DNA from: Blastocatellia bacterium
Lineage (GTDB): Bacteria; Acidobacteriota; Blastocatellia; HR10; J050
Length of the DNA stretch: 64,000 nucleotides
Direction: 5' to 3'
NCBI GenBank assembly: GCA_025054955.1
Contig: JANWZE010000055.1
Span: forward strand, 1-64,000
Shown: piece by piece, positions 1 to 64,000 of the stretch
How positions within the stretch are numbered: position 1 is the first letter of the stretch
Layout: the number at the start of each line of letters is the position of its first letter
Notes under the pieces: model-generated
Told to the model about the DNA's origin: nothing
The model's input: only the letters and a program-made list of their open reading frames with translations
Database searches by the model: none
Translations under genes and position numbers: made by a program

Positions 1-436
<436 letters not shown>

Positions 437-523
437 TAAAAGTTGTGGGGCAGCACATGCAATTGCATTGACTTCTTCTTCAATTGTGAGACATCGGGCG
501 AGTGTCCATGTCTGATGGTGTTT

Positions 524-641
524 CTCCGGTGACCATACCGGCGGGGCAACACCCGTTCCCATCCCGAACACGGCAGTTAAGCCCGCCTGGGCCGATGATA
601 CTGCGCTGGCGACGGCGTGGGAAAGTAGGTCGTTGCCGGAG
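524..641 (+). rRNA. 5S ribosomal RNA
   Basis: The terminal helix is visible: CTCCGGTGACC at 524 pairs with the 3' segment GTTGCCGGAG ending at 641. The conserved internal segment CCCATCCCGAACACGG (loop B / helix III region) and the late GGGAAAGTAGGTC are present. The length of about 118 nt is normal for bacteria. It is the last rRNA of the operon and is followed at once by a terminator. Confidence 0.96.
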
Positions 642-651
642 AGTCATACAC

Positions 652-690
652 AAGGCTGCTCAGCGCACGCTGAGCAGCCTTTCTCATTTG
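652..690 (+). terminator. Rho-independent terminator of the rRNA operon
   Basis: A perfect 13-bp stem is formed by 652-664 and 669-681 with the 4-nt loop GCAC. It is followed by a T-rich tail (TCTCATTT). Its place 11 bp after the 5S gene fits termination of rRNA transcription. Confidence 0.85.
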
Positions 691-708
691 GGGCATAGCT
701 CAGTTGGT
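690..708 (+). other. 5' fragment of a tRNA gene (remnant)
   Basis: The 19 bases GGGGCATAGCTCAGTTGGT match the acceptor 5' strand, the D-stem 5' strand and the D-loop start of a tRNA such as tRNA-Ala or tRNA-Val. The D-stem partner, anticodon arm, T arm and CCA end do not follow. It is therefore a remnant and not a functional tRNA. It abuts the terminator of the rRNA operon, where a tRNA may once have been co-transcribed. Confidence 0.55.
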
Positions 709-720
709 GATTATCACTGA

Positions 721-748
721 GATTGTCGGCGATGCAGAGCCGACAATC
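721..748. repeat. Perfect 10-bp inverted repeat
   Basis: GATTGTCGGC at 721-730 and its exact reverse complement at 739-748 enclose an 8-nt loop. There is no T tract on the plus strand. It directly follows the tRNA fragment. It could be a protein-binding site, a transcript end or the scar of a rearrangement. Confidence 0.5.
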
Positions 749-1056
749 ACTTTGCAGCCGAGGTCACTTTGCAACGCTTCCAACTTTTCCTTTCTTGAAA
801 CCTCGTCCTTGTGTTCATGCCTGCTACCAACCATGAACGCGATGTAGGTCTATGGAAGGCAGCAGGCACGCGAAAATAGACCACAGGCGGGAACGCTTGC
901 GCCACATTCTGAGGGGAATCGCCCTATGCTATGGCACACGACGAAGAATGAGAATGAAGCACGGGCGGGAACGCCTGCGCCACATTCTGAGGGGAGCAAA
1001 GTTTTGCTCCTCGTTGCAAAACAGCAGTGATAAAGTTATAGTACCAACGACAGGCG
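749..1056. repeat. Intergenic region with two copies of a REP-like dispersed motif
   Basis: No gene is seen before ttcA. Two near-identical copies of a motif begin at about 884 and 961. Each reads roughly GCGGGAACGC(C/T)TGCGCCAC followed by ATTCTGAGGGGA. The first ~20 bases are self-complementary (GGCG...CGCC), like REP elements. Related copies occur on the minus strand near 28118-28155 and on the plus strand near 43908-43936 and 44112-44140, always between genes. Confidence 0.6.
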
Positions 1057-1935
1057 ATGAAAGGCAGGTTAGTTCAGGTCAAGAGGGATGATCCCAAACG
1101 GATGCGCACTGGAGAGGCATTGGAAACCTCTATCCTGCGTCGCGTCGGAGCAGCCATCAAGGAGTTCAACCTTATCGAAGATGGGGACCGCATCCTTGTT
1201 GCAGTGTCAGGCGGAAAAGATAGTTGGACACTGCTGCATGTTCTCCGGTTGTTGCAGAGACGCGCCCCTGTCCGGTTTGACCTGGTGGCTGTGAATATTG
1301 ATCAAGGCTATCCAGGATTTCGCCAGGACATCATTGAAGAGTACCTCAAGCGCGAGGGGTACTCATATTACATGGCGCAGAATCCGACGTACGAAATCAT
1401 GCAGGAAAAGCTGGCATGGGGCACGACCGGGTGTAGTTTATGTTCGCGGCTGCGACGAGGAACGCTCTATCGCTTGGCCCAGCAGTTGGAGACAAATAAG
1501 ATTGCCTTAGGCCATCATGCCGACGACCTGTTAGCGACAATGTTGCTCTCGATCTTCTTTCGGGGAGAGATTCGCACGATGCCGCCTCGGTTGGTGTCGG
1601 ATGATCAGCGCAATATTGTGATTCGTCCTCTCTGTCATATTTTTGAAGCGGAGATTCGCCAGTATGCTCAAGAGAAGGGGTTCCCGGTGATTTCCTGCGC
1701 TTCCCCATTTTGTGAAGATGAGACTAATCTGCGGCCCCAGATGAAGGAATTGTTGGACCATCTTGAGCGCCGGTATCCTCGACTTAAGAACTCGATGCTG
1801 GCTTCACTAGGCAACGTGACGCTCACTCATCTGCTGGATAAACGGTACCTGAATCTGGATCAATCAGCTCGTGGAGGTGATTGGTCGGTTGATAAATCGA
1901 GTGCTGAGCAGGCAGCTTTATGTGAAACGAGTTAA
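1057..1935 (+). CDS. ttcA: TtcA-family tRNA 2-thiocytidine synthase
   Basis: The 292-residue product belongs to the PP-loop ATPase family that adds sulfur to C32 of certain tRNAs, using ATP and a [4Fe-4S] cluster. The PP-loop SGGKDS lies near residue 50. A CxxC pair (GCSLCSRLRRG) lies near residue 130, and further Cys residues follow (VISCASPFCEDE), as expected for cluster ligands. The N-terminal phrase IEDGDRILVAVSGGKDSW matches the family closely. The ATG at 1057 gives the longest version and has only a weak RBS. ATG 1102 starts just before the conserved part and is an alternative. The next gene follows after about 50 bp on the same strand. Confidence 0.85.
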   Translation: MKGRLVQVKRDDPKRMRTGEALETSILRRVGAAIKEFNLIEDGDRILVAVSGGKDSWTLLHVLRLLQRRAPVRFDLVAVNIDQGYPGFRQDIIEEYLKREGYSYYMAQNPTYEIMQEKLAWGTTGCSLCSRLRRGTLYRLAQQLETNKIALGHHADDLLATMLLSIFFRGEIRTMPPRLVSDDQRNIVIRPLCHIFEAEIRQYAQEKGFPVISCASPFCEDETNLRPQMKELLDHLERRYPRLKNSMLASLGNVTLTHLLDKRYLNLDQSARGGDWSVDKSSAEQAALCETS

Positions 1936-1985
1936 CAGTTGCTCGGCCTCGTCATGATTACTGTGGCGTGTCTTTGGAGCATCGA

Positions 1986-2453
1986 ATGCGGACATACGAT
2001 GAAACAAAGTCTTATCGGAAAGAGTTGAGTCTGGAGTCATCTGATCTGCTTGACCTCGCTCGATGTGAGTTGATGCAGAGTCGTTCGATTCAGCTCAAGA
2101 TCAGTGGCAGCGCCATGCGTCCAATGCTTGATGATGGTGATATTGTTGTCATTGATCCGATTGATCCGGCAACAGTTCGTGTCCAGGATATTGTTTTAGT
2201 CGCCACGGCCAGCGGCACGGCGTTGATTCATCGTGTCGTTGCGATTCAGGAGATCGAAGGCGCTCTTCATGCTTTGACCAGAGGGGACGGCTCATGTCAC
2301 CATGATACACCGGTGCCGCTCAACAAGGTGCTTGGTCGTGTGGTAGCCATGCAGCGAAAAGGCAAAGGCAAAATGATCCCTGTTTACCATCCGCATGGGT
2401 GGCTTTCTCGCGTTCGTTACTGGCTGCAAGGCATCTTCAGGAATTTGTTCTGA
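1986..2453 (+). CDS. S24/S26-family signal-peptidase-like protein (SipW type)
   Basis: The product has 155 residues. The motif SGSAMRPML..GD near residue 38 holds the likely catalytic serine. The downstream LIHRVV supplies a His where classical signal peptidase I has Lys, as in archaeal/SipW-type enzymes. No strong N-terminal membrane helix is seen, which is unusual for a leader peptidase, so its substrate is unknown. ATG 1986 is chosen because GGAG at 1976-1979 is ideally spaced; a GTG at 1968 would bury that RBS. The classical lepB lies 550 bp downstream. Confidence 0.7.
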   Translation: MRTYDETKSYRKELSLESSDLLDLARCELMQSRSIQLKISGSAMRPMLDDGDIVVIDPIDPATVRVQDIVLVATASGTALIHRVVAIQEIEGALHALTRGDGSCHHDTPVPLNKVLGRVVAMQRKGKGKMIPVYHPHGWLSRVRYWLQGIFRNLF

Positions 2454-2514
2454 CCAGGCAGGTCAGTTGTATGTTGGTTCTTAATCGTGGCGCCCGTGAG
2501 TTTTTAATGAGGAG

Positions 2515-2781
2515 CTAGGAGTTTAATGAGCGCCGCTGCAGGAACACCAATCGAAATGATGCCAGCCATTTTGAAGCCAGCCATATCAATACAAGCCCAG
2601 AGGCAGGGTGGTAAGAGAGTGATGTGGCGAATTGTCCTTGGACAAGCCAGTACACGCCTCGTGTGAGTCCGCAGAAAGGGCAGCATAGCCCGGTGAGCAA
2701 GCGCAGCGGGCAAAGCGTGATGGTGTAAAGTTCCGGAATCTTCCAGTAGATGATTGCTCCCAGCAAGAGAGGCAATCCCAC
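2515..2781 (-). CDS. DUF2752 small membrane protein
   Basis: The protein of about 88 residues has the DUF2752 hallmark CPFCGLTRG after CPLRLLTGLC, with hydrophobic segments on both sides. The function of the family is not established; members are small inner-membrane proteins. It is the only minus-strand gene between two signal-peptidase genes. The start is uncertain: a GTG at 2781 is used, but the frame stays open upstream for about 30 codons (reading roughly IPYREVDLVTVV) without a better start codon. Confidence 0.6.
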   Translation of the reverse strand: MGLPLLLGAIIYWKIPELYTITLCPLRLLTGLCCPFCGLTRGVYWLVQGQFATSLSYHPASGLVLIWLASKWLASFRLVFLQRRSLNS

Positions 2782-3000
2782 AACGGTTACCAGGTCAACC
2801 TCTCGATAAGGAATTTGTTTGGGCGGGTGTGGATCGTTCGTATGAATGGCCTCCCTTACACGAATTTTCGCAGGTATGTTGTCACATCAGATGCGTGCAA
2901 AGCAATGATATTGACAAAGGTTTTTTTCATCCCTAGTCTTATACCCTTCGGATGTGTCGGGCAACAGACAGGCTATTGCGCTGTTGTCTGATCCTAGCAG

Positions 3001-3684
3001 ATGGACGTAGTGCAAATGGAAAAGAGGCCAGAACAACTTCCTTTATTTCATTATCACATTGACGTTCCAATTACTGAGCAGAGCAAGCCGATCACTCCTG
3101 CTTTGGAAGTTTCGTTGATAACCCGGAGTGATGATGGCAACAGCTTTTGGGAGGAGACCAAATCTTTTATTCGCGATGTCATTTTCTCAATTCTCGTTGC
3201 TATTCTGGTGATCGTCTTCATCATTCAACCAGTTCGCGTAGAAGGAACCAGTATGCTCCCGCATCTTCATGATGGGGAGCGCATCTTTGTGAACAAGTTC
3301 ATTTACTCGAACTGGGCCAAGTTCTTCATTCCTGATGCGAAGATTCAGCGGGGCGACGTGGTCGTGTTTTGGTATCCGAACGATCCTGACAAATCATTCA
3401 TCAAACGGGTCATTGGATTGCCTGGGGAAACCGTCTCGATTCATCAAGGGGTCGTGCATATTAACGGCGAGCCTCTGCACGAATCTTACATTGACCCTCC
3501 GTACCACCACCGATACGAGAACATGCCGAGCACATTTGTGCGCAATCACTACTACTTTGTCATGGGCGACAATCGTGACGCCAGCAATGACAGTCGGAGT
3601 TGGGGACTGGTACCGGAAAAATACATCTACGGGAAAGCGATATTTCGATATTGGCCTCCGGGAAGTGTGGGGACCATTAAATAG
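3001..3684 (+). CDS. lepB: Signal peptidase I
   Basis: This 227-residue membrane protease removes signal peptides from exported proteins. One transmembrane segment (about residues 58-78, VIFSILVAILVIVFIIQPV) precedes the catalytic domain. The catalytic Ser is in EGTSMLP near residue 84. The catalytic Lys is in FIKRVIGLPGE near residue 137. Box E is present as MGDNRDASNDSRSWG. The N-terminal ~50 residues are polar and cytoplasmic. The start is assumed at ATG 3001, and a second ATG lies five codons downstream; neither has a strong RBS. carA starts 24 bp after the stop. Confidence 0.93.
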   Translation: MDVVQMEKRPEQLPLFHYHIDVPITEQSKPITPALEVSLITRSDDGNSFWEETKSFIRDVIFSILVAILVIVFIIQPVRVEGTSMLPHLHDGERIFVNKFIYSNWAKFFIPDAKIQRGDVVVFWYPNDPDKSFIKRVIGLPGETVSIHQGVVHINGEPLHESYIDPPYHHRYENMPSTFVRNHYYFVMGDNRDASNDSRSWGLVPEKYIYGKAIFRYWPPGSVGTIK

Positions 3685-3708
3685 GGGCGGGAGCTCCATG
3701 AGAAGCTC

Positions 3709-4806
3709 ATGAACGCTCTGCTGGCTTTAGAAGATGGGCGCGTGTTTCATGGCCGTGCCTTTGGCGCTGATGGCGAACGGACTGGTGAAGTGGTCTTCAA
3801 CACGTGCATGACGGGCTATCAGGAGGTACTGACCGACCCTTCGTATGCCGGACAGATTGTCGTGATGACCTATCCCCAGATAGGAAACTATGGAGTGAAC
3901 TCAGAGGATGTTGAATCACGCCGGCCGTTTGTTGAAGGATTTGTTGTCAGGGATTATTCGGCTCGGTTCAGCAATTGGCGCGCTCATTGCAGTCTTGAGG
4001 AGTACTTAAGGGCGCACGGCATCATCGGCCTCACAGATGTTGATACTCGAGCGATTGTGCGGCATATTCGTGAACGAGGCGCGATGCGAGCCTGTTTGAC
4101 CACGACGACGCTGGATGAGTCCCGCGCCGTCAGCAAAGCGAGGGCAGCCCCGAGCATGCTGGGGCGTGAGTTGGTCCACGTGGTGAGCTGTCAGGAGCCG
4201 TATCAATGGGAGGGAAGATGGCAGCCTGATGAGCAGCCAAGCGTTCATGTGGTCGCCTACGATTTTGGCGCCAAGTTCAATATATTGCGGAATCTGGCCA
4301 AAGCCGGATGTCGCGTGACGGTGGTTCCTGCTTTTACCTCTGCTGAGGATGTGCTGGCGTTAAACCCCGATGGGATATTTCTGTCAAACGGACCAGGTGA
4401 TCCAGAGCCGCTGGTTTCGGTGGTCGAGCAGATACGCAAGCTGCTGGGGCGAAAACCTATTTTTGGAATTTGTTTAGGGCATCAGTTGCTGGGGTTAGCT
4501 TTTGGCGGGCGCACTTATAAATTGAAGTTTGGGCATCGCGGCGGAAATCAACCGGTGCGAAACGAGTTGACTGGAAAAGTAGAAATTACGAGTCAGAATC
4601 ATGGATTTGCCGTGGATGCCGATAGTTTGCCGGATCATGAGATTGAGGTCACTCACGTGAACTTGAATGATGGAACATTGGAGGGCATGCGTCATCGTTC
4701 GCTTCCTATCTTTTCTGTGCAGTATCATCCTGAAGCCTCTCCGGGACCACATGATTCGGTCTACTTGTTTGATCAATTCCTTGATTTGATCAAAGAGAAC
4801 CGTTGA
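3709..4806 (+). CDS. carA: Carbamoyl-phosphate synthase small subunit
   Basis: The 365-residue protein is the glutamine amidotransferase subunit that feeds ammonia to CarB for arginine and pyrimidine synthesis. It opens with the small-subunit domain ([17 protein letters not shown]). The class I glutaminase domain begins near residue 185. The nucleophile Cys is in [11 protein letters not shown], and the His/Glu pair is in [10 protein letters not shown] near the C-terminus. Length and motif order are normal. No carB is present in the window. carA and pyrG are separate pyrimidine genes here, not one operon. Confidence 0.95.
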
Positions 4807-4901
4807 GATTGAGAAGCTAGTTTGCCCGAACGTCGCTCAATGGTGGTGAGCGAGTGTTGCCGCGTTACAGGGTGGGAGAGGAATTGAGGAGGGGAAATTT
4901 T

Positions 4902-6578
4902 ATGCACCAGTCGCGCGTAGGACGCTTCACTATCGCACTGTTTGTAGCTTTACTGATTACGGCATGGAGTCATCCTATTGGCTCCTACCGAGGGACTGGA
5001 GCACGGCGTGCCGTCCCAAAGCAGGTAGAGACAACGCAGGCAATCCTGGACCTCATCGCGCAACTGGATAGCACCAGGTACTTCAATACGATTTCGACAC
5101 TAGCAGGTTGGAACCGTTATACGCATGGCTCACAAATCCTCAATGCGAGGGACTACATTCAGGCAGAGTTTCAGTCATTGGGGTTGATCACCGAATTGCA
5201 GTCATTCTCCGTTGGTAGTACGACGGCATATAACGTCATTGGCACGCTGCCGGGGACTACCCGTCCCAATGAGTGGTACATCGTCTGCGGCCATTATGAT
5301 TCAATTTCCGAAAGCCCAAACACTGCGGCTCCAGGCGCAGAAGACAACGCAAGTGGAACGGCCGGCGTGCTTGAATTGGCGCGTGTGCTGGCTGATGAAC
5401 CGCAGCCGGCGACAATTAAATTCATCGCCTTTTCTGGTGAGGAGCAGGGCTTGTTCGGCAGCAATGCCTATGTGCAGAGATTGATTGCTTCGGGCGATTT
5501 GAGCAAGGTGCAAGGCGTCATCAACATGGATATGATCTCTTACACGATTGACAGCGATTTGGATGTGTTGCTGGAGACGAGGCCGTTTGCTCAGTCGTTG
5601 CTTGATCTTATGCAGTTATCGGCTCAGCAGTTCACGTCGCTTCGTGTAGTCACGTCATTCAATCCGTGTTGCAGCGACCACATGCCATTTCTCAACAACA
5701 ATGTGAAAGCGGTGCTTTCGATTGAAAATGATTGGAACGTCTATCCACATTATCATCGCACAACGGACACCCCTGATCATATCACGACGGCCATGGGCAT
5801 GGAGATATTAAAGATGAACCTGGCCACGTTAGCTCAGTTGATGACAGGTGTCATCCCCAGTCTCAGAGTTGTCTCGCCCAATGGCGGCGAGGATTGGCAG
5901 ACCGGCTCGACGCAAACGATCCAATGGACTTCAACAGGGACGATTGATAATGTGAAGATCGAGCTTTCGCGTAATGGTGGTTCCAGCTATGAGACGTTGT
6001 TTGCCACAACGCCCAATGATGGCACTCAGTCGTGGACAGTGACTGGCCCGGCCACCGGCAGTGCTCTTATCAAGATTAGCGACGTCACCAATCCGGCCAC
6101 ATTTGATGTCAGCAATGCCGTGTTCATTATCAGCGAGCCGCCGCCGCCCCCGCCGCCGCCCCCGCCGCCTGGCGGGTGTGCCGCGACAAAGGTGGTTGAG
6201 GGCGCCACGGACGCTGAAAGCACATTGAATCTACTTTACCGCTTCCGCGATGAAGTGTTGGCTTCGACTTCGCGCGGACGATACTATACACAGCAATACT
6301 ACCGATTCTCCCCAGAGCTGACGAATATCTTGGCGCTACATCCGAATCTATTGATTGACACGCAGGGCAAGCTCGCCCGTTGGCGACCTATCATTCAATC
6401 GTTGGTGAATTTAAGAAGCGCAAGTGTCCCGTCCGTGGAACTGAATCTGCTCGATGAGCTCTTCAGATCATTTGCCGCAAAAGCCAGCCCTGCCTTACGA
6501 GAGACGATTGAACAGATTCGTCGCGATGTGCGCGACCCCGCTGTGCAAGCCGAATTCGGCATCCGCGTGAGTCGTTGA
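4902..6578 (+). CDS. Secreted M28-family zinc aminopeptidase
   Basis: The 558-residue product begins with a signal peptide (TIALFVALLITAWSHPIG). The M28 domain follows: CGHYDSIS and EDNASGTAGVLELAR carry the zinc His/Asp, FSGEEQGLFGSNAY the catalytic and zinc Glu, and CSDHMPFL a further ligand region. Residues ~330-425 form an Ig-like/fibronectin-like beta domain (VVSPNGGEDWQTGSTQTIQW). Then comes an 11-proline linker encoded by a GC-rich run at about 6137-6171, and a ~130-residue helical C-terminal domain I do not recognise. ATG 4902 is chosen because GAGGAGGGG lies at 4886-4894; an upstream TTG at 4854 is less likely. Confidence 0.88.
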   Translation: MHQSRVGRFTIALFVALLITAWSHPIGSYRGTGARRAVPKQVETTQAILDLIAQLDSTRYFNTISTLAGWNRYTHGSQILNARDYIQAEFQSLGLITELQSFSVGSTTAYNVIGTLPGTTRPNEWYIVCGHYDSISESPNTAAPGAEDNASGTAGVLELARVLADEPQPATIKFIAFSGEEQGLFGSNAYVQRLIASGDLSKVQGVINMDMISYTIDSDLDVLLETRPFAQSLLDLMQLSAQQFTSLRVVTSFNPCCSDHMPFLNNNVKAVLSIENDWNVYPHYHRTTDTPDHITTAMGMEILKMNLATLAQLMTGVIPSLRVVSPNGGEDWQTGSTQTIQWTSTGTIDNVKIELSRNGGSSYETLFATTPNDGTQSWTVTGPATGSALIKISDVTNPATFDVSNAVFIISEPPPPPPPPPPPGGCAATKVVEGATDAESTLNLLYRFRDEVLASTSRGRYYTQQYYRFSPELTNILALHPNLLIDTQGKLARWRPIIQSLVNLRSASVPSVELNLLDELFRSFAAKASPALRETIEQIRRDVRDPAVQAEFGIRVSR

Positions 6579-6816
6579 GGGACTGGACAGGCGTTGAATA
6601 GGTTCGCCCTTTTCAAGCTGGCACTTTTGTATCCTCGGCTCGTTTCAAAACTGAAATAGTCTTTGCACGTCCGATCAGTTTGCGCTTGCTCTGATAATCA
6701 TCAACGACAAGCCAACATGCTGTAGCTCAACGTGTTTCATCGTCTCGATCGAGTTAATTGATTTGTCTCCCAACCGGCACAGAGTTTGCAATCTCTTGGG
6801 CAAGGAGGAATCCAAA
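6579..6816. other. Intergenic region
   Basis: There is no coding signal between the M28 gene stop and the small ORF at 6817. I see no convincing promoter or repeat. Confidence 0.5.
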
Positions 6817-6981
6817 ATGAAACCGCCTGAGGATGTCGGACATCGCTCCAGAATGATTGAGGGCGCTCACTTGAGCGTGTCCCGGTGTTGTTGGTTGGTG
6901 TGTCACTGTCAGCCATGCGTCGTATCACGAAGTTTGATCTGCCAATCACTGACCTCGCTTAGCGAGGTAAAAGGGGGCTGA
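6817..6981 (+). CDS. Possible 54-residue Cys-rich leader ORF
   Basis: An ATG at 6817 follows a near-perfect Shine-Dalgarno (AAGGAGGAA, 6802-6810, spacing 6). The frame stays open for 54 codons. It ends with TGA one base before the ATG of the pseudokinase gene, an arrangement typical of translational coupling. The product has five Cys (RCCWLVCHCQPC) and no recognisable domain. A 7-bp hairpin (6952-6968) sits near its end, just before the next RBS. It may be a leader peptide or chance; I do not recognise it. Confidence 0.35.
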   Translation: MKPPEDVGHRSRMIEGAHLSVSRCCWLVCHCQPCVVSRSLICQSLTSLSEVKGG

Positions 6982-6982
6982 A

Positions 6983-9900
6983 ATGATCCTGACTGCAACA
7001 GTGAACTGTTTGTCGTGTGACCAGCAGAATGAAGTTGGCGATGGCCTTTGCCATCACTGCGGGCGCTCCCTGCCGATGTTGTGTGAGGGGGCTAGGCTGC
7101 TTTCCTACGAAATTGGGAAGCAGCTCGACGCCTCTGCCAATCGTGTGACATTTCTGGCGGTAGATAACTACCGGGGCGAGCCCTGCATCCTTCATGAAGT
7201 TCTCGCGCAGCCGGGACAGGCCGGACTTCAGCACCGGCTGATGCAAGCGCTCATCCCCATTAAAGGTGTGACTTCTGCATCTGTTCAAGACTTTGTTATC
7301 CTCGCCAAAGAACATCATGGCTTCATTGCTGAGTATGTTGAAGGACACACGCTTGGTGAAGAGGTGAAACACGCCGGAGCGTTTTCAGAAGAAAAAGCGT
7401 TGACGACATTACACGAGATCATGGATGTTTTGGACGAGTTGCATCGTCATGGAGTATTTCATGGAGATATTACGCCGGCGCATGTCCTCCGGCAGAAGGC
7501 TGACGGTCAGTTGCGACTCATTTGTTTTGCTTCACTCACTGACTTGGCGATGTTGCTTGGGCAGGCTTCGGGCAGTGCCGTGATGGAAGGCTTGAGCCGT
7601 GTCGCGTATGCGCCGCCTGAACGACACGTGGGCAAGCTCAGTGCTGCGACGGATATTTACATGCTGGGCCTCACCTTTATCTGTCTGGTGACGGCGAGCG
7701 AGCCTTCGGAGGTCTATCGAGACTATTTCGATACCACTTCACAAATGTGGAGGACCGAAGCTCTGCCTGTGCGCGAGCATGTGAAGCAGGTTTTGGCGCG
7801 GATGCTTTGCTCGGAGGCCTCCGCGCGTTTTCAGACATTGGACGAGCTGCGGAATGAGCTGACGCGGTCCGAACACTTTCGCTCATGCAGCAACCCTGCA
7901 TGCCAGGAGACGCTCGATGAAGCGCAGGCGATCTGTTCCGTGTGTGGGCATGAATTCGAGCGCGGATGGCTCACGCGATGGGAAGCCGAAACCTTAGAGC
8001 CGGCTTTCGCCAGTGACATCATCGAGGCGATAGCCAACAAGGACCAACTCTTCATCCCCTTGCAACGAATGAGGATCGAGCCGACGGCGTTGGAGCATCA
8101 CTGGAATTTAGTTATCGAGCGGTTCACCGGCGCTGATGAAGCCAACTTGCAGGCGTGGTTACTTTCAGACTTGATACCTGTTCTTCAAAGCAACATGGTC
8201 ATCCAGACGCGGCGCCTTGGCTGGGCCAAAAGGGACAGCCTGGTTGAAGCGGCGCTCTCGCGCGGCATGACGCGCGAGGCGGCTTTGGCGATTCTTCGTC
8301 AAGAATGTGCCAAACGAGCAGTCATCATCAAGCCGCGTTTGATGTATTGTCCGTCTACTGCGTGTGTCTGCTCGGTTATTCATCAAGACCTGAGCCTGTG
8401 CCCTGAGTCTGGCGCGAAGCTGGTTGAACCGAGTCTTGATGTCTGGATGGATCGGTTGGTGAGGCCTGCACTGAACGCGAACATTTGGATGACGCTGCAA
8501 GACAAGCAAGCGCTCATCGAGCGAGCAGTTGAGTGTGGGTTGCCGGCGCTGGAAGCGGAACGTGCGTTCACCGCCGAGGTTGAACAACGGATTGGCGCCG
8601 GCGTCGAGTGCTTTTCACAATGGGTCGAGAGAATCGCAGCGATTACCGAGCATGACGACTGCGTGACGGCGCAAACCGTTGCTGATTTCCTGGCTGAAGC
8701 AGAACGACTCGCGCTGCGCCCGGAGGCCGTTGACCAAACTTTGAATCTCTTGGTACCCCGCTACGCTCAGTTGCGGCTGGAAATGCAAAGCGCCGAAAGC
8801 GAGGAGTTGATGGACCGGCAGCCAGTTGATTTGATCGAGGGCTCTTCATCCGTCCTAGACGTAGCAAGAGAGGACTCAGAGCAACCCATACCGTCGCTCG
8901 AGTTTGATGCTGCGATGTCGTCAGCAACTCCTCTGGATGATGCCGGTGCCCTTGAATCTATTGCTGATGTATGCATGGATGTGAGCATGGTACACGCGCT
9001 CGGTCGAGAACTCATAGCCGCGCCCGTGATATGTGAGGAATCCACTTTTACTGAACCGGAGGAATCTTCGGATGATCAGACTGCAGTGATGAGCGAAACC
9101 GAAGATGAGACATGGAACTGGCTCTCGGCCAAGGTTGATGAAGTCGCCTGGCAAGAGCCTTCCGATGAGGTTTGCTCTTACGCTCAATCTGATACTGAGG
9201 TTGAGGTTGATGTAACCGCACACCGGTCACCTTGGGATGATCTATCTTCTGAGGAACTGTCCATGTCGCCGGTAGCGACGTCCCAAAACGATGAAATCTT
9301 CGGAAGCGCCCGCTTGGAGCAGGCCGGGCCTGCCTGCGACGAGCACGCCGGAGACGTGCGCTCCCAGGGTTTTTCGGGGGAGTTGTTCATCTCGCCCAGC
9401 CAACGCCCAGAAACAATGGGAATGGATGACAGGCAGGACGCCTCTGCCACATCCTCAGAGGAACTGCTCATGTGCTCTGGGTACACCACGAACGATGAAA
9501 ATGATATTTCATGGGAGGCGTCATGGTTGAGTATGGAAACTGACTCGGCAGCTGGCGCCTCGTCAATCACAACGGTGATGAGTGATGGATCACCGTCGGA
9601 TGCTTCCCAGCCAATGGCTGTTGAGCCGGTAGAGTCAGCAACGAGCATTGAGCAGGTAGGCAGGCACGGCATCAAGCGTCACCGATGGGCTATAGCGGCC
9701 GGATTACTACTTCTGGTGGTGGGTGGCTTGTCTGTTTTCCTATTGCGGGATGGCGCCAAAGCCAACAGCGCGCCCACGCTCTCTATGCTGGAGGCCAGTT
9801 CTGATCGAATCCAAGCTGGTCAAGAGGTAACATTAACGGCACAGGCGAGTGATCTGGATGGTGATTCGCTGGCCTACACCTGGAACGCCTCAGCAGGAAC

Positions 9901-10336
9901 GATTGTCGGGCAAGGACAGCAAGTCGTCCTGCAAACGTCTGACTTGGACCCCGGAGCTGCACAATCGGTCGTGATTCGATTAGAGGTTCAAGATGGACAC
10001 GGCGGTAGAGTGAGTGGGCAGAAGACGATCACCATTGAACCGCGAATGGGTCATTCATCGGAGTCGTCCGGAGCGCCGCTGGTGGTGACTAAGACAAGTC
10101 GAACGGTGCAACGCCCGTCTCAGGTGGAAGACGCCGCTACACTAGCAAAGAAAGCTGAGGAGTCGTTAAGCCAGGCTCAGGCTTTGTTTCAGAGTCGGCA
10201 GTATGACGCTGCCATCCAAGAACTGGAACGAGCTTTGAAAGCTGATCCGAATAATCCGCGGCTGCGCGAGCGTAAGGCGGCCATCGAGAAAGTGAAGGAC
10301 ATCTTGAATAAGCCGACTGACCAAGGGACGAACTGA
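6983..10336 (+). CDS. Membrane pseudokinase with zinc ribbons, PKD-like and TPR domains
   Basis: The product has 1117 residues. It opens with a zinc ribbon (CLSC...CHHC). A Ser/Thr-kinase fold follows (about 25-300), recognisable from HGVFHGDITPAHV and YAPPERHVGKLSAATDIYMLG. The beta-3 lysine is not apparent, the Asn of the catalytic loop is His, and DFG is replaced by CFAS, so it is probably catalytically dead. Two more zinc-ribbon-like pairs (CSNPAC...CSVC and CPSTAC...CPES) follow, then an acidic low-complexity region (~590-890), a membrane helix (~899-922), a PKD/Ig-like domain and a TPR unit (AQALFQSRQYDAAIQELERALKADPNN). The RBS is AGGGGG. The next gene carries related PKD domains. The ligand is unknown; a scaffold or sensor is likely. 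Confidence 0.75.
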   Translation: MILTATVNCLSCDQQNEVGDGLCHHCGRSLPMLCEGARLLSYEIGKQLDASANRVTFLAVDNYRGEPCILHEVLAQPGQAGLQHRLMQALIPIKGVTSASVQDFVILAKEHHGFIAEYVEGHTLGEEVKHAGAFSEEKALTTLHEIMDVLDELHRHGVFHGDITPAHVLRQKADGQLRLICFASLTDLAMLLGQASGSAVMEGLSRVAYAPPERHVGKLSAATDIYMLGLTFICLVTASEPSEVYRDYFDTTSQMWRTEALPVREHVKQVLARMLCSEASARFQTLDELRNELTRSEHFRSCSNPACQETLDEAQAICSVCGHEFERGWLTRWEAETLEPAFASDIIEAIANKDQLFIPLQRMRIEPTALEHHWNLVIERFTGADEANLQAWLLSDLIPVLQSNMVIQTRRLGWAKRDSLVEAALSRGMTREAALAILRQECAKRAVIIKPRLMYCPSTACVCSVIHQDLSLCPESGAKLVEPSLDVWMDRLVRPALNANIWMTLQDKQALIERAVECGLPALEAERAFTAEVEQRIGAGVECFSQWVERIAAITEHDDCVTAQTVADFLAEAERLALRPEAVDQTLNLLVPRYAQLRLEMQSAESEELMDRQPVDLIEGSSSVLDVAREDSEQPIPSLEFDAAMSSATPLDDAGALESIADVCMDVSMVHALGRELIAAPVICEESTFTEPEESSDDQTAVMSETEDETWNWLSAKVDEVAWQEPSDEVCSYAQSDTEVEVDVTAHRSPWDDLSSEELSMSPVATSQNDEIFGSARLEQAGPACDEHAGDVRSQGFSGELFISPSQRPETMGMDDRQDASATSSEELLMCSGYTTNDENDISWEASWLSMETDSAAGASSITTVMSDGSPSDASQPMAVEPVESATSIEQVGRHGIKRHRWAIAAGLLLLVVGGLSVFLLRDGAKANSAPTLSMLEASSDRIQAGQEVTLTAQASDLDGDSLAYTWNASAGTIVGQGQQVVLQTSDLDPGAAQSVVIRLEVQDGHGGRVSGQKTITIEPRMGHSSESSGAPLVVTKTSRTVQRPSQVEDAATLAKKAEESLSQAQALFQSRQYDAAIQELERALKADPNNPRLRERKAAIEKVKDILNKPTDQGTN

Positions 10337-10465
10337 TGAGAAGCACCGGCGCAGGCCGATGGCAACAAGCGTTCACTCGTTCAGGCACAGCGCGACCCTG
10401 CGCAGCACGCAACAAAAATCAAGTGGGGAGGTCGCGCTGACCAAGCATCTCGATAAGGAGGCGCA

Positions 10466-11641
10466 GTGGCAATCATGGCACACGTGGCACATCAAGGAAG
10501 ACAGAAAAGACAGCGTCGGATTCTTGTACTACTTATCGCGGCGGCGATGAGCGTCATTAGTTCATCGAGCGCGAGCAGCTCGTTCAGTGCTGAAGACGGA
10601 CAGGCGGTTGCTTCTAAGCCCAAGGCGCTCAGCCTGGAGCAAGTACGGCAACTGATCGCTGTAGCGCCTGACGCCGTCGTGGCCGGCGAGATTCGCGAGC
10701 GTGGCCTTGAGTTTCGATTGACGCCCAAGGTTCTCGATCACTTGCGCACCATTGGTGTGGGCAGTGAAACGGCCAAAACACTCAATGCGCTCATGCCGGC
10801 CAATAGTTGGCCAACGCTTGTGCTGAAGGCTGAACGGACGGAGTTGGTTCATGGCGAGTCAATCACCATTGTTGCTGAAGCTAACGATCTGGATGATGAC
10901 CCGCTTCAATATCGTTGGTTCACTTCTGCCGGCTCGATTGTCGGTGAAGGCCCGACCGTTCAGTTGCGCACCGAGAGTATTGGCCTTAACGCCCGCTCGC
11001 TCTCGTTCCTGGTGGGATTGGAAGTAGCCGACGGACGTGGAGGAGTCGCACGACAGGCGCTCGCCTTCTCACTGAAACCTCCCAACCGAGCGCCCAGCGC
11101 GTCCATTCGCGCAGAAAAGACCGAGCTGGTTCGCGGTGAAGACCTGGTTCTGGAGGCTGAAGCAAACGACCCGGATGGTGATCCGCTGGAGTTTCAGTGG
11201 TCAACCACAGGTGGCACGGTTGATGGTGACGGCCAGCGTGTGACACTACGAACTGACAAGATGACGCTCGAAAAAGGCTCTGACTCTGTCACCGTTGCTC
11301 TCAAGGTCACCGATGGCAGGGAGGGTACGGCCACGGATACACTGACGATTGAGGTTCGTGCGCCCAAACCAGTCGCTGTCACACCTGCCGAACCGATCAG
11401 GAGGGTCACTCCTCAATATCCGGTCTCGGCCCGGGCGCTCCGCCTTACCGGCCAGGTTGTTGTTGAGGTCACGATTGATGAGCGTGGAAACGTGGTTGCG
11501 GCCGAACCAGTGGAAGGACCACCGATGTTCTGGAATGAAGCGGTGGCAGCCGTCAAAATGTGGAAATTCCGTCCAGCAATGCAGGGCAATCAACCAGTGA
11601 AATCCACCAAGCGGATCGGATTTAGCTTTACCAATCCGTGA
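10466..11641 (+). CDS. Secreted protein with two PKD-like domains and a TonB C-terminal domain
   Basis: The product has 391 residues. An N-terminal hydrophobic segment (RILVLLIAAAMSVISSSSA) looks like a signal or anchor. Two PKD/Ig-like repeats follow (each with ..RTELVHGE/..KTELVRGE... ANDxDDDPLQY). The last ~85 residues are a TonB C-terminal fold (PIRRVTPQYPVSARALRLTGQVVVEVTIDERGNV). The PKD domains resemble that of the preceding kinase-like protein, so the two genes probably share ancestry and act together at the envelope. GTG 10466 is chosen because AAGGAGG at 10454-10460 is correctly spaced; ATG 10475 is an alternative. No ExbBD partner is in the window. Confidence 0.75.
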   Translation: MAIMAHVAHQGRQKRQRRILVLLIAAAMSVISSSSASSSFSAEDGQAVASKPKALSLEQVRQLIAVAPDAVVAGEIRERGLEFRLTPKVLDHLRTIGVGSETAKTLNALMPANSWPTLVLKAERTELVHGESITIVAEANDLDDDPLQYRWFTSAGSIVGEGPTVQLRTESIGLNARSLSFLVGLEVADGRGGVARQALAFSLKPPNRAPSASIRAEKTELVRGEDLVLEAEANDPDGDPLEFQWSTTGGTVDGDGQRVTLRTDKMTLEKGSDSVTVALKVTDGREGTATDTLTIEVRAPKPVAVTPAEPIRRVTPQYPVSARALRLTGQVVVEVTIDERGNVVAAEPVEGPPMFWNEAVAAVKMWKFRPAMQGNQPVKSTKRIGFSFTNP

Positions 11642-11969
11642 ATCTCCTGAATCAGCAGAGTTGCCGAGTGATAAAAGCCCGTTTGATTGAAGCGACGGCG
11701 CTGAGCGCGACGGCCGTTGCGGCGTTCTGAATCTCTCTGGAGGCACCGGCCGGCGCATTGTGAGCGGACGATGGAGCAATCCGCTGGGATCGTCCGGGCG
11801 ATGCGCGAGAGCGGATGGCCTTTGGCTTTAATCTCCAGCGTGTTGAACCAACGTTGCCCTTTCCTCTCTCGCCGTGCGTTAGACGATCGCGGGCGTGCTG
11901 CGAATGATCGTGGTGGTCGTTCTCTTGGCTTGCCATTGAGAGAAGCGAGCAGGTAAGATTCTGGACAAT
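11642..11969. repeat. Intergenic region with copy L of the sequence flanking hicBA
   Basis: From about 11743 to 11850 the sequence repeats two things. 11743-11805 matches 12530-12592 on the other side of hicBA. 11770-11850 matches the 3' end of the Thr-editing-domain gene (12633 onward), including CGGATGGCCTTTGGCTTTAA. The fragment is not a gene. The rest of the region has no feature I can name. Confidence 0.75.
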
Positions 11970-12278
11970 ATGAAAATCAAAGTGTTTTCGCTGGCTCGTT
12001 ACGTTGAAGAAGCTCTCAAAAAAGCAGAATACGCTCGCGATGAAGACGGCGTTGTGATTGCCAAGGTTCCTACGGTTTCCGGTTTTTTTGCGCAGGGGGA
12101 TAGCTTTGAAGAGGCGCGTGAGAACCTGCGCGAGGTGATTGAGGGCAATGTGCTGTTAGCCTTGCAACTGGGCCTTGAGATCCCGCGTATCGAGGGAGTA
12201 GAGATTCTGGAGCGCCGAGTGGCTCGGCATAGCAAGAAAGCATGGCCAGACTCACACCGCTTAAACCGGCAGAAGTGA
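11970..12278 (+). CDS. hicB: HicB-family antitoxin
   Basis: The 102-residue protein has the degenerate RNase H-like HicB fold: ALKKAEYARDEDGVVIAKVPTVSGFFAQGDSFEEARENLREVIEG. This matches the family pattern of a short beta hairpin followed by G-x-TxEEA and a helix. HicB neutralises HicA and usually represses the operon. The 3' end overlaps hicA by 37 bp, so the order is antitoxin then toxin. The module lies between direct repeats (11743-11805 and 12530-12592). Confidence 0.88.
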   Translation: MKIKVFSLARYVEEALKKAEYARDEDGVVIAKVPTVSGFFAQGDSFEEARENLREVIEGNVLLALQLGLEIPRIEGVEILERRVARHSKKAWPDSHRLNRQK

Positions 12279-12466
12279 TGCGTAAGCTGAGGTCGCTTGG
12301 CTTTCTCGGCCCGTTTCCCGGAGGTCGGCATCAACGGATGGTGCACCCGCAGACGAATAAGATTATTCCCGTGCCGGTGCATAAGGGAAAGGATGTCAGC
12401 GTCGGACTGATTCGTGAAATCATCCGCGAAGTGGGAATTTCAGTAGAGGATTGGATCAACCTCTAG
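12242..12466 (+). CDS. hicA: HicA-family mRNA interferase toxin
   Basis: The 74-residue protein has the dsRBD-like HicA fold. The catalytic-His region is GGRHQRMVHPQTNKIIPVP, followed by H-K-GKDVSVGLIREIIREVGIS. HicA toxins cut mRNA and tmRNA when not bound by HicB. The gene begins inside hicB, 37 bp before its stop, which implies coupled translation. The key His (GGRH) is present, so an active toxin is expected. Confidence 0.88.
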   Translation: MARLTPLKPAEVMRKLRSLGFLGPFPGGRHQRMVHPQTNKIIPVPVHKGKDVSVGLIREIIREVGISVEDWINL

Positions 12467-12632
12467 GGCCTTGAGGGTTACTCATCATAGGTGAGTTGCA
12501 GTCGGTTTATTCCACCGTTTTTTGTAGAAGCACCGGCCGGCGCATTGTGAGCGGCCGATGGAGCAATCCGCTGGGATCGTCCGGGCGACGCGCGATGTCC
12601 CGGCGTGTGTACGGAATGGTAGGGATGATGGA
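12467..12632. repeat. Copy R of the sequence flanking hicBA
   Basis: Positions 12530-12592 repeat 11743-11805 with few changes (GCACCGGCCGGCGCATTGTG onward). Part of it, about GCTGGGATCGTCCGGGC, also recurs at 12639-12655 inside the 3' end of the Thr-editing-domain gene. So three partial copies of that gene end lie within 1 kb. Confidence 0.75.
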
Positions 12633-13058
12633 TCAATTCGCTGGGATCGTCCGGGCAATGCGCGAGAGCGGATGGCCTTTGGCTTTAATCTCCAGCGTGT
12701 TGAACCAGCCGAACGGGCTGCGGTATGTAGTGAACCCGCGCGCGGCGAGCGTTGAGGCTAATTCCTTCAAGACATCAACAGCGACCGTCGGGTTGGCCAG
12801 CTCGGCGAACAAGTGCGCGAACGAATGCACCACCAGCGTAGAGACCTTCAGTTGACGCGCGATTGTTTCGATCTCTTGAGCCGCTCGTTGGACAACGAGT
12901 GTGGGATTTGATTCGTCGGACTTTTCCACAGCGGTGAGAATGACGATCGCTTCCTCGACGGCAACGACTCGTTCAATTGGCTCTTCGATCAGTTTGGAGC
13001 GGCCCTTCTCGGTCAATTCACTTCTGAAGGCATCAACATGAATCATCAGCATTCTCAT
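12633..13058 (-). CDS. Stand-alone archaeal-type threonyl-tRNA synthetase editing domain
   Basis: The 141-residue protein matches the tRNA-Thr_ED family, the editing domain of archaeal ThrRS that removes Ser from Ser-tRNA(Thr). The start [19 protein letters not shown] and the C-terminal signature [11 protein letters not shown]...[20 protein letters not shown] are highly characteristic. It lacks the catalytic and anticodon domains, so it would act in trans. Its ATG overlaps the aroF stop (ATGA), and GGAGG lies upstream. It is the last gene of the G3E-argS-aroF operon. Fragments of its 3' end are repeated on both sides of hicBA. Confidence 0.85.
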
Positions 13059-13909
13059 CGGCGGGCCTCCGCCAGCACGCTTCTGTGAGCCGGGCGTACA
13101 ATCGCTGCGATCCGTTCGATCTGGCCGAGCAATTGGCGGAATTGTTCTGGCGTAATCGCTTGTTGGCCGTCGCACTGAGCGGTTTCCGGCTGATGGTGAA
13201 CTTCTACAAGGAGGCCGTCGGCGCCGACAGCGACGCTGGCGCGAGCCAGTGGCATCACTTTGCTACGATCCCCCGTGCCGTGGCTCGGATCAACAATGAT
13301 CGGTAAATGGGTGAGCTGTTGCAGCGTCGGCACAACCGTCAGGTCAAGCGTGAAGCGCGAATGCTGTCCGAAGGTTCGAATGCCGCGTTCGCACAGCACC
13401 ACATTGGGATTGCCTTCGAGCATGATGTATTCAGCCGCCAGCAGGAGTTCTTCCACCGTGGCGGCCATGCCGCGTTTCAACAGCACGGGCAGTGGCGAGC
13501 GGCCGGCGCGTCGCAGCAGGCTGAAATTTTGCATGTTTCGCGCGCCGATCTGAATCATGTCGGCATACGCCTCCACTAGTTCGAGGCTCTCTGCGTCGAG
13601 CGCTTCGGTCACCACGGCAAGGCCGAATCGTTCGCGGGCTTCTGCAAGGATGCGCAGCCCGGGTTCACCTAAGCCTTGGAATGAGTAAGGCGATGTGCGG
13701 GGCTTATAGGCTCCGCCACGAAACAACTTGATGCCCAGCCGACTCACCTGCTCAGCGATGGTCAACGTTTGCTCGCGGCTTTCGACAGCGCACGGGCCGG
13801 CGATGATTGTGAGTGCATCTCCGCCGATCTGGACGCCGCCAACGTTGACCACGGTCTTCGTATCGCGCGCTGCCCAACTGACCAGATGAAATGTTTTTAG
13901 TGCGTTCAT
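13055..13909 (-). CDS. aroF: 3-deoxy-7-phosphoheptulonate (DAHP) synthase, type I beta
   Basis: The 284-residue enzyme condenses PEP and erythrose 4-phosphate in the first step of the shikimate pathway. Typical segments are [47 protein letters not shown] and VDPSHGTG. It lacks the long N-terminal regulatory domain of type I alpha enzymes. ATG 13909 lies 4 bp after the argS stop; the longer open frame upstream runs over argS and is not real. Its stop overlaps the next start (ATGA). Confidence 0.93.
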
Positions 13910-13913
13910 GCTG

Positions 13914-15962
13914 TTACATCCGTTCGGGCGCCTCGATGCCCAGCACAGCGAGCGCCCGCCGCAACTGGCGCTCAACGATCTCCGTGATGGCGAGCAACAG
14001 CGTTCGTCGTGATTGATCTGGCTCACGCAAGATCGGGTAGTTGTGATAAAAGACGTTGAATCGCTGCGCCAACGTGAATGCGTGTTTGGCCACAAAGGCT
14101 GGTTCGAGGCTGTCGCACGCCTGGTCAATGACTCGATCGAGCCGCCCGGCCTGATAAATGAGCGACCACAGTTCAGTTCCGTCCTCGCCATTGAGTATCT
14201 GACGAAGCGACTCTTCCGGCACGCTGTCAATCGGCTCTCGTCGCAGGCCGGCCGCTTCAGCCTTGCGGAAGATACTATTGGCGCGAACGACAGCATACTG
14301 AATATAGGGGCCAGTTTCGCCTTCAAACGAGAGCGCTTCTTGAAAATCGAATGTGATGGCTGTTGTCCGGGTGTATTTGAGCAAAAAGTATCGCAAGGCG
14401 CCGATGGCAATCTGATGAGCCACGTCTCTTTGTTGATCTACTGGCGCGTCGGGCTGCCGCGCGCGCACTTCGGCCAGAGCGCGTTCTTCAAGTTTGTCAA
14501 TGAGGTCGTCAACTTTGACGCCGAGTCCGCGACGACCCGACATATTGATTTGTTGCCGGCGCAGTTCATCGGGCTGGAGTTCAATGCCCAGCTCCAGACA
14601 AGCCTGCGGCGAGAGCGCCACCTTCTCATACGCAACGTGAGCGGATCGGCTCAAATCCAGCTCCGGCGCGACTCTGGCCAGCGCCTCTTTGACGTACTTC
14701 TGGGGATATGTCTGTTCAACGCCGATCACGTTCAGATAAGCAGCGCCGAAACCAAACATCGGACGGGTTTGGCGTGTCTGCTGAGTGACTTCAGTTGTCG
14801 TGATCCATGTTTCGTGTTTGTCCGGGTAGGTGCGAAACGGTTTGTAGTTGAAATCTACGCCGAGCTTGCCCAGTTTCCACAGATGGTAGGCAATATCCTT
14901 TCCTGTGTAATTGACCGTACCATCTGAGCGGACCAGCACCTTATCGGGATCATAAGTTGGCTGCTCACGTGCCGGCAGGTCTTCTGTTTCTTCCGATGTT
15001 TGAGGGCTGGTATCTGAGAGTTGAGTTTTGAAGTCCGAAGTCTGATGTTTATCTTCCGCCTTCATCACCCAGCAACCAGCGTTGCGGCCTGTGGTCTCAT
15101 AGACGATCGTGCCGGTTTGTTTGAGGATTTCAAAGGCCAACTCCCAGAAATGCAAATGGAGAATATCGCTTTCACGCGGCAGCAAATCATAGCGAATCCC
15201 CAGCCGGTCGAATGTATCGAGGTGACAATTCAGGATGCGCGTTGAAATGTAATCGGCCATGAGAGCCGTCGGATGGCCTTCGATTTCCATCTCTTTCAGT
15301 GTTCGGCGACGGTAGTCGAGGTTGTGCGCATCCTGTTCATACCACTGTGTCACCCGCGCGTAGAGGTCCCAGCAGTAATCATCGAACTTGCCGGTTATCT
15401 GCTGAATGTCATCCAGCGATTTCTTTTCAAGATAGAGAAAACCGACAACGACATCGGCCACTTGCACGCCGGTATTGTCAATGTAGTTATGAACTTCGAC
15501 GCGCCGGCCTGTAGCCCGCAGGAGTCGGACGATGGTGTCACCAAGCAGCGCATTGCGCAGATGGCCGACGTGGGCTGCTTTGTTGGGATTGACGCTGGTA
15601 TGCTCGACGATGATTTTGTCGCCTGCTGGCAGCGGTTGCTGCCAGGGCTGCATGAGCTGACGCAGGTAAGACGGACGATCGAGAAAGATGTTGATGTATC
15701 CGGGGCCAGCAATCTCAACACGCGCGATGCCGTCAATCCCGGTGAGGTCAGCGGCGATGGCTTCGGCTATCTTTCTTGGATTTTGCTTCTGGCCGGTTGA
15801 TTTGCTCAACTGTTTAGCCAGCTCAAACGCGATGGGCAACGCGATGTCGCCCAGTTGTGGCGAGGGTGGCGTTTCCACCGGCATGTCGTCACAAGCAATG
15901 TGATACTTCTCTTGAATAATGGCGAGGATGCGTTGTTTGATCGTTGTTTCGATGGATGCCAT
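13914..15962 (-). CDS. argS: Arginyl-tRNA synthetase with an in-frame repeat insertion
   Basis: The 682-residue class I synthetase charges tRNA-Arg. The N-terminal Add-1 domain is followed by the HIGH box ([12 protein letters not shown], near residue 137). The KMSKS position reads NMSGRRG, as in ArgS enzymes with a relaxed motif. The DALR anticodon domain ends the protein. It is about 100 residues longer than many bacterial ArgS. Residues ~300-335 form a polar Ser/Thr-rich stretch ([18 protein letters not shown]), encoded at about 14999-15048, that resembles intergenic repeats of this genome. aroF starts 4 bp after the stop. Confidence 0.94.
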
Positions 15963-15964
15963 AT

Positions 15965-16924
15965 CTACGTGTCGCTTTTTTCACAGGCCGTCAATTTGGC
16001 TAAGATGTCGTCGCGGATCCTGTTGATGCGTTGACCGATGAAGACGCCTTGATTGGTGAAGCTCGTTCCGTCGGGGATTCGGTACCAGTCAAAGTCGAAG
16101 CGGCCACACGTATAGTTGAACAGCGAGGCAAACTGAGACTCTTCAAATCGCACAATTCCTTTGGCGCGATACACAGCGCGGGGCAGTCGTTTGAGGAACT
16201 TCTCAAATTTCTCGCGGTCCAGCAAACGCGCGCCTTCATAAGTGAACGACTCGATGCCGTCATCCCGTAGATGATCGGCATGAGCCGTAGCCGCGCCGTT
16301 CATTTTGGCCTGCTGCATGGCTCGGAGTCGTTCGCGGTGCACTGCGGCTGCCGTGCCGAAAAGGATGTCGTGCGGCGCTTGCCCAAAACTCGTCGGCACG
16401 ACCAACGCGCGGCGATTGCGCCACCACAGCCGCCGTTTGACGCGGTTAAGCTGACGTTCATTAACCAGGTCTGTTTTGTTAAGCACAATGAAATCGGCGG
16501 CAGCCACTTGTCGGCGGGCTACCGAGTTGCGCTTCATTTGTTCGATCACGTTGGCTGCATCGGCAACAGTGATGATGGCGTCGGTGCGAAATCCCGCCGT
16601 ATGGACTTCATCGGCCAAGCGCAGTGGGTCAGCCACGCCCGTGGTTTCAATGATAATCAGATTGGGATTGGCGGTCTCCACGATGGACTGCAGAGCCAAC
16701 GCAAACTGGTAATTGACCGAACAGCAAATGCAGCCTGAGGTCAGTTCGATCATCTTTTCCACGTTGAGACATTCGATCTGCTTGCCGTCAATGCCGATCT
16801 CGCCGATTTCATTGACGATGACAGCCACCCGTTTTTGATTCAACCCATGCTGCAAAATGTGCTTCAGCAGCGTGGTTTTGCCGCTGCCTAAGAAGCCCGT
16901 CACGATGTTCACTGCGCAAAACAT
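15965..16924 (-). CDS. G3E-family (CobW/COG0523) metal-chaperone GTPase
   Basis: The 319-residue protein has the Walker A motif GFLGSGKTTLL near residue 12, the family metal-binding CxCC motif (SGCICCSVN), ETTGVADP and NKTDL. The C-terminal CobW_C domain has few His residues. Family members use GTP to deliver zinc, cobalt, nickel or iron; the metal here cannot be told. ATG 16924 is preceded by GGAGG; an upstream extension is not needed. The stop lies 2 bp before the argS ATG, so it leads the argS-aroF operon. Confidence 0.87.
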   Translation of the reverse strand: MFCAVNIVTGFLGSGKTTLLKHILQHGLNQKRVAVIVNEIGEIGIDGKQIECLNVEKMIELTSGCICCSVNYQFALALQSIVETANPNLIIIETTGVADPLRLADEVHTAGFRTDAIITVADAANVIEQMKRNSVARRQVAAADFIVLNKTDLVNERQLNRVKRRLWWRNRRALVVPTSFGQAPHDILFGTAAAVHRERLRAMQQAKMNGAATAHADHLRDDGIESFTYEGARLLDREKFEKFLKRLPRAVYRAKGIVRFEESQFASLFNYTCGRFDFDWYRIPDGTSFTNQGVFIGQRINRIRDDILAKLTACEKSDT

Positions 16925-16987
16925 CGTTGTCACCTCCGCTATCGAGAGACAAGTAAGATTAACACATTTCAATCAGCCTAGCACCGA

Positions 16988-19195
16988 TCACAGCCGTTCG
17001 AGGATAAAATTGGTCATCAGTGTTCGCAGGTGTTTGACTAGGAGCGGATCGGTCACGCCGTGACGCGATTGCGGGTAGAGCATTAGGTCAAATTGTTTAC
17101 CGGCCTTTTGCAACGCGTAGACGAACTGAATGGTGTTTTGCATGTGAACGTTGTCGTCAATTGTTCCGTGAATCAGGAGCAGTCTGCCTGAGAGGTTTTC
17201 GGCAGCGAACACGGGAGAACTCTTTTTATAGCCGTCAGGATTGTTCTGTGGCAGGTCCATATAACGTTCGGTGTAGATGGTGTCATAATTGCGCCAATCG
17301 GTCACCGGCGCGCCGGCGATGCCGATTTTGAAGCTGCGACTATGCGTCAGGGCATAAGCCGTCAAGAAGCCGCCGTAGCTCCATCCCCACAGGCCAATGC
17401 GAGTGGCGTCCACATAGGGCTGCTGCTTGAGCCAGCTCAGGCCATCTTCCAGGTCTTGCAGTTCCAACTCGCCGAAGCGGCGATAGACAGGCCAGGCTGA
17501 TTCGACGCCTTTGTTGCTTGCCGTGCGATTGTCGCAGACCCAGATGATGTAGCCTTTTTGCGCCAGCATCTGATGCCACATATAGGTGGTTCCACCCCAA
17601 CCGTTGCGAACGAGCGGCGCTTGTGGGCCGCCGTAGACATGACACATCACCGGGTATTTTTTCCTGGGATCGAAATCCGGCGGTTTGATCATCATCGCTT
17701 CCATGACGAAGCCATCGCGGGTTTTGACCTGCATGAACTCGGTCTTGCCCAGTTTGTACTGTTTCAATGCTTCGACGCGATTCTCATCAATCAGGCGAAG
17801 CAGGCGTCCGTCGGCATGGTGCAGTCGCACTTGTGTTGGCGTCGTCCAATCGCTCCAGTAATCAATGTAGTAGCTCAATGGTGGATTGAAATCCACGCGA
17901 TGCCAACCCTCTGTCTTGGTTAGGCGCGTCAGGCCCGCGCCATCGAGCCGAATCCGGTAGGCATGAAGCCCAATCGGGCTGTGTTCAGAGCTGGAGAAAT
18001 AGATGAAGCGTTGGGCTTCGTCCAGGCCGTGATAGGCGCGAATATCCCAGGCGCCGTTGGTGATCTGACGAATGAGCTTGCCATCCGCCGCGTAGTGATA
18101 GAGGTGCTGACGGCCGGTTCGTTCGCTCAACCAGAGGAATGAGCCATCGGCAAGCCAATGCGGGTCGTCAAGCACATTGACCCAGGCTTTCGACGTCTCC
18201 CGCAAGATGGTCCGGGACTGACCGGTGGCCGCATCAGCCAGATTTAAGTCGAGCCAGGTTTGTTGGCGGTTCTGCACTTGGTAGACGACCTGCTGGCTGT
18301 TGGGCGTCCAGTTGACTTTGACGATTAGAAATTCAGCCGCTTGATAGGGGAACAGATCAACCCATTGTGTTGCGCCGCCGAGGGCCTTCACCACGCCGAG
18401 CCGAGCTACCGGATTAGGATCGCCCGCCTTGGGATACGGGGTGACTTCCAGCTCCAATCGGTAGGGGATGTGATTCACCACCGTGAATGGTTTCACCATG
18501 GATTCGTCCAGTTGCAAATAAGCGATCTTGGTTGAATCAGGGCTCCACCAATAGCCTTTGAAATTGCCTCGCCCGTAAATCTCTTCTTGGTAGACCCAGT
18601 CCAATCGCCCATTGAGTCGTTGAGGTCCGCCGTCTTGCGTGAGGGCGCGTTCCTGTTGAGTGGCGATGTCCACCACATACAGATTGTAGTTGCGCACAAA
18701 ACTGACAAACCGTCCATCTGGACTGAACTCCTCGCCGACTTCCTCTTCCGCTGAAGCGGTCAAGCGCAGAGCCGACTGGTTGCCGAAGTGGTAGTAGTAC
18801 AGATCGTCGGCGTGATTGATCAGCGCTGCGGAAGCGTCGGCGTTCATTGTGTAGCGGCCCTGCTGGGCAATGGCTTGCGCTGTCTCTTGAGTGAATCCGG
18901 CCAGCTTCAGCAGCGCCGATTGCATAGCCGCCGGATCATGAAAACGGGTGGCTTCGCCCGTCGCTGCTGAGACTTTCCAGAGCGTCATCGCGCCTGTCTT
19001 GTCGTCTTTCTTGCGTTGCAGGAAGTGTTGGCCGTCAGGCAGCCATTGTAAATCCAGCGGCGGTGTGCCATTAAAATTGATCCTCTTTTGTGGATCATAC
19101 AGATCGTCAAGTGTCAGGAGTTTGTCTTGAGCGAAGACGGGAACGGCAGCCAGCATGAGATTGACTAGAATCCAAATAGTTGCAATGCGACGCAT
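16988..19195 (-). CDS. Secreted S9 dipeptidyl-peptidase IV family protease
   Basis: The 735-residue product begins with a signal peptide ending near VPVFAQ. A beta-propeller (about 40-480) is followed by an alpha/beta-hydrolase domain. The nucleophile is in GWSYGGF, the acid in IHGTIDDNVH and the His in SRHGV. The double-Glu motif of DPP4 is visible as VYQEEIYG in the propeller. It probably releases N-terminal dipeptides (often X-Pro) in the periplasm or outside the cell. It is transcribed away from the M20 peptidase gene, and the 150 bp between them should hold both promoters. Confidence 0.92.
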   Translation of the reverse strand: MRRIATIWILVNLMLAAVPVFAQDKLLTLDDLYDPQKRINFNGTPPLDLQWLPDGQHFLQRKKDDKTGAMTLWKVSAATGEATRFHDPAAMQSALLKLAGFTQETAQAIAQQGRYTMNADASAALINHADDLYYYHFGNQSALRLTASAEEEVGEEFSPDGRFVSFVRNYNLYVVDIATQQERALTQDGGPQRLNGRLDWVYQEEIYGRGNFKGYWWSPDSTKIAYLQLDESMVKPFTVVNHIPYRLELEVTPYPKAGDPNPVARLGVVKALGGATQWVDLFPYQAAEFLIVKVNWTPNSQQVVYQVQNRQQTWLDLNLADAATGQSRTILRETSKAWVNVLDDPHWLADGSFLWLSERTGRQHLYHYAADGKLIRQITNGAWDIRAYHGLDEAQRFIYFSSSEHSPIGLHAYRIRLDGAGLTRLTKTEGWHRVDFNPPLSYYIDYWSDWTTPTQVRLHHADGRLLRLIDENRVEALKQYKLGKTEFMQVKTRDGFVMEAMMIKPPDFDPRKKYPVMCHVYGGPQAPLVRNGWGGTTYMWHQMLAQKGYIIWVCDNRTASNKGVESAWPVYRRFGELELQDLEDGLSWLKQQPYVDATRIGLWGWSYGGFLTAYALTHSRSFKIGIAGAPVTDWRNYDTIYTERYMDLPQNNPDGYKKSSPVFAAENLSGRLLLIHGTIDDNVHMQNTIQFVYALQKAGKQFDLMLYPQSRHGVTDPLLVKHLRTLMTNFILERL

Positions 19196-19347
19196 ACGGG
19201 TGATTCCTCAACTTTCCAAGGCTGAATTCAAGAGCCTAGACAAGTATCATATCCCGCTTTGAGGCGTCAACCGTCTGTCCGATTAGCGGGCTTCGTTCCA
19301 AATGATGTGCATTGAGCGCGTCTTTGCGGTATCTTTGAGGCTCAGCT

Positions 19348-20487
19348 ATGAACATTTCGCCGGCAACGCTTTTGCACACCGCTCAGCAACACACATCATT
19401 GATGGTAGAGACGCTCAAACAACTGGTCGGGCTGGAATCGCCTTCGACCGATCCGGCCAGCCTCGATCGTATCGCTCAATTCGTCGCAGAGTGGTTGCGG
19501 CAACGCAACATTGCGGTCGAACAGATTCCGGTGCGGGGCAGCGGGCCGATTGTTCGCGCTCGTGTTGGCGCCGGTCAACGGCCGGTGATGCTGCTTGGGC
19601 ATCTGGATACGGTCTGGCCAGTAGGAACTCTTGAGCAGCGCCCCGTCCGAATTGAACAAGGCCGATTGTATGGACCTGGAGCGTTTGATATGAAAGGCGG
19701 CGTCACAGTCGCGCTTTATGCCTTGCACCTGCTTCAGGCGTTGCAACTGGTGCCACCGCGCGGCGCTGTGTTGTTGTTGACGCCGTTGGAAGAAGTGGGC
19801 AGCGACAGCTATCGAGACCTGTTGGAAGACGAAGCCCGACGTTCGCAGTGCGTGTTAGTGTTAGAGCCACCGATGCCCGGCGGCGCGGCCAAAACGTCCC
19901 GCAAGGGTGTTGGCCGACTCCTGATGCGAATTCGCGGTCGGGCAGCGCATTCCGGTTTGGCGCCCGAAGCGGGCGTTAGCGCCATTCATGAGCTGGCGCA
20001 CCAAATTTTGGCGCTCGAACAATTGAACAACGTCCGGCCGGGCGTCACCATTAACGTCGGTGTCGTGCGGGGCGGTTTGCGCGCCAATGTGGTAGCCGAT
20101 GAAGCTGAAGCGCAGATTGATGTTCGCTTTGACTCGCTCGTGGACGGACAAGAGGTCATATCAAAAATCTTTCAGCGGACACCTGTGTTGGCCGGCGCTC
20201 AATTGGAATTCAGTGGTGGGATCGCAGCGCCACCGTTGGTGCGAACTGAGCGTGTCGTGGCGTTGTATCAGCATGCCCGGACGCTGGCCGAAGAACTCGG
20301 TTTTCAGTTGCCGGAAGCAGCCGCCGGTGGCGCCAGCGAAGGCTGCTATACGGCGGCTGTGGGGACGCCAACGCTGGATGGATTAGGGCCTGATGGCAAC
20401 GGCGCTCATGCCGTTGACGAACATGTGTTGATTGCCTCGTTGCCGCAGCGTGTGGCGCTGCTCGTGCGAATGCTCCTCACCCTGTGA
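19348..20487 (+). CDS. M20-family metallopeptidase (glutamate-carboxypeptidase-like)
   Basis: The 379-residue protein has the M20 metal site: GHLDTVWP (His, Asp), GPGAFDMKGG (bridging Asp), LEEVGSDS (catalytic Glu) and a late GAHAVDEHV. A dimerisation domain sits in the middle (GRAAHSGLAPEAGVSAIHELA). WPVGTL with FDMKGG is typical of carboxypeptidase G2-like enzymes, but the substrate cannot be fixed. No signal peptide is seen. The stop touches the next gene's longest frame. Confidence 0.88.
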   Translation: MNISPATLLHTAQQHTSLMVETLKQLVGLESPSTDPASLDRIAQFVAEWLRQRNIAVEQIPVRGSGPIVRARVGAGQRPVMLLGHLDTVWPVGTLEQRPVRIEQGRLYGPGAFDMKGGVTVALYALHLLQALQLVPPRGAVLLLTPLEEVGSDSYRDLLEDEARRSQCVLVLEPPMPGGAAKTSRKGVGRLLMRIRGRAAHSGLAPEAGVSAIHELAHQILALEQLNNVRPGVTINVGVVRGGLRANVVADEAEAQIDVRFDSLVDGQEVISKIFQRTPVLAGAQLEFSGGIAAPPLVRTERVVALYQHARTLAEELGFQLPEAAAGGASEGCYTAAVGTPTLDGLGPDGNGAHAVDEHVLIASLPQRVALLVRMLLTL

Positions 20488-20553
20488 GTGCGCCAAGCTG
20501 GCCGCGCTGAATGCGCGGTCCGGGGCAAATACCAAACAGGAGTGACCAACATC

Positions 20554-21942
20554 GTGGTGTTGCAACGTCAGTCAAGTGGGCATCTGATTGTGGTCATCGG
20601 CGCGGGTCCTGCCGGTATTTTCGCAACGCGCAAGTTAGTTGAATCAGGGCACACTGTGGTGTTAGTCAACCGAGACATCAAGCCAGGCGGTTTGGCCGAA
20701 TACGGCATTTATTTCAACAAACATAAAATGAAGGAGGGCATCCGCAAACAATTTCGCACAATCTTGAGCAGTCCCGACGTGCATTATGTCGGCCACGTGC
20801 GCATTGGCGAAAAAGCTGACCTGCGATTGAGCGAATTGCAGGCGATATTGCAACCCAGCGCGACCATCATTGCCGTCGGCGCGCAGGGCACCAAATACCT
20901 TGGCATCCCAGGCGAACGCATGCCCGGCGTCTATCACGCCAAGGATGTGGTCTATCACTACAACCTGCTGCCGCCGTTCAGCGGATTCCATTTCGATTTT
21001 GGCCAGCGCGTCGCCATTATCGGCATCGGCAATGTGATGGTTGACGTGGCTCACTACCTAGTTCATGAAAAGCGGGTCGCCGAGGTCATTGTCATTGCGC
21101 GACGTGGCCCGCGCGAACGCGCCTATTCCGATGCAGAGATTAAGGCCATCTCGGCCAACATAGACGGCGAGTCATTGCGCCGCGAACTGGAGCGCATCCG
21201 CGCGCGGCTACAAATATACGGTCAGTCGCTAGAATCACTCTACGACGAGCTGATGAAGTACAAAGATGTTCCGGCCAAAGAAGGGACCAGTCCAACGCGC
21301 GTGACGTTTCAGTATTTGAGCATGCCGGTGGAGATTGTGGCGGGAAGCTTCGGGCATCCTACGACCGTGATTGTTGAAGATACTGAGCTGTACAAAAAGG
21401 AAGGAGAACCATTTCTTTTTCCCAGAAACCTTGGCACGCGCCGCGCCATCGCTGTGGACAGCGTCGTATTTGCTGTCGGCGACGAAGTAGATGAAGCGCT
21501 TGGTATCCCGTTTGAGGCAGGCATCTATCCGACGAACCCATCTCCTGACCCGGAGCATCCGGGTGATGAGCAGTACCAGTTGTATGATCCGGTCAAGCAA
21601 ACCGTGATGGAGGGCATGTTCTGTGTCGGATGGTCGCGCAAGGCATCAGATGGCGTAGTCGGCAAAACACGTCAGGATGCTGAACGAGGCGTCGTGGCGG
21701 TCAATCATTATTTGCAGCGGGTTCAACCGGGTTCATCAGACCAAATCGCTGAGAAACTGACTCGCTTGCGTCAGGCATTGCAAATCCGAGGCGTCCAGTA
21801 TGTGGAATATCCGGCGGTGCAACTGCTGGAACGCTTGGAGCAACAGGAAGCCGAGCGGCGGGGTCTGGAATTTTTCAAGCTGGCCACCAGTCACCAGATG
21901 TTGGAGGCGATCCGTTCAGGTCAAATCAAACCAACGGAGTAG
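20554..21942 (+). CDS. FAD/NADP-dependent oxidoreductase (ferredoxin-NADP reductase-like)
   Basis: The product of about 462 residues has an FAD dinucleotide fold (VIGAGPAGIFATRKLVESG) followed by PGGLAEYGI, typical of the adrenodoxin-reductase/GltD-like group. A second, NADP-binding, Rossmann fold follows (VAIIGIGNVMVDVAHYL). No N-terminal Fe-S domain is present. The electron partner is unknown. The start is uncertain: GTG 20554 is placed 11 bp after AGGAG (20538-20542). GTG 20488, directly after the M20 stop, gives 22 extra residues without a good RBS. Confidence 0.75.
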   Translation: MVLQRQSSGHLIVVIGAGPAGIFATRKLVESGHTVVLVNRDIKPGGLAEYGIYFNKHKMKEGIRKQFRTILSSPDVHYVGHVRIGEKADLRLSELQAILQPSATIIAVGAQGTKYLGIPGERMPGVYHAKDVVYHYNLLPPFSGFHFDFGQRVAIIGIGNVMVDVAHYLVHEKRVAEVIVIARRGPRERAYSDAEIKAISANIDGESLRRELERIRARLQIYGQSLESLYDELMKYKDVPAKEGTSPTRVTFQYLSMPVEIVAGSFGHPTTVIVEDTELYKKEGEPFLFPRNLGTRRAIAVDSVVFAVGDEVDEALGIPFEAGIYPTNPSPDPEHPGDEQYQLYDPVKQTVMEGMFCVGWSRKASDGVVGKTRQDAERGVVAVNHYLQRVQPGSSDQIAEKLTRLRQALQIRGVQYVEYPAVQLLERLEQQEAERRGLEFFKLATSHQMLEAIRSGQIKPTE

Positions 21943-21960
21943 GCTCCCCTTGTCATTTTT

Positions 21961-22061
21961 AGAGCGATTTTCAATTGCCTTTAGCGGGGGCCTCACATCT
22001 TGCGGGTTCATGCACGCTGCAAGCGTTCGCTCCTAGGGTAACCTCATTCACAAACCGCTCT
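21961..22061. repeat. MITE-like element, full copy 1
   Basis: The 101-bp element begins AGAGCGATTTTCAATTGCC and ends TCACAAACCGCTCT. The ends are imperfect inverted repeats (AGAGCGATTT against AGAGCGGTTT read from the other end). A second full copy with about 75% identity lies at 47381-47483. Partial ends lie at 47930-47953 and 59914-59938. No ORF is inside. Confidence 0.7.
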
Positions 22062-22157
22062 CAGCTTGTTGAATCTTGTCAGCGCGATGACCACACGGCC
22101 TGAGATCAACCGGCTGCCTGACGTGTGTGAGTAACACTTCTTCCGATAGCCTCACCG

Positions 22158-22262
22158 GTGGTAGTCGGAGGCATCCTCGCTGGTCATCTGGATCATCTGC
22201 GGCGGATACTGCAAGACCTTGCTTGTTACCAAGGAATCGCTCTGCAAAAATTTCTCACGGCA
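22158..22262 (+). pseudogene. 5' remnant of a hepT-like (HEPN) gene
   Basis: This stretch copies the first ~35 codons of the hepT gene at 22837, starting from the same GTG (GHLDHLRR.LQDLA.YQGIAL). The similarity then stops. The reading frame is intact but has no RBS or downstream domain. It lies 150 bp before the intact MNT/HEPN pair. The rest of 22263-22411 shows no feature. Confidence 0.8.
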
Positions 22263-22411
22263 AGGATCGCTCGACTCTCACGCGATACAACAAACAGCGT
22301 GAATATAAATCGGGTGGTTGAGGTGGACTGCCAAGCTTTTGACACGTCAATATGGCTGCTTGCGGAATCCGTCTGACGCGATTATTCTGGTCGTGTCGAG
22401 GAAGACAGACG

Positions 22412-22843
22412 ATGAACACGCAGATGTTGCGACAGGAGATCGTTGAAAAGCTGATCTCCTTTTTTGATGCCAAGCCAGAGGTGACCTTGGCGTATCTCTA
22501 TGGATCGTTTCTTCGTCGCGACGAATGGCGCGATCTGGATGTGGCTGTGTGGATTAACGAAGGCATGCTGATGGGACGTGATGCGGTTGACCACGTACTG
22601 CGGCTTGGCGCCGAACTGGAACGATTCCTCGGCTGGCCGAGAGTTCAAGTGGATGTAAGGCTCATGAATGAGATGGGCCCTGCTTTTCAATACGAGGTGA
22701 TCAGGACTGGGCGACTTGTCAAGAGCGTGGATAGACCGACGCAGGTTCGTTATGAAGCGCGTGTGATGAGCGAGTATCTGGATTTTAAGTGGTTGTTGAA
22801 CGTCTACGATCGAAGATTATTGCAGGAGGTTCGCCAGTGGTAG
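22412..22843 (+). CDS. MNT-type nucleotidyltransferase antitoxin (MntA-like)
   Basis: The 143-residue minimal nucleotidyltransferase has the motif YGSFLRRDEWRDLDVAVW near residue 30. It is a slightly shortened GS...DxD site with the Asp pair in DLD. A third acidic residue is probably in VQVDVRL. In MNT/HEPN pairs this protein adenylylates the HEPN toxin on its Tyr to silence it. ATG 22412 follows GAGGAAG with spacing 7. It overlaps the hepT start by 7 bp, so the two are co-translated. Confidence 0.85.
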   Translation: MNTQMLRQEIVEKLISFFDAKPEVTLAYLYGSFLRRDEWRDLDVAVWINEGMLMGRDAVDHVLRLGAELERFLGWPRVQVDVRLMNEMGPAFQYEVIRTGRLVKSVDRPTQVRYEARVMSEYLDFKWLLNVYDRRLLQEVRQW

Positions 22844-23274
22844 TCAGGGAGATCATCGCCGGTCATCTGGATCATCTGCGGCGGTTCCTGCAAGACCTTG
22901 CTCGTTACCAAGGAATCGCTCTGGAAGAGTTTCTCACCGACCGCGACAAACAGAATATGACGCTATTTGCTCTCCTTGAAGCGATTCAGCATTGCCTCGA
23001 CCTGGGAAATCACATTATATCTGAGAAAGGGTGGGGCAGGCCGCAAACATATCGCGATGTCTTTCTTGCACTATGGGAGCATCATTTGATTGATGTCTCC
23101 TTGCGTGACCAATTGGTGGAGCTGGCCGGTTTTCGCAATCTCCTGGTTCACATGTATGGGAAGCTAGACCTAGAAAAGGTCTACGAGCGGCTCCAATCGG
23201 CTCCGTCGAGCATGAAGGCATTTGCCAAAGTCGTGGGAGAGTTACTGGAAGAGGAGAGTGGTCACCAGCCGTGA
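22837..23274 (+). CDS. HEPN-domain RNase toxin (HepT-like, DUF86)
   Basis: The 145-residue all-helical protein ends its core with FRNLLVHMYG, which is the RX4HXY catalytic motif of HEPN RNases (Arg, His, Tyr all present). GTG 22837 is chosen because AGGAGG lies just upstream and the start overlaps the antitoxin stop. The MNT/HEPN pair forms a type VII toxin-antitoxin system in characterised homologues. Fragments of its 5' and 3' ends lie upstream (22158-22262) and downstream (23307-23343). Confidence 0.87.
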   Translation: MVVREIIAGHLDHLRRFLQDLARYQGIALEEFLTDRDKQNMTLFALLEAIQHCLDLGNHIISEKGWGRPQTYRDVFLALWEHHLIDVSLRDQLVELAGFRNLLVHMYGKLDLEKVYERLQSAPSSMKAFAKVVGELLEEESGHQP

Positions 23275-23510
23275 GCGCAATTATCATTCAGCAACGCCGG
23301 CTCGTTCGTGAGTTGTTGGAACGGGAGAATGATCACCAGCCGCGCGTGCGATCGTTTGGCGGGTCAGTGCCGCTCAGACCGAGGAAGGCTCGCCGGCTGG
23401 CTTGACCCGCCATACTGTCCACACCCACAACCTTGCGTGATAGTTGAGACCGAGGAAGGCTCGCCGGGCTGGCTTGACCCTCATGCCGATGTTCGCTATC
23501 TTGTCACCAC
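23275..23510. repeat. HepT 3'-end remnant and a 33-bp direct repeat
   Basis: 23307-23343 repeats the last ~37 bp of hepT (GTGAGTTGTTGGAACGGGAG against GGGAGAGTTACTGGAAGAGG, then GATCACCAGCCG). Further on, a 33-bp sequence starting AGACCGAGGAAGGCTCGCC occurs at 23376-23408 and 23447-23480. No gene is seen before kdsB. Confidence 0.7.
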
Positions 23511-25968
<2,458 letters not shown>

Positions 25969-25992
25969 CAATCGTCAACGAGAGCGACTGCT

Positions 25993-26409
25993 TTATTCGA
26001 CGCTGATCAGCGCGGCCAGCGCCCGATAGGTTTTCTCGCCGATTCCGTCAACGATCAGCAGGTCTTCCGGTCGAGCAAACAGACCATGTTTGTCACGATG
26101 TTCGACAATTGCTCGTGCGGTGGTTGGTCCAATGCCGGGCAGCGTCTCTAGCTCCGCCGCCGAGGCCCTGTTGATGTTGATCCGTCGGCTCGTTTCAGTC
26201 AAAGGATGTGAGGGCGACGACGCGACTGGAGTGACCGTCACGTTGATATTGTTCGGTTGGTTCGTTTCAGTCGAAGGGCTTTCGACTGAGCCTGTCGGCG
26301 GAGTGGCAGGCCCTGTGTGACCTATCATCGAGGTCGGATCAGGCTTGAGCACGAACGTCAACCCAAGCCCGATGATGACGAGACTGAGTGCAGTGCCCAT
26401 TCGCTTCAT
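25993..26409 (-). CDS. ComEA-like helix-hairpin-helix protein
   Basis: The 138-residue protein begins with one membrane helix (ALSLVIIGLGLTFVL), then a ~50-residue Pro/Thr/Ser linker. The C-terminal (HhH)2 domain reads ININRASAAELETLPGIGPTTARAIVEHR and VDGIGEKTYRALA. This layout matches ComEA, which binds incoming DNA in the periplasm during transformation. No other competence gene is near except the prepilin peptidase at 53 kb. The start overlaps the stop of the upstream gene (ATGA). Confidence 0.82.
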   Translation of the reverse strand: MKRMGTALSLVIIGLGLTFVLKPDPTSMIGHTGPATPPTGSVESPSTETNQPNNINVTVTPVASSPSHPLTETSRRININRASAAELETLPGIGPTTARAIVEHRDKHGLFARPEDLLIVDGIGEKTYRALAALISVE

Positions 26410-27701
26410 CGCTGTCCGTAGATTTTCAGTTTGAATTCATCGTTGATTAAGCGCAGTTCAGGACGCAAGCCGGAAAATCGCTGACTGGTGTGTAAAATCA
26501 TCGGAAGCCCGCCGCTGCTCATTGGCAGTCCGTAGTAGCGGCTCGTGAACACGGCTTTCATCCGCGGATACGGTGGGTGAGCGACGCCATAGCAATAGGC
26601 TTCGATCGGCGTTCCATTGCTGCGCGCCGGGTTAATCAGCTCGATCCGATCATCGAAAATCAGCAGTCGCGTGTTGACATCGCGCAATGTGTAGTCGCGG
26701 TGGATGAGTGTATTGCTCACAGCTTCCAGGATGGCCGGACGATAATAGCTAGCGCGGGGTGGCACGGGTGAGGGAATTTGAGACCACAGGCGCGTCGGGC
26801 GCTCAACCTCCAGCAGGTCAGTGTAGCGGGCCAGAAACGCGAGTGTCGCTTCATACAGTGTGGCCAGATTACCCTGGAGTTCCACTTGTTCAACGATAGG
26901 GTCTTCGACCTGCGTGCCGGCAAAGCGCGTCGCAATGACACGACTGCGCGGCCAGAGTTCAGCGACGCGTTTGTTTTTGCCAAACAGCAGAAGGCCAGCC
27001 AAGGTCGGCACAGTTTCCAACGGTCGGGCTACGGCAAGACGCAGATAGCGAGTCATCACCACATCAATCGGGTAGCCGTGCGCTTCCAATTCACCCAGGT
27101 CGCCGCCACGCACTTCACGCACATAACTCCAGAAGAGCGCTTCATCAATATCGTCCAGCGATGCCGCCATCACCGGAATTAACTCGTAGCCCTGCGAAAT
27201 CTGAGGATTGTACATCTCAGAGATTTCTGCTTGGGTGGCTTCACGTTTGACCGAGCCGATGCGAATGTAACAGCGATGGTCTTGCGTGAAATAGGGTCGG
27301 TGAGGACCTTTGGCTTCCAAGGCAACGACACGTTTGCCGTTATCAAAACTGATTTTGTTGATGTATGGATGCAACGGCGGCACGATCATTTGTTGGCACA
27401 ATTGAACAAGTTCTTGCTCGATGTGTTCAGGGTCGTCAACGCCTTCGATACGACGTTGATCTGTCACACCAAAGACAATGAATCCGCCACCTGAATTGGC
27501 CAGTGCGACCACTTCCGCAGCGATTTTTTCCACGTTGTTGAATCGAACCTTCAGTTCAACGTAGGAATCTTCTCCACCGTGAATCAGTCCCAGCAGCTCA
27601 GTTCGGTCTAGCGTCAAGTGGTCAGCAGCAAATCGTTGCTCAAAGAATGAACGGGCAGACATGGGCAGGTGATGATTGCGGCGCGGGCGTCTTTTTGACA
27701 T
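26406..27701 (-). CDS. AlbA_2 (Schlafen AAA-4) domain ATP-binding protein
   Basis: The 431-residue protein has an N-terminal AlbA_2 domain (VELKVRFNN..KIAAEVVALANSGGGFIVFGVTD). A helicase/transcriptional-regulator-like C-terminal part follows, with an HATPase-like region (AILEAVSNTLIHRDYT). Such proteins are usually annotated as putative transcriptional regulators, and many are linked to stress or defence. ATG 27701 is the start. The stop overlaps the comEA start, so the two are one transcription unit. Confidence 0.78.
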   Translation of the reverse strand: MSKRRPRRNHHLPMSARSFFEQRFAADHLTLDRTELLGLIHGGEDSYVELKVRFNNVEKIAAEVVALANSGGGFIVFGVTDQRRIEGVDDPEHIEQELVQLCQQMIVPPLHPYINKISFDNGKRVVALEAKGPHRPYFTQDHRCYIRIGSVKREATQAEISEMYNPQISQGYELIPVMAASLDDIDEALFWSYVREVRGGDLGELEAHGYPIDVVMTRYLRLAVARPLETVPTLAGLLLFGKNKRVAELWPRSRVIATRFAGTQVEDPIVEQVELQGNLATLYEATLAFLARYTDLLEVERPTRLWSQIPSPVPPRASYYRPAILEAVSNTLIHRDYTLRDVNTRLLIFDDRIELINPARSNGTPIEAYCYGVAHPPYPRMKAVFTSRYYGLPMSSGGLPMILHTSQRFSGLRPELRLINDEFKLKIYGQR

Positions 27702-28304
27702 GATCGTACTCCCCGTTGAAGGTATGCTGACACGGTGGGATTATACACCAATTCGGCGCAAATGGTAGCCCTGGGCTGATGGGCGCCAGCGTTTATCAAG
27801 CGAACTAGCGCGTCGCGGAGCGATCTTCAACTTCTCAAGGCTTGGGTTCTCCCTTGGAAGTAGCCCACGAAACACACGAAGCTCACGAAAGGATTGTATC
27901 TTCATCGTTCGTGGCAGGCGCGCAGCGCATGGGCGATTCCTGACTTTATCTTGGAGTGCGCCGGCAGAGCGAAGCGGCGACGGCGCTTTCGGTCCCGACA
28001 CTCCGCACCGGGCCAAAGCGGCGTCGCGCCCTGCGGGCTTGCCGCCGCACTCCAAAACGCATGCTCCTTTGAACATAACATTTTCATGCTTCGTGGCGAA
28101 CGTAAGTTCATGGGCGATTCCTTGAGAATGTGGCATAGGCGTTCCGCCTGTGGTCCATTCTGATTCTTCATGGCATGCCATCGCATAGGGGCGACTCCTC
28201 TATAGACCGACAGAGTTTCGGCGCGGTTGAGCCGGAGGCAGCCGGTCGCTATAATCAGGCGGTCGTTTCCATTATAGATCGCGTGGTAGAGGGAGGCGCT
28301 GTTT
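27702..28304. repeat. Intergenic repeat cluster with a foldback element
   Basis: No gene is present in these 600 bp. 27951-28055 is a 105-bp foldback element starting TTGGAGTGCGCCGGCAGAGC; its ends are complementary. A reverse-oriented homologue lies at 43953-44055. 27853-27888 matches 47790-47825 in the other orientation (CGTGTGTTTCGTGGG on the minus strand). 28118-28155 is a minus-strand copy of the REP-like motif of 884-1000. The HMG-CoA reductase promoter should lie within the last ~100 bp. Confidence 0.65.
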
Positions 28305-29471
28305 ATGAGCGATAAAATTCCGTTGAACAAAGACGACAACTATTCAAGCGAGATCATTGCTGCGCGGCAGCGGTTCATCGAAGAGAAGACCGGCGTGACG
28401 TTGCGTCACCTGAAGGCGTATTCGTTCGATCCGAGACTGACGCAAGGCAACATCGAAAATTTCACCGGCGTGGCGCAAGTGCCAATCGGTTTTGCCGGCC
28501 CGCTGCGAATCAATGGTGAGTATGCTCAAGGTGATTTCTACATCCCGCTCGCCACTACTGAAGGAACGCTCGTGGCTTCGTACAATCGCGGCATGAAAGT
28601 CATTAACCTGAGCGGTGGCGTGACGACGACGGTCGTGGTGGACCAGATGCAGCGAGCGCCTGTCTTCGTCTTCGACTCAGCGCGTGAAGCGCGTGCCTTC
28701 TGCACGTGGATTGACGAACATTTTCAGGACATCAAAGAGGTCGCTGAGTCAACAACCCGCGTCGGCAAGCTGAAGAATATCGAGCGTTATCAGGCAAACA
28801 AGTTCATTTATCTACGCTTCAACTTCAAAACCGGCGACGCGGCTGGGCAGAACATGGTCGGGCGGGCAACGTGGGCTGCCTGCGTTTATATTGCCGCCTC
28901 CAACCCGACTGTGAGGCGATGGTTTCTGGAATCCAATTTTGCGACTGACAAAAAAGCGTCGCAGGTCAACACCATGATGACCCGTGGCAAACGTGTGACG
29001 GCTGAAGTCACCATCCCGCGTCAGGTCCTGATTGAGCACCTGCGCACATCGCCGGAGAGCCTGCAATATCATTACCTTGTTTCCAACGTGGCTGGATTTG
29101 TATCCGGCGTCAATAACAATGGGCTGCACTCAGCCAATGGCATTACTGCCATGTTCATCGCGACCGGCCAGGATGTCGCCTGCGTGTCAGAGGCGTCAGC
29201 CGGCATCCTGTTTGCCGAGATCACGCCGACTGGCGATTTCTACCTGTCAATCACCATTCCATCGTTGATCGTTGGCACGTATGGCGGCGGCACAGCTCTG
29301 CCCACGCAGCGCGAGTGCTTGGAAATCCTCGGTTGTTTTGGCAAGGACAAAGTCTATCGGTTCGCCGAGATCGTTGCCGGCGTCGTCTTAGCCGGCGAGA
29401 TTTCGCTGGGTGCGTCCATCAGCGCGCAAGATTGGGTAACCAGTCATGAACAGTACGGACGGAATCGGTAA
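28305..29471 (+). CDS. Hydroxymethylglutaryl-CoA reductase (class I-like)
   Basis: The 388-residue enzyme reduces HMG-CoA to mevalonate. ENFTGVAQVPIGFAGPLRI and ATTEGTLVASYNRG (catalytic Glu) match class I, not class II. DKKAS carries the catalytic Lys, GDAAGQNMV the NADP-site Asp, and SHEQYGRNR the C-terminal catalytic His. It lacks the eukaryotic membrane domain. The RBS is GGGAGG. No other mevalonate-pathway gene is in the window, so its use (isoprenoids or a specialised product) is open. Confidence 0.9.
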   Translation: MSDKIPLNKDDNYSSEIIAARQRFIEEKTGVTLRHLKAYSFDPRLTQGNIENFTGVAQVPIGFAGPLRINGEYAQGDFYIPLATTEGTLVASYNRGMKVINLSGGVTTTVVVDQMQRAPVFVFDSAREARAFCTWIDEHFQDIKEVAESTTRVGKLKNIERYQANKFIYLRFNFKTGDAAGQNMVGRATWAACVYIAASNPTVRRWFLESNFATDKKASQVNTMMTRGKRVTAEVTIPRQVLIEHLRTSPESLQYHYLVSNVAGFVSGVNNNGLHSANGITAMFIATGQDVACVSEASAGILFAEITPTGDFYLSITIPSLIVGTYGGGTALPTQRECLEILGCFGKDKVYRFAEIVAGVVLAGEISLGASISAQDWVTSHEQYGRNR

Positions 29472-29612
29472 TGTCGGTGGTCGTTCGTCCAACAATGCCG
29501 TTCATTTGATTGGTGAGAATTGAAAATACGATGTGGGTGATCACCGACCGACCCGATCTCCATTGAATGCCGCGATGCCGGATAGGGCGTGCCGCTGCAC
29601 GATGATGGGGCG

Positions 29613-31319
29613 CTAGTAACCAATCGCGCGGCCCTCCAGTCGCGCGTCAGACGCTCCTAACCGGATACCCGTCTCAGGCTCAATCATGATGCCGTGCGCG
29701 TCGCCGATCAAGCGCGGTCTATCGCGAAACTTGTGTCCCATCCGTTTCATGATCTCCATTGTGTCACGGGACAGACCAAACGGTTCATAAACAATTTCGT
29801 CAGGCAGCCATTGATGATGGATGCGCGGCATATCAATGGCCTGCTGAATGTCCATCTTGAACTCGATCACATTGAGGATCGTTTGCAAGACGGTATTGAT
29901 AATGGTCGGCCCGCCCGGACTGCCTACGGCAAACGCAGGTTGCCCATCTTTCAGCACGATGGTCGGCGTCATCGCTGACAGAGGGCGTTTGCGCGGACCG
30001 ATGGAGTTGGCCTCGCCTTGAATCAGGCCGAACATGTTTGGCACGCCCGGTTTGCTCGAGAAGTCGTCCATTTCGTTGTTCAGCAAGATGCCGGTGCCAC
30101 GTGCGACCACACCGCTACCGTAGCTGCCGTTGAGGGTATACGTGTTGGAAACGATATTGCCCGCGGCGTCAATGATTGTGTAGTGCGTTGTTTGTTCAGA
30201 CTCCTCGGTTGTTGGCTGGCCGTGTTTGATGAGGCGGCTAGGCGTCGCGCGCTTCAGGTTAATTGTGCGTCGGTGTTGTTGCAGGTAAGCTGGCGAAGTC
30301 AGCGCAGCGACGGGAATCGGGGAGAAATCAGGATCGCCAAGAAAATGCGCGCGGTCGGCAAACGCTCGTCGCATGACCTCGACGAGCAGGTGCAAATAGG
30401 CAGCCGAGTTGTGCCCTAGCGAGGCTACATCGTAAGGTTCGAGCAGGCGCAACATCTGGATGAGCGCGACGCCGCCGGAGCTGGGCGGTGGCGCAGTGAT
30501 AATCTCGTATCCACGATAGTTCAGGCGAAGTGGTTGGCGTTCGACGACGCGGTAGGATTGCAGGTCTTCGAGCGTGATCAACCCGCCGTTTTGAGCCATG
30601 TCTTGGACAATCATCCGCGCTGTTTCGCCGCGGTAAAATTCATCGGGTCCGCGCTCCATCAAGCGTCGCAAGGTGGCCGCCAGTTCAGGTTGGCGTAGGA
30701 TTTCGCCTTCTTGATAGAAGTTGCCATCACGCAGGAAAATGCGATTGCTATCAGGAAAGCGCGAGAGCGCCTCTCGAGCATCCATCAGAGAACGGCTGAG
30801 CAACCGACTGACGGTGAATCCTTCTCGCGCGAGCGTTTCAGCCGGTTGTATCAGCTCTGTCCATGAGCGCGTTCCGTATTTCTCCAGCGCGAACGACAGG
30901 CCAGCGACCGTGCCGGGCACCGCTACGGCTTTGTACCCGATGGTCGAAGCTTGAGGAATGACGTTGCCACGTTCGTCTAAATACAGATCGCGATGCGCGC
31001 GCAGGGGCGCCATTTCGCGATAATCAATCATCGTGGCTCGTCCATCGGCCAGACGAATCAACATGAATCCACCGCCACCGAGATTGCCGGCTGCCGGATA
31101 CACAACAGCCAGCGCCAAGCCAACGGCTACGGCGGCATCAATCGCGTTGCCACCGCGTTTGAGAATCTCAGCGCCCACGCGCGAAGCCAGTTCATGAGTG
31201 GAGGCGACCATGCCATGCCGCCCGCGCACCGGCCGGCGCGTCGCCGATTCCGCCGGCCATTGTGCCATCAGCAGTAATACAAGAATGAAAAGACCAATCA
31301 TCTGTTGCGCCCGTTTCAT
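29613..31319 (-). CDS. ggt: Gamma-glutamyltransferase, secreted
   Basis: The 568-residue precursor cleaves gamma-glutamyl bonds such as in glutathione and transfers the glutamyl group. The signal peptide is MKRAQQMIGLFILVLLLMA. The autoprocessing/catalytic Thr is in EQTTHYTIIDAAGN. The downstream NNEMDDFSSKPG and GSPGGPTIINTV are also family motifs. ATG 31319 is chosen because GGAG lies just upstream and it begins the signal peptide; the frame continues 10 codons further but overlaps alaX. It follows alaX by 1 bp. Confidence 0.94.
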   Translation of the reverse strand: MKRAQQMIGLFILVLLLMAQWPAESATRRPVRGRHGMVASTHELASRVGAEILKRGGNAIDAAVAVGLALAVVYPAAGNLGGGGFMLIRLADGRATMIDYREMAPLRAHRDLYLDERGNVIPQASTIGYKAVAVPGTVAGLSFALEKYGTRSWTELIQPAETLAREGFTVSRLLSRSLMDAREALSRFPDSNRIFLRDGNFYQEGEILRQPELAATLRRLMERGPDEFYRGETARMIVQDMAQNGGLITLEDLQSYRVVERQPLRLNYRGYEIITAPPPSSGGVALIQMLRLLEPYDVASLGHNSAAYLHLLVEVMRRAFADRAHFLGDPDFSPIPVAALTSPAYLQQHRRTINLKRATPSRLIKHGQPTTEESEQTTHYTIIDAAGNIVSNTYTLNGSYGSGVVARGTGILLNNEMDDFSSKPGVPNMFGLIQGEANSIGPRKRPLSAMTPTIVLKDGQPAFAVGSPGGPTIINTVLQTILNVIEFKMDIQQAIDMPRIHHQWLPDEIVYEPFGLSRDTMEIMKRMGHKFRDRPRLIGDAHGIMIEPETGIRLGASDARLEGRAIGY

Positions 31320-31320
31320 A

Positions 31321-32544
31321 TCAGTCTCCTGCATGCCATGATTCATCAAGTTGATTGACCACCCAGCTCAAACTCTCGGCGAGTGTCGAGGCCTGAGCGA
31401 TGCTGCCCTGTGCCCACTCTGGCGAGCCACCGCCCCGTCCACCGAAGCGCTCTGTCACTCGCTTGATCCACTCGGCCATGTTGATCTGCATATCGGCTGA
31501 GCGGGCGAAAAGCAGCCGTCCGGCGCCGCGATCCACCACACCAAACAGCGCGACCACGTTGCCTCGGTCGCACAGCTTTCGCGCCACCACCGTTGCCTCC
31601 TCAAGCGCACGATCATCAAACACCTTGCTCACAAGCCGGCGGCCTGCGCGTGAGTCAGCCGTCTGAAGCAGTGATTCAGCTTCGGCTTCGGCCGCCAGCT
31701 CCAGCAATGCGCGGATGCGCCGTCGTTGCTGTTTGTTTTCGTCAAGTAGCCGCGCGACCTGCTCCGGCGCCTGCTCGCGCCCAACCGTGAGCATCTGGGC
31801 AATGGCTTTCGCCGCCCCATTGGCTGCGCGGTAATCACGCAACGCGCGCGCCCCGCACACGAACTCAACGCGACACATCTTCTTGACGCGCTCCCAGCCG
31901 CGAATCGCCACCAGGCCGATTTCACCAGTCTGCTCCACATGTGTCCCACAACAGGGTGAAAAATCAAAATCGCTGAATTCAATGATCCGCACCATGTCGC
32001 CCTTGTATGTATCTCGACGAATCGGAAACCGGCTCAGTTCTGTTGATCGCACATGGTGAATTTTGGTCGGCCGATTTTCAAAGATGATGCGATTGGCAAG
32101 GTCTTCCGCTTGGCGCATCACCGTTTCATCCGGCCGGTCCCACTCCAGATCAATGGTCGAATTCTCTGCGCCAAGATGAAAACTTTTGGTTTCAATGCCA
32201 CCAATTTTCACGAATGCTTGTGAGAGGATATGCTGACCGCTGTGTTGTTGCATGTGGTCAAATCGTCGCGCCCAATCAATCACGCCGGTGACCGAGTCAC
32301 CGACGCGGAAATCCATCGCTCCTTCGACGATATGCCAAACGGCGCCGGTTTCTTCCTGCTCAATCACATCCACGACGCGCGCCTGACCAAGCCAGCCCGT
32401 GTCATGTGGTTGTCCGCCGCCTGTCGGATAGAATGCTGTTGCATCGAGAATAACGGCGTGCTGGTGCTGTTTCGGCAAGACCTCAACAATCCTGCTAGTA
32501 AATTGCTTGAGTCGTGAGTTGGTATGATAGAGTCGTTCTGTCAT
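31321..32544 (-). CDS. Alanyl-tRNA trans-editing protein (AlaX, long form)
   Basis: The 407-residue protein resembles the editing and C-terminal parts of AlaRS and removes Ser or Gly from mischarged tRNA-Ala. The zinc site is HMQQHSGQH plus CCGTHVE. YPTGGGQPHDTG near residue 40 is the usual N-terminal motif. The C-terminal ~120 residues form a DHHA1-like domain (GGRGGGSPEWAQGS). It is translationally coupled with ggt. It is one of two trans-editing factors in this window, with the Thr-editing domain at 12.6 kb. Confidence 0.9.
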   Translation of the reverse strand: MTERLYHTNSRLKQFTSRIVEVLPKQHQHAVILDATAFYPTGGGQPHDTGWLGQARVVDVIEQEETGAVWHIVEGAMDFRVGDSVTGVIDWARRFDHMQQHSGQHILSQAFVKIGGIETKSFHLGAENSTIDLEWDRPDETVMRQAEDLANRIIFENRPTKIHHVRSTELSRFPIRRDTYKGDMVRIIEFSDFDFSPCCGTHVEQTGEIGLVAIRGWERVKKMCRVEFVCGARALRDYRAANGAAKAIAQMLTVGREQAPEQVARLLDENKQQRRRIRALLELAAEAEAESLLQTADSRAGRRLVSKVFDDRALEEATVVARKLCDRGNVVALFGVVDRGAGRLLFARSADMQINMAEWIKRVTERFGGRGGGSPEWAQGSIAQASTLAESLSWVVNQLDESWHAGD

Positions 32545-32685
32545 GGCAGAATCGTTTAGTTGAAGTCATCGGTTTGTCAAGCACGTTGGCCAGGAGGCCC
32601 CTGACCAGCGCGTGATGAGGATTCTTGTTAGCATGTTCATAGACACACGTTCTCGGGTTTGCGTGATTGCTTGCGGCCAGCATTG

Positions 32686-33636
32686 TTAGAGAGTCTTCTC
32701 GGTTTGCCCGACCAGTCTGCCGGAGAAATACAACCACAGCAGCACTGCGCTCATGATCGCTACCGCGAACTTGTAATACGGTGAGATGTTCGACGGAGAT
32801 ATAAAACCTTCAATGAGCGCCGCTATGGCCAGCATGGGGATGCAGCCCAAGATCAGTTGAACGGCCATCCGCCCGTTGACAATGAGCGCGTGTTTTCGCG
32901 TTAGCGCCTCCGGTATTAGCAATGCTTTGCCGATCAATAAGCCGGCGGCGCCGGCAATAAAAATCGCTGCCAGCTCCAACACGCCATGCGCAGCGACGAA
33001 GACCAGAATCGGCGTGAATTTGTGTTTGACACAGAGCGAAATGACCGCGCCAATGCTCAATCCGTTCAATGCGAGTATTGCCACTGTGCCAAGGCCAGCC
33101 GTGATGCCCAGCGCGAATGCAAGAAACGTAACCATGATGTTGTTGACCATAATGCCCGACGAGGCGATAGGATTCAGACCGACGATATTCTCCGTCCAGT
33201 TTTCGCGTTGGATAACGCGCTCGCGCATGCCCGGCGCGACCAATGAGGAGAACGATTCGTCCATGTAGGACGTCACGAAACTGAGGCTGCCCATGACAAA
33301 GAAAATCAGGAACGCGGTCAGCACGTAAGGAAAAAACTGGCGCACCATCGCTGGAAACTGATAGCGATAAAAGTGGACGATATTGTAGAATCGAGCCTTG
33401 TCCGTGCGATAGATCAGGCCATGCGCGCGCACCATCAGATGATTCAGATAGAGAGCGACACGTTCATCACGAACGTGTTGGCGAGCCATTGCCAAATCCG
33501 TGGCGGCGCGGCGATAGAGCCGGTTCAATTCACGGAATTCATCCGGGGTCAATCGCGCGCGGGTTCGCGTCAATCGCTCGATGTATTGTTCGAGCTTGCG
33601 CCAATCATCTTTGCGTAACTGGACGAAGCTGGACAT
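32686..33636 (-). CDS. SpoIIM-family (stage II sporulation protein M) membrane protein
   Basis: The product has about 316 residues. The N-terminal ~100 residues are helical and cytoplasmic (FVQLRKDDWRKLEQYIERL...RRAATDLAMAR). Five or so membrane segments follow, with the family phrase IMVNNIMVTFLAFALGITAGLG and AAHGVLELAAIFIAGAAG. In non-sporulating bacteria this family often pairs with RDD proteins; its role is unknown. The ATG at 33636 directly abuts the ATG of the divergent RDD gene. A start up to 37 codons upstream (33747) is possible but would overlap that gene. Confidence 0.82.
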   Translation of the reverse strand: MSSFVQLRKDDWRKLEQYIERLTRTRARLTPDEFRELNRLYRRAATDLAMARQHVRDERVALYLNHLMVRAHGLIYRTDKARFYNIVHFYRYQFPAMVRQFFPYVLTAFLIFFVMGSLSFVTSYMDESFSSLVAPGMRERVIQRENWTENIVGLNPIASSGIMVNNIMVTFLAFALGITAGLGTVAILALNGLSIGAVISLCVKHKFTPILVFVAAHGVLELAAIFIAGAAGLLIGKALLIPEALTRKHALIVNGRMAVQLILGCIPMLAIAALIEGFISPSNISPYYKFAVAIMSAVLLWLYFSGRLVGQTEKTL

Positions 33637-34446
33637 ATGCTTGATAACGAGCTGGCCATCGAGACGCCTGAGCATGTCGAGCTCTCTTTTGCGCTCGCCA
33701 GCATCGGGAACCGCTTTCTCGCTTGTGCCACCGATCACATTATACAAATCCTGCTGATCTTTGCCATCGCCCTCGCCGTCTATTCGTTTGAAGTCAGCTT
33801 GACCTCACTCGGCGCCCAATACGGTGTCAACTGGGTTCTGGCGGGAGCCATCTTGCTGGTGTTTTTGATCGGCGTCGGGTATTTCGTTGCATTCGAGACG
33901 CTGTGGAACGGACAAACGCCCGGAAAACGATGGATGCGCCTGCGAGTGGTTCGACAAGACGCGCGTCCCATCGGGTTCTATGAAGCGCTCATTCGCAACC
34001 TCATTCGGCTGGTTGACATGATGCCGATGCCCTCTTATTTCATCGGGATTGTTTCGATTTTCTTCAGTCAACACTATCGCCGATTAGGCGATTATGCCGC
34101 CGGCACCGTCGTGGTCAAGGAGCGAGCCACCGAAGCGCCGCAGTTTGCTCAATTGTTTGAGGCCGAAGAGAACATCAAATCGCTCGGCAGCGCCGATGCC
34201 TCTGCCATGCTGATCCAACCATATCTGCTACGGCTGATCACTTCGGAGGAGATAAGGGCTGTGGATGCCTTCTTGCGGCGCCGCGCCTCACTGGAGCCAC
34301 AACGGCGGCAGTTCCTAGCTTACCGCATTGCTGCGCCATTGATGATGAAAATGCGAGTGCCCATCCAGTCTGCTCACCACTATGAAGCGTTTCTTGAAAC
34401 GTTGCATCAACAGTACACAGCGCAAGCCAAGTATCTCTCCAAATGA
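33637..34446 (+). CDS. RDD-family membrane protein
   Basis: The 269-residue protein starts LAIETPEHVELSFALASIGNRFLA and has three membrane helices. The RDD-type phrase GQTPGKRWMRLRVVRQD follows. A ~100-residue soluble C-terminal part is predicted to be helical. Neighbouring SpoIIM and RDD genes are common in several phyla and suggest one membrane complex. Its start codon forms CATATG with the divergent spoIIM start, so neither gene has a private 5' leader. Confidence 0.82.
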   Translation: MLDNELAIETPEHVELSFALASIGNRFLACATDHIIQILLIFAIALAVYSFEVSLTSLGAQYGVNWVLAGAILLVFLIGVGYFVAFETLWNGQTPGKRWMRLRVVRQDARPIGFYEALIRNLIRLVDMMPMPSYFIGIVSIFFSQHYRRLGDYAAGTVVVKERATEAPQFAQLFEAEENIKSLGSADASAMLIQPYLLRLITSEEIRAVDAFLRRRASLEPQRRQFLAYRIAAPLMMKMRVPIQSAHHYEAFLETLHQQYTAQAKYLSK

Positions 34447-34600
34447 ACCTGGTCCGGATGCAACGGAGAAGGTTCGTTCAGACAGCTTTGCCGATGCCTG
34501 ACCACTCCATGGGCTTGCTCAAGTTGGGTTGGTGCGCTACTTTACTCATTCCAGCCGACATCACATTAAATTGAGATTTGAAATCGAAGGAGGTGGTGAT

Positions 34601-35491
34601 ATGCAAATTAAAACTGTCGGCGTGATCGGCGCTGGGCTGATGGGCTCCGGCATCGCCCAAGTGACGGCCACCGCCGGATACAAGACGATCGTTCGCGAAC
34701 TCACCGACGAGCTTGTCGAGAAGGGACTCTCACGGATCACGCAATCGCTCACTCAGTTGGTCGAGAAAGGCAAGATGTCAACCGACCAACAACAAGCTAT
34801 CGAGGCTCGGTTACAGGGCACGACCGATGATGAGCCGCTCGCTGAGTGTGATCTGATCATCGAGGCCATCATCGAGCAGTTGCCCGAGAAGATAAAGACG
34901 TTCACGCGGCTTGACCAGCTTTGCCGACCGGAAGCGATCTTTGCCAGCAATACATCCTCGCTCTCTATCACTGAGATGATGGCTGCCCTGCAACCGGCGC
35001 GGCAGCCACGCTTTGTTGGTCTGCACTTTTTTAATCCTGTGCCGGTTATGAAGCTTGTGGAAGTGATTCGGACGATCCTGACCGATCCCGATGTTTATCA
35101 AACCGCCACAGCGTTTGCTCAAAGCCTGGACAAAGTGGCCGTACAGACGACAGATCGAACCGGCTTCATTGTGAATCGGCTGCTGGTGCCGTACCTGCTC
35201 GATGCTGTTCGCGCGTTGGAAGAAGGTGTCGCTAGCATTACCGACTTGGATAACGCCATGAAACTTGGTTGCGGGCATCCCATGGGACCGTTAACACTGC
35301 TGGATTTCGTCGGGCTTGATACCACCTATTTTATTGCCAATGTCATGTTCGACGAGTTCAAAGAGAAACGCTTCGCTGCGCCGCCGCTGTTGAAGCGGAT
35401 GGTGATGGCCGGCTTACATGGACGCAAGACAGGCAAAGGATTCTACGATTATACCGATCCGAAGAATCCAAAGCCGATGCCATTATTGTGA
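34601..35491 (+). CDS. 3-hydroxybutyryl-CoA dehydrogenase
   Basis: The 296-residue enzyme oxidises 3-hydroxyacyl-CoA with NAD(P), or runs in reverse for C4 synthesis. The Rossmann motif GVIGAGLMGSGIAQ opens the protein. The catalytic His region is GLHFFNPVPVMKLVEVI, and the C-terminal domain reads FIVNRLLVPYLLDAVRALEEG and GRKTGKGFYDY. It has the short monofunctional length. The RBS AAGGAGGTGG precedes ATG 34601. An enoyl-CoA hydratase follows 150 bp downstream. Confidence 0.93.
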   Translation: MQIKTVGVIGAGLMGSGIAQVTATAGYKTIVRELTDELVEKGLSRITQSLTQLVEKGKMSTDQQQAIEARLQGTTDDEPLAECDLIIEAIIEQLPEKIKTFTRLDQLCRPEAIFASNTSSLSITEMMAALQPARQPRFVGLHFFNPVPVMKLVEVIRTILTDPDVYQTATAFAQSLDKVAVQTTDRTGFIVNRLLVPYLLDAVRALEEGVASITDLDNAMKLGCGHPMGPLTLLDFVGLDTTYFIANVMFDEFKEKRFAAPPLLKRMVMAGLHGRKTGKGFYDYTDPKNPKPMPLL

Positions 35492-35638
35492 TCCCAGATT
35501 TCTGAGTTCCAACCCAAGGGGACAAAATAGGGGCATGGTGGGATGGAATAACGATTATTGTGAATCTCAGACTTCTGACTTCCAACCCAAGCACGACACG
35601 GGTTGTGTGATTGACCACCGATGGCTGATGGAGGATGT
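35492..35638. repeat. Spacer with two copies of a short repeat related to the argS insertion
   Basis: The phrase (T)C(A)AGA(T/C)TTCTGA(G/C)TTCCAACCCAAG occurs at about 35495-35518 and 35567-35590. Its core, AGACTTCTGACTTCCAA, is close to AGACTTCGGACTTCAAA read on the minus strand inside argS. Confidence 0.55.
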
Positions 35639-36421
35639 ATGACGTTTGACAATCTCTTATATGAAAAGCGCGAAGGTATTGCCTATGTGACCATCAATCG
35701 CCCGGAGAAGCTCAACGCCTTGAATGCTGCTGTGATGGAGGAGCTGGACAGAGTGTTTACCAGCATCGCCGAGGATGATGACGTCAAGGTCGTCATTCTG
35801 ACAGGCGCCGGTGACAAAGCCTTTGTGGCCGGCGCTGACATCAGCGAGCTGGCTGTGCAAACCCCAGTGCAGGGAAAAGACATGGCCGAGTATGGGCAGG
35901 AAGTGCTCAACTTCATTGAAGAGCTGGGCAAGCCCGTCATTGCTGCCATCAACGGATTCGCGCTGGGAGGCGGCTGCGAGTTGGCCATGGCCTGCACGCT
36001 GCGTATCGCCTCCGAAAACGCCAAATTGGGACAGCCGGAAGTCAAATTAGGCTTGATCCCCGGTTATGGCGGGACACAGCGATTGCCACGGCTAATTGGC
36101 AAAGGCCGCGCGCTGGAATGGATTCTCACCGGCGAGATGATGTCAGCGCAGGAAGCCTACCGCATCGGGCTTGTCAATCACGTCACATCCCCGGACGAGC
36201 TGATACCAACCGCCGAACGCATTGCCAAACAGATCATGGCGAACGCCCCTCTGGCCATCCGCTTCTGTCTTGAGGCTGTCAATGCGGGATTGGAAATGCC
36301 ACAAGACGAAGCCATGCGATTCGAGGCAACTCTGTTCGGACTGGTCTGCACAACCGAAGATATGCGCGAAGGCACGAAGGCGTTTCTGGAAAAACGGAAG
36401 GCCAATTTCCAGGGAAAATAA
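35639..36421 (+). CDS. Enoyl-CoA hydratase (crotonase family)
   Basis: The 260-residue enzyme hydrates enoyl-CoA. The N-terminal phrase VTINRPEKLNALN, the oxyanion loop GADISEL and NGFALGGGCELAMAC, and the catalytic Glu region GQPEVKLGLIPGYGGTQRL are all present. ATG 35639 follows GGAGG. With the upstream 3-hydroxyacyl-CoA dehydrogenase it forms the middle two steps of a short-chain beta-oxidation or crotonyl-CoA route; thiolase and acyl-CoA dehydrogenase are not in the window. Confidence 0.93.
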   Translation: MTFDNLLYEKREGIAYVTINRPEKLNALNAAVMEELDRVFTSIAEDDDVKVVILTGAGDKAFVAGADISELAVQTPVQGKDMAEYGQEVLNFIEELGKPVIAAINGFALGGGCELAMACTLRIASENAKLGQPEVKLGLIPGYGGTQRLPRLIGKGRALEWILTGEMMSAQEAYRIGLVNHVTSPDELIPTAERIAKQIMANAPLAIRFCLEAVNAGLEMPQDEAMRFEATLFGLVCTTEDMREGTKAFLEKRKANFQGK

Positions 36422-36517
36422 ACGGTGCCGTTGGAGTTGATTGAAGCTCTGTCCCGTGTGGCTGGTTATTGGTTCTTTGTCAAGATATGATCGCTGAAAA
36501 CTCATAGCTGATAACCT

Positions 36518-36970
36518 ATGGGCTCCAGACGTAAAGCTCGCGAATCAGCCATGCAGTTGCTGTATCAATACGATTTTGCCAAGCAGCCAATGGAAGAATT
36601 GTTCAAATCGTATTGGCAGAATTTGCGTGAGGATGTAGATGAAGACGTGCGTCAGTATGCTACTCGTCTGGCTGTTGGGACGCTGGAGCATCTGGATGAA
36701 GTGGATGAACAGATCAGCCGGCATGCCCATCATTGGCGGCTGCCGCGCATGGCGTCAGTTGATCGCAGCATTCTGCGTGTGGCTGTATACGAAATGCTCT
36801 ATGAGCCAGAAACACCGCGGGTGGTCGTGATTGATGAAGCGATTGAAATCGCGCGCCGCTATTCAACCTATGAAGCGACGCAATTCATCAACGGATTGCT
36901 CGATGCCATCCGCCGCCACTTGGAAAGCGATACGCCGCTTCGAGCTCAATGGACCAGGAAGGACGGTTAG
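36518..36970 (+). CDS. nusB: Transcription antitermination factor NusB
   Basis: The 150-residue helical protein begins GSRRKARESAMQLLYQYDF. It has the family C-terminal half VDRSILRVAVYEMLYEPETPRVVVIDEAIEIARRYSTYEATQFINGLLDAI. It forms part of the rRNA antitermination complex. No ribH or other usual neighbour is present. The start lacks a strong RBS. Confidence 0.95.
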   Translation: MGSRRKARESAMQLLYQYDFAKQPMEELFKSYWQNLREDVDEDVRQYATRLAVGTLEHLDEVDEQISRHAHHWRLPRMASVDRSILRVAVYEMLYEPETPRVVVIDEAIEIARRYSTYEATQFINGLLDAIRRHLESDTPLRAQWTRKDG

Positions 36971-37114
36971 CCAAATCCGGCGCGTGATGCGCCACTTCAA
37001 ATTGCAACTTGCTCAGTGCCGTCGTGGTCAGGATGCCCGGCATGGTGCGCGCCTAATGCGCCACTTCACACAAATTGCAACACCCAGCTTCACGCAGAGC
37101 GTTCGTCTGGGCAG
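36971..37114. repeat. Short direct repeat between convergent nusB and trmI
   Basis: GATGCGCCACTTCAAATTGC at about 36986 and AATGCGCCACTTCACACAAATTGC at about 37053 are imperfect copies about 67 bp apart. The genes on both sides converge here. No clear T-tailed terminator is seen. Confidence 0.45.
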
Positions 37115-37960
37115 TCAGGCGTTGGATTCATCCAATTGCGAATTATTTTCCGGTTCCGGCTGCGACTGGTTGACTGGAAGTGAAAGCCGCACCGCCTTTC
37201 GCGCGAATGTGAGAAAACCGGTGTGACTGATCATGCGCTCGAAGGGACGGGTCTTGCCGCGTCGAGCAAGAATGTGACGCAACAGCAGCTCGACCGTTTC
37301 GATCATGACGAATCCAGCTTGGTCAAGCGCCTCAACCATGCGCTCGATTTGATTGTAGGTTGGGGAGAGCGAGGCTAACCGTCCGCCACCACGTAACGCG
37401 CGCGCAGCAGCCTGGACGCCTTCCCACGGCGCTGGCAGGTCCAGTAGCACCACATCAACATCCTGTTCATCAAATCCCTCGGATACATCTCTGGTTTTGT
37501 ATTCGACAAGATCGGCAAAGCCAGCCCGCTCCACATTGAGTCGCGCATTTTTCAGAAATCGTTCGTCGCGTTCATACACATACACGCGACCGTGCGGCGC
37601 GACGGCGTGAGCCAGCGCCAGCGTGGATGAGCCCGAGCCGGCGCCGCATTCGATCACGCGCATGCCCGGTCCGACGCCCGTCTTGATGAGGATCAGGCCG
37701 GCATCTTTCGGGTAGATGATCTGCGTCATCCGCTTGACTTTCATCATACGGTCTTCCAGCGTCGGTTCAAGCAGGAAGTAAGGCGTGCCAAGCGAGCTGA
37801 AAATGACGTCTCCGTAGGCTTTGCCGATCATGTCGTTGTGTCGCAACTGCCCGTGATGGGTCGAAAGGGTTTGGTCTGTCGCCACAGCGATCAAGTAGGT
37901 TTTTCGGTCAGGGGAGTAGAGCAGGACCCAGGCTCCAGGTTCAATGCGTGTACTCGTCAT
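37115..37960 (-). CDS. trmI: tRNA (adenine-58-N1)-methyltransferase TrmI
   Basis: The 281-residue class I methyltransferase makes m1A58 in the T-loop. It has the N-terminal beta domain with GDVIFSSLGTPYFLLEPT. The SAM motif is VIECGAGSGSSTLALAHAV, and LLDLPAPWEGV is the catalytic (D..PAPW) segment. The C-terminal ~25 residues are polar and variable. It is convergent with nusB. Its 5' side faces the structured region before perR. Confidence 0.9.
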   Translation of the reverse strand: MTSTRIEPGAWVLLYSPDRKTYLIAVATDQTLSTHHGQLRHNDMIGKAYGDVIFSSLGTPYFLLEPTLEDRMMKVKRMTQIIYPKDAGLILIKTGVGPGMRVIECGAGSGSSTLALAHAVAPHGRVYVYERDERFLKNARLNVERAGFADLVEYKTRDVSEGFDEQDVDVVLLDLPAPWEGVQAAARALRGGGRLASLSPTYNQIERMVEALDQAGFVMIETVELLLRHILARRGKTRPFERMISHTGFLTFARKAVRLSLPVNQSQPEPENNSQLDESNA

Positions 37961-38100
37961 AACATGGTATTACGGTTGACGCTTGTTAATCGAGTTGACT
38001 CGTCACATTCATGCTTGACCAGCAGCACAATGACGCGCCATTATAGACGAAAGTTCACTGAAAAAAAATAATAGCGAATCGGCAAGAGACCACCGAGCAT

Positions 38101-38345
38101 TGTGGCAGCGGCACACCAGCTCCAGAAAACACCGCCGGCAGGTGTATAGCTTAGCTTCGCAGAAGCAGTGGAGCCGTGTATACCATGCCCTTGCTGCGGG
38201 CTGTTGATCCAGCGGTGTGCTACTTATCGGGTCATCAAATCACCCTCATCTGCCCGTTGGCGACATGGACAACAGTAGTTCGCTACAACCCACCATTGCT
38301 TAATTGAGGTCCTCGAAGCGGTGGGACGTGCCTGTGTACAACGAT
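38101..38345. ncRNA. Candidate structured RNA upstream of perR
   Basis: In this gene-free stretch a multi-branched fold can be drawn. The outer stem is 38111-38117 with 38214-38220 (GCACACC/GGTGTGC). A second stem is 38119-38124 with 38169-38174. Hairpins are at 38129-38145, 38154-38166 (GCTTC GCA GAAGC) and 38187-38201. A further stem is 38289-38294 with 38320-38325. All pairs are perfect but short. It does not match a family I know. It could be on either strand, or be chance. Confidence 0.35.
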
Positions 38346-38395
38346 ATGTTGGTCAGAGCGGCTTTCAGTGAAAAGGCAAAAATTTTGTCAGCCGG

Positions 38396-38428
38396 TTGAC
38401 AAGAGAACAAAATTTAGTATTATTCTAA
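38396..38428 (+). promoter_or_regulatory. perR promoter with overlapping PerR/Fur-type box
   Basis: A -35 TTGACA lies at 38396-38401. A -10 TATTAT lies at 38418-38423, with a 16-bp spacer. The -10 is embedded in the palindrome TTAGTATTATTCTAA (38414-38428). Its arms differ at one position and fit the PerR box pattern TTATAATNATTATAA. This predicts that the Fur-family regulator directly downstream represses its own transcription. Confidence 0.75.
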
Positions 38429-38485
38429 CTTCAATTTCCAATGAAGTCACAAGGGAAACAGTCAGAGCACAAGGAAACGACTTCC

Positions 38486-38866
38486 ATGCCAGGACTCACA
38501 CGTCGGCGAGCCGTTATTCTAGAAGTCGTGCAGGCCAGCCATGGACATCTGACGGCGAGCGAGATTTATGAAGCAGCCCGACGAGTGCTGCCCGGCTTGA
38601 GCTATGCAACGGTCTACAACTCGCTCCGCTACCTGAAGCAGAAAGGTTATCTGCGTGAGATCACATTCGGGAATGCCGCTAGTCGGTATGATGCTGATAC
38701 GAAGCGCCATGATCATGCGATCTGTTCGCGCTGTGGCGCGCTCGTAGATTTCGATCTACCTGAGACGCCGGGTTTGATGCGTGCGGCCGCGCGTCGTTCG
38801 CGTTTCAAACCGGAGTCCATTCATCTCACATTGATCGGACTGTGTCCTGAGTGCCGTTCGGATTAG
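38486..38866 (+). CDS. perR: Fur-family peroxide regulator (PerR-like)
   Basis: The 126-residue DNA-binding regulator has a winged helix (HLTASEIYEAARRVLPGLSYATVYNSLRYLKQKGYLREI). It has the metal segment KRHDHAICSRCG and a second CxxC (GLCPECRSD) for structural zinc. PerR is inferred over Fur from the promoter box and the adjacent peroxiredoxin. ATG 38486 follows AAGGA at 38471-38475. The ATG at 38441 lies only ~10 nt after the expected transcription start and has no RBS. Confidence 0.83.
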   Translation: MPGLTRRRAVILEVVQASHGHLTASEIYEAARRVLPGLSYATVYNSLRYLKQKGYLREITFGNAASRYDADTKRHDHAICSRCGALVDFDLPETPGLMRAAARRSRFKPESIHLTLIGLCPECRSD

Positions 38867-38944
38867 CAATTATCTGAAGATCAGATTCGTCGCCTGGAGT
38901 TACGCGGCGACAGGATTTATCAATCTCATTATTAAGGAGGAACT

Positions 38945-39511
38945 ATGTCAGCAGCATTTGAAGCACTTGAATCAGCAATGGTCGGGCAACCGGCCCCAGA
39001 TTTTGAGATGCCTTCAACGAAGAACATCGCAAAGTTGAATGAACCCGTAAGATTGTCCGATTATAGGGGCAAGTGGCTTGTTCTTCTGTTTTATCCATTG
39101 GATTTTACCTTCGTATGCCCGACTGAGTTAACGGCATTCAGCGATCGGTACGCTGAGTTTCAAAGTATCGGCGCTGAGGTCTTGGGCATTTCAACCGATT
39201 CGGTTTATTCGCACCGCGCCTGGCTTCAGACGCCCCGTGACAAGGGAGGCGTTGAGGGACTTCAATATCCGCTCGCGTCTGATCTGACCAAAGAGGTCGC
39301 TCGCAAGTATGGAGTGCTGGTTCCAAACCGGGGTATCGCGCTGCGGGGCTTGTTCGTAATTGATCCGGAGGGCATTTTACGCTACAAGGTTGTTCATGAT
39401 TTGAACATCGGTCGTTCGGTCGAAGAGACGTTGCGAGTCATTCAAGCGTTACAGACCGGCGGTCTGTGCCCAGCCGAGTGGAGACCTGGCCAAGAAACCT
39501 TGAAGGTCTAA
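38945..39511 (+). CDS. Typical 2-Cys peroxiredoxin (AhpC/Prx1 group)
   Basis: The 188-residue thiol peroxidase reduces H2O2 and organic peroxides. The peroxidatic Cys is in DFTFVCPTEL, and the resolving Cys is in GGLCPAEW near the C-terminus. The conserved PLDFTF and the Arg in ALRGLFVID are present. The start follows AAGGAGG. It sits 78 bp after perR and is a likely PerR target. No ahpF is present; the reductant may be the thioredoxin-like protein that follows. Confidence 0.93.
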   Translation: MSAAFEALESAMVGQPAPDFEMPSTKNIAKLNEPVRLSDYRGKWLVLLFYPLDFTFVCPTELTAFSDRYAEFQSIGAEVLGISTDSVYSHRAWLQTPRDKGGVEGLQYPLASDLTKEVARKYGVLVPNRGIALRGLFVIDPEGILRYKVVHDLNIGRSVEETLRVIQALQTGGLCPAEWRPGQETLKV

Positions 39512-39533
39512 ACCGCCAACACAACAGGTGAAC

Positions 39534-39562
39534 AGGCTGCCGAATGTCTCGTTCGGCAGCCT
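39534..39562 (+). terminator. Strong hairpin between peroxiredoxin and thioredoxin-like genes
   Basis: A perfect 11-bp stem (39534-39544 with 39552-39562) encloses a 7-nt loop. There is no T tract. GAGGAG, the likely RBS of the next gene, follows directly. It could weaken read-through, protect the upstream mRNA end, or act as an attenuator. Confidence 0.5.
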
Positions 39563-39577
39563 GAGGAGATCATTCGT

Positions 39578-40054
39578 ATGCCAATGAGGATTGGAACGCC
39601 TATACCGCCGTTGGATGGAGCAACTGAGTGGGTCAATGGCACGGTTGCCGATGCCATCGCGCAGGCTAGTGGTCACATTACGCTGGTGCATTTTTGGTCC
39701 ATCAGTTGTGGTATTTGCAAAGAACACCTGCCGCGTGTAGCAGAATGGCGAGACCGATACCACGATCAAGGTTTTCGTGTCATTGCCGTTCACATGCCAA
39801 GGTATCCGGCGGATACAGATGTCACGGCTGTGCAGCAGGCCATCATCGAGTATGGAATCACGCAGGTGTGTGCGATTGATAATCTGCATAAGCTGCGCGA
39901 CGCATTTCAAAACGATCAGGGCTTTGTCCCCGCTTATTACCTCTTCGACAGCGAAGGGAAACTCCGAAGCTTTGCCGCAGGTGAGCGTGGCCTGGACCTC
40001 GTTGCGGCTGCATTGAATCGGCTGCTGTCGGCGACGCAAAAAGCTGGAACATAA
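39578..40054 (+). CDS. Thioredoxin-like protein (TlpA/ResA type)
   Basis: The 158-residue protein has a thioredoxin fold. The active site in VHFWSISCGICKEHLPRV is a CxxC (CGIC). No signal peptide is seen, so it is probably cytoplasmic. Later segments GFRVIAVHMPRYPADTD and FVPAYYLFDSEGKLR fit the TlpA family with a cis-Pro-like position (VPAYY). Position and function suggest that it reduces the upstream peroxiredoxin or the nearby AhpD-like protein; this is inference. Confidence 0.82.
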   Translation: MPMRIGTPIPPLDGATEWVNGTVADAIAQASGHITLVHFWSISCGICKEHLPRVAEWRDRYHDQGFRVIAVHMPRYPADTDVTAVQQAIIEYGITQVCAIDNLHKLRDAFQNDQGFVPAYYLFDSEGKLRSFAAGERGLDLVAAALNRLLSATQKAGT

Positions 40055-40198
40055 CTGACGAAGAAAGTTATATCGCGTTGGGTGAATGAGGCGGCCGCTG
40101 ATGCAGTGATGCCTCAATGAGCTCGCGCGTTTGCATGGCGCACGGGCGAAGGGCCGCGGGGTGAGACTTACGGCATCATGATTCAATTTACCCGCCGG

Positions 40199-41062
40199 TC
40201 ATGGCGCGGCAAAATTGTTGATCAGCCTTTGACGACACCAGAGATATGAAACGAGTGGCTTGGCTGGGGACGGCGCTGAGTGAGCTATTTCAGTGCTGCT
40301 CCGATGGAGTTGGCTCAAGTCTTTGGGGATGACGATGCCGCGCATCAGTCGCAGGATAATGCGCTTGCGCCGTTGAACGCGGCGTGGATTGGTGGCTGGA
40401 TTATATTTGCCACGCGGACTTGGAATGATGGCTGAAAGGAAAGCAGCCTGGTCGGGTGTGAGTGAGGCTGCCGATGTATTGAAGTAATGCCGCGCCGCAG
40501 CTTCAGCGCCATACACGCCGTCGCCCCATTCGATCACGTTGAGATAAATTTCCAGAATGCGTCGTTTGCTCAGGATGTTTTCCATCTCCCACGTGATCAA
40601 CGCTTCGTGTGCCTTGCGTAGCGGCGTTTTGGCGGTGGAGAGAAAAAGGTTTTTTGCCAGTTGTTGTGTGACTGTTGACGCGCCTCGACGAAATTCACCG
40701 GCCTCTATGTTTTCGTCTATAGCCTTTTGTATCTCCACCCAGTCGAATCCTTGATGCTCGAAGAAGCGGGAATCTTCTCCGGCCAGCACGGCTCGCACCA
40801 GATGCGGCGAGATGCGTTCATAGGGAACCCACGTTTGTCGTCGCACTGGCGTTTGACCGCGGGCGCGCGCTTCATCTTCGCGTTGCCGCATCAGCGCCGT
40901 GACGGTTGGATTGTGCGTTTGGTACCACAGGATGCGCAGGACAATCGAGCCGTGGTAGAGCAGGATGGCGACGAGAGCGGTGATGAAAATTCGCTTAACC
41001 CATCGGCCCCAGCCGGCGCGGGATGGAGGCGCTGTAGGTTGTGGTGGAGAGACCCGTGTCAC
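40199..41062 (-). CDS. mtgA: Monofunctional peptidoglycan glycosyltransferase
   Basis: The 287-residue protein has one N-terminal membrane helix (IFITALVAILLYHGSIVLRIL) and a GT51 domain. Motif 1 is LAGEDSRFFEHQGFDW (catalytic Glu). RRGASTVTQQLAKNLFLS, KRRILEIYLNVIEWGDGVYGAEAAARHYF and the late SPRGKYNP follow. It polymerises lipid II glycan chains. No transpeptidase domain is present. GTG 41062 is the start. It follows the isochorismatase gene by 9 bp. Confidence 0.92.
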   Translation of the reverse strand: MTRVSPPQPTAPPSRAGWGRWVKRIFITALVAILLYHGSIVLRILWYQTHNPTVTALMRQREDEARARGQTPVRRQTWVPYERISPHLVRAVLAGEDSRFFEHQGFDWVEIQKAIDENIEAGEFRRGASTVTQQLAKNLFLSTAKTPLRKAHEALITWEMENILSKRRILEIYLNVIEWGDGVYGAEAAARHYFNTSAASLTPDQAAFLSAIIPSPRGKYNPATNPRRVQRRKRIILRLMRGIVIPKDLSQLHRSSTEIAHSAPSPAKPLVSYLWCRQRLINNFAAP

Positions 41063-41071
41063 GGTGAGCGT

Positions 41072-41611
41072 TTACTTAATGATTTGAATGATTTGCTTGA
41101 ATGCCGAGCCGTCGGCAACTTTCAACAACTCAAACAGAGCCATCTCGGTGCTCGTCAAGGTCGCGCCGGCCTGTTTGATTCGCTCAATGCCGAGGGCGCG
41201 ATTGTCGGCTGTGCGTGATGAGACCGCATCGGTCAGCAGGTGCACTGCGTAGCCAGCGGCCAGCAAATCCAACGCCGTTTGATAAACGCAAACATGGGCC
41301 TCGATGCCGGCGAGCAACAATTGATGACGACCGAGCGCGCTGAGAGCTGCATTGAACTCTTCATTGCCCGCGCAACTGAACGTCTTTTTGCGGATTGGCC
41401 GGAACTCGTCGAACAGGGCAACCAGCTCTGGCGCTGTCGCGCCGAGTTTTTCCGGGAGCTGTTCAGTCACAAGGATCGGAAGACCTAAAACCTGCGCGCC
41501 ACGGATCAACTTTTGCAGGTTGTCAAACAGGCGATCACTCTGATACACGAGTCGAGCAAGTTTGCCTTGAACGTCAACAATGATGAGGGCTACATGGTCA
41601 ACTGTCAGCAT
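41072..41611 (-). CDS. Isochorismatase-like cysteine hydrolase
   Basis: The 179-residue protein has the family triad: Asp in LIIVDVQGKLA, Lys in RPIRKKTFSCAG and Cys in AGIEAHVCVYQTA. The sequence is closest to YcaC-type hydrolases of unknown substrate. It is divergent from the AhpD-like selenoprotein gene, with 98 bp between the start codons, and upstream of mtgA in one operon. Confidence 0.87.
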   Translation of the reverse strand: MLTVDHVALIIVDVQGKLARLVYQSDRLFDNLQKLIRGAQVLGLPILVTEQLPEKLGATAPELVALFDEFRPIRKKTFSCAGNEEFNAALSALGRHQLLLAGIEAHVCVYQTALDLLAAGYAVHLLTDAVSSRTADNRALGIERIKQAGATLTSTEMALFELLKVADGSAFKQIIQIIK

Positions 41612-41709
41612 AGTGGCCTTACTCCTGCGTCAATGAGAATGAAGCAGTATTGTACACGAAGCCCGACTGGCTTGACAGTCCGTCGTCCGCAGCGACACAA
41701 TGCCGGCGT

Positions 41710-42267
41710 ATGGCCTGGATCAAAGTCATTCCACCAGACGAAGCCACCGGCACGCTTAAGCAACAGTACGATGCTGCTATCAAGCGAGCAGGCCGCGTGT
41801 TCAATGTGGTCAGCGTTCAAAGTCTCAATCCACACGCCTTAGAAGCCTCGATGCGCCTCTATCTGACGTTGATGTTTGGTCCGTCCGGCCTGTCGCGCGC
41901 GCAGCGAGAGATGATCGCTGTGGTCGTTTCAAAAACGAACGAGTGTTTCTACTGAGTTGAAGCGCACGGAGAGGATCTCCGTCAGGCGACAGGTGATGAT
42001 GAATTGGTCCAGCAGATTAAGTCCGACTACCGTCAGGCCAAGCTGGATGCACGCACGCGCGCCTTACTTGATTATGCTGTGGCTGTGACCCGCGATGTGC
42101 ATCAGGTCAGTCGCGCGACGATTGACGGTTTGCGAGCGCACGGACTGACTGACGAAGAGATACTGGATGCCACGCAAATCATCGGGCTGTTCAACTACTA
42201 CAATCGTTTGGTTGATGCGCTTGGCGTCGAGCCGGAAGATTTCATGGCTGAGTCAGTGGGACAGTGA
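41710..42267 (+). CDS. AhpD-like peroxidase-related selenoprotein (in-frame TGA = Sec82)
   Basis: Read with TGA 41953-41955 as selenocysteine, this is a complete 185-residue carboxymuconolactone-decarboxylase/AhpD-fold protein. Homology is continuous across the TGA: LSRAQREMIAVVV, then NECFYU, VEAHGEDLR, and the C-terminal IIGLFNYYNRLVDALGVEP. The active site Glu67-Cys79-Sec82-His86 has the same spacing (12, 3, 4) as Glu118-Cys130-Cys133-His137 of mycobacterial AhpD. The Cys-to-Sec swap thus falls exactly on the second Cys of CxxC. A SECIS-like hairpin follows the TGA. There are no other in-frame stops or shifts. ATG 41710 has a weak RBS; a TTG at 41650 is possible. It probably reduces peroxides with thioredoxin-type help. 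Confidence 0.85.
41953..41982 (+). promoter_or_regulatory. Bacterial SECIS-like hairpin after the Sec TGA
   Basis: TGA at 41953-41955 is followed by a perfect 7-bp stem, ACGGAGA (41966-41972) with TCTCCGT (41976-41982), closed by the loop GGA. The apical loop begins 17 nt after the TGA. It has G at the first positions, within the usual bacterial SECIS rules (about 16-37 nt, G in the first two loop bases). Such hairpins bind SelB and direct selenocysteine insertion. Confidence 0.75.
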
Positions 42268-42303
42268 GGATTCCGGCGAGCCTGCTAATGCGCCTTCGAC
42301 ATG

Positions 42304-43482
42304 TCACGCAGTGATGGGCTGGGTAGCCGACGGATGTTTGAGGCTCAACAGAAACGCCACGAACGCGAATCCGGCGGCAGTGATGAACGGCCATTGAAAG
42401 CCGATATCGAACATCAGGCCGCCCCAGATCGGGCCGAGCACGCGGGCCAGACTCGATAATGATTGATTGACTCCCAAAATACTGCCTTGTTCGTCAGCGC
42501 CTACAGATTGGGACAGTAGGCTTGTGATCGAAGGGGTGCTGACGCCCTGGCCGAATGAGAGAACGACCAGGTCGAGCGCCAGCATCCAGAAGTTCGTGCA
42601 ATAAGGTAACACGCAAAGTCCAATGGCCGATACCAACGTGCCGGCCTTAATCAGCGTGCGCTCGCCTAGCCTGCTGACCAACGGACGAATGAGGCCGCCT
42701 TGCACAATAGCCATCAGCACGCCCATGTAGGCGAAAATGTATCCTGTCTGAGCTTCCGTGTAACCGTAGCGCACTTTGCTGAGCAGCGCGAACGTGGCCT
42801 CGACATTGGCCAGCGCGAAGGTAGCGATGAAGAAGAGCATCAGTAGCACGCCGACAATGGGACGAGCGAGCGATTGCTGCATCTTCGACCAGCTTATTTC
42901 GCGTCGAGAGACTTGGCCGTGCAATGGGCCTTTGAGTGATTCAGGCAGGATGAAGTAGGTGAGCACCAGGTCTACAAAGCAAATGCCGGCAGCCACCAGT
43001 CCAGGCACGCGGTAACCCCATTGACTCAAGAATCCGCCAATAGCCGGGCCGAAGATGAATCCAAGACCGAAGGCAGCGCCGATCAAGCCCATGCCTTTGG
43101 CGCGATTCTCCGCAGTTGTACAGTCAGCGATGTAGGCTTGAGCTGTCGGGATGTTGGCGGCGCCGATGCCAGCCAGTGTGCGTGAGAGAAACAACACGGA
43201 GAAATTTTGAGCGAAAGCGAAGATCAGATACGAGAGCGTTGATCCAAGCAAGCTCAGCAAGATGATCGGTCGGCGACCGACGCGATCGGACAGACGGCCC
43301 CAAATCGGCGCAAAGATGAACTGCATCAGTGAATAGATTGCAACCAGTAGTCCGATCTGCCATTCGCCGGCGTTGAACGGCTCTTGATGGGCAAAGTAGG
43401 GCAACAGCGGCAACACGATGCCGAAGCCGAGCAAATCAATGAAGACCGTTAAAAAGATCAACGCAAGGGGTGATTTTTTCAT
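42304..43482 (-). CDS. MFS transporter, TetA/multidrug type
   Basis: The 392-residue protein has about 12 membrane helices and begins KKSPLALIFLTVFIDLLGFGIVLPLLPYFA. The loop 2-3 motif is GRLSDRVGRRPIILLSL (MFS motif A). SRTLAGIGAANIPTAQAYIADCT is typical of TetA(A)-like drug/H+ antiporters. The substrate is unknown. ATG 43482 begins the first helix without a strong RBS; the frame runs 34 codons further upstream. It converges with the selenoprotein gene. Confidence 0.88.
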   Translation of the reverse strand: MKKSPLALIFLTVFIDLLGFGIVLPLLPYFAHQEPFNAGEWQIGLLVAIYSLMQFIFAPIWGRLSDRVGRRPIILLSLLGSTLSYLIFAFAQNFSVLFLSRTLAGIGAANIPTAQAYIADCTTAENRAKGMGLIGAAFGLGFIFGPAIGGFLSQWGYRVPGLVAAGICFVDLVLTYFILPESLKGPLHGQVSRREISWSKMQQSLARPIVGVLLMLFFIATFALANVEATFALLSKVRYGYTEAQTGYIFAYMGVLMAIVQGGLIRPLVSRLGERTLIKAGTLVSAIGLCVLPYCTNFWMLALDLVVLSFGQGVSTPSITSLLSQSVGADEQGSILGVNQSLSSLARVLGPIWGGLMFDIGFQWPFITAAGFAFVAFLLSLKHPSATQPITA

Positions 43483-44353
43483 AGTAGTTTTCAGATGGCG
43501 CGCAATGATACAACGAGCGTTGTCATTTGTCATTGGCCGCTGGCGCGACAAGTTCGCATTTGCCGGCGAGCTGTGAGCGACCATGTGGCGCTAGAGACGT
43601 GCATCAGCAGTGATGTCTGAGGACCACAGACGAAGCGCCTTGCCGATTAGGAGGCGTTGTGTGTGTCGCCGGTAGCGACGCGGAATCGTCCTTATACTCC
43701 ACGCACGTCACACGCAATGAAAGGACTCACACGGAGACACGGAGAGCAGGGAGAGGCTCAGTTGGCGGTCTTTGTGTTCTTAGTGTCTGCGTGAGGAAAT
43801 TTTTCACAGGAACCGCTTATATGCTGAGGCACGCCACGAACCACGAAAATGTTGTTTCAAGGGAATCGCCCATGAACTTACGTTCGCCACGAAGCATGAA
43901 AATGGCGCACAGGCGGGAATGCCTGTGCTACTTTTTGAGAGGAGCATGCGTTTTGGAGTGCGGCGGCAAGCCTGCAGGCGCGACGCCGCTTTGGCCTGGT
44001 GCGTCGTGTCGGGACAGAAAGCGCCGTCGGCGCTTCGCTCTGCCGGCGCACTTAAGATAAAGTCAGGAATCGCCCATGGGCTTACCCTCGCCACGAGGCA
44101 TGAAAATGGCGCATAGGCAGGAATGCCTGTGCTACTTTTTCAGAAGAGATGGAAATTCTCAGTCACGAATGAGCCCTTGGCTTGCTCGTCCTGCCGCTGC
44201 CTCAAAAGCTCACACGGAAACGAGACCCGAGTTCAGCGACCGCATCACAATAGATTTTTCTGTGTTCCTGGTGGCGAGCTGGTGTTGCTGTCGCCTTGTC
44301 TTGACACTGATGGCCAATTGGCCTATCAATTGCCTTCATTCTGGAGCCGAACT
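43483..44353. repeat. Long intergenic repeat cluster before feoB
   Basis: No gene is supported in these 870 bp. 43953-44055 is a foldback element related to 27951-28055. REP-like copies (GCGCACAGGCGGGAATGCCT) lie at about 43908-43936 and 44112-44140. Phrases such as GAATCGCCCATGAACTTACG (~43862) and AGGAATCGCCCATGGGCTTA (~44064) recur. A CACGGAGACACGGAGAGCAG low-complexity stretch lies near 43731. The feoB promoter must be close to 44300. Confidence 0.6.
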
Positions 44354-46624
44354 ATGGTTGAGGTAACCAAGAGAAAAAAGTTGATGCTGGTCGGCAATCC
44401 CAACGTGGGGAAGTCGGTGATTTTTCGCTGGCTGACCAAGCGTTATGCGATGGTCTCCAATTACCCGGGCACCACGGTGGAAATTGCACGCGGCCAGATG
44501 CGGCTGGGCAGCGTTGAGTACGAGGTCATTGACACGCCGGGCATCAACAGCTTGGTGCCGCAATCGGAAGATGAGCGCGTGACCTGCGAAATGCTGCTGC
44601 GGGAAAAACCCGACGTCATCGTGCAGGTAGCTGACGCCAAGAATCTGCGGCGAACGTTGCTGGTGACATGGCAGCTCTGTGACTTGGGCGTGCCATTGGT
44701 GCTGGTTTTGAATCTGGCCGACGAAGCGCAAGAGCGGGGGATTGAGATTGACGCTCCCGGCCTGGCCGAGCTTTTTCAGATTCCCGTGGTGGAGACGGTC
44801 GCCACTTACGGTCATGGCCTCCGTCACCTTCTACAAGCCATTCAGAAGGCCAGCGTCCCGCGCAAGCCGCTTGAGCACGGGCCATGTCTGACAGAGGCTC
44901 GAAAGGCATTGGGTGAGCGAGCCGGCCTGCCGCTGGAACTGGCTATCGAGTGGCTGGAAACTGGCGACGCTGGTTTTGCCCGCGAGGTGCAGCGACACTT
45001 AGGCTCGACGCGAACGCACTGTTTGCAAGCTGCGCTTCAGTGTCATCAGAGCGTTTGCCATCGCCCGTTATACAAAGAACTCACGCATCGCCGTGAACAG
45101 TTTCTGAATCAGGCTGTAACCGCCTTCAAGCGTAACCAGCAACGACCGCTCCCGGAAGAAACGGCTGCCGCCGGCACGCGAATCTGGTTGGCGCTTTTAT
45201 GTGTTGGGTTGGTCGTGTTGGCTTGGGGGGAAATAGGCGGTCTGTTGGGTGTGCCGACGCCGGAGCGCTTGACCCGAGACTGGTTGCTTACGCCGGCGTC
45301 CACGTTCGCCGAAGCGCTGCTATCGGCTCAGCCTCTGCGGTGGATTCACGCGCTGTTATTTGGCATGGCTGGCCAAGGTCCTGCTGGATATGGCCTCGTG
45401 CCGGAATTGATTCATCTGTTGTGGCTGGTGGCGCCCGTGGTGGTGCCGGTGGGCGTGTTGATGCGCCGGAGCCGCAGGTTTACCACCACCCTTGGTCTGC
45501 TGACCCGGCAGGCCTCCACCGGCATTCCTATTCTGCTCGTTGTGTTGCTTTTGGTCTACGAATTCGTGGGCTATACGGGCGCGCAGACGTTGGTCGGCTT
45601 GCTGGAAGATGTAGTCTTCGGAACGTATCTGGTGCCCTGGATGCAAGCGCTGATTCCGCCAGGCTTCTTTTATGACCTGCTGGTTGGGCCCTATGGGCTG
45701 ATCTCCATGGGGCTGACTTACGCCATCGCCATTGTGCTGCCGGTGGTCGGCACGTTCTTCATCGCGTTTGGACTGTTGGAAGATAGCGGCTACCTGCCCC
45801 GGCTGGCAGTTCTGTCGGATCGGTTACTGCGGCTGATGGGAATGAACGGCAAAGCTGTTCTGCCGATGGTGCTTGGCCTGGGCTGCGATACGATGGCCAC
45901 CATGACGACGCGCATTCTGAATACGCCCAAGGAACGCTTGATCGCCACGCTGCTGCTGGCGTTGGGCGTTCCCTGCTCCGCGCAGTTGGGCGTTATACTG
46001 GGCCTAGCAGCAGGGTTCTCGGCGCAGGTGACCTTGATGGTGTTGTTGATTGTTGCTTCCCAACTGGTGCTGGTGGGCTACCTATCAGCTCGGTTGATTC
46101 GTGGCTCGCGGGGTGATTTCATCTTCGAGATTCCGCCGATCCGTGTGCCGCTATTGAGGAACGTGATGTTGAAGACGGGGTATCGGCTGAAGTGGTTTTT
46201 AGGAGAAGTCGTCCCGCTCTTTCTGTGGGCGACGCTGGCGCTCTTCATCCTGGATCAGGTGAAGCTGGGCACCCAAAGCGGTCTTCAGTGGATGGAGGAG
46301 GGGTTGCGGCCGATCGTGGTGGGATGGCTCCACCTTCCAGTGGAAACGGCGCAGACGTTCGTCATGGGCTTTTTGCGCCGTGACTATGGCGCTGCTGGAT
46401 TGTTTGATCTAGCGCGCGACGGTGGATTGACGGCGCAACAGGCGGTCGTCAGCCTCACAGTCATCACGCTGTTCGTTCCCTGCTTGGCCAATTTCCTAGT
46501 CATCATCAAAGAGCAAGGTTGGAAGCGCGCCTTGGCCATCGTCGGATTCATCACCCCGTTCGCGCTGGCTGTGGGCGGCGTCGTCAGTTGGGTATTGCGA
46601 ACTTTCAAGCTCTTGGCCTCATGA
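44354..46624 (+). CDS. feoB: Ferrous iron transporter FeoB
   Basis: The 756-residue membrane protein imports Fe2+. The N-terminal G domain has GNPNVGKSVIFRWLT, YPGTTVE, DTPG and NLAD. After a helical linker come two Gate regions, with conserved Cys in GLGCDTMATMTTRIL and VPCSAQLGVILG, among about ten membrane helices. ATG 44354 is chosen over a 77-codon upstream extension that reads through repeats. No separate feoA precedes it; a DtxR-FeoA fusion follows 46 bp downstream. Confidence 0.92.
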   Translation: MVEVTKRKKLMLVGNPNVGKSVIFRWLTKRYAMVSNYPGTTVEIARGQMRLGSVEYEVIDTPGINSLVPQSEDERVTCEMLLREKPDVIVQVADAKNLRRTLLVTWQLCDLGVPLVLVLNLADEAQERGIEIDAPGLAELFQIPVVETVATYGHGLRHLLQAIQKASVPRKPLEHGPCLTEARKALGERAGLPLELAIEWLETGDAGFAREVQRHLGSTRTHCLQAALQCHQSVCHRPLYKELTHRREQFLNQAVTAFKRNQQRPLPEETAAAGTRIWLALLCVGLVVLAWGEIGGLLGVPTPERLTRDWLLTPASTFAEALLSAQPLRWIHALLFGMAGQGPAGYGLVPELIHLLWLVAPVVVPVGVLMRRSRRFTTTLGLLTRQASTGIPILLVVLLLVYEFVGYTGAQTLVGLLEDVVFGTYLVPWMQALIPPGFFYDLLVGPYGLISMGLTYAIAIVLPVVGTFFIAFGLLEDSGYLPRLAVLSDRLLRLMGMNGKAVLPMVLGLGCDTMATMTTRILNTPKERLIATLLLALGVPCSAQLGVILGLAAGFSAQVTLMVLLIVASQLVLVGYLSARLIRGSRGDFIFEIPPIRVPLLRNVMLKTGYRLKWFLGEVVPLFLWATLALFILDQVKLGTQSGLQWMEEGLRPIVVGWLHLPVETAQTFVMGFLRRDYGAAGLFDLARDGGLTAQQAVVSLTVITLFVPCLANFLVIIKEQGWKRALAIVGFITPFALAVGGVVSWVLRTFKLLAS

Positions 46625-46670
46625 AGGACCAATGGAATCGTCATTGATAAAGCAGAGGAAGGCACAAGTT

Positions 46671-47366
46671 ATGGACATCTCAATGGACGCGGCTGAGATT
46701 TTGGAGGCGGTATGGACGCTTCAAGAGCAGGGAGACGCCTCACTGGCGGACGTTCGCCGCATGGCTCATACCGAGGTGACCGATCATCTGCTCCGTCAGG
46801 TGGAGCAGGAAGGCCTCATCGCCGTTGATCCGGCGGGTCGCGTCAGCTTAACGGCGAAAGGAGAGGCGCTGGCGGCTTCCATCATTCGCCGGCATCGGTT
46901 GGCCGAACGCTTGATGTACGATGTGCTCAACGCGGATGTGGAAGAAACAGAAGATGCCGCTTGCGAGTTCGAGCATCTGATTGCCGAAGGGATCACCAAC
47001 GCCATTTGCACGCTCTTAGGCCACCCTCGCTACTGTCCCCACCAACGTCCCATTCCTGAAGGCCCTTGTTGTCAGCCGGCGCGCGAGCAGGTCAGCTCGA
47101 TTGTGGTGCCGTGTGATCACCTGCGGATCGGCGAAGTCGGACGGGTGGCCTACCTCAGCACGCAGGATCACCCTCGGCTCTTGAAATTGACGGCGTTGGG
47201 CGTGACGCCCGGCGTGCATCTGAGGCTGTTGCAGAAATGGCCCAGCTACGTCATTCAATGCGACGAGACCGAGATCGCGCTGGAGGAGGCAATCGCCCGC
47301 CATATCTACGTGTGGCGGGCGCTGGATGACGAACCGGCTCAGCTTCGCCATCAGGGGATAGAGTGA
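46671..47366 (+). CDS. DtxR/MntR-family metal regulator with FeoA domain
   Basis: The 231-residue protein has an N-terminal winged helix and the iron-dependent-repressor metal/dimer domain (LAERLMYDVLNADVEETEDAACEFEHLIAEGITNAIC). HPRYCPHQRPIPEGPCC follows, then a C-terminal SH3-like FeoA domain (LRIGEVGRVAYLSTQDHPRLLKLTALGVTPGVHLRLL). It may both repress feoB in high iron and supply the FeoA part. ATG 46671 follows GAGGAAGG; ATG 46632 is a less likely start. Confidence 0.85.
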   Translation: MDISMDAAEILEAVWTLQEQGDASLADVRRMAHTEVTDHLLRQVEQEGLIAVDPAGRVSLTAKGEALAASIIRRHRLAERLMYDVLNADVEETEDAACEFEHLIAEGITNAICTLLGHPRYCPHQRPIPEGPCCQPAREQVSSIVVPCDHLRIGEVGRVAYLSTQDHPRLLKLTALGVTPGVHLRLLQKWPSYVIQCDETEIALEEAIARHIYVWRALDDEPAQLRHQGIE

Positions 47367-47950
47367 TCCTCTATATCTATAGCAATTTTCAATTGCCTTT
47401 GGCCTGGAGGCCCTGCATCTTGCGAGCTAATGTGCACGCTGCAAGCAGGCGCTCCCAGAGTCAACTCATTCGCAAACCGCGCTAAGTCTCGATGTACATC
47501 GGTCTCGGCTATGGGTTCTCCATCCGCCGCCGGATAGTCAATCAGTGTCGCCGGAACTGATTGGCGTGCCCTCGTAGCTCACCTCGCAGAAACGTTACTG
47601 TATTACGCCGCTCCTGTCAGACACAACCACAATGTCATTACCAATTGGCCTACGAAAGACCACGTTTCACGAAGCAATTGCCCATGTGCTATCGCAAATG
47701 TGGTGCAGCTATCATTGCCAACCGCGGTCTAGACGTTTCACGAGGCAATCGCCCATGTGCTATCGCACACCACGAAGGACGAAAATGGAATTCTTTCGTG
47801 AACTCCGTGTGTTTCGTGGGTTATCTTCACACGAATCGCCTATGAGCTCCGCGCTCGCCACGAAGGATGAAAACCTGGGAGCACCCGCTCTTGCGGGCTC
47901 CGGCGCGCTGGAAGCGTGCACTCCAAGGATAAACTCATTCACAAACCGCT
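47367..47950. repeat. Intergenic repeat cluster with MITE-like copy 2
   Basis: 47381-47483 is the second full copy of the ~102-bp MITE-like element. 47663-47696 and 47734-47767 are a 34-bp direct repeat (CGTTTCACGA(A/G)GCAAT(T/C)GCCC...). 47790-47825 matches 27853-27888 inverted. GCACTCCAAGG at ~47918 resembles the foldback-element end. The MITE end motif recurs at 47930-47953, up to the TGS-GTPase stop codon. No gene is seen. Confidence 0.65.
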
Positions 47951-48928
47951 CTAGATATGAAATTCGACCACGTCTTCGTCTTCCAGCACGTGCTCACGAT
48001 TGACCATTTGTCCTTGAAAGCGTTCGGAGCCCCAGATGCGCGCGTAGCGCAAGTGTGTAGCAAAATCCTTGTGCACCATCCGGGCGGCTTCGATCACTGT
48101 GCTACCATGCGGCAGCACGAATGGCGCAGCGCGATCAACCGGTTTTCCCGGCGCTTTCGTGTAGACGCGAATCACATTGAGCGAACGAAAAATGGCTCGT
48201 TTGAGCTGTTCCAGATTCAACCCGGTTTGCGTAGACACGGCCAGCAGTGGCAATCGGTCACCGAAGAATTCTCGCAGAATCTCCACGTTGTCGTGCGCTG
48301 CTGGCGTCTCCACGTGTGTCGCTACCAGCCAGGTGCGCTTGCCGGGCGTTGCTTCGGGCGCAGTGGCCGGGATCAGGTGAATGTTCAGCTCTTGCAACCA
48401 GGAGACAACGCCATCAGTCAATGCCAGAACATCGTCATCGCTTGCATCCACGACGAGCAGCGCCGCGTCAGCTTGACGGATAATGCCGAAGAGCCACGGT
48501 TCGGAGAATTCACGGGCGATCGGCGGCAGGTCTACCAATTGAATCTTGATGTTCTCAAACGGCATCATGCCGGGCAACGGGACGCGCGTTGTGAAAGCAT
48601 AGGGAGCGATCTCCGGCGTCGCATTGGTCAATCGCGCGAGCAACTGCGACTTACCTGAATTAGGTGGCCCGACGAGCACGACCTGCCCGGCTCCTTCGCG
48701 CTCGACGTTGTAAAATGTTTTGCGTTTGGCGCCGCCGGTTTTTTTCTGAGCTTCGTTCTTCAGCTTGGAGATGCGGCGTTTGATGTCCGCCTGCATTTTC
48801 TCCGTGCCTTTGTGTTTGGGGATAGTCGAGAGCATCTCTTCCAACGCCGCCAGCTTTTCCTGTGGCGTTGTGGCCTGGCGAAATCGTGCCTCAGCCGCCA
48901 AATACTCTGGAGACAGATTGGCCGGCAT
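47951..48928 (-). CDS. TGS-domain GTPase (Obg/DRG-like)
   Basis: The 325-residue protein starts with a helical segment (~70 residues). The P-loop is VVLVGPPNSGKSQLLARLTNA. The G3 region reads VDLPP rather than DxPG, and no classic NKxD is visible (VATHVE at its place). The last ~70 residues are a TGS domain (IRVYTKAPGKPVDRAAPFVLPHGSTVIEAARMVHKDF). Related DRG/Obg proteins act on ribosomes. The TAG stop lies inside a MITE-end-like motif. Confidence 0.83.
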   Translation of the reverse strand: MPANLSPEYLAAEARFRQATTPQEKLAALEEMLSTIPKHKGTEKMQADIKRRISKLKNEAQKKTGGAKRKTFYNVEREGAGQVVLVGPPNSGKSQLLARLTNATPEIAPYAFTTRVPLPGMMPFENIKIQLVDLPPIAREFSEPWLFGIIRQADAALLVVDASDDDVLALTDGVVSWLQELNIHLIPATAPEATPGKRTWLVATHVETPAAHDNVEILREFFGDRLPLLAVSTQTGLNLEQLKRAIFRSLNVIRVYTKAPGKPVDRAAPFVLPHGSTVIEAARMVHKDFATHLRYARIWGSERFQGQMVNREHVLEDEDVVEFHI

Positions 48929-48956
48929 AGTGCTTGCTCAAAGATGCAAACATCTT

Positions 48957-49074
48957 CGTGACTCGTGATTCAATGCAGGATCACGAGTCACGGCGTTGAT
49001 ACGGCAACGGTCGCACAAACCAGATGAACCATCATGATTCACGGTGTTGATACGGCAACGGTCGCACAAACCAG
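48957..49074. repeat. 13-bp hairpin and duplicated 3' end of the MFS gene
   Basis: 48957-48969 and 48980-48992 form a perfect 13-bp stem with a 10-nt loop. Next, 48991-49024 repeats 49041-49074 (CGGCGTTGATACGGCAACGG against CGGTGTTGATACGGCAACGG). The latter is the last coding sequence of the downstream minus-strand MFS gene. The hairpin may be that gene's transcription end, without a T tract. Confidence 0.65.
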
Positions 49075-50351
49075 ACGTTGATCAATCCGAGCAGCGAGAC
49101 AAAGATAACAGTCAAAAACGGGACCAAATAACTGCCTGTGCTTGTGCGCAGGTAGCCGGTCAACGTAATGCCGACAAACGCGCCGATCGTATCAATCAAC
49201 GTGACGATGCCCAGAATACGGCCTAGTTCTCTAGGGCCGAAGCATTCCGGGACCATCAATTGAATCATGCTGAACGTGCCGCCGTAGCCCGCGCCAAACA
49301 ACACGGCGAATGCAATGAGCTGTGGGCGACTCGTGACCAGAGAGACGCCGCCAGAGCCCACTTCCAGCAGCAGCAGACTGCCGATGAACAGCAGGATTGT
49401 CGTCAAAATCATGACGCTTCGTTTGGTCATTTTGTCGCTCAGCGCGCCGAAACCGAATTTGCCGGCGATGCTGAACATGAAGATGAGACTCAGGTAAAAC
49501 GAAGCCGCCTCTTGCGAGAGGCCGACATCCTTTTTCAGGTAGATGACCAATTGATTCTGCACGGCGAGAATGGCGAACCAAATGAATGCGGAGCCAAATG
49601 CCAAAAACCACAGCACGCTGGTTCGCAGCGCCTGTTGCAATGTGACGCCGGGCAGGGTCACGTGACCGGTCGCCGTGGCCGGCTGATCTTGATCGCTCGG
49701 TAAGCGCCCGTCGGGGAATTGCCCAATCTCGCGCGGGTCTTCCTTGATGACAAGGAAGGCCAATGGCACGGCGACCACCCAGACCATCGCGGCGATCAAG
49801 CCATAAGCCCAGCGCCAACCCCAGTCAGGGTCTGCGATGATTGGCGCGACCACATTCGGCAAAATCGCTCCGGCTAAGCTTGAGCCGGCGACCAGCAGTC
49901 CAATGACCGTCCCACGCCAGATGTGGAACCAGCGCGACAGCAACACCACGCTGATGAGCAATCCGCAGAAAGTCAACGCAGCGGCAAACAACGCATGCAA
50001 CACGTAGAGGTGCCAGCCGGCTTGCGCCAGTGGATAGAGCGACACCGTGACCGCCAGCAGCACGACACCGACGCGCATCAGGCGTCGCGCGCCGAATCGG
50101 TCAATCAATCTGCCGCCGAACGGCGCCAGCAGCCCGGCCAGCATCAACGTAATAGCGCCGCACAGCGACACCGCCGCTTCAGTCATCTGAAATTCCTTGA
50201 TGAGCGCCGGGTAAAAATTCGGCGGTAGAGCAATCCCGGCTCCATTGGACATGAAATAAATCGCCACTGTGGCAAATGCCAGGTACCACCCATAGAACAA
50301 ACCTGATGACGCTCTGCTTTGAGCAGCAGCCGATTCAATCGGTTGTTGCAC
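49032..50351 (-). CDS. MFS transporter (monocarboxylate/oxalate-formate type)
   Basis: The 439-residue protein has about 12 membrane helices. It opens with GLFYGWYLAFATVAIYFMSNGAGIALPPNFYPALIKEF, typical of the OFA/monocarboxylate porter group. LLAPFGGRLIDRFGARRLMRVG is motif A, and ALSDKMTKRSVMILTTILLF is the second copy. The substrate cannot be named. It is isolated between a TGS GTPase and leuD. Its 3' end is duplicated downstream. Confidence 0.88.
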   Translation of the reverse strand: MQQPIESAAAQSRASSGLFYGWYLAFATVAIYFMSNGAGIALPPNFYPALIKEFQMTEAAVSLCGAITLMLAGLLAPFGGRLIDRFGARRLMRVGVVLLAVTVSLYPLAQAGWHLYVLHALFAAALTFCGLLISVVLLSRWFHIWRGTVIGLLVAGSSLAGAILPNVVAPIIADPDWGWRWAYGLIAAMVWVVAVPLAFLVIKEDPREIGQFPDGRLPSDQDQPATATGHVTLPGVTLQQALRTSVLWFLAFGSAFIWFAILAVQNQLVIYLKKDVGLSQEAASFYLSLIFMFSIAGKFGFGALSDKMTKRSVMILTTILLFIGSLLLLEVGSGGVSLVTSRPQLIAFAVLFGAGYGGTFSMIQLMVPECFGPRELGRILGIVTLIDTIGAFVGITLTGYLRTSTGSYLVPFLTVIFVSLLGLINVWFVRPLPYQHRES

Positions 50352-50452
50352 GTGTCCTCCTTACAGGTGAGTTATGTGGAAGTCGCATGATAGAGCATTG
50401 CTGTTGAATCTGCAATCAGTCACGCTCTCAGGCCGACAACCCTATGCGCGAT

Positions 50453-51046
50453 TCAGAAGCCGGCTATGTAAGGCAGCCGGCGGGCCGTGCGCTCGATCGC
50501 GTCGCCGGCTTCCAGCAGCGTCGCGGTGGAGTTCCATGTGCCATCCAACAGTTGACGGCGCGGGCCGTCCGGCATGATGGCGGGAATGATTCGTTGGCCG
50601 ATGCGCACGGTCATGTCTGTCAGGTCAAGCTGAATCTGTTCATCCGGGCGTTCCTTGACGGTTTCCATGAGCCAGTCAACATCGCTCTGGGCAACGCGCA
50701 GGCAGGGGACGCCAATGGTTGTGCAATTGTTGAAAAAAATTTCGGCGAACGATTCGCCAACAATGCCGCGAATGCCCCAACGCATGAGCGCCTGCGGCGC
50801 ATGCTCGCGTGATGAGCCGCAGCCGAAATTGCGCCCGACGATCAGAATCGTAGCGCCTTGGTAGCGGGGCTGATTGAACGGATGGTTAGGATTTTGCTGA
50901 CGCTCATCGGCGAATACGAACTGGCCAAGGCCTTCAAACGTGATGACGCGCAAGAATCGTCCGGGGATAATCCGGTCGGTGTCAATATCGTTGCCGGGCA
51001 GTGGAATGCCCCGGCCGGTCACTGTTGAAATGGCCGCCGGATTCAT
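50453..51046 (-). CDS. leuD: 3-isopropylmalate dehydratase small subunit
   Basis: The 197-residue subunit works with LeuC in leucine synthesis. GRGIPLPGNDIDTDRIIPGRFL and GRNFGCGSSREHAPQAL are the swivel-domain signatures. ATG 51046 shares its A with the leuC stop (TGATG), so translation is coupled. The longer upstream frame reads over leuC and is not real. Confidence 0.95.
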   Translation of the reverse strand: MNPAAISTVTGRGIPLPGNDIDTDRIIPGRFLRVITFEGLGQFVFADERQQNPNHPFNQPRYQGATILIVGRNFGCGSSREHAPQALMRWGIRGIVGESFAEIFFNNCTTIGVPCLRVAQSDVDWLMETVKERPDEQIQLDLTDMTVRIGQRIIPAIMPDGPRRQLLDGTWNSTATLLEAGDAIERTARRLPYIAGF

Positions 51047-52446
51047 CAAAACAGCCTCCTCACATCGGTGATTTCGCCGGTAATGGCTGCCGCTGCCACC
51101 ATGGCCGGACTCATCAGCACCGTGCGACCGGTGGGACTGCCCATGCGCCCTTTGAAATTCCGATTGCTCGATGAAGCGCACAACTCGCGGCCTTGCAGTC
51201 TGTCCGGATTCATGCCCAAGCACATCGAGCAACCCGCCTTTCGCCACTGAAAGCCAGCTTGCTGGAAGATTTCGTGCAATCCTTCAGCCTCGGCTTGAGC
51301 AGCGACAGCTTCCGAACCGGGCACAACCAGCGCGCGCACACGCGGCGCCACACGATGTCCTCGCACCAGTTCGGCAGCAATGCGCAAATCTGACAGCCGC
51401 GAATTGGTGCAGGAGCCAATGAACGCCACGTCAATCGGCGTGCCGGCAATCGGCTGGTTCGGTTTGAAGCCCATGAACTCGATAGCTTCTTCATAAGCAG
51501 CGCGTTCGGATTCGGGCAAATGCGTTGGGTCAGGAATCGTCTCCGTGATGCCCAGCGATTGACCAGGATTGAGGCCGTAGGTGACCATCGGTTCCAGCGC
51601 GTCGGCGTCGAACTGCGCCTCGTCGTCGTAGTGAGCGTCGGCATCCGACGCGATGCTTTTCCACCATGCCACAGCGCGGTCGAATTGTTCAGATGACGGC
51701 GCGTAAGGACGACCCCTGAGATAATCGAAGGTTGTTTGATCTGGATTGACGTACCCAACACGCGCGCCGCCTTCGATACTCATATTGCAGATGGTCATGC
51801 GCTCTTCCATCGTCATTGCTTCAATGGTTGAGCCGGCATATTCATAAGCGTAGCCGACGCCACCTTTGACGCCGAGCCGGCGGATGATGGCCAGGATCAC
51901 ATCTTTGGCATACACGCCACGCGGAAGCCTTCCATTGACCACGATTCGCCGAACTTTTGGCTTGCTCATCGCCAGCGTTTGTGTAGCGAGCACATCGCGC
52001 ACTTGACTGGTGCCAATGCCGAAGGCGAGCGCCCCAAATGCGCCGTGAGTTGACGTGTGACTATCGCCGCAAGCAATGGTCATGCCCGGCTGGGTCAGTC
52101 CCAGTTCCGGACCAATGACATGCACGATGCCTTGATGGCCACTGCCGATGTTGAACAGCCTAATTCCGTTGGCCTCGGTGTTCTTGATCAGCTCAGCGGT
52201 CATCGCCTCAGCCTGCGCGTCAGCAAACGGCCTCACTTGAGACTCAGTCGGCACGATGTGATCAATTGTGGCAAATGTTCGATCAGGAAAGCGAACACGC
52301 AAGCCCAGCTCGCGGATCATCTGAAATGCCTGTGGCGTCGTCACCTCGTGAATCAGATGCAAGCCGATGAACAATTGCGTTTGTCCTGACGGCAACTGGC
52401 GCACGGTGTGTGCTCGCCATACCTTCTCTAGAAGTGTTTCAGCCAT
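51046..52446 (-). CDS. leuC: 3-isopropylmalate dehydratase large subunit
   Basis: The 466-residue aconitase-family subunit carries the [4Fe-4S] cluster; ligands are in FIGSCTNSR and [34 protein letters not shown] is also diagnostic. The length is normal. leuA and leuB are not in the window. The operon is leuC-leuD on the minus strand. Confidence 0.96.
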
Positions 52447-52752
52447 ACTTGAATCTATTGCTCAAAACTTGCTCGGAGCGGCGATTCTATGAATTGATGC
52501 TGAGCAAGTCAAGCGTGGCAATGGAACGGCTCGCGCGACAGGGAAGAGTAGGAGCAGAATGTCCAAGCAGTAGTCTCCGACTTTCTGATGGCATTTGGGA
52601 TTACTCATCCTATGCGCGTTTTTGTTGAGCCGCGCAAGCGGCGCATACGAAGGTAGCCAAACGTGCAACGTAATGTGATTGCGAATTGACAAAACGCAGA
52701 GCAACAAGCAGCCACAGGCAACGGCATAGAGCGTCTTCGGAGGCAGTTAGTA
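52447..52752. other. Intergenic region between leuC and the prepilin peptidase gene
   Basis: These 306 bp contain no gene I can support and no recognised repeat. They should hold the leuCD promoter (minus strand, close to 52450-52520). Confidence 0.5.
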
Positions 52753-53907
52753 TCACATCTGAGCCCAATACCAACCGACCAGTGGTTTGCCCGCCAATAA
52801 CGCGATGACGGCAGCTATGGCGATGAATAGGCCGTAGGGAATGCCGGCAAACCGATCCCGTTGTCGGATCATGATCATGACGCCAATGAGTGATCCTAGC
52901 AGCGAAGCCAACAATAGCGTTAGGAATGTGCTTGACCAGCCCAGATAGGCGCCGACCATCATCATCATTTTGATGTCGCCAAAGCCGACGCCTTCAATAT
53001 TTCTCACCACGAAGTAAACCGCTCTCAAGAGCCAGATCGTTCCTGCGCCTAGCGTGGCGCCCACCCATGCGCCGATGATCGCCTCCACGCGGGGCGCAGT
53101 CTGCGCCTCTGGTTGGTTGATGACCGTGAGGAAAAAAACGCCGGCGAGCAATCCAGCGAGCGTGAGCGTTATCACGTTGACAGGGTCGCCGTGTGGCGGT
53201 GAGGATTCAGCCGGCAGCGCTTCGTTCACGGCAGAACTAGCACTGGCCGGTTCACCGGCTGCGGCGTGCGCATCCGATGTTGCATCGCCGGCGGCGCGGG
53301 CACGCTCCATCTGCTCGAGCCGTCGCCCGATCAAGTGATAATCCAACCATTCGATGGCGAACATGACGAGCGCCGAAAGCGCAATCAGAGCTGAACCGAT
53401 CAACGCGGTGTGACGGTCAATCAGGTTGAGTTCAGCGGCGTCCTGGTTTGGGCTGAGAAACCCGCGCAGTCCGACGGTCAGCACGAATCCCGGATAGGTG
53501 ATGCGATCAGGGAGCAGGCGGTGTTCCAGATCAATCATCGCCAACGCGATCATCGCCGAGACGAAAGCCCAATCCGTCAGTAGCAGCCATGTCAGTCCAT
53601 CAACACGCCACACAACCCAAAAGAGCATAGCCGTTATCAATTCAACCAGCGGATAACGAATAGAAATCCGCTGGCCACACCAGCGGCAGCGACCCTTGAG
53701 ACGAATGAAACTGAACAGAGGAATGTTGTCGCTGATTCGAATCGGCGTGTGACAAGCGGGACAATGCGACCTCGGCGTGACTATTGACATTTCGCGGGGA
53801 ACGCGGTAGATGACTACGTTCAAGAAGCTGCCGACGGCGAGTCCAATCAGGATCACGATCAGCGAGAGGAACCAAGCAGCCACAGGAGCAAGCGATTGAA
53901 TATCCAT
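52753..53907 (-). CDS. pilD: Prepilin leader peptidase / N-methyltransferase
   Basis: The 384-residue membrane protease matures type IV pilins and pseudopilins. The N-terminal part has GSFLNVVIYRVPREM and two zinc CxxC pairs (CPAC, CRWC). The aspartates are in MIDLEHRLLPD and GVGFGDIKMMMM. A polar Ala-rich insert of about 70 residues (including RARAAGDATSDAHAAAGEPA) separates the two catalytic halves and makes the protein longer than usual. ATG 53907 begins the first helix. Confidence 0.92.
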   Translation of the reverse strand: MDIQSLAPVAAWFLSLIVILIGLAVGSFLNVVIYRVPREMSIVTPRSHCPACHTPIRISDNIPLFSFIRLKGRCRWCGQRISIRYPLVELITAMLFWVVWRVDGLTWLLLTDWAFVSAMIALAMIDLEHRLLPDRITYPGFVLTVGLRGFLSPNQDAAELNLIDRHTALIGSALIALSALVMFAIEWLDYHLIGRRLEQMERARAAGDATSDAHAAAGEPASASSAVNEALPAESSPPHGDPVNVITLTLAGLLAGVFFLTVINQPEAQTAPRVEAIIGAWVGATLGAGTIWLLRAVYFVVRNIEGVGFGDIKMMMMVGAYLGWSSTFLTLLLASLLGSLIGVMIMIRQRDRFAGIPYGLFIAIAAVIALLAGKPLVGWYWAQM

Positions 53908-53973
53908 GTTTGACGGTCGGCTTGTTAAGCTAGCATTGTTTGACGTTGGCAGGCAACGGTGTGGGCTGAGAAA

Positions 53974-55080
53974 ATGAACATCCTGCATGTCTCATCAGCT
54001 ACCGGCCTGGGTGGTGGCGAAGCGCATCTGGTTGATCTATGTCGCGCGTTGATTCGACGCGGCCATGCGGTGCATGTGGTGGTGCGCCCGCACACGCCAT
54101 TGATCGAACAACTCCGTGCAGCGGCAATTCCATTTGAGCTACTTCGGTTGCGTCATTCCCTGGACCTGGCGTCGGCCTGGAAGCTCAGCCGCCTGATTCG
54201 ACGGTTAGATATTGACATCCTGCACGGGCACGTCGCCCGCGATTATCCTGTCTGCGCTATGGCTGAGTGGCTGGCTGGCCGCGCTCGTTTGGTGCTGACG
54301 CGACATCACTACTTGCCGCTCAAACGGAATTGGGGATACCGCCGCATGTTTCGTCGCGTAGCGAAAATAATCGCCGTTTCGGAATTTGTGCGGCAGCAGT
54401 TGATTGCCTCGTTAGAGCTTCCCTCGCATCATGTAGTCACGATCCCGAATTGGATCAACCTGGATCAGTATCGAACCTTGCCAGACCGTCATCAAGCGCG
54501 CGCCCGTTTTGGATTGTCAGCGCCCTTCGTGGTCGGGCTTGTCGGTCAACTGACGCCAGCCAAAGGGCAAGAAGAATTCATTCGCGCCGCCTCACGCATT
54601 GCCGCCATCCGCGATGATGTGTTGTTTGTCATTGTTGGCAAAGAGCAGGGCAAAGAGACGCGCTTCACCGATTACTTGCATGGTTTGGTTCGTCAGTTAG
54701 CCTTGAGCCACCGCGTTCGGTTTCTTCATTGGGTTGATGACTTGCCTCAGTTATATGCAGCATTGTCCATCCTCGTCGTCCCTTCATGGTTTGAAGCTTT
54801 CTCGCTAGTGCTGATCCAGGCGCTGGCGGCGGGCGTCCCGGTGATTGCGTCGAATGTGGGTGGACCTGCCGAGATTGTTGTGCATGAGGAAACCGGATTG
54901 CTCGTCCCGCCTCGGCAGGCCGACGCGCTGGCAGAGGCCATTGATCGCTTGCTCAACGATGGTGCGTTGCGTGAGCGACTCGGTCGGGCCGGTCAGCAGG
55001 ATGTTTGCCGGCGATTTGAACGTGAAATGGTCATTGATCGGATTGAGGCTGTTTATCGCAACGTCCTTGACAGCCGCTAG
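53974..55080 (+). CDS. Glycosyltransferase family 4
   Basis: The 368-residue GT-B enzyme has the N-terminal phrase ILHVSSATGLGGGEAHLVDLCRAL. The C-terminal nucleotide-sugar site contains VGLVGQLTPAKGQEEFIRAA and the EX7E motif in PSWFEAFSLVLIQALAAGVPVIAS. It probably builds LPS or an exopolysaccharide; donor and acceptor are unknown. ATG 53974 is chosen over GTG 53959. It is divergent from pilD. Confidence 0.88.
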   Translation: MNILHVSSATGLGGGEAHLVDLCRALIRRGHAVHVVVRPHTPLIEQLRAAAIPFELLRLRHSLDLASAWKLSRLIRRLDIDILHGHVARDYPVCAMAEWLAGRARLVLTRHHYLPLKRNWGYRRMFRRVAKIIAVSEFVRQQLIASLELPSHHVVTIPNWINLDQYRTLPDRHQARARFGLSAPFVVGLVGQLTPAKGQEEFIRAASRIAAIRDDVLFVIVGKEQGKETRFTDYLHGLVRQLALSHRVRFLHWVDDLPQLYAALSILVVPSWFEAFSLVLIQALAAGVPVIASNVGGPAEIVVHEETGLLVPPRQADALAEAIDRLLNDGALRERLGRAGQQDVCRRFEREMVIDRIEAVYRNVLDSR

Positions 55081-55138
55081 GCTGTCATGCAACAACTATT
55101 GCCTCGAAATCACTCATGAGGAGGACAACCGAAGATTT

Positions 55139-55336
55139 GTGGCAGTCATTGTTGTAAACGATAACGAGACCATTGAAGCGGCGCTGCGCCGATTTAAGCG
55201 CAAGGTGCAGCAAGAAGACATCATCAAAGACATCAAGAAACATTCCTTTTATCTGAAACCCGGCGAGAAACGACGATTGAAGTCAGCCTTGGCTCGCAAG
55301 CGCGACCGCCGCCGATTGCGACGAGAAGCCGAATGA
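55139..55336 (+). CDS. rpsU: 30S ribosomal protein S21
   Basis: The 65-residue basic protein reads VVNDNETIEAALRRFKRKVQQ, then SFYLKPGEKRRLKSALARKRDRRRLRR, which is characteristic of S21. GTG 55139 is the only start that gives the normal length; GAGGAGG at about 55118-55124 lies 14 bp upstream. A longer open frame upstream overlaps the glycosyltransferase gene and is not real. Confidence 0.92.
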   Translation: MAVIVVNDNETIEAALRRFKRKVQQEDIIKDIKKHSFYLKPGEKRRLKSALARKRDRRRLRREAE

Positions 55337-55397
55337 CGCACGGATCGCGATGACGCGCTCATGACTCCTCTGACGCCAATCAACCAGCTTCCCGCTT

Positions 55398-55733
55398 ATG
55401 TTCACTGATGGCGATTGCATTGACGTATTTCGCTTGATCGCTGAACGGAAAATTACTGAAGCGATGGAGCGAGGCGAATTTGACAACCTGCCGGGCAAAG
55501 GCAAGCCATTGGTGTTCCACGACGATCCGTTAGAGCCTCCGGAGCGACGATTGGCCAATAAGATTTTGAAGAACGCCGGCATTGCGCCGGTCGAAATCTC
55601 TCTGCGCCGGGAATTGACTCATCTGAAACGCGAATACGCGCGCGCTAAACGAGCCGATGAGCGTCAACGGTTAATGAAAGAAATTCGGTGGATGGTGTTA
55701 CGCCTGAATCTGCTGCAGAAGTCTGCGCTGTGA
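55398..55733 (+). CDS. DUF1992 (DnaJC28-like) protein
   Basis: The 111-residue charged helical protein matches DUF1992: LIAERKITEAMERGEFDNLPGKGKPL, then DDPLEPPERRLANKILKNAGIAP, then WMVLRLNLLQ. The family function is unknown. It lies 61 bp after rpsU on the same strand. The ATG at 55398 lacks a strong RBS but matches the family start. Confidence 0.87.
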   Translation: MFTDGDCIDVFRLIAERKITEAMERGEFDNLPGKGKPLVFHDDPLEPPERRLANKILKNAGIAPVEISLRRELTHLKREYARAKRADERQRLMKEIRWMVLRLNLLQKSAL

Positions 55734-55776
55734 CCGGCGCATCGGCTTGCAAGCTGTGTGTGCATTGCGCTGCCGC

Positions 55777-56247
55777 TCAGCCTGTTTTCTCCCAACGGTC
55801 TGTCCGTCGGTTCTCTGGTGAAATTGTCTCATGTGGACCACTCGTAGGCTCGTAGAGCGAGCGCGTGGCGTTTGCTTGTGGGGCCGGGCTGAAAAACCCA
55901 CGGGCGTAGGCCATCATCCAGATTCCGGCCACGATTAGAACGATACCTATTTGCACGCCTAGCAGGGCCGCCACGCCGGCCCAAAAGGCCAGCAGTCCCC
56001 AGTGCCGGTAACGAACGCTCTGGGGAGGCCTGTCGGACATCGCTGGCAGAGGGTTTCTGATGTATTGCAGACCTGTTTGAATGGCGTCCGTCAGAACATC
56101 TGTCAGGATTTGCCAGCGTGATGATGAGCGCGTGGGCGGCCACGCCGCAACCGGTTCATGCGGGAGCACCTGGCTCAGATGAACGCCACAGGCGCGGCAG
56201 AACTTCTGTCCCGGTGTGGCATGCGCGCCGCAGTTATAGCAAAACAT
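55777..56247 (-). CDS. Zinc-ribbon membrane protein A
   Basis: The 156-residue protein has an N-terminal zinc ribbon (CYNCGAHATPGQKFCRACGVHL). A polar stretch and one or two membrane helices follow (LLAFWAGVAALLGVQIGIVLIVAGIWMMAYARGF). It is a paralogue of the neighbouring protein B. The function is unknown. They look like a tandem duplication with 12 bp between them. Confidence 0.78.
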   Translation of the reverse strand: MFCYNCGAHATPGQKFCRACGVHLSQVLPHEPVAAWPPTRSSSRWQILTDVLTDAIQTGLQYIRNPLPAMSDRPPQSVRYRHWGLLAFWAGVAALLGVQIGIVLIVAGIWMMAYARGFFSPAPQANATRSLYEPTSGPHETISPENRRTDRWEKTG

Positions 56248-56259
56248 AGCGTTGAGACC

Positions 56260-56796
56260 TCACGACGATTTCACTGATTTGGGCTGACGCGCCGGCATTG
56301 ACTGCGCTGCATGCGATTGACCATTTTCCAACAATTCTGTCGTGTGTTCGGTGACGCTGGGTGCAGCCTCAGGACGCTGTTCAAGTGAGACAGGCATCGT
56401 TGAAGCAGACCGAGGCAAGGCGACCGCTAAAGTCGGTCGGCACTGCTGCGGCTCTTTGGGTAGAAACAACGAATAGATCATCATGCCCAGCCCAACAACA
56501 CACAGCAAGCCGCCAATGGGGGCAACGTCTTGTAGGAAATTGCCCATGGGACGATTCAAGTTTTCGATGGCCCCGCCAACGATACTGATCAGCGCAGCGA
56601 GCACTATACCGCCCCAAAACGTGATAAATCCCCAGCGTCGCATGCGGCCTCGCTCGGTCAAATACGCGCTCGCGTCCACGCCGCTAGGTGAGGATGAGTT
56701 GGACGCTGCGCTCACAATCTGTGACAGGTGGAATCCACAGGCTCGGCAAAAGTTCTGACCGGATGAAGTCGGCGCTGCGCAATTGGGGCAATACAT
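56260..56796 (-). CDS. Zinc-ribbon membrane protein B
   Basis: The 178-residue protein begins with a zinc ribbon (CPNCAAPTSSGQNFCRACGFHLSQI). Two membrane helices follow (FITFWGGIVLAALISIVGGA and GGLLCVVGLGMMIYSLFLP), then a polar C-terminal tail. ATG 56796 follows GGAGG; a further six codons upstream are not needed. It is upstream of paralogue A in one operon. Confidence 0.78.
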   Translation of the reverse strand: MYCPNCAAPTSSGQNFCRACGFHLSQIVSAASNSSSPSGVDASAYLTERGRMRRWGFITFWGGIVLAALISIVGGAIENLNRPMGNFLQDVAPIGGLLCVVGLGMMIYSLFLPKEPQQCRPTLAVALPRSASTMPVSLEQRPEAAPSVTEHTTELLENGQSHAAQSMPARQPKSVKSS

Positions 56797-57131
56797 AGTT
56801 CGTTCCTCCGGCAATAGGCTTACGGATGCTCATTCGTGCGTTGTTGACGTTTGAACATATCGGCGTGTCGCTGTCGCGGTTCGGCATCAGGCGCTGTCAG
56901 CTCTTTAGAAAAATAGCCCACCAAACCAGCAACGACGTGAAAGAATTTCTTTTTCATCGTTCGTGGCGAGCTTGGACTCATGGGCGATTCTCCAGAATGT
57001 AGTGAGCCGGTACTTATAGCACAATGACAGATCGGCTCGCTATGGACGATACGCAGGCCAATCGGTTCAGGTTCTCAGCCATTTCTCCAGATTCATTGAC
57101 CGCTCTGACGCGCGCAAGTAGAATCCTGCGC
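56797..57131. repeat. Intergenic region with a REP-like phrase
   Basis: 56958-57000 repeats the dispersed phrases CATCGTTCGTGGCGAGCTTG and TCATGGGCGATTCTCCAGAA seen near 27905, 28090 and 44070. The remaining sequence holds the divergent promoters. An upstream extension of the next gene (from 57024) is possible but lacks a conserved start. Confidence 0.5.
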
Positions 57132-57737
57132 ATGGAGGTGGTCAACAGCAATCCACCGGGCGCGCGTGCTCCTTTTGCTCGACGCCATCTGGCTACGCTT
57201 CTGCTGATTCTGTTTGTCGGAGCATCGTTCGCGTTGCAGTACAAGGTACGACATGGCAGCGTCATCCCGATTCGCCGGGGCGGCTTGAATATCGGCACGC
57301 CAGCGCCGAGCTTCGAACTGAAAGACCTGGATGGCCGCACGGTCAAGTTGGATGATTTGAAAGGGAACACCGTCATCCTTGATTTCTGGGCGACGTGGTG
57401 CGGGCCATGTCGCGCGGAATTCAACGAGCTGGAAGCCTGGATGCAAAAGAAACAGAAAGACGGAACATGGCAGGGCATTGTGGTGCTTGCGGTGAACCTC
57501 CAGGAAGAACCAGCCGTGGTGCGCCGGTTTGTCCAGCAGCGCCAATTGCCATTCACGATCTTACTCGATAGCAATGGGAGTGTCGCTGAGCGATATAATG
57601 TGCAGGCGCTGCCCAGTTTGTACGTGATTGATCCGATGGGTCACATCCGCCTTGTTGAGGAAGGGTACAAAGGAGGAGTCCAGTTTAAGCTGGATTATCA
57701 GATTGGCGCGATTCAGCAGGACACGTCACGTGAATGA
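57132..57737 (+). CDS. TlpA/ResA-family membrane-anchored thiol oxidoreductase
   Basis: The 201-residue protein has an N-terminal helix (LATLLLILFVGASFALQY) that anchors or exports it. The thioredoxin-like domain follows: GTPAPSFELKDLDGRTVKLDDLKG, the active site WATWCGPCRAEFNELE, and the cis-Pro segment ALPSLYVID. It is probably periplasmic and reduces apocytochromes or other disulfides. ATG 57132 is chosen near the helix; starts up to 36 codons upstream are open. Confidence 0.85.
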   Translation: MEVVNSNPPGARAPFARRHLATLLLILFVGASFALQYKVRHGSVIPIRRGGLNIGTPAPSFELKDLDGRTVKLDDLKGNTVILDFWATWCGPCRAEFNELEAWMQKKQKDGTWQGIVVLAVNLQEEPAVVRRFVQQRQLPFTILLDSNGSVAERYNVQALPSLYVIDPMGHIRLVEEGYKGGVQFKLDYQIGAIQQDTSRE

Positions 57738-57803
57738 TTAATCGAGCCGGAGAGTGCTTAGCTATGGCGTCGTAATGATTCGCTTTCGTGAGGAACAGAT
57801 CAC

Positions 57804-58772
57804 GTGAGTGATTGGATCATCGAGACAGTGGGTTTAACAAAAACCTATACTTCGGGCTGGTGGCGGAAGAATCGCGTCGAAGCGATGGCCGATTTAGACC
57901 TGCAGGTCGGGCGTGGTGAGATATTCGCCTTCCTTGGACCCAATGGCGCTGGAAAGACCACGACCATCAACGTGCTCATGGGGTTTTTACAGCCGACGCG
58001 CGGCCATGTCGCGCTGTTTGGTTCGTCGCCGAGCGACCACCGCGTGCGCGCGCGAATCGGTTATCTGCCGGAGCATCACGCGTTCTATTCGTTTTTAACG
58101 GCGACGCAGTTGTTGAATTTCTTCGGACAACTGATGGGCATTCCAGCGCGTGAGCGGCGTCAGCAGATTGAACAACGATTGCACCGAGTAGGATTGTGGG
58201 ACGCGCGCAATCGAAAGATCGCCACGTATTCGCGCGGCATGCGCCAACGATTGGGGATCGCGCAGGCGTTGCTTGGTGAGCCGGCGCTGCTTATCCTTGA
58301 CGAACCTACATCCGGCTTCGATCCGCTCGGACGCCGCGCCGTGCGCGACCTGTTGCTAGAGTTGAAGCAGGCAGGGACGAGCATTTTCCTCTCGTCGCAT
58401 ATTCTTTCAGAAGTCGAGGCCGTGTGTGACCGTGTGGCCATCATCAACCGTGGACGACTGGTTCAGGGCGGCACACTGGACGAGGTCATCGGCGCTCAGG
58501 CCGGCTACCAGATCGCTTTCACCGATCCGACAGAGGCGGCGGCGCCGCGCCTGCGCCAAATGAGTCTGAACATCACGCAGGATGAAGACCTCTTTCATGT
58601 GTTCGTCGGCGATGAAGCGCTCGCGCAGACAGTTCTGGATACGATTCGTTCACACGGCGGTCTCCTCAGATCATTCATCCCGAAGACGCGGACGCTCGAA
58701 GAGGTTTTCCTTCAGCTTGTCGGACCGCCGCAAACAACTCCCGCGAGTGACGACATGGAGAAACAGCGGTGA
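57804..58772 (+). CDS. ABC transporter ATP-binding protein
   Basis: The 322-residue ATPase has Walker [19 protein letters not shown], the signature [19 protein letters not shown], Walker [14 protein letters not shown] and the H-loop [11 protein letters not shown]. The C-terminal ~80 residues are the extra domain of DrrA/CcmA-like exporters. GTG 57804 is the start. Its stop overlaps the permease start by 4 bp (GTGA). Confidence 0.93.
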
Positions 58773-59581
58773 CGCGGACTGTGATCATTGCTGGTCATGT
58801 GCTAAGTCGGCTGTGGCGCCAGAAGCTGGTGATCGTGACCCTGGTGGTGGCGTTACTCATCATCGGGTTGATGAGTTCCTCGCTCTTCATGATTAGAACG
58901 GCGTCACAGCTTGGTCAACCGAGCGAAGCTCAGCAAATGGCCATGGGATTGTTCTTCTTTGTGACGATGTTGATGGGCTGGTTTGCCGATCTAGTGGGAT
59001 TAGTCATCGGCGTGACCGTGACGCGACAGGATATTCGCGATGGCACGGTTTTCAGTCTGCTGGCCAAACCGGTGGCGCGATGGGAATATCTGTTGGGGAG
59101 TTATCTTGGCAGCGTGGTTTACTTGTTGCTGGTCTGGTTGGTGCTCACTGGCGTCTATGTCGGCTTGGTGTACGTAACGGAACAACCGCTGGGGAGAATG
59201 CATGGGCTCGTTCTGCTAGGACATGCGGCGCTATCTTTGCTGATGTTGAGCCTTGCTTTTGGTTTGGCGCAACGCTTCAGTGCGTGGATCGCCGCGCTGC
59301 TCGCCGTAGTGATCTACAATGGCGACGCTGCCGTCAATACTCTTGGCAGCCTGGTCGGCCTACTTGGACTGGGAATGCCCGAATGGATGCACAAGGCGCT
59401 TGTGTTTCCGCTGCCGGCCACGAATTGCTTTGATATGCTGTTCGAGTCACTCATGAAAACACAGCTTCAATCGCTGCCTTGGGGTTGGGGCTTGCTACAT
59501 ATCATTGATTACTCGGCGGTGATGGTCTTGCTCGGCTGGTGGCTGTTCCGCCGTCAGGATGTAACGTCGGCGACGGAGTGA
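58769..59581 (+). CDS. ABC transporter permease (ABC-2 type)
   Basis: The 270-residue protein has about six membrane helices, starting LSRLWRQKLVIVTLVVALLIIGLMSSSLFM. LVIGVTVTRQDIRDGTVFSLLAKPVARWEYLLGSYLG is typical of ABC-2 (NosY-like) permeases. The substrate is unknown. GTG 58769 overlaps the ATPase stop, so the two subunits are co-translated. Confidence 0.87.
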   Translation: MTRTVIIAGHVLSRLWRQKLVIVTLVVALLIIGLMSSSLFMIRTASQLGQPSEAQQMAMGLFFFVTMLMGWFADLVGLVIGVTVTRQDIRDGTVFSLLAKPVARWEYLLGSYLGSVVYLLLVWLVLTGVYVGLVYVTEQPLGRMHGLVLLGHAALSLLMLSLAFGLAQRFSAWIAALLAVVIYNGDAAVNTLGSLVGLLGLGMPEWMHKALVFPLPATNCFDMLFESLMKTQLQSLPWGWGLLHIIDYSAVMVLLGWWLFRRQDVTSATE

Positions 59582-60062
59582 TCACGGTGACTCATCTGAA
59601 CGCTCAACGGGTCAGACAGAAGTTAGTGGAGTTGGATAGAACGCGGATGAGGCGGATGCGGCGGATTTTCACGGATTGATCCGCGTTGATCAGCCGAATC
59701 CGCGTCATCCGTGTTCCATGAGATTCTCAACTTAATGCCATTGGCTTTCAAAAGCCCGGCTAAACTCAGTAGCCGCTGACGCGGCTGGCTGCACATTGGG
59801 GTATGGTGTGGCAGTGGCGCCTGGTCGTCGGGGCCATCGGCGTGTACCCCTACAACAAATTCAATAGCCGCTGAGGGGCTAATGTGCGGATACCAATGGC
59901 GTGCGTTCCCTGGGCTGACTCATTCGCAAACCGCGCTAATAGCTCATAGACCATGTCGGGCCGGTAAACTGCCCTCACAGGCTAATTGCTCATAGCCCAT
60001 GTTGAGCTGGTAAACTGCCCTCACACGGTAGTGGCTCATAGAGCATGTCGAGCCGGATAGTT
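59582..60062. repeat. Intergenic repeats: imperfect palindrome, MITE end and 46-bp tandem repeat
   Basis: 59637-59730 contains an imperfect palindrome built on GCGGATGAGGCGGATGCGGC and its complement (GAATCCGCGTCATCC). 59774-59790 and 59861-59880 share TAGCCGCTGA(C/G)G(C/G)GGCT. 59914-59938 is a MITE end (CTCATTCGCAAACCGCGCT). 59942, 59988 and 60034 begin three units of an exact 46-bp period (GCTCATAG..CATGT..G..GG, then TAAACTGCCCTCACA in the first two). There is no gene. Confidence 0.7.
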
Positions 60063-60072
60063 TCTTGCTACC

Positions 60073-60112
60073 TTTCAAAATTGAAACTACCGTGTCTCAG
60101 GTTGAAACATTC
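60073..60112 (+). promoter_or_regulatory. Candidate activator sites upstream of the sigma-54 promoter
   Basis: TTTCAAAATTGAAA (60073-60086) is a perfect palindrome. TGTCTCAGGTTGAAACA (about 60093-60109) is a near-perfect one with the same TTGAAA half-site. They lie about 100-150 bp before the expected transcription start, where enhancer-binding proteins usually bind. The protein that would bind is unknown. Confidence 0.45.
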
Positions 60113-60205
60113 CTTTCACTCCGTGTTGTGGCGGAGAGGCCGATGGCAGATTTATAAACATTGTGTTTTCAATTTCTGGAAAGCGAATTCCCTGGGCTAG
60201 CCAGT

Positions 60206-60220
60206 TGGCACGATGCTTGC
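60206..60220 (+). promoter_or_regulatory. Sigma-54 (RpoN) promoter
   Basis: TGGCAC at 60206-60211, five bases, then TTGC at 60217-60220 matches the consensus TGGCAC-N5-TTGC. GG and GC are exactly 10 bp apart. Transcription should begin near 60232. It points to the small ORF at 60258. Confidence 0.75.
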
Positions 60221-60257
60221 TCATAGTCGGTTGCAAGTTTGAGCGGAGCCGACTTGT

Positions 60258-60350
60258 ATGCTGAACCGACAACGGCTAAAGGAACGGTTGCCGAAGGGCA
60301 ACAAGGTTCTGCTCGAGAAAATATGCTGCCTTTTCCTCGGCGGTAAGTAG
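60258..60350 (+). CDS. Possible 30-residue peptide gene under sigma-54 control
   Basis: ATG 60258 follows GCGGAG (60243-60248, spacing 9). The frame ends with TAG at 60348-60350. The N-terminal half is basic (MLNRQRLKERLPKGNK). The C-terminal half is hydrophobic with a Cys pair (LLEKICCLFLGGK). I do not recognise it. It fits between the sigma-54 promoter and the hairpin at 60343-60386, so the unit may encode a peptide or be a small RNA. Confidence 0.4.
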   Translation: MLNRQRLKERLPKGNKVLLEKICCLFLGGK

Positions 60351-60386
60351 CCGAGAGCAAGGTTCGATGTGAACCCGGCTACTTAC
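60343..60386 (+). terminator. Long hairpin at the end of the sigma-54 unit
   Basis: GTAAGTAGCCG (60343-60353) pairs perfectly with CGGCTACTTAC (60376-60386). Inside, GGTTC (60361-60365) pairs with GAACC (60371-60375), and the two stems stack on the 3' side. The total is 16 bp with a 7-nt bulge. The stem includes the stop codon of the small ORF. No T tract follows, so it may be an RNA structure rather than a classic terminator. Confidence 0.55.
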
Positions 60387-60417
60387 TGCTGATCTCGCCA
60401 TCGAATTGATGCCTCCG

Positions 60418-60446
60418 TTGAGCTTCAACGCGAACTAACCTATACT
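60418..60446 (+). promoter_or_regulatory. Sigma-70-type promoter of the M1-like gene
   Basis: TTGAGC at 60418-60423 and TATACT at 60441-60446 are separated by 17 bp. The predicted start of transcription falls at about 60453, right at the ATG (60455), so the mRNA could be leaderless. Confidence 0.55.
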
Positions 60447-60454
60447 ACGCTTCT

Positions 60455-62188
60455 ATGGTGTGGCGGCGGATGCGCCAAGTCGCTGTTGTCCTGCTTGTGA
60501 TGTTGTGGCCGTGGATGCAGGCCCGCGCTGAGGCGCGGCAATTGTTGGGGTCAGCCGGTGCACGCCCGACCTATCGCATTGAGCTTGACCTTGACCAAGG
60601 CTCCTTAACCTACTGGGGGCAGGAGACTGTTCGCTATGTGCACACGGATGGAGTAGCCTCCGATGTGGTGTGGTTTTTGCTGGCTCCCAATGCGCGCACG
60701 GCTTCGAGCAAGGATGCCTCGCCGTTGTTGTTTGTCCGTCGGGTTAAAGTGGACGATGAGGAAGTTCAGTTTCAGGTCCACGACTCTACCAGGGTTGAAG
60801 TCACTCTCCCCAAGCTGTTGGCCAAGGGGGATGAAATCCGGTTAGAGCTGGAATTTGTCGGCAAAGTGCCGCCGCTAGACCCGATGCTCAACACACTGCC
60901 GGCGCATTTCACCGAACAGATCGCTCAGGTCATTAACAGCCGCGAGCGTCGAACTTACGTGGACCCTCCATTTTTTGTCTCCGAGCAGTTTACCGTGTTA
61001 GCTCGATTTCATCCGATCCTGGCGCCTCGGCGCAATGGCCAATGGTACACACAAGTGACGCGCACCGTGGACGATGAATTCTGTGGTGAGGCGGCTGATT
61101 ATGAATTGTTGATTCGCGCGCCGGCGGGTGTGATGGTTCATGCTTCGGGTCGGGCAGCGGCTGTCCGAAGCGAGGCTGGCAAGCGAGCCTGGCTGTGGCG
61201 GGGAGAGGGGGTGCGCGATGTGCTCGTGATTGCCGGGCTGGAACTTGACATGGTATCGGAGCAGGTTGGTCCTGTAGAGGTGCAATCGTTTTTTCTGCCC
61301 GATGATGAAGCAGTAGCTCGTCAGGTGTTGCAATATGCGGCCAAGGCGGTGGCCGCTTATCAGAGTTTGTTTGGGCCATATCCCTATCAGCAGTTGCGTC
61401 TGGTGGCAACGCCGCTGCCAGCCGGACGGATGAGCGCATCAGCTAGCTCGTTGATTGCGCTGGCTCGCGCCTATTACGTTGATTTTCAGAGTCCGCGTGG
61501 CTTGGCGTTGCCTGGCATGATCCGCGAGCATGCCGAGTTAATTCAACAAGGATTGGAATTCCATGTGGCCTATGCCGTCGCTCGACAATGGTGGGGCGCT
61601 GTGGTCGCCAGCGATTGTCGTAGCGCCCATTTCCTTGACAACACGTTGGCTACACATGCGGCGTTACGCTATTACGAAAGAAACTACGGGCCAGAAGAGC
61701 GAGACGCACAAGTCGAGGCTCAATTGAAAGCGGCTTATCGTGTTTACCGGATGTTTGGTGGCCAAGATCAATCGGCGAACCAGCCGGTCAGCCGATTCAA
61801 GAATAACTTTCAATATACCTCGATTGTGCACGTGAAAGGAGCCTTGTTGCTGGAGGCATTGCGTCAGGTGGTGGGCGAGCCGCAGTTGACAAGTGCCTTA
61901 CAGCAATACTACCTCAACCATTTGTTTGGGATTGCCGACGAATCCGCCTTGTTGCGCCTGCTTCGGCGGTCGGCAGGCCAACGCAGTGGACAAGTTGCTC
62001 AACTCTACGAACGGTGGATAGCCTGGCGGCGCGGCGATCAGGATATTGGAAAACCGGAATATCGCATCGTGGTGTCGGCCGGTATTGGGCCGTCGGATGA
62101 AGGTCGTCCATCGGCCTTTGAATGGCTCGGTCGCACCATTGCTCGTCAGATGACGCGCGTAGGCAGGTATGCAGTCAGACCGTTTTGA
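60455..62188 (+). CDS. Secreted M1-like protein lacking the zinc site (pseudo-peptidase)
   Basis: The product of about 577 residues begins with a signal peptide (RQVAVVLLVMLWPWMQARA). The M1 fold is recognisable: an N-terminal beta domain (IELDLDQGSLTYWGQETVRY), FGPYPYQQLRLVATPLP, the region around QWWG, and a helical C-terminus. The catalytic HExxH is replaced by YAVAR (Tyr373, Arg377). The third ligand, expected 18 residues later, is Asn396, and GAMEN reads GRMSA. It therefore cannot bind zinc in the usual way. ATG 60470 is an alternative start. A non-catalytic role is inferred. Confidence 0.78.
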   Translation: MVWRRMRQVAVVLLVMLWPWMQARAEARQLLGSAGARPTYRIELDLDQGSLTYWGQETVRYVHTDGVASDVVWFLLAPNARTASSKDASPLLFVRRVKVDDEEVQFQVHDSTRVEVTLPKLLAKGDEIRLELEFVGKVPPLDPMLNTLPAHFTEQIAQVINSRERRTYVDPPFFVSEQFTVLARFHPILAPRRNGQWYTQVTRTVDDEFCGEAADYELLIRAPAGVMVHASGRAAAVRSEAGKRAWLWRGEGVRDVLVIAGLELDMVSEQVGPVEVQSFFLPDDEAVARQVLQYAAKAVAAYQSLFGPYPYQQLRLVATPLPAGRMSASASSLIALARAYYVDFQSPRGLALPGMIREHAELIQQGLEFHVAYAVARQWWGAVVASDCRSAHFLDNTLATHAALRYYERNYGPEERDAQVEAQLKAAYRVYRMFGGQDQSANQPVSRFKNNFQYTSIVHVKGALLLEALRQVVGEPQLTSALQQYYLNHLFGIADESALLRLLRRSAGQRSGQVAQLYERWIAWRRGDQDIGKPEYRIVVSAGIGPSDEGRPSAFEWLGRTIARQMTRVGRYAVRPF

Positions 62189-62538
62189 TCAAAGAAATCC
62201 CAAACCCTCTTCGAGGGAAATTCCAAATCCGAAGCACGAAATCCGAAGCCCTCTTCGGGGGAAATCCGGCCCTCTTCGAGGGAAATCCGAAATCCCAAGC
62301 ACGAAATCCGAAACAAGTTCAAACGTCAAGAATCTCAATGTTCCAAACGCTGCCCCAATCCTTGTTTCACATTTGAGAGTTTGGTCATTGGAATTTGTTT
62401 CGGATTTCGGATTTCGTGCTTGGGATTTCCCCGCAGGGGCTTGGGATTTCCCCGCAGGGGCTTGGGATTTCCCGCAGGGGCTTGGGATTTCCCGCTCCAC
62501 GGGTTTGGAGCTTCGGATTTATTGCTAGCGCTTCGTCC
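62189..62538. repeat. Large imperfect inverted repeat and 21-bp tandem repeat
   Basis: 62279-62319 (GGAAATCCGAAATCCCAAGC onward) is complementary to 62391-62431 (GGATTTCGTGCTTGGGATTT region), with a ~70-nt loop. Both arms are made of CGAAATCC and CCCAAGC units. From about 62417, the unit CTTGGGATTTCCCCGCAGGGG repeats four times with a ~21-bp period. The stretch is open in frame with the next gene but is not conserved coding sequence. Confidence 0.7.
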
Positions 62539-63402
62539 ATGATTTCCCAAGAACTATATTATCGTGGCGTGCGACGGGTCCTGGTGATCACCCTGTGCTT
62601 GAATCTGGCGGTGGTGGTTGCCAAGTTGGTCATCGGGTTATTGGCCAACTCACTCAGCGTGATCGGCGACGCTATTCATTCATCAACGGACGCAATCAAT
62701 AACGTGGTCGGTTTACTGATTGTGCGTGTGGCTACCGCCGAGGCCGACGAAGAGCATCCGTATGGTCATCGCAAATTCGAATCGCTTGCCGGTTTTAGCG
62801 TGGGGGGGTTGCTGTGGGTGGTCTGTTTTGAGCTTGTTCAAAATGCGCTGCATCGTTTGTTCCGACCGGTCGCTGAATTAGAGGTCTCCGGCTTAACGAT
62901 GATCGGCATGACGGTGACGATGTTGGTGAACCTGTTCGTTTATATCTACGAGCGCCGCGCAGGGGAGCGTTTGGGAAGCCATTACCTGATTGCCGACTCG
63001 TTGCACACGCGCAGCGACATCTACGTCAGCGCCACCATCTTAGCCGGGTTGGTTTTGATGCGCATGGGATGGCCATGGCTCGATCCGGTGCTTGCCCTAG
63101 TTGTATCTGGCCTGATTGCCCATGCTGGCTGGCAAATTTTTCAACGGACTGTGCCGGTGCTGGTGGATGCTGCACCGTTATCGTCAGCGCGTATCCAGGC
63201 CCTCGTGATGGACGTGCCGGGCGTACAACGCGCTTATGAAATTCGATCACGCAGCGATGGCCAGCGAATGTATGTTGAGTTGAATCTTGAAGTCAATGCC
63301 AAGGATGTCTATCGCGCCCACTTGGTGACAGAAGAAGTGGAGCGTCGGTTGGTCGAGGCATTAGGGCCGAGTCAGATCACCATTCATGTTGAACCCTCGT
63401 GA
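62539..63402 (+). CDS. Cation diffusion facilitator (CDF) metal efflux protein
   Basis: The 287-residue protein has six membrane helices. The metal sites are in IGDAIHSSTDAINN and IADSLHTRSDIYVS; SDxxH is changed to DAIHSSTD/DSLHTRSD, as in CDFs with Asp/His ligands. EEHPYGHRKFESLAG follows helix 2. The C-terminal cytoplasmic domain includes DVPGVQRAYEIRSRSDG. It exports zinc, iron, manganese or cobalt; the metal is not clear. ATG 62539 is chosen; the open frame upstream reads through the tandem repeat. Confidence 0.9.
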   Translation: MISQELYYRGVRRVLVITLCLNLAVVVAKLVIGLLANSLSVIGDAIHSSTDAINNVVGLLIVRVATAEADEEHPYGHRKFESLAGFSVGGLLWVVCFELVQNALHRLFRPVAELEVSGLTMIGMTVTMLVNLFVYIYERRAGERLGSHYLIADSLHTRSDIYVSATILAGLVLMRMGWPWLDPVLALVVSGLIAHAGWQIFQRTVPVLVDAAPLSSARIQALVMDVPGVQRAYEIRSRSDGQRMYVELNLEVNAKDVYRAHLVTEEVERRLVEALGPSQITIHVEPS

Positions 63403-63602
63403 TGGGGAGTTGCCAACCGAGTTGAGTGAGTCACGTAGAGCCACGTGTTTTTGAGGCTGTGGATGTCAACAACAATGATAGTTGCCAAGCCGGTTGCATC
63501 AGACGTGTGGAGCCGGACGCTCAATAACTCATGCGATGCAATTCCGAGGCCGGCGTCACTGTGCAAAGAGCCCCATTCGCCGAAGCGTCATTGGCAGTGG
63601 AA
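63403..63602. other. Intergenic region between convergent CDF and HIT genes
   Basis: No gene, repeat or clear terminator is seen. Confidence 0.4.
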
Positions 63603-63950
63603 TCAGCCGGGCGGCCACCCCATCGGGCGACCACCTAACAGATGAATGTGCAGATGGAGCACCGACTGGCCGGCTTGAGGGCCACAGTTGATCACGACGC
63701 GATACCCATCATCAGCAAGGCCAGCTTGATTAGCCACCTTGGCGGTCACGCGCAGCAGATGTCCCAGCAGGGTTTCGTCGCCTTGTCCTACGTCGTTGAG
63801 AGATTCCATGTGTTCCCGTGGAATGATCAGCGTGTGCGTGGGCGCTTGCGGATTGATATCTTTGAGTGCGATGAGATACTCATCTTGATATAAAATTTCG
63901 CCGGGAACATCGCCCGCGATGATGCGACAGAAAAGGCAGTTGTCTTCCAT
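63603..63950 (-). CDS. HIT-family (HINT) nucleotide hydrolase
   Basis: The 115-residue protein starts CLFCRIIAGDVPGEILYQDE. The histidine triad is in QSVLHLHIHLLGGRPMGWPPG. This is the compact HINT branch, which hydrolyses AMP-N compounds such as adenosine phosphoramidates. The length is normal. The start is the ATG at 63950, near the window end. Confidence 0.94.
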   Translation of the reverse strand: MEDNCLFCRIIAGDVPGEILYQDEYLIALKDINPQAPTHTLIIPREHMESLNDVGQGDETLLGHLLRVTAKVANQAGLADDGYRVVINCGPQAGQSVLHLHIHLLGGRPMGWPPG

Positions 63951-64000
63951 CCGTCTTTCTCTCCCTATGATTTTGAGTGTTCATCTTATCAACCTTGAGC

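Follow-up and report, generated by a model that had tools for sequence, protein, structure and literature searches.

Evidence for an AhpD-fold selenoprotein gene with an in-frame TGA codon in a Blastocatellia bacterium

The gene locus

The plus-strand reading frame lies in a window of 64,000 nucleotides, i.e. the whole stretch of DNA that was analysed, and extends from an ATG at 41710 to a terminal TGA at 42265–42267 (Table 1). A further TGA at codon 82 constitutes its sole internal stop, as originally predicted from the sequence. The start at ATG 41710 is backed by the N-terminal sequence MAWIK, which is conserved in relatives; the end of the gene is conserved there as well. An open reading frame caller operating with translation table 11 cuts the gene into two frames at 41650–41955 and 42004–42267, and automatic annotation would likewise split it in two.

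The flanking genes, coding for an isochorismatase-like protein and an MFS transporter, were not found beside the homologues within ca. 1.5 kb, and therefore no operon partner is inferred. A Cys-type peroxiredoxin and a thioredoxin-like redoxin are encoded 2–3 kb upstream, for which no partnership is claimed because the genes within ca. 1.5 kb of the homologues differ from those around the present gene. An open reading frame ahead of the peroxiredoxin gene (38441–38866) resembles by its sequence a regulator of the Fur/PerR type, and the segment 38441–40054 might represent a small peroxide-response cluster. Downstream, short related direct repeats of 50 to 83 nt with 60–94% identity occupy intergenic positions at 43802–44148 and 47662–47787; they share the core AATCGCCCATG and are probably copies of a dispersed intergenic repeat. 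A Pfam scan of ten other TGA-read frames in the window yielded no convincing second selenoprotein; a frame with a DUF2752 domain was rejected, as its TGA sits well upstream of the domain.

Table 1. Positions of the gene, its functional elements, nearby redox genes and TGA-bearing paralogues
Feature	Position	Strand	Basis or remark
Gene of the AhpD-like/peroxidase-related selenoprotein, 185 residues including Sec82	41710–42267	+	TIGR01926, PF02627, conserved ends, fold
In-frame TGA predicted to be read as selenocysteine (Sec82), position 2 of the CFYU motif	41953–41955	+	codon conservation
Cys79, position 1 of the CxxU motif	41944–41946	+	invariant in the alignment
SECIS-like hairpin	41966–41982	+	ACGGAGA 41966–41972, loop GGA 41973–41975, TCTCCGT 41976–41982
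Peroxiredoxin, Cys-type	38945–39511		2–3 kb upstream of the selenoprotein gene
Thioredoxin-like redoxin	39578–40054		2–3 kb upstream of the selenoprotein gene
Paralogue loci with TGA in related genomes	G001:C73:110336–110872; G002:C281:8706–9242; G029:C133:54160–54690; G029:C121:12315–12842

Family and fold

When translated through codon 82, the protein matches the family TIGR01926 ("peroxidase-related enzyme") with 172.2 bits (E = 9e-51), which exceeds the curated cut-off of 81.8 bits. The match spans residues 2–177 and thus bears out the predicted homology on both sides of the TGA without a shift of frame. The CMD family PF02627 (E = 2.8e-18) and the AhpD core domain TIGR00778 were also matched. 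The protein is not AhpD proper, because it reaches 26.2 bits against TIGR00777, whose cut-off is 191.95. The alkylhydroperoxidase-related (seleno)protein family NF041238 (AhpD_rel_CFYUT), corresponding to the Sargasso Sea "hypothetical protein 1", shares the homologous domain and the CFYU motif named in it; the score of 75.6 bits stays below the cut-off of 175, and only positions 151–342 of the 357 model positions are covered.

The AlphaFold model of the read-through protein is all-helical and predicted with high confidence (pLDDT 95.2). The best solved folds are those of the Cys-type peroxidase-related proteins 2pfx, 3c1l, 6k40, 2prr and 2oyo (TM 0.86–0.90, 2pfx being the best match with 0.89), to which the present protein is homologous over nearly its whole length. 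In the alignments, CFYU is matched by CFYC in 2pfx and by CVYC in 6k40; in contrast to the five CxxC proteins, the present one carries CxxU. Glu67, Cys79, codon 82 and His86 are found at the positions given in the original prediction, and their spacing of 12, 3 and 4 residues equals that of Glu118, Cys130, Cys133 and His137 in AhpD of Mycobacterium tuberculosis (PMC3141380). All four positions are invariant among 18 aligned sequences, when Cys and Sec are treated as equivalent at residue 82.

These data also bear on the possibility that the locus encodes two separately translated proteins, an N-terminal piece of 81 residues (101 from TTG 41650) and a C-terminal one of 87 residues. Both open reading frames formally exist, but the model shows one fold, predicted with confidence, in which the TGA falls inside the active-site helix (residues 80–94). 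Moreover, the stretch from the TGA to TTG 42004 is conserved in frame at the protein level, and the Cys homologues are built up from one chain. We regard the chance of two independent products as negligible.

Conservation of the TGA codon

Homologues were sought in 58 related genomes. Among 32 aligned homologous loci, including that of the window, codon 82 is TGA in 27 and a Cys codon in five, so that the TGA aligns with Cys as anticipated and its coincidence with the catalytic Cys is not random. Outside the window, the homologues most similar to the gene (72, 72, 56, 58, 55, 54 and 55% identity) each contain one TGA, and the codon is conserved at the equivalent position down to ca. 35% identity. 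Some loci of the relatives gave apparent matches with two TGA codons, which probably count the terminal stop because the query had kept its own stop as a residue; a second internal stop was found at no locus within the aligned part. Several relatives possess two or more TGA-bearing paralogues (examples in Table 1).

A single TGA lies only one base away from the Cys codons TGC and TGT, and an isolated case would be indistinguishable from a point mutation in a pseudogene or from a sequencing or assembly error. The identical codon is, however, shared by 27 homologous loci, which belong to many genomes; the part of the gene behind it shows conservation at the protein level and includes a hairpin under constraint (see below). 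A misread TGC/TGT or a frameshift at 41953, named beforehand as evidence that would speak against a selenoprotein, is ruled out because the TGA is shared by independent genomes. Sequencing error, pseudogene and frameshift are thus excluded for practical purposes.

A search of genome contigs revealed only two relatives of the Cys type. The protein tree, whose topology is partly unresolved and which includes some long branches, requires three changes between Sec and Cys, and it is therefore probable that the exchange happened more than once. A more far-reaching scenario, which we consider doubtful, is that the peroxidase-related family in this bacterial class is mainly of the Sec type with repeated Sec/Cys exchange and that the clade with the signature CFYU-x-EAHGEDLR, to which the window gene and its nearest homologues belong, may be a separate subfamily that is exclusively of the Sec type and acts on a substrate of its own.

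A constrained SECIS-like hairpin

Ten unpaired nucleotides separate the TGA from a hairpin whose GGA loop begins after 17 nt. In bacterial SECIS elements the apical loop lies 16–37 nt from the UGA (PMC10778597) and is small and contains a G (PMC1088965); the hairpin conforms to both rules. In single-sequence folding its stability is ordinary for a sequence of this composition (z-scores of -1.1 and -1.6), and an Rfam search over the hairpin at a permissive threshold gave no match. Due to the weak folding scores, the hairpin was assessed by synonymous constraint and by counting base pairs.

In the eight closest TGA genes, including that of the window, synonymous variation in codons 86–92 drops to 0.139, compared to 0.57 upstream and 0.52 downstream of the TGA, and is the minimum of all 171 seven-codon windows. 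The same codons again form the lowest window when all 27 TGA genes are considered (0.224 versus 0.57), whereas the five Cys homologues display no such dip (0.571). Across 23 TGA sequences 92.5% of the hairpin pair cells are occupied by standard pairs, compared to 85.6% in shuffles, none of which was as high, and to 30–57% for slid partners. The covariation score exceeds those of all 500 shuffles. Two-sided covariation is confined to one pair (columns 17/27), which switches between C-G and G-C/G-U across clades by few evolutionary events. This switch appears to couple the change between Gly87 and Ala87 to a silent substitution in the codon for Leu90, which would not be demanded by protein constraint alone.

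Selenocysteine machinery

The genome of the window (4.69 Mb, 99.48% complete) was searched for the sel genes. The selA, selB, selC and selD genes, whose absence had been put forward as an argument against the prediction, were all found over their cut-offs: tRNA-Sec with 68.7 bits, also reported by ARAGORN as tRNA-SeC with the anticodon TCA, SelA with 591 bits, SelD with 380 bits and SelB with 354 bits, the latter including the SECIS-binding winged-helix domains SelB-wing_2 and SelB-wing_3. SelD (L019:1501–2427, equivalent to 15973–16899 of contig C44 of genome G000) is itself a selenoprotein candidate with an in-frame TGA in the motif HGAGUACK.

Co-occurrence of selA with the TGA gene is little informative because nearly all relatives have selA (53 of 58 over the cut-off). 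Three well-assembled genomes without selA (G050, G055 and G057) likewise lack the TGA gene; G002 and G054 have the TGA gene but no selA over the cut-off and are fragmented drafts of 480 and 940 contigs, respectively.

Decoding of the TGA as an amino acid other than Sec, such as Cys or Trp, by codon reassignment or near-cognate suppression would agree with the Cys found at residue 82 of the Cys homologues. It is nevertheless highly improbable in view of the complete Sec system including tRNA-Sec(UCA), SelA, SelB and SelD, of the termination of the very same gene at a TGA, and of the constrained downstream hairpin, which is needed by SelB-dependent decoding but by no reassignment.

Proposed decoding and catalytic function

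The conserved TGA, the sel genes and the constrained hairpin together back the original prediction of an AhpD-like selenoprotein with TGA at the second active-site Cys. We consider the locus to be a genuine selenoprotein gene for an AhpD-fold oxidoreductase of the TIGR01926 family, in which UGA codon 82 is decoded as Sec, with a probability of roughly 96%. Sec incorporation at residue 82 and a catalytic role of this residue are both deduced from sequence data. In the scenario proposed, tRNA-Sec and SelB would decode the UGA, directed by the in-frame SECIS hairpin with its loop 17 nt downstream. The product would be a thiol/selenol oxidoreductase with a C79-F-Y-U82 centre, in which Glu67 and His86 probably serve as proton relay. 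In mycobacterial AhpD, Cys133 is the cysteine that attacks the peroxide. The selenol of Sec82, placed at this position, is probably the attacking nucleophile, and Cys79 would then resolve the selenenyl-sulfide, the outcome of the cycle probably being the reduction of a peroxide or a disulfide. Judged by the family, peroxide reduction is the likeliest activity.

Relation to known selenoproteins

An "AhpD-like protein" with a CxxU motif was described in 2005 from the Sargasso Sea on the basis of 27 sequences (PMC1088965). The GOS survey of 2008 counted 299 selenoproteins of AhpD-like 1 (COG2128) and 70 of AhpD-like 2 (pfam02627), and a review of 2026 placed the AhpD-like CxxU proteins under TIGR01926 (PMC13188914). 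The present gene shares with the Sargasso Sea type (COG2128) the family model, the CxxU motif, the SECIS hairpin just past the UGA and the widespread Cys homologues; only sequence detail and the host differ, and Sec forms are common in the present bacterial class. The kind of protein has thus been known since 2005, and the gene adds a member to it without changing the current understanding. What it contributes is a TGA-read AhpD-like gene accompanied by the sel genes and by a SECIS element for which constraint could be demonstrated. The Sec/Cys pairs among the relatives lend themselves to comparisons of AhpD-fold enzymes that would reveal the benefit of Sec.
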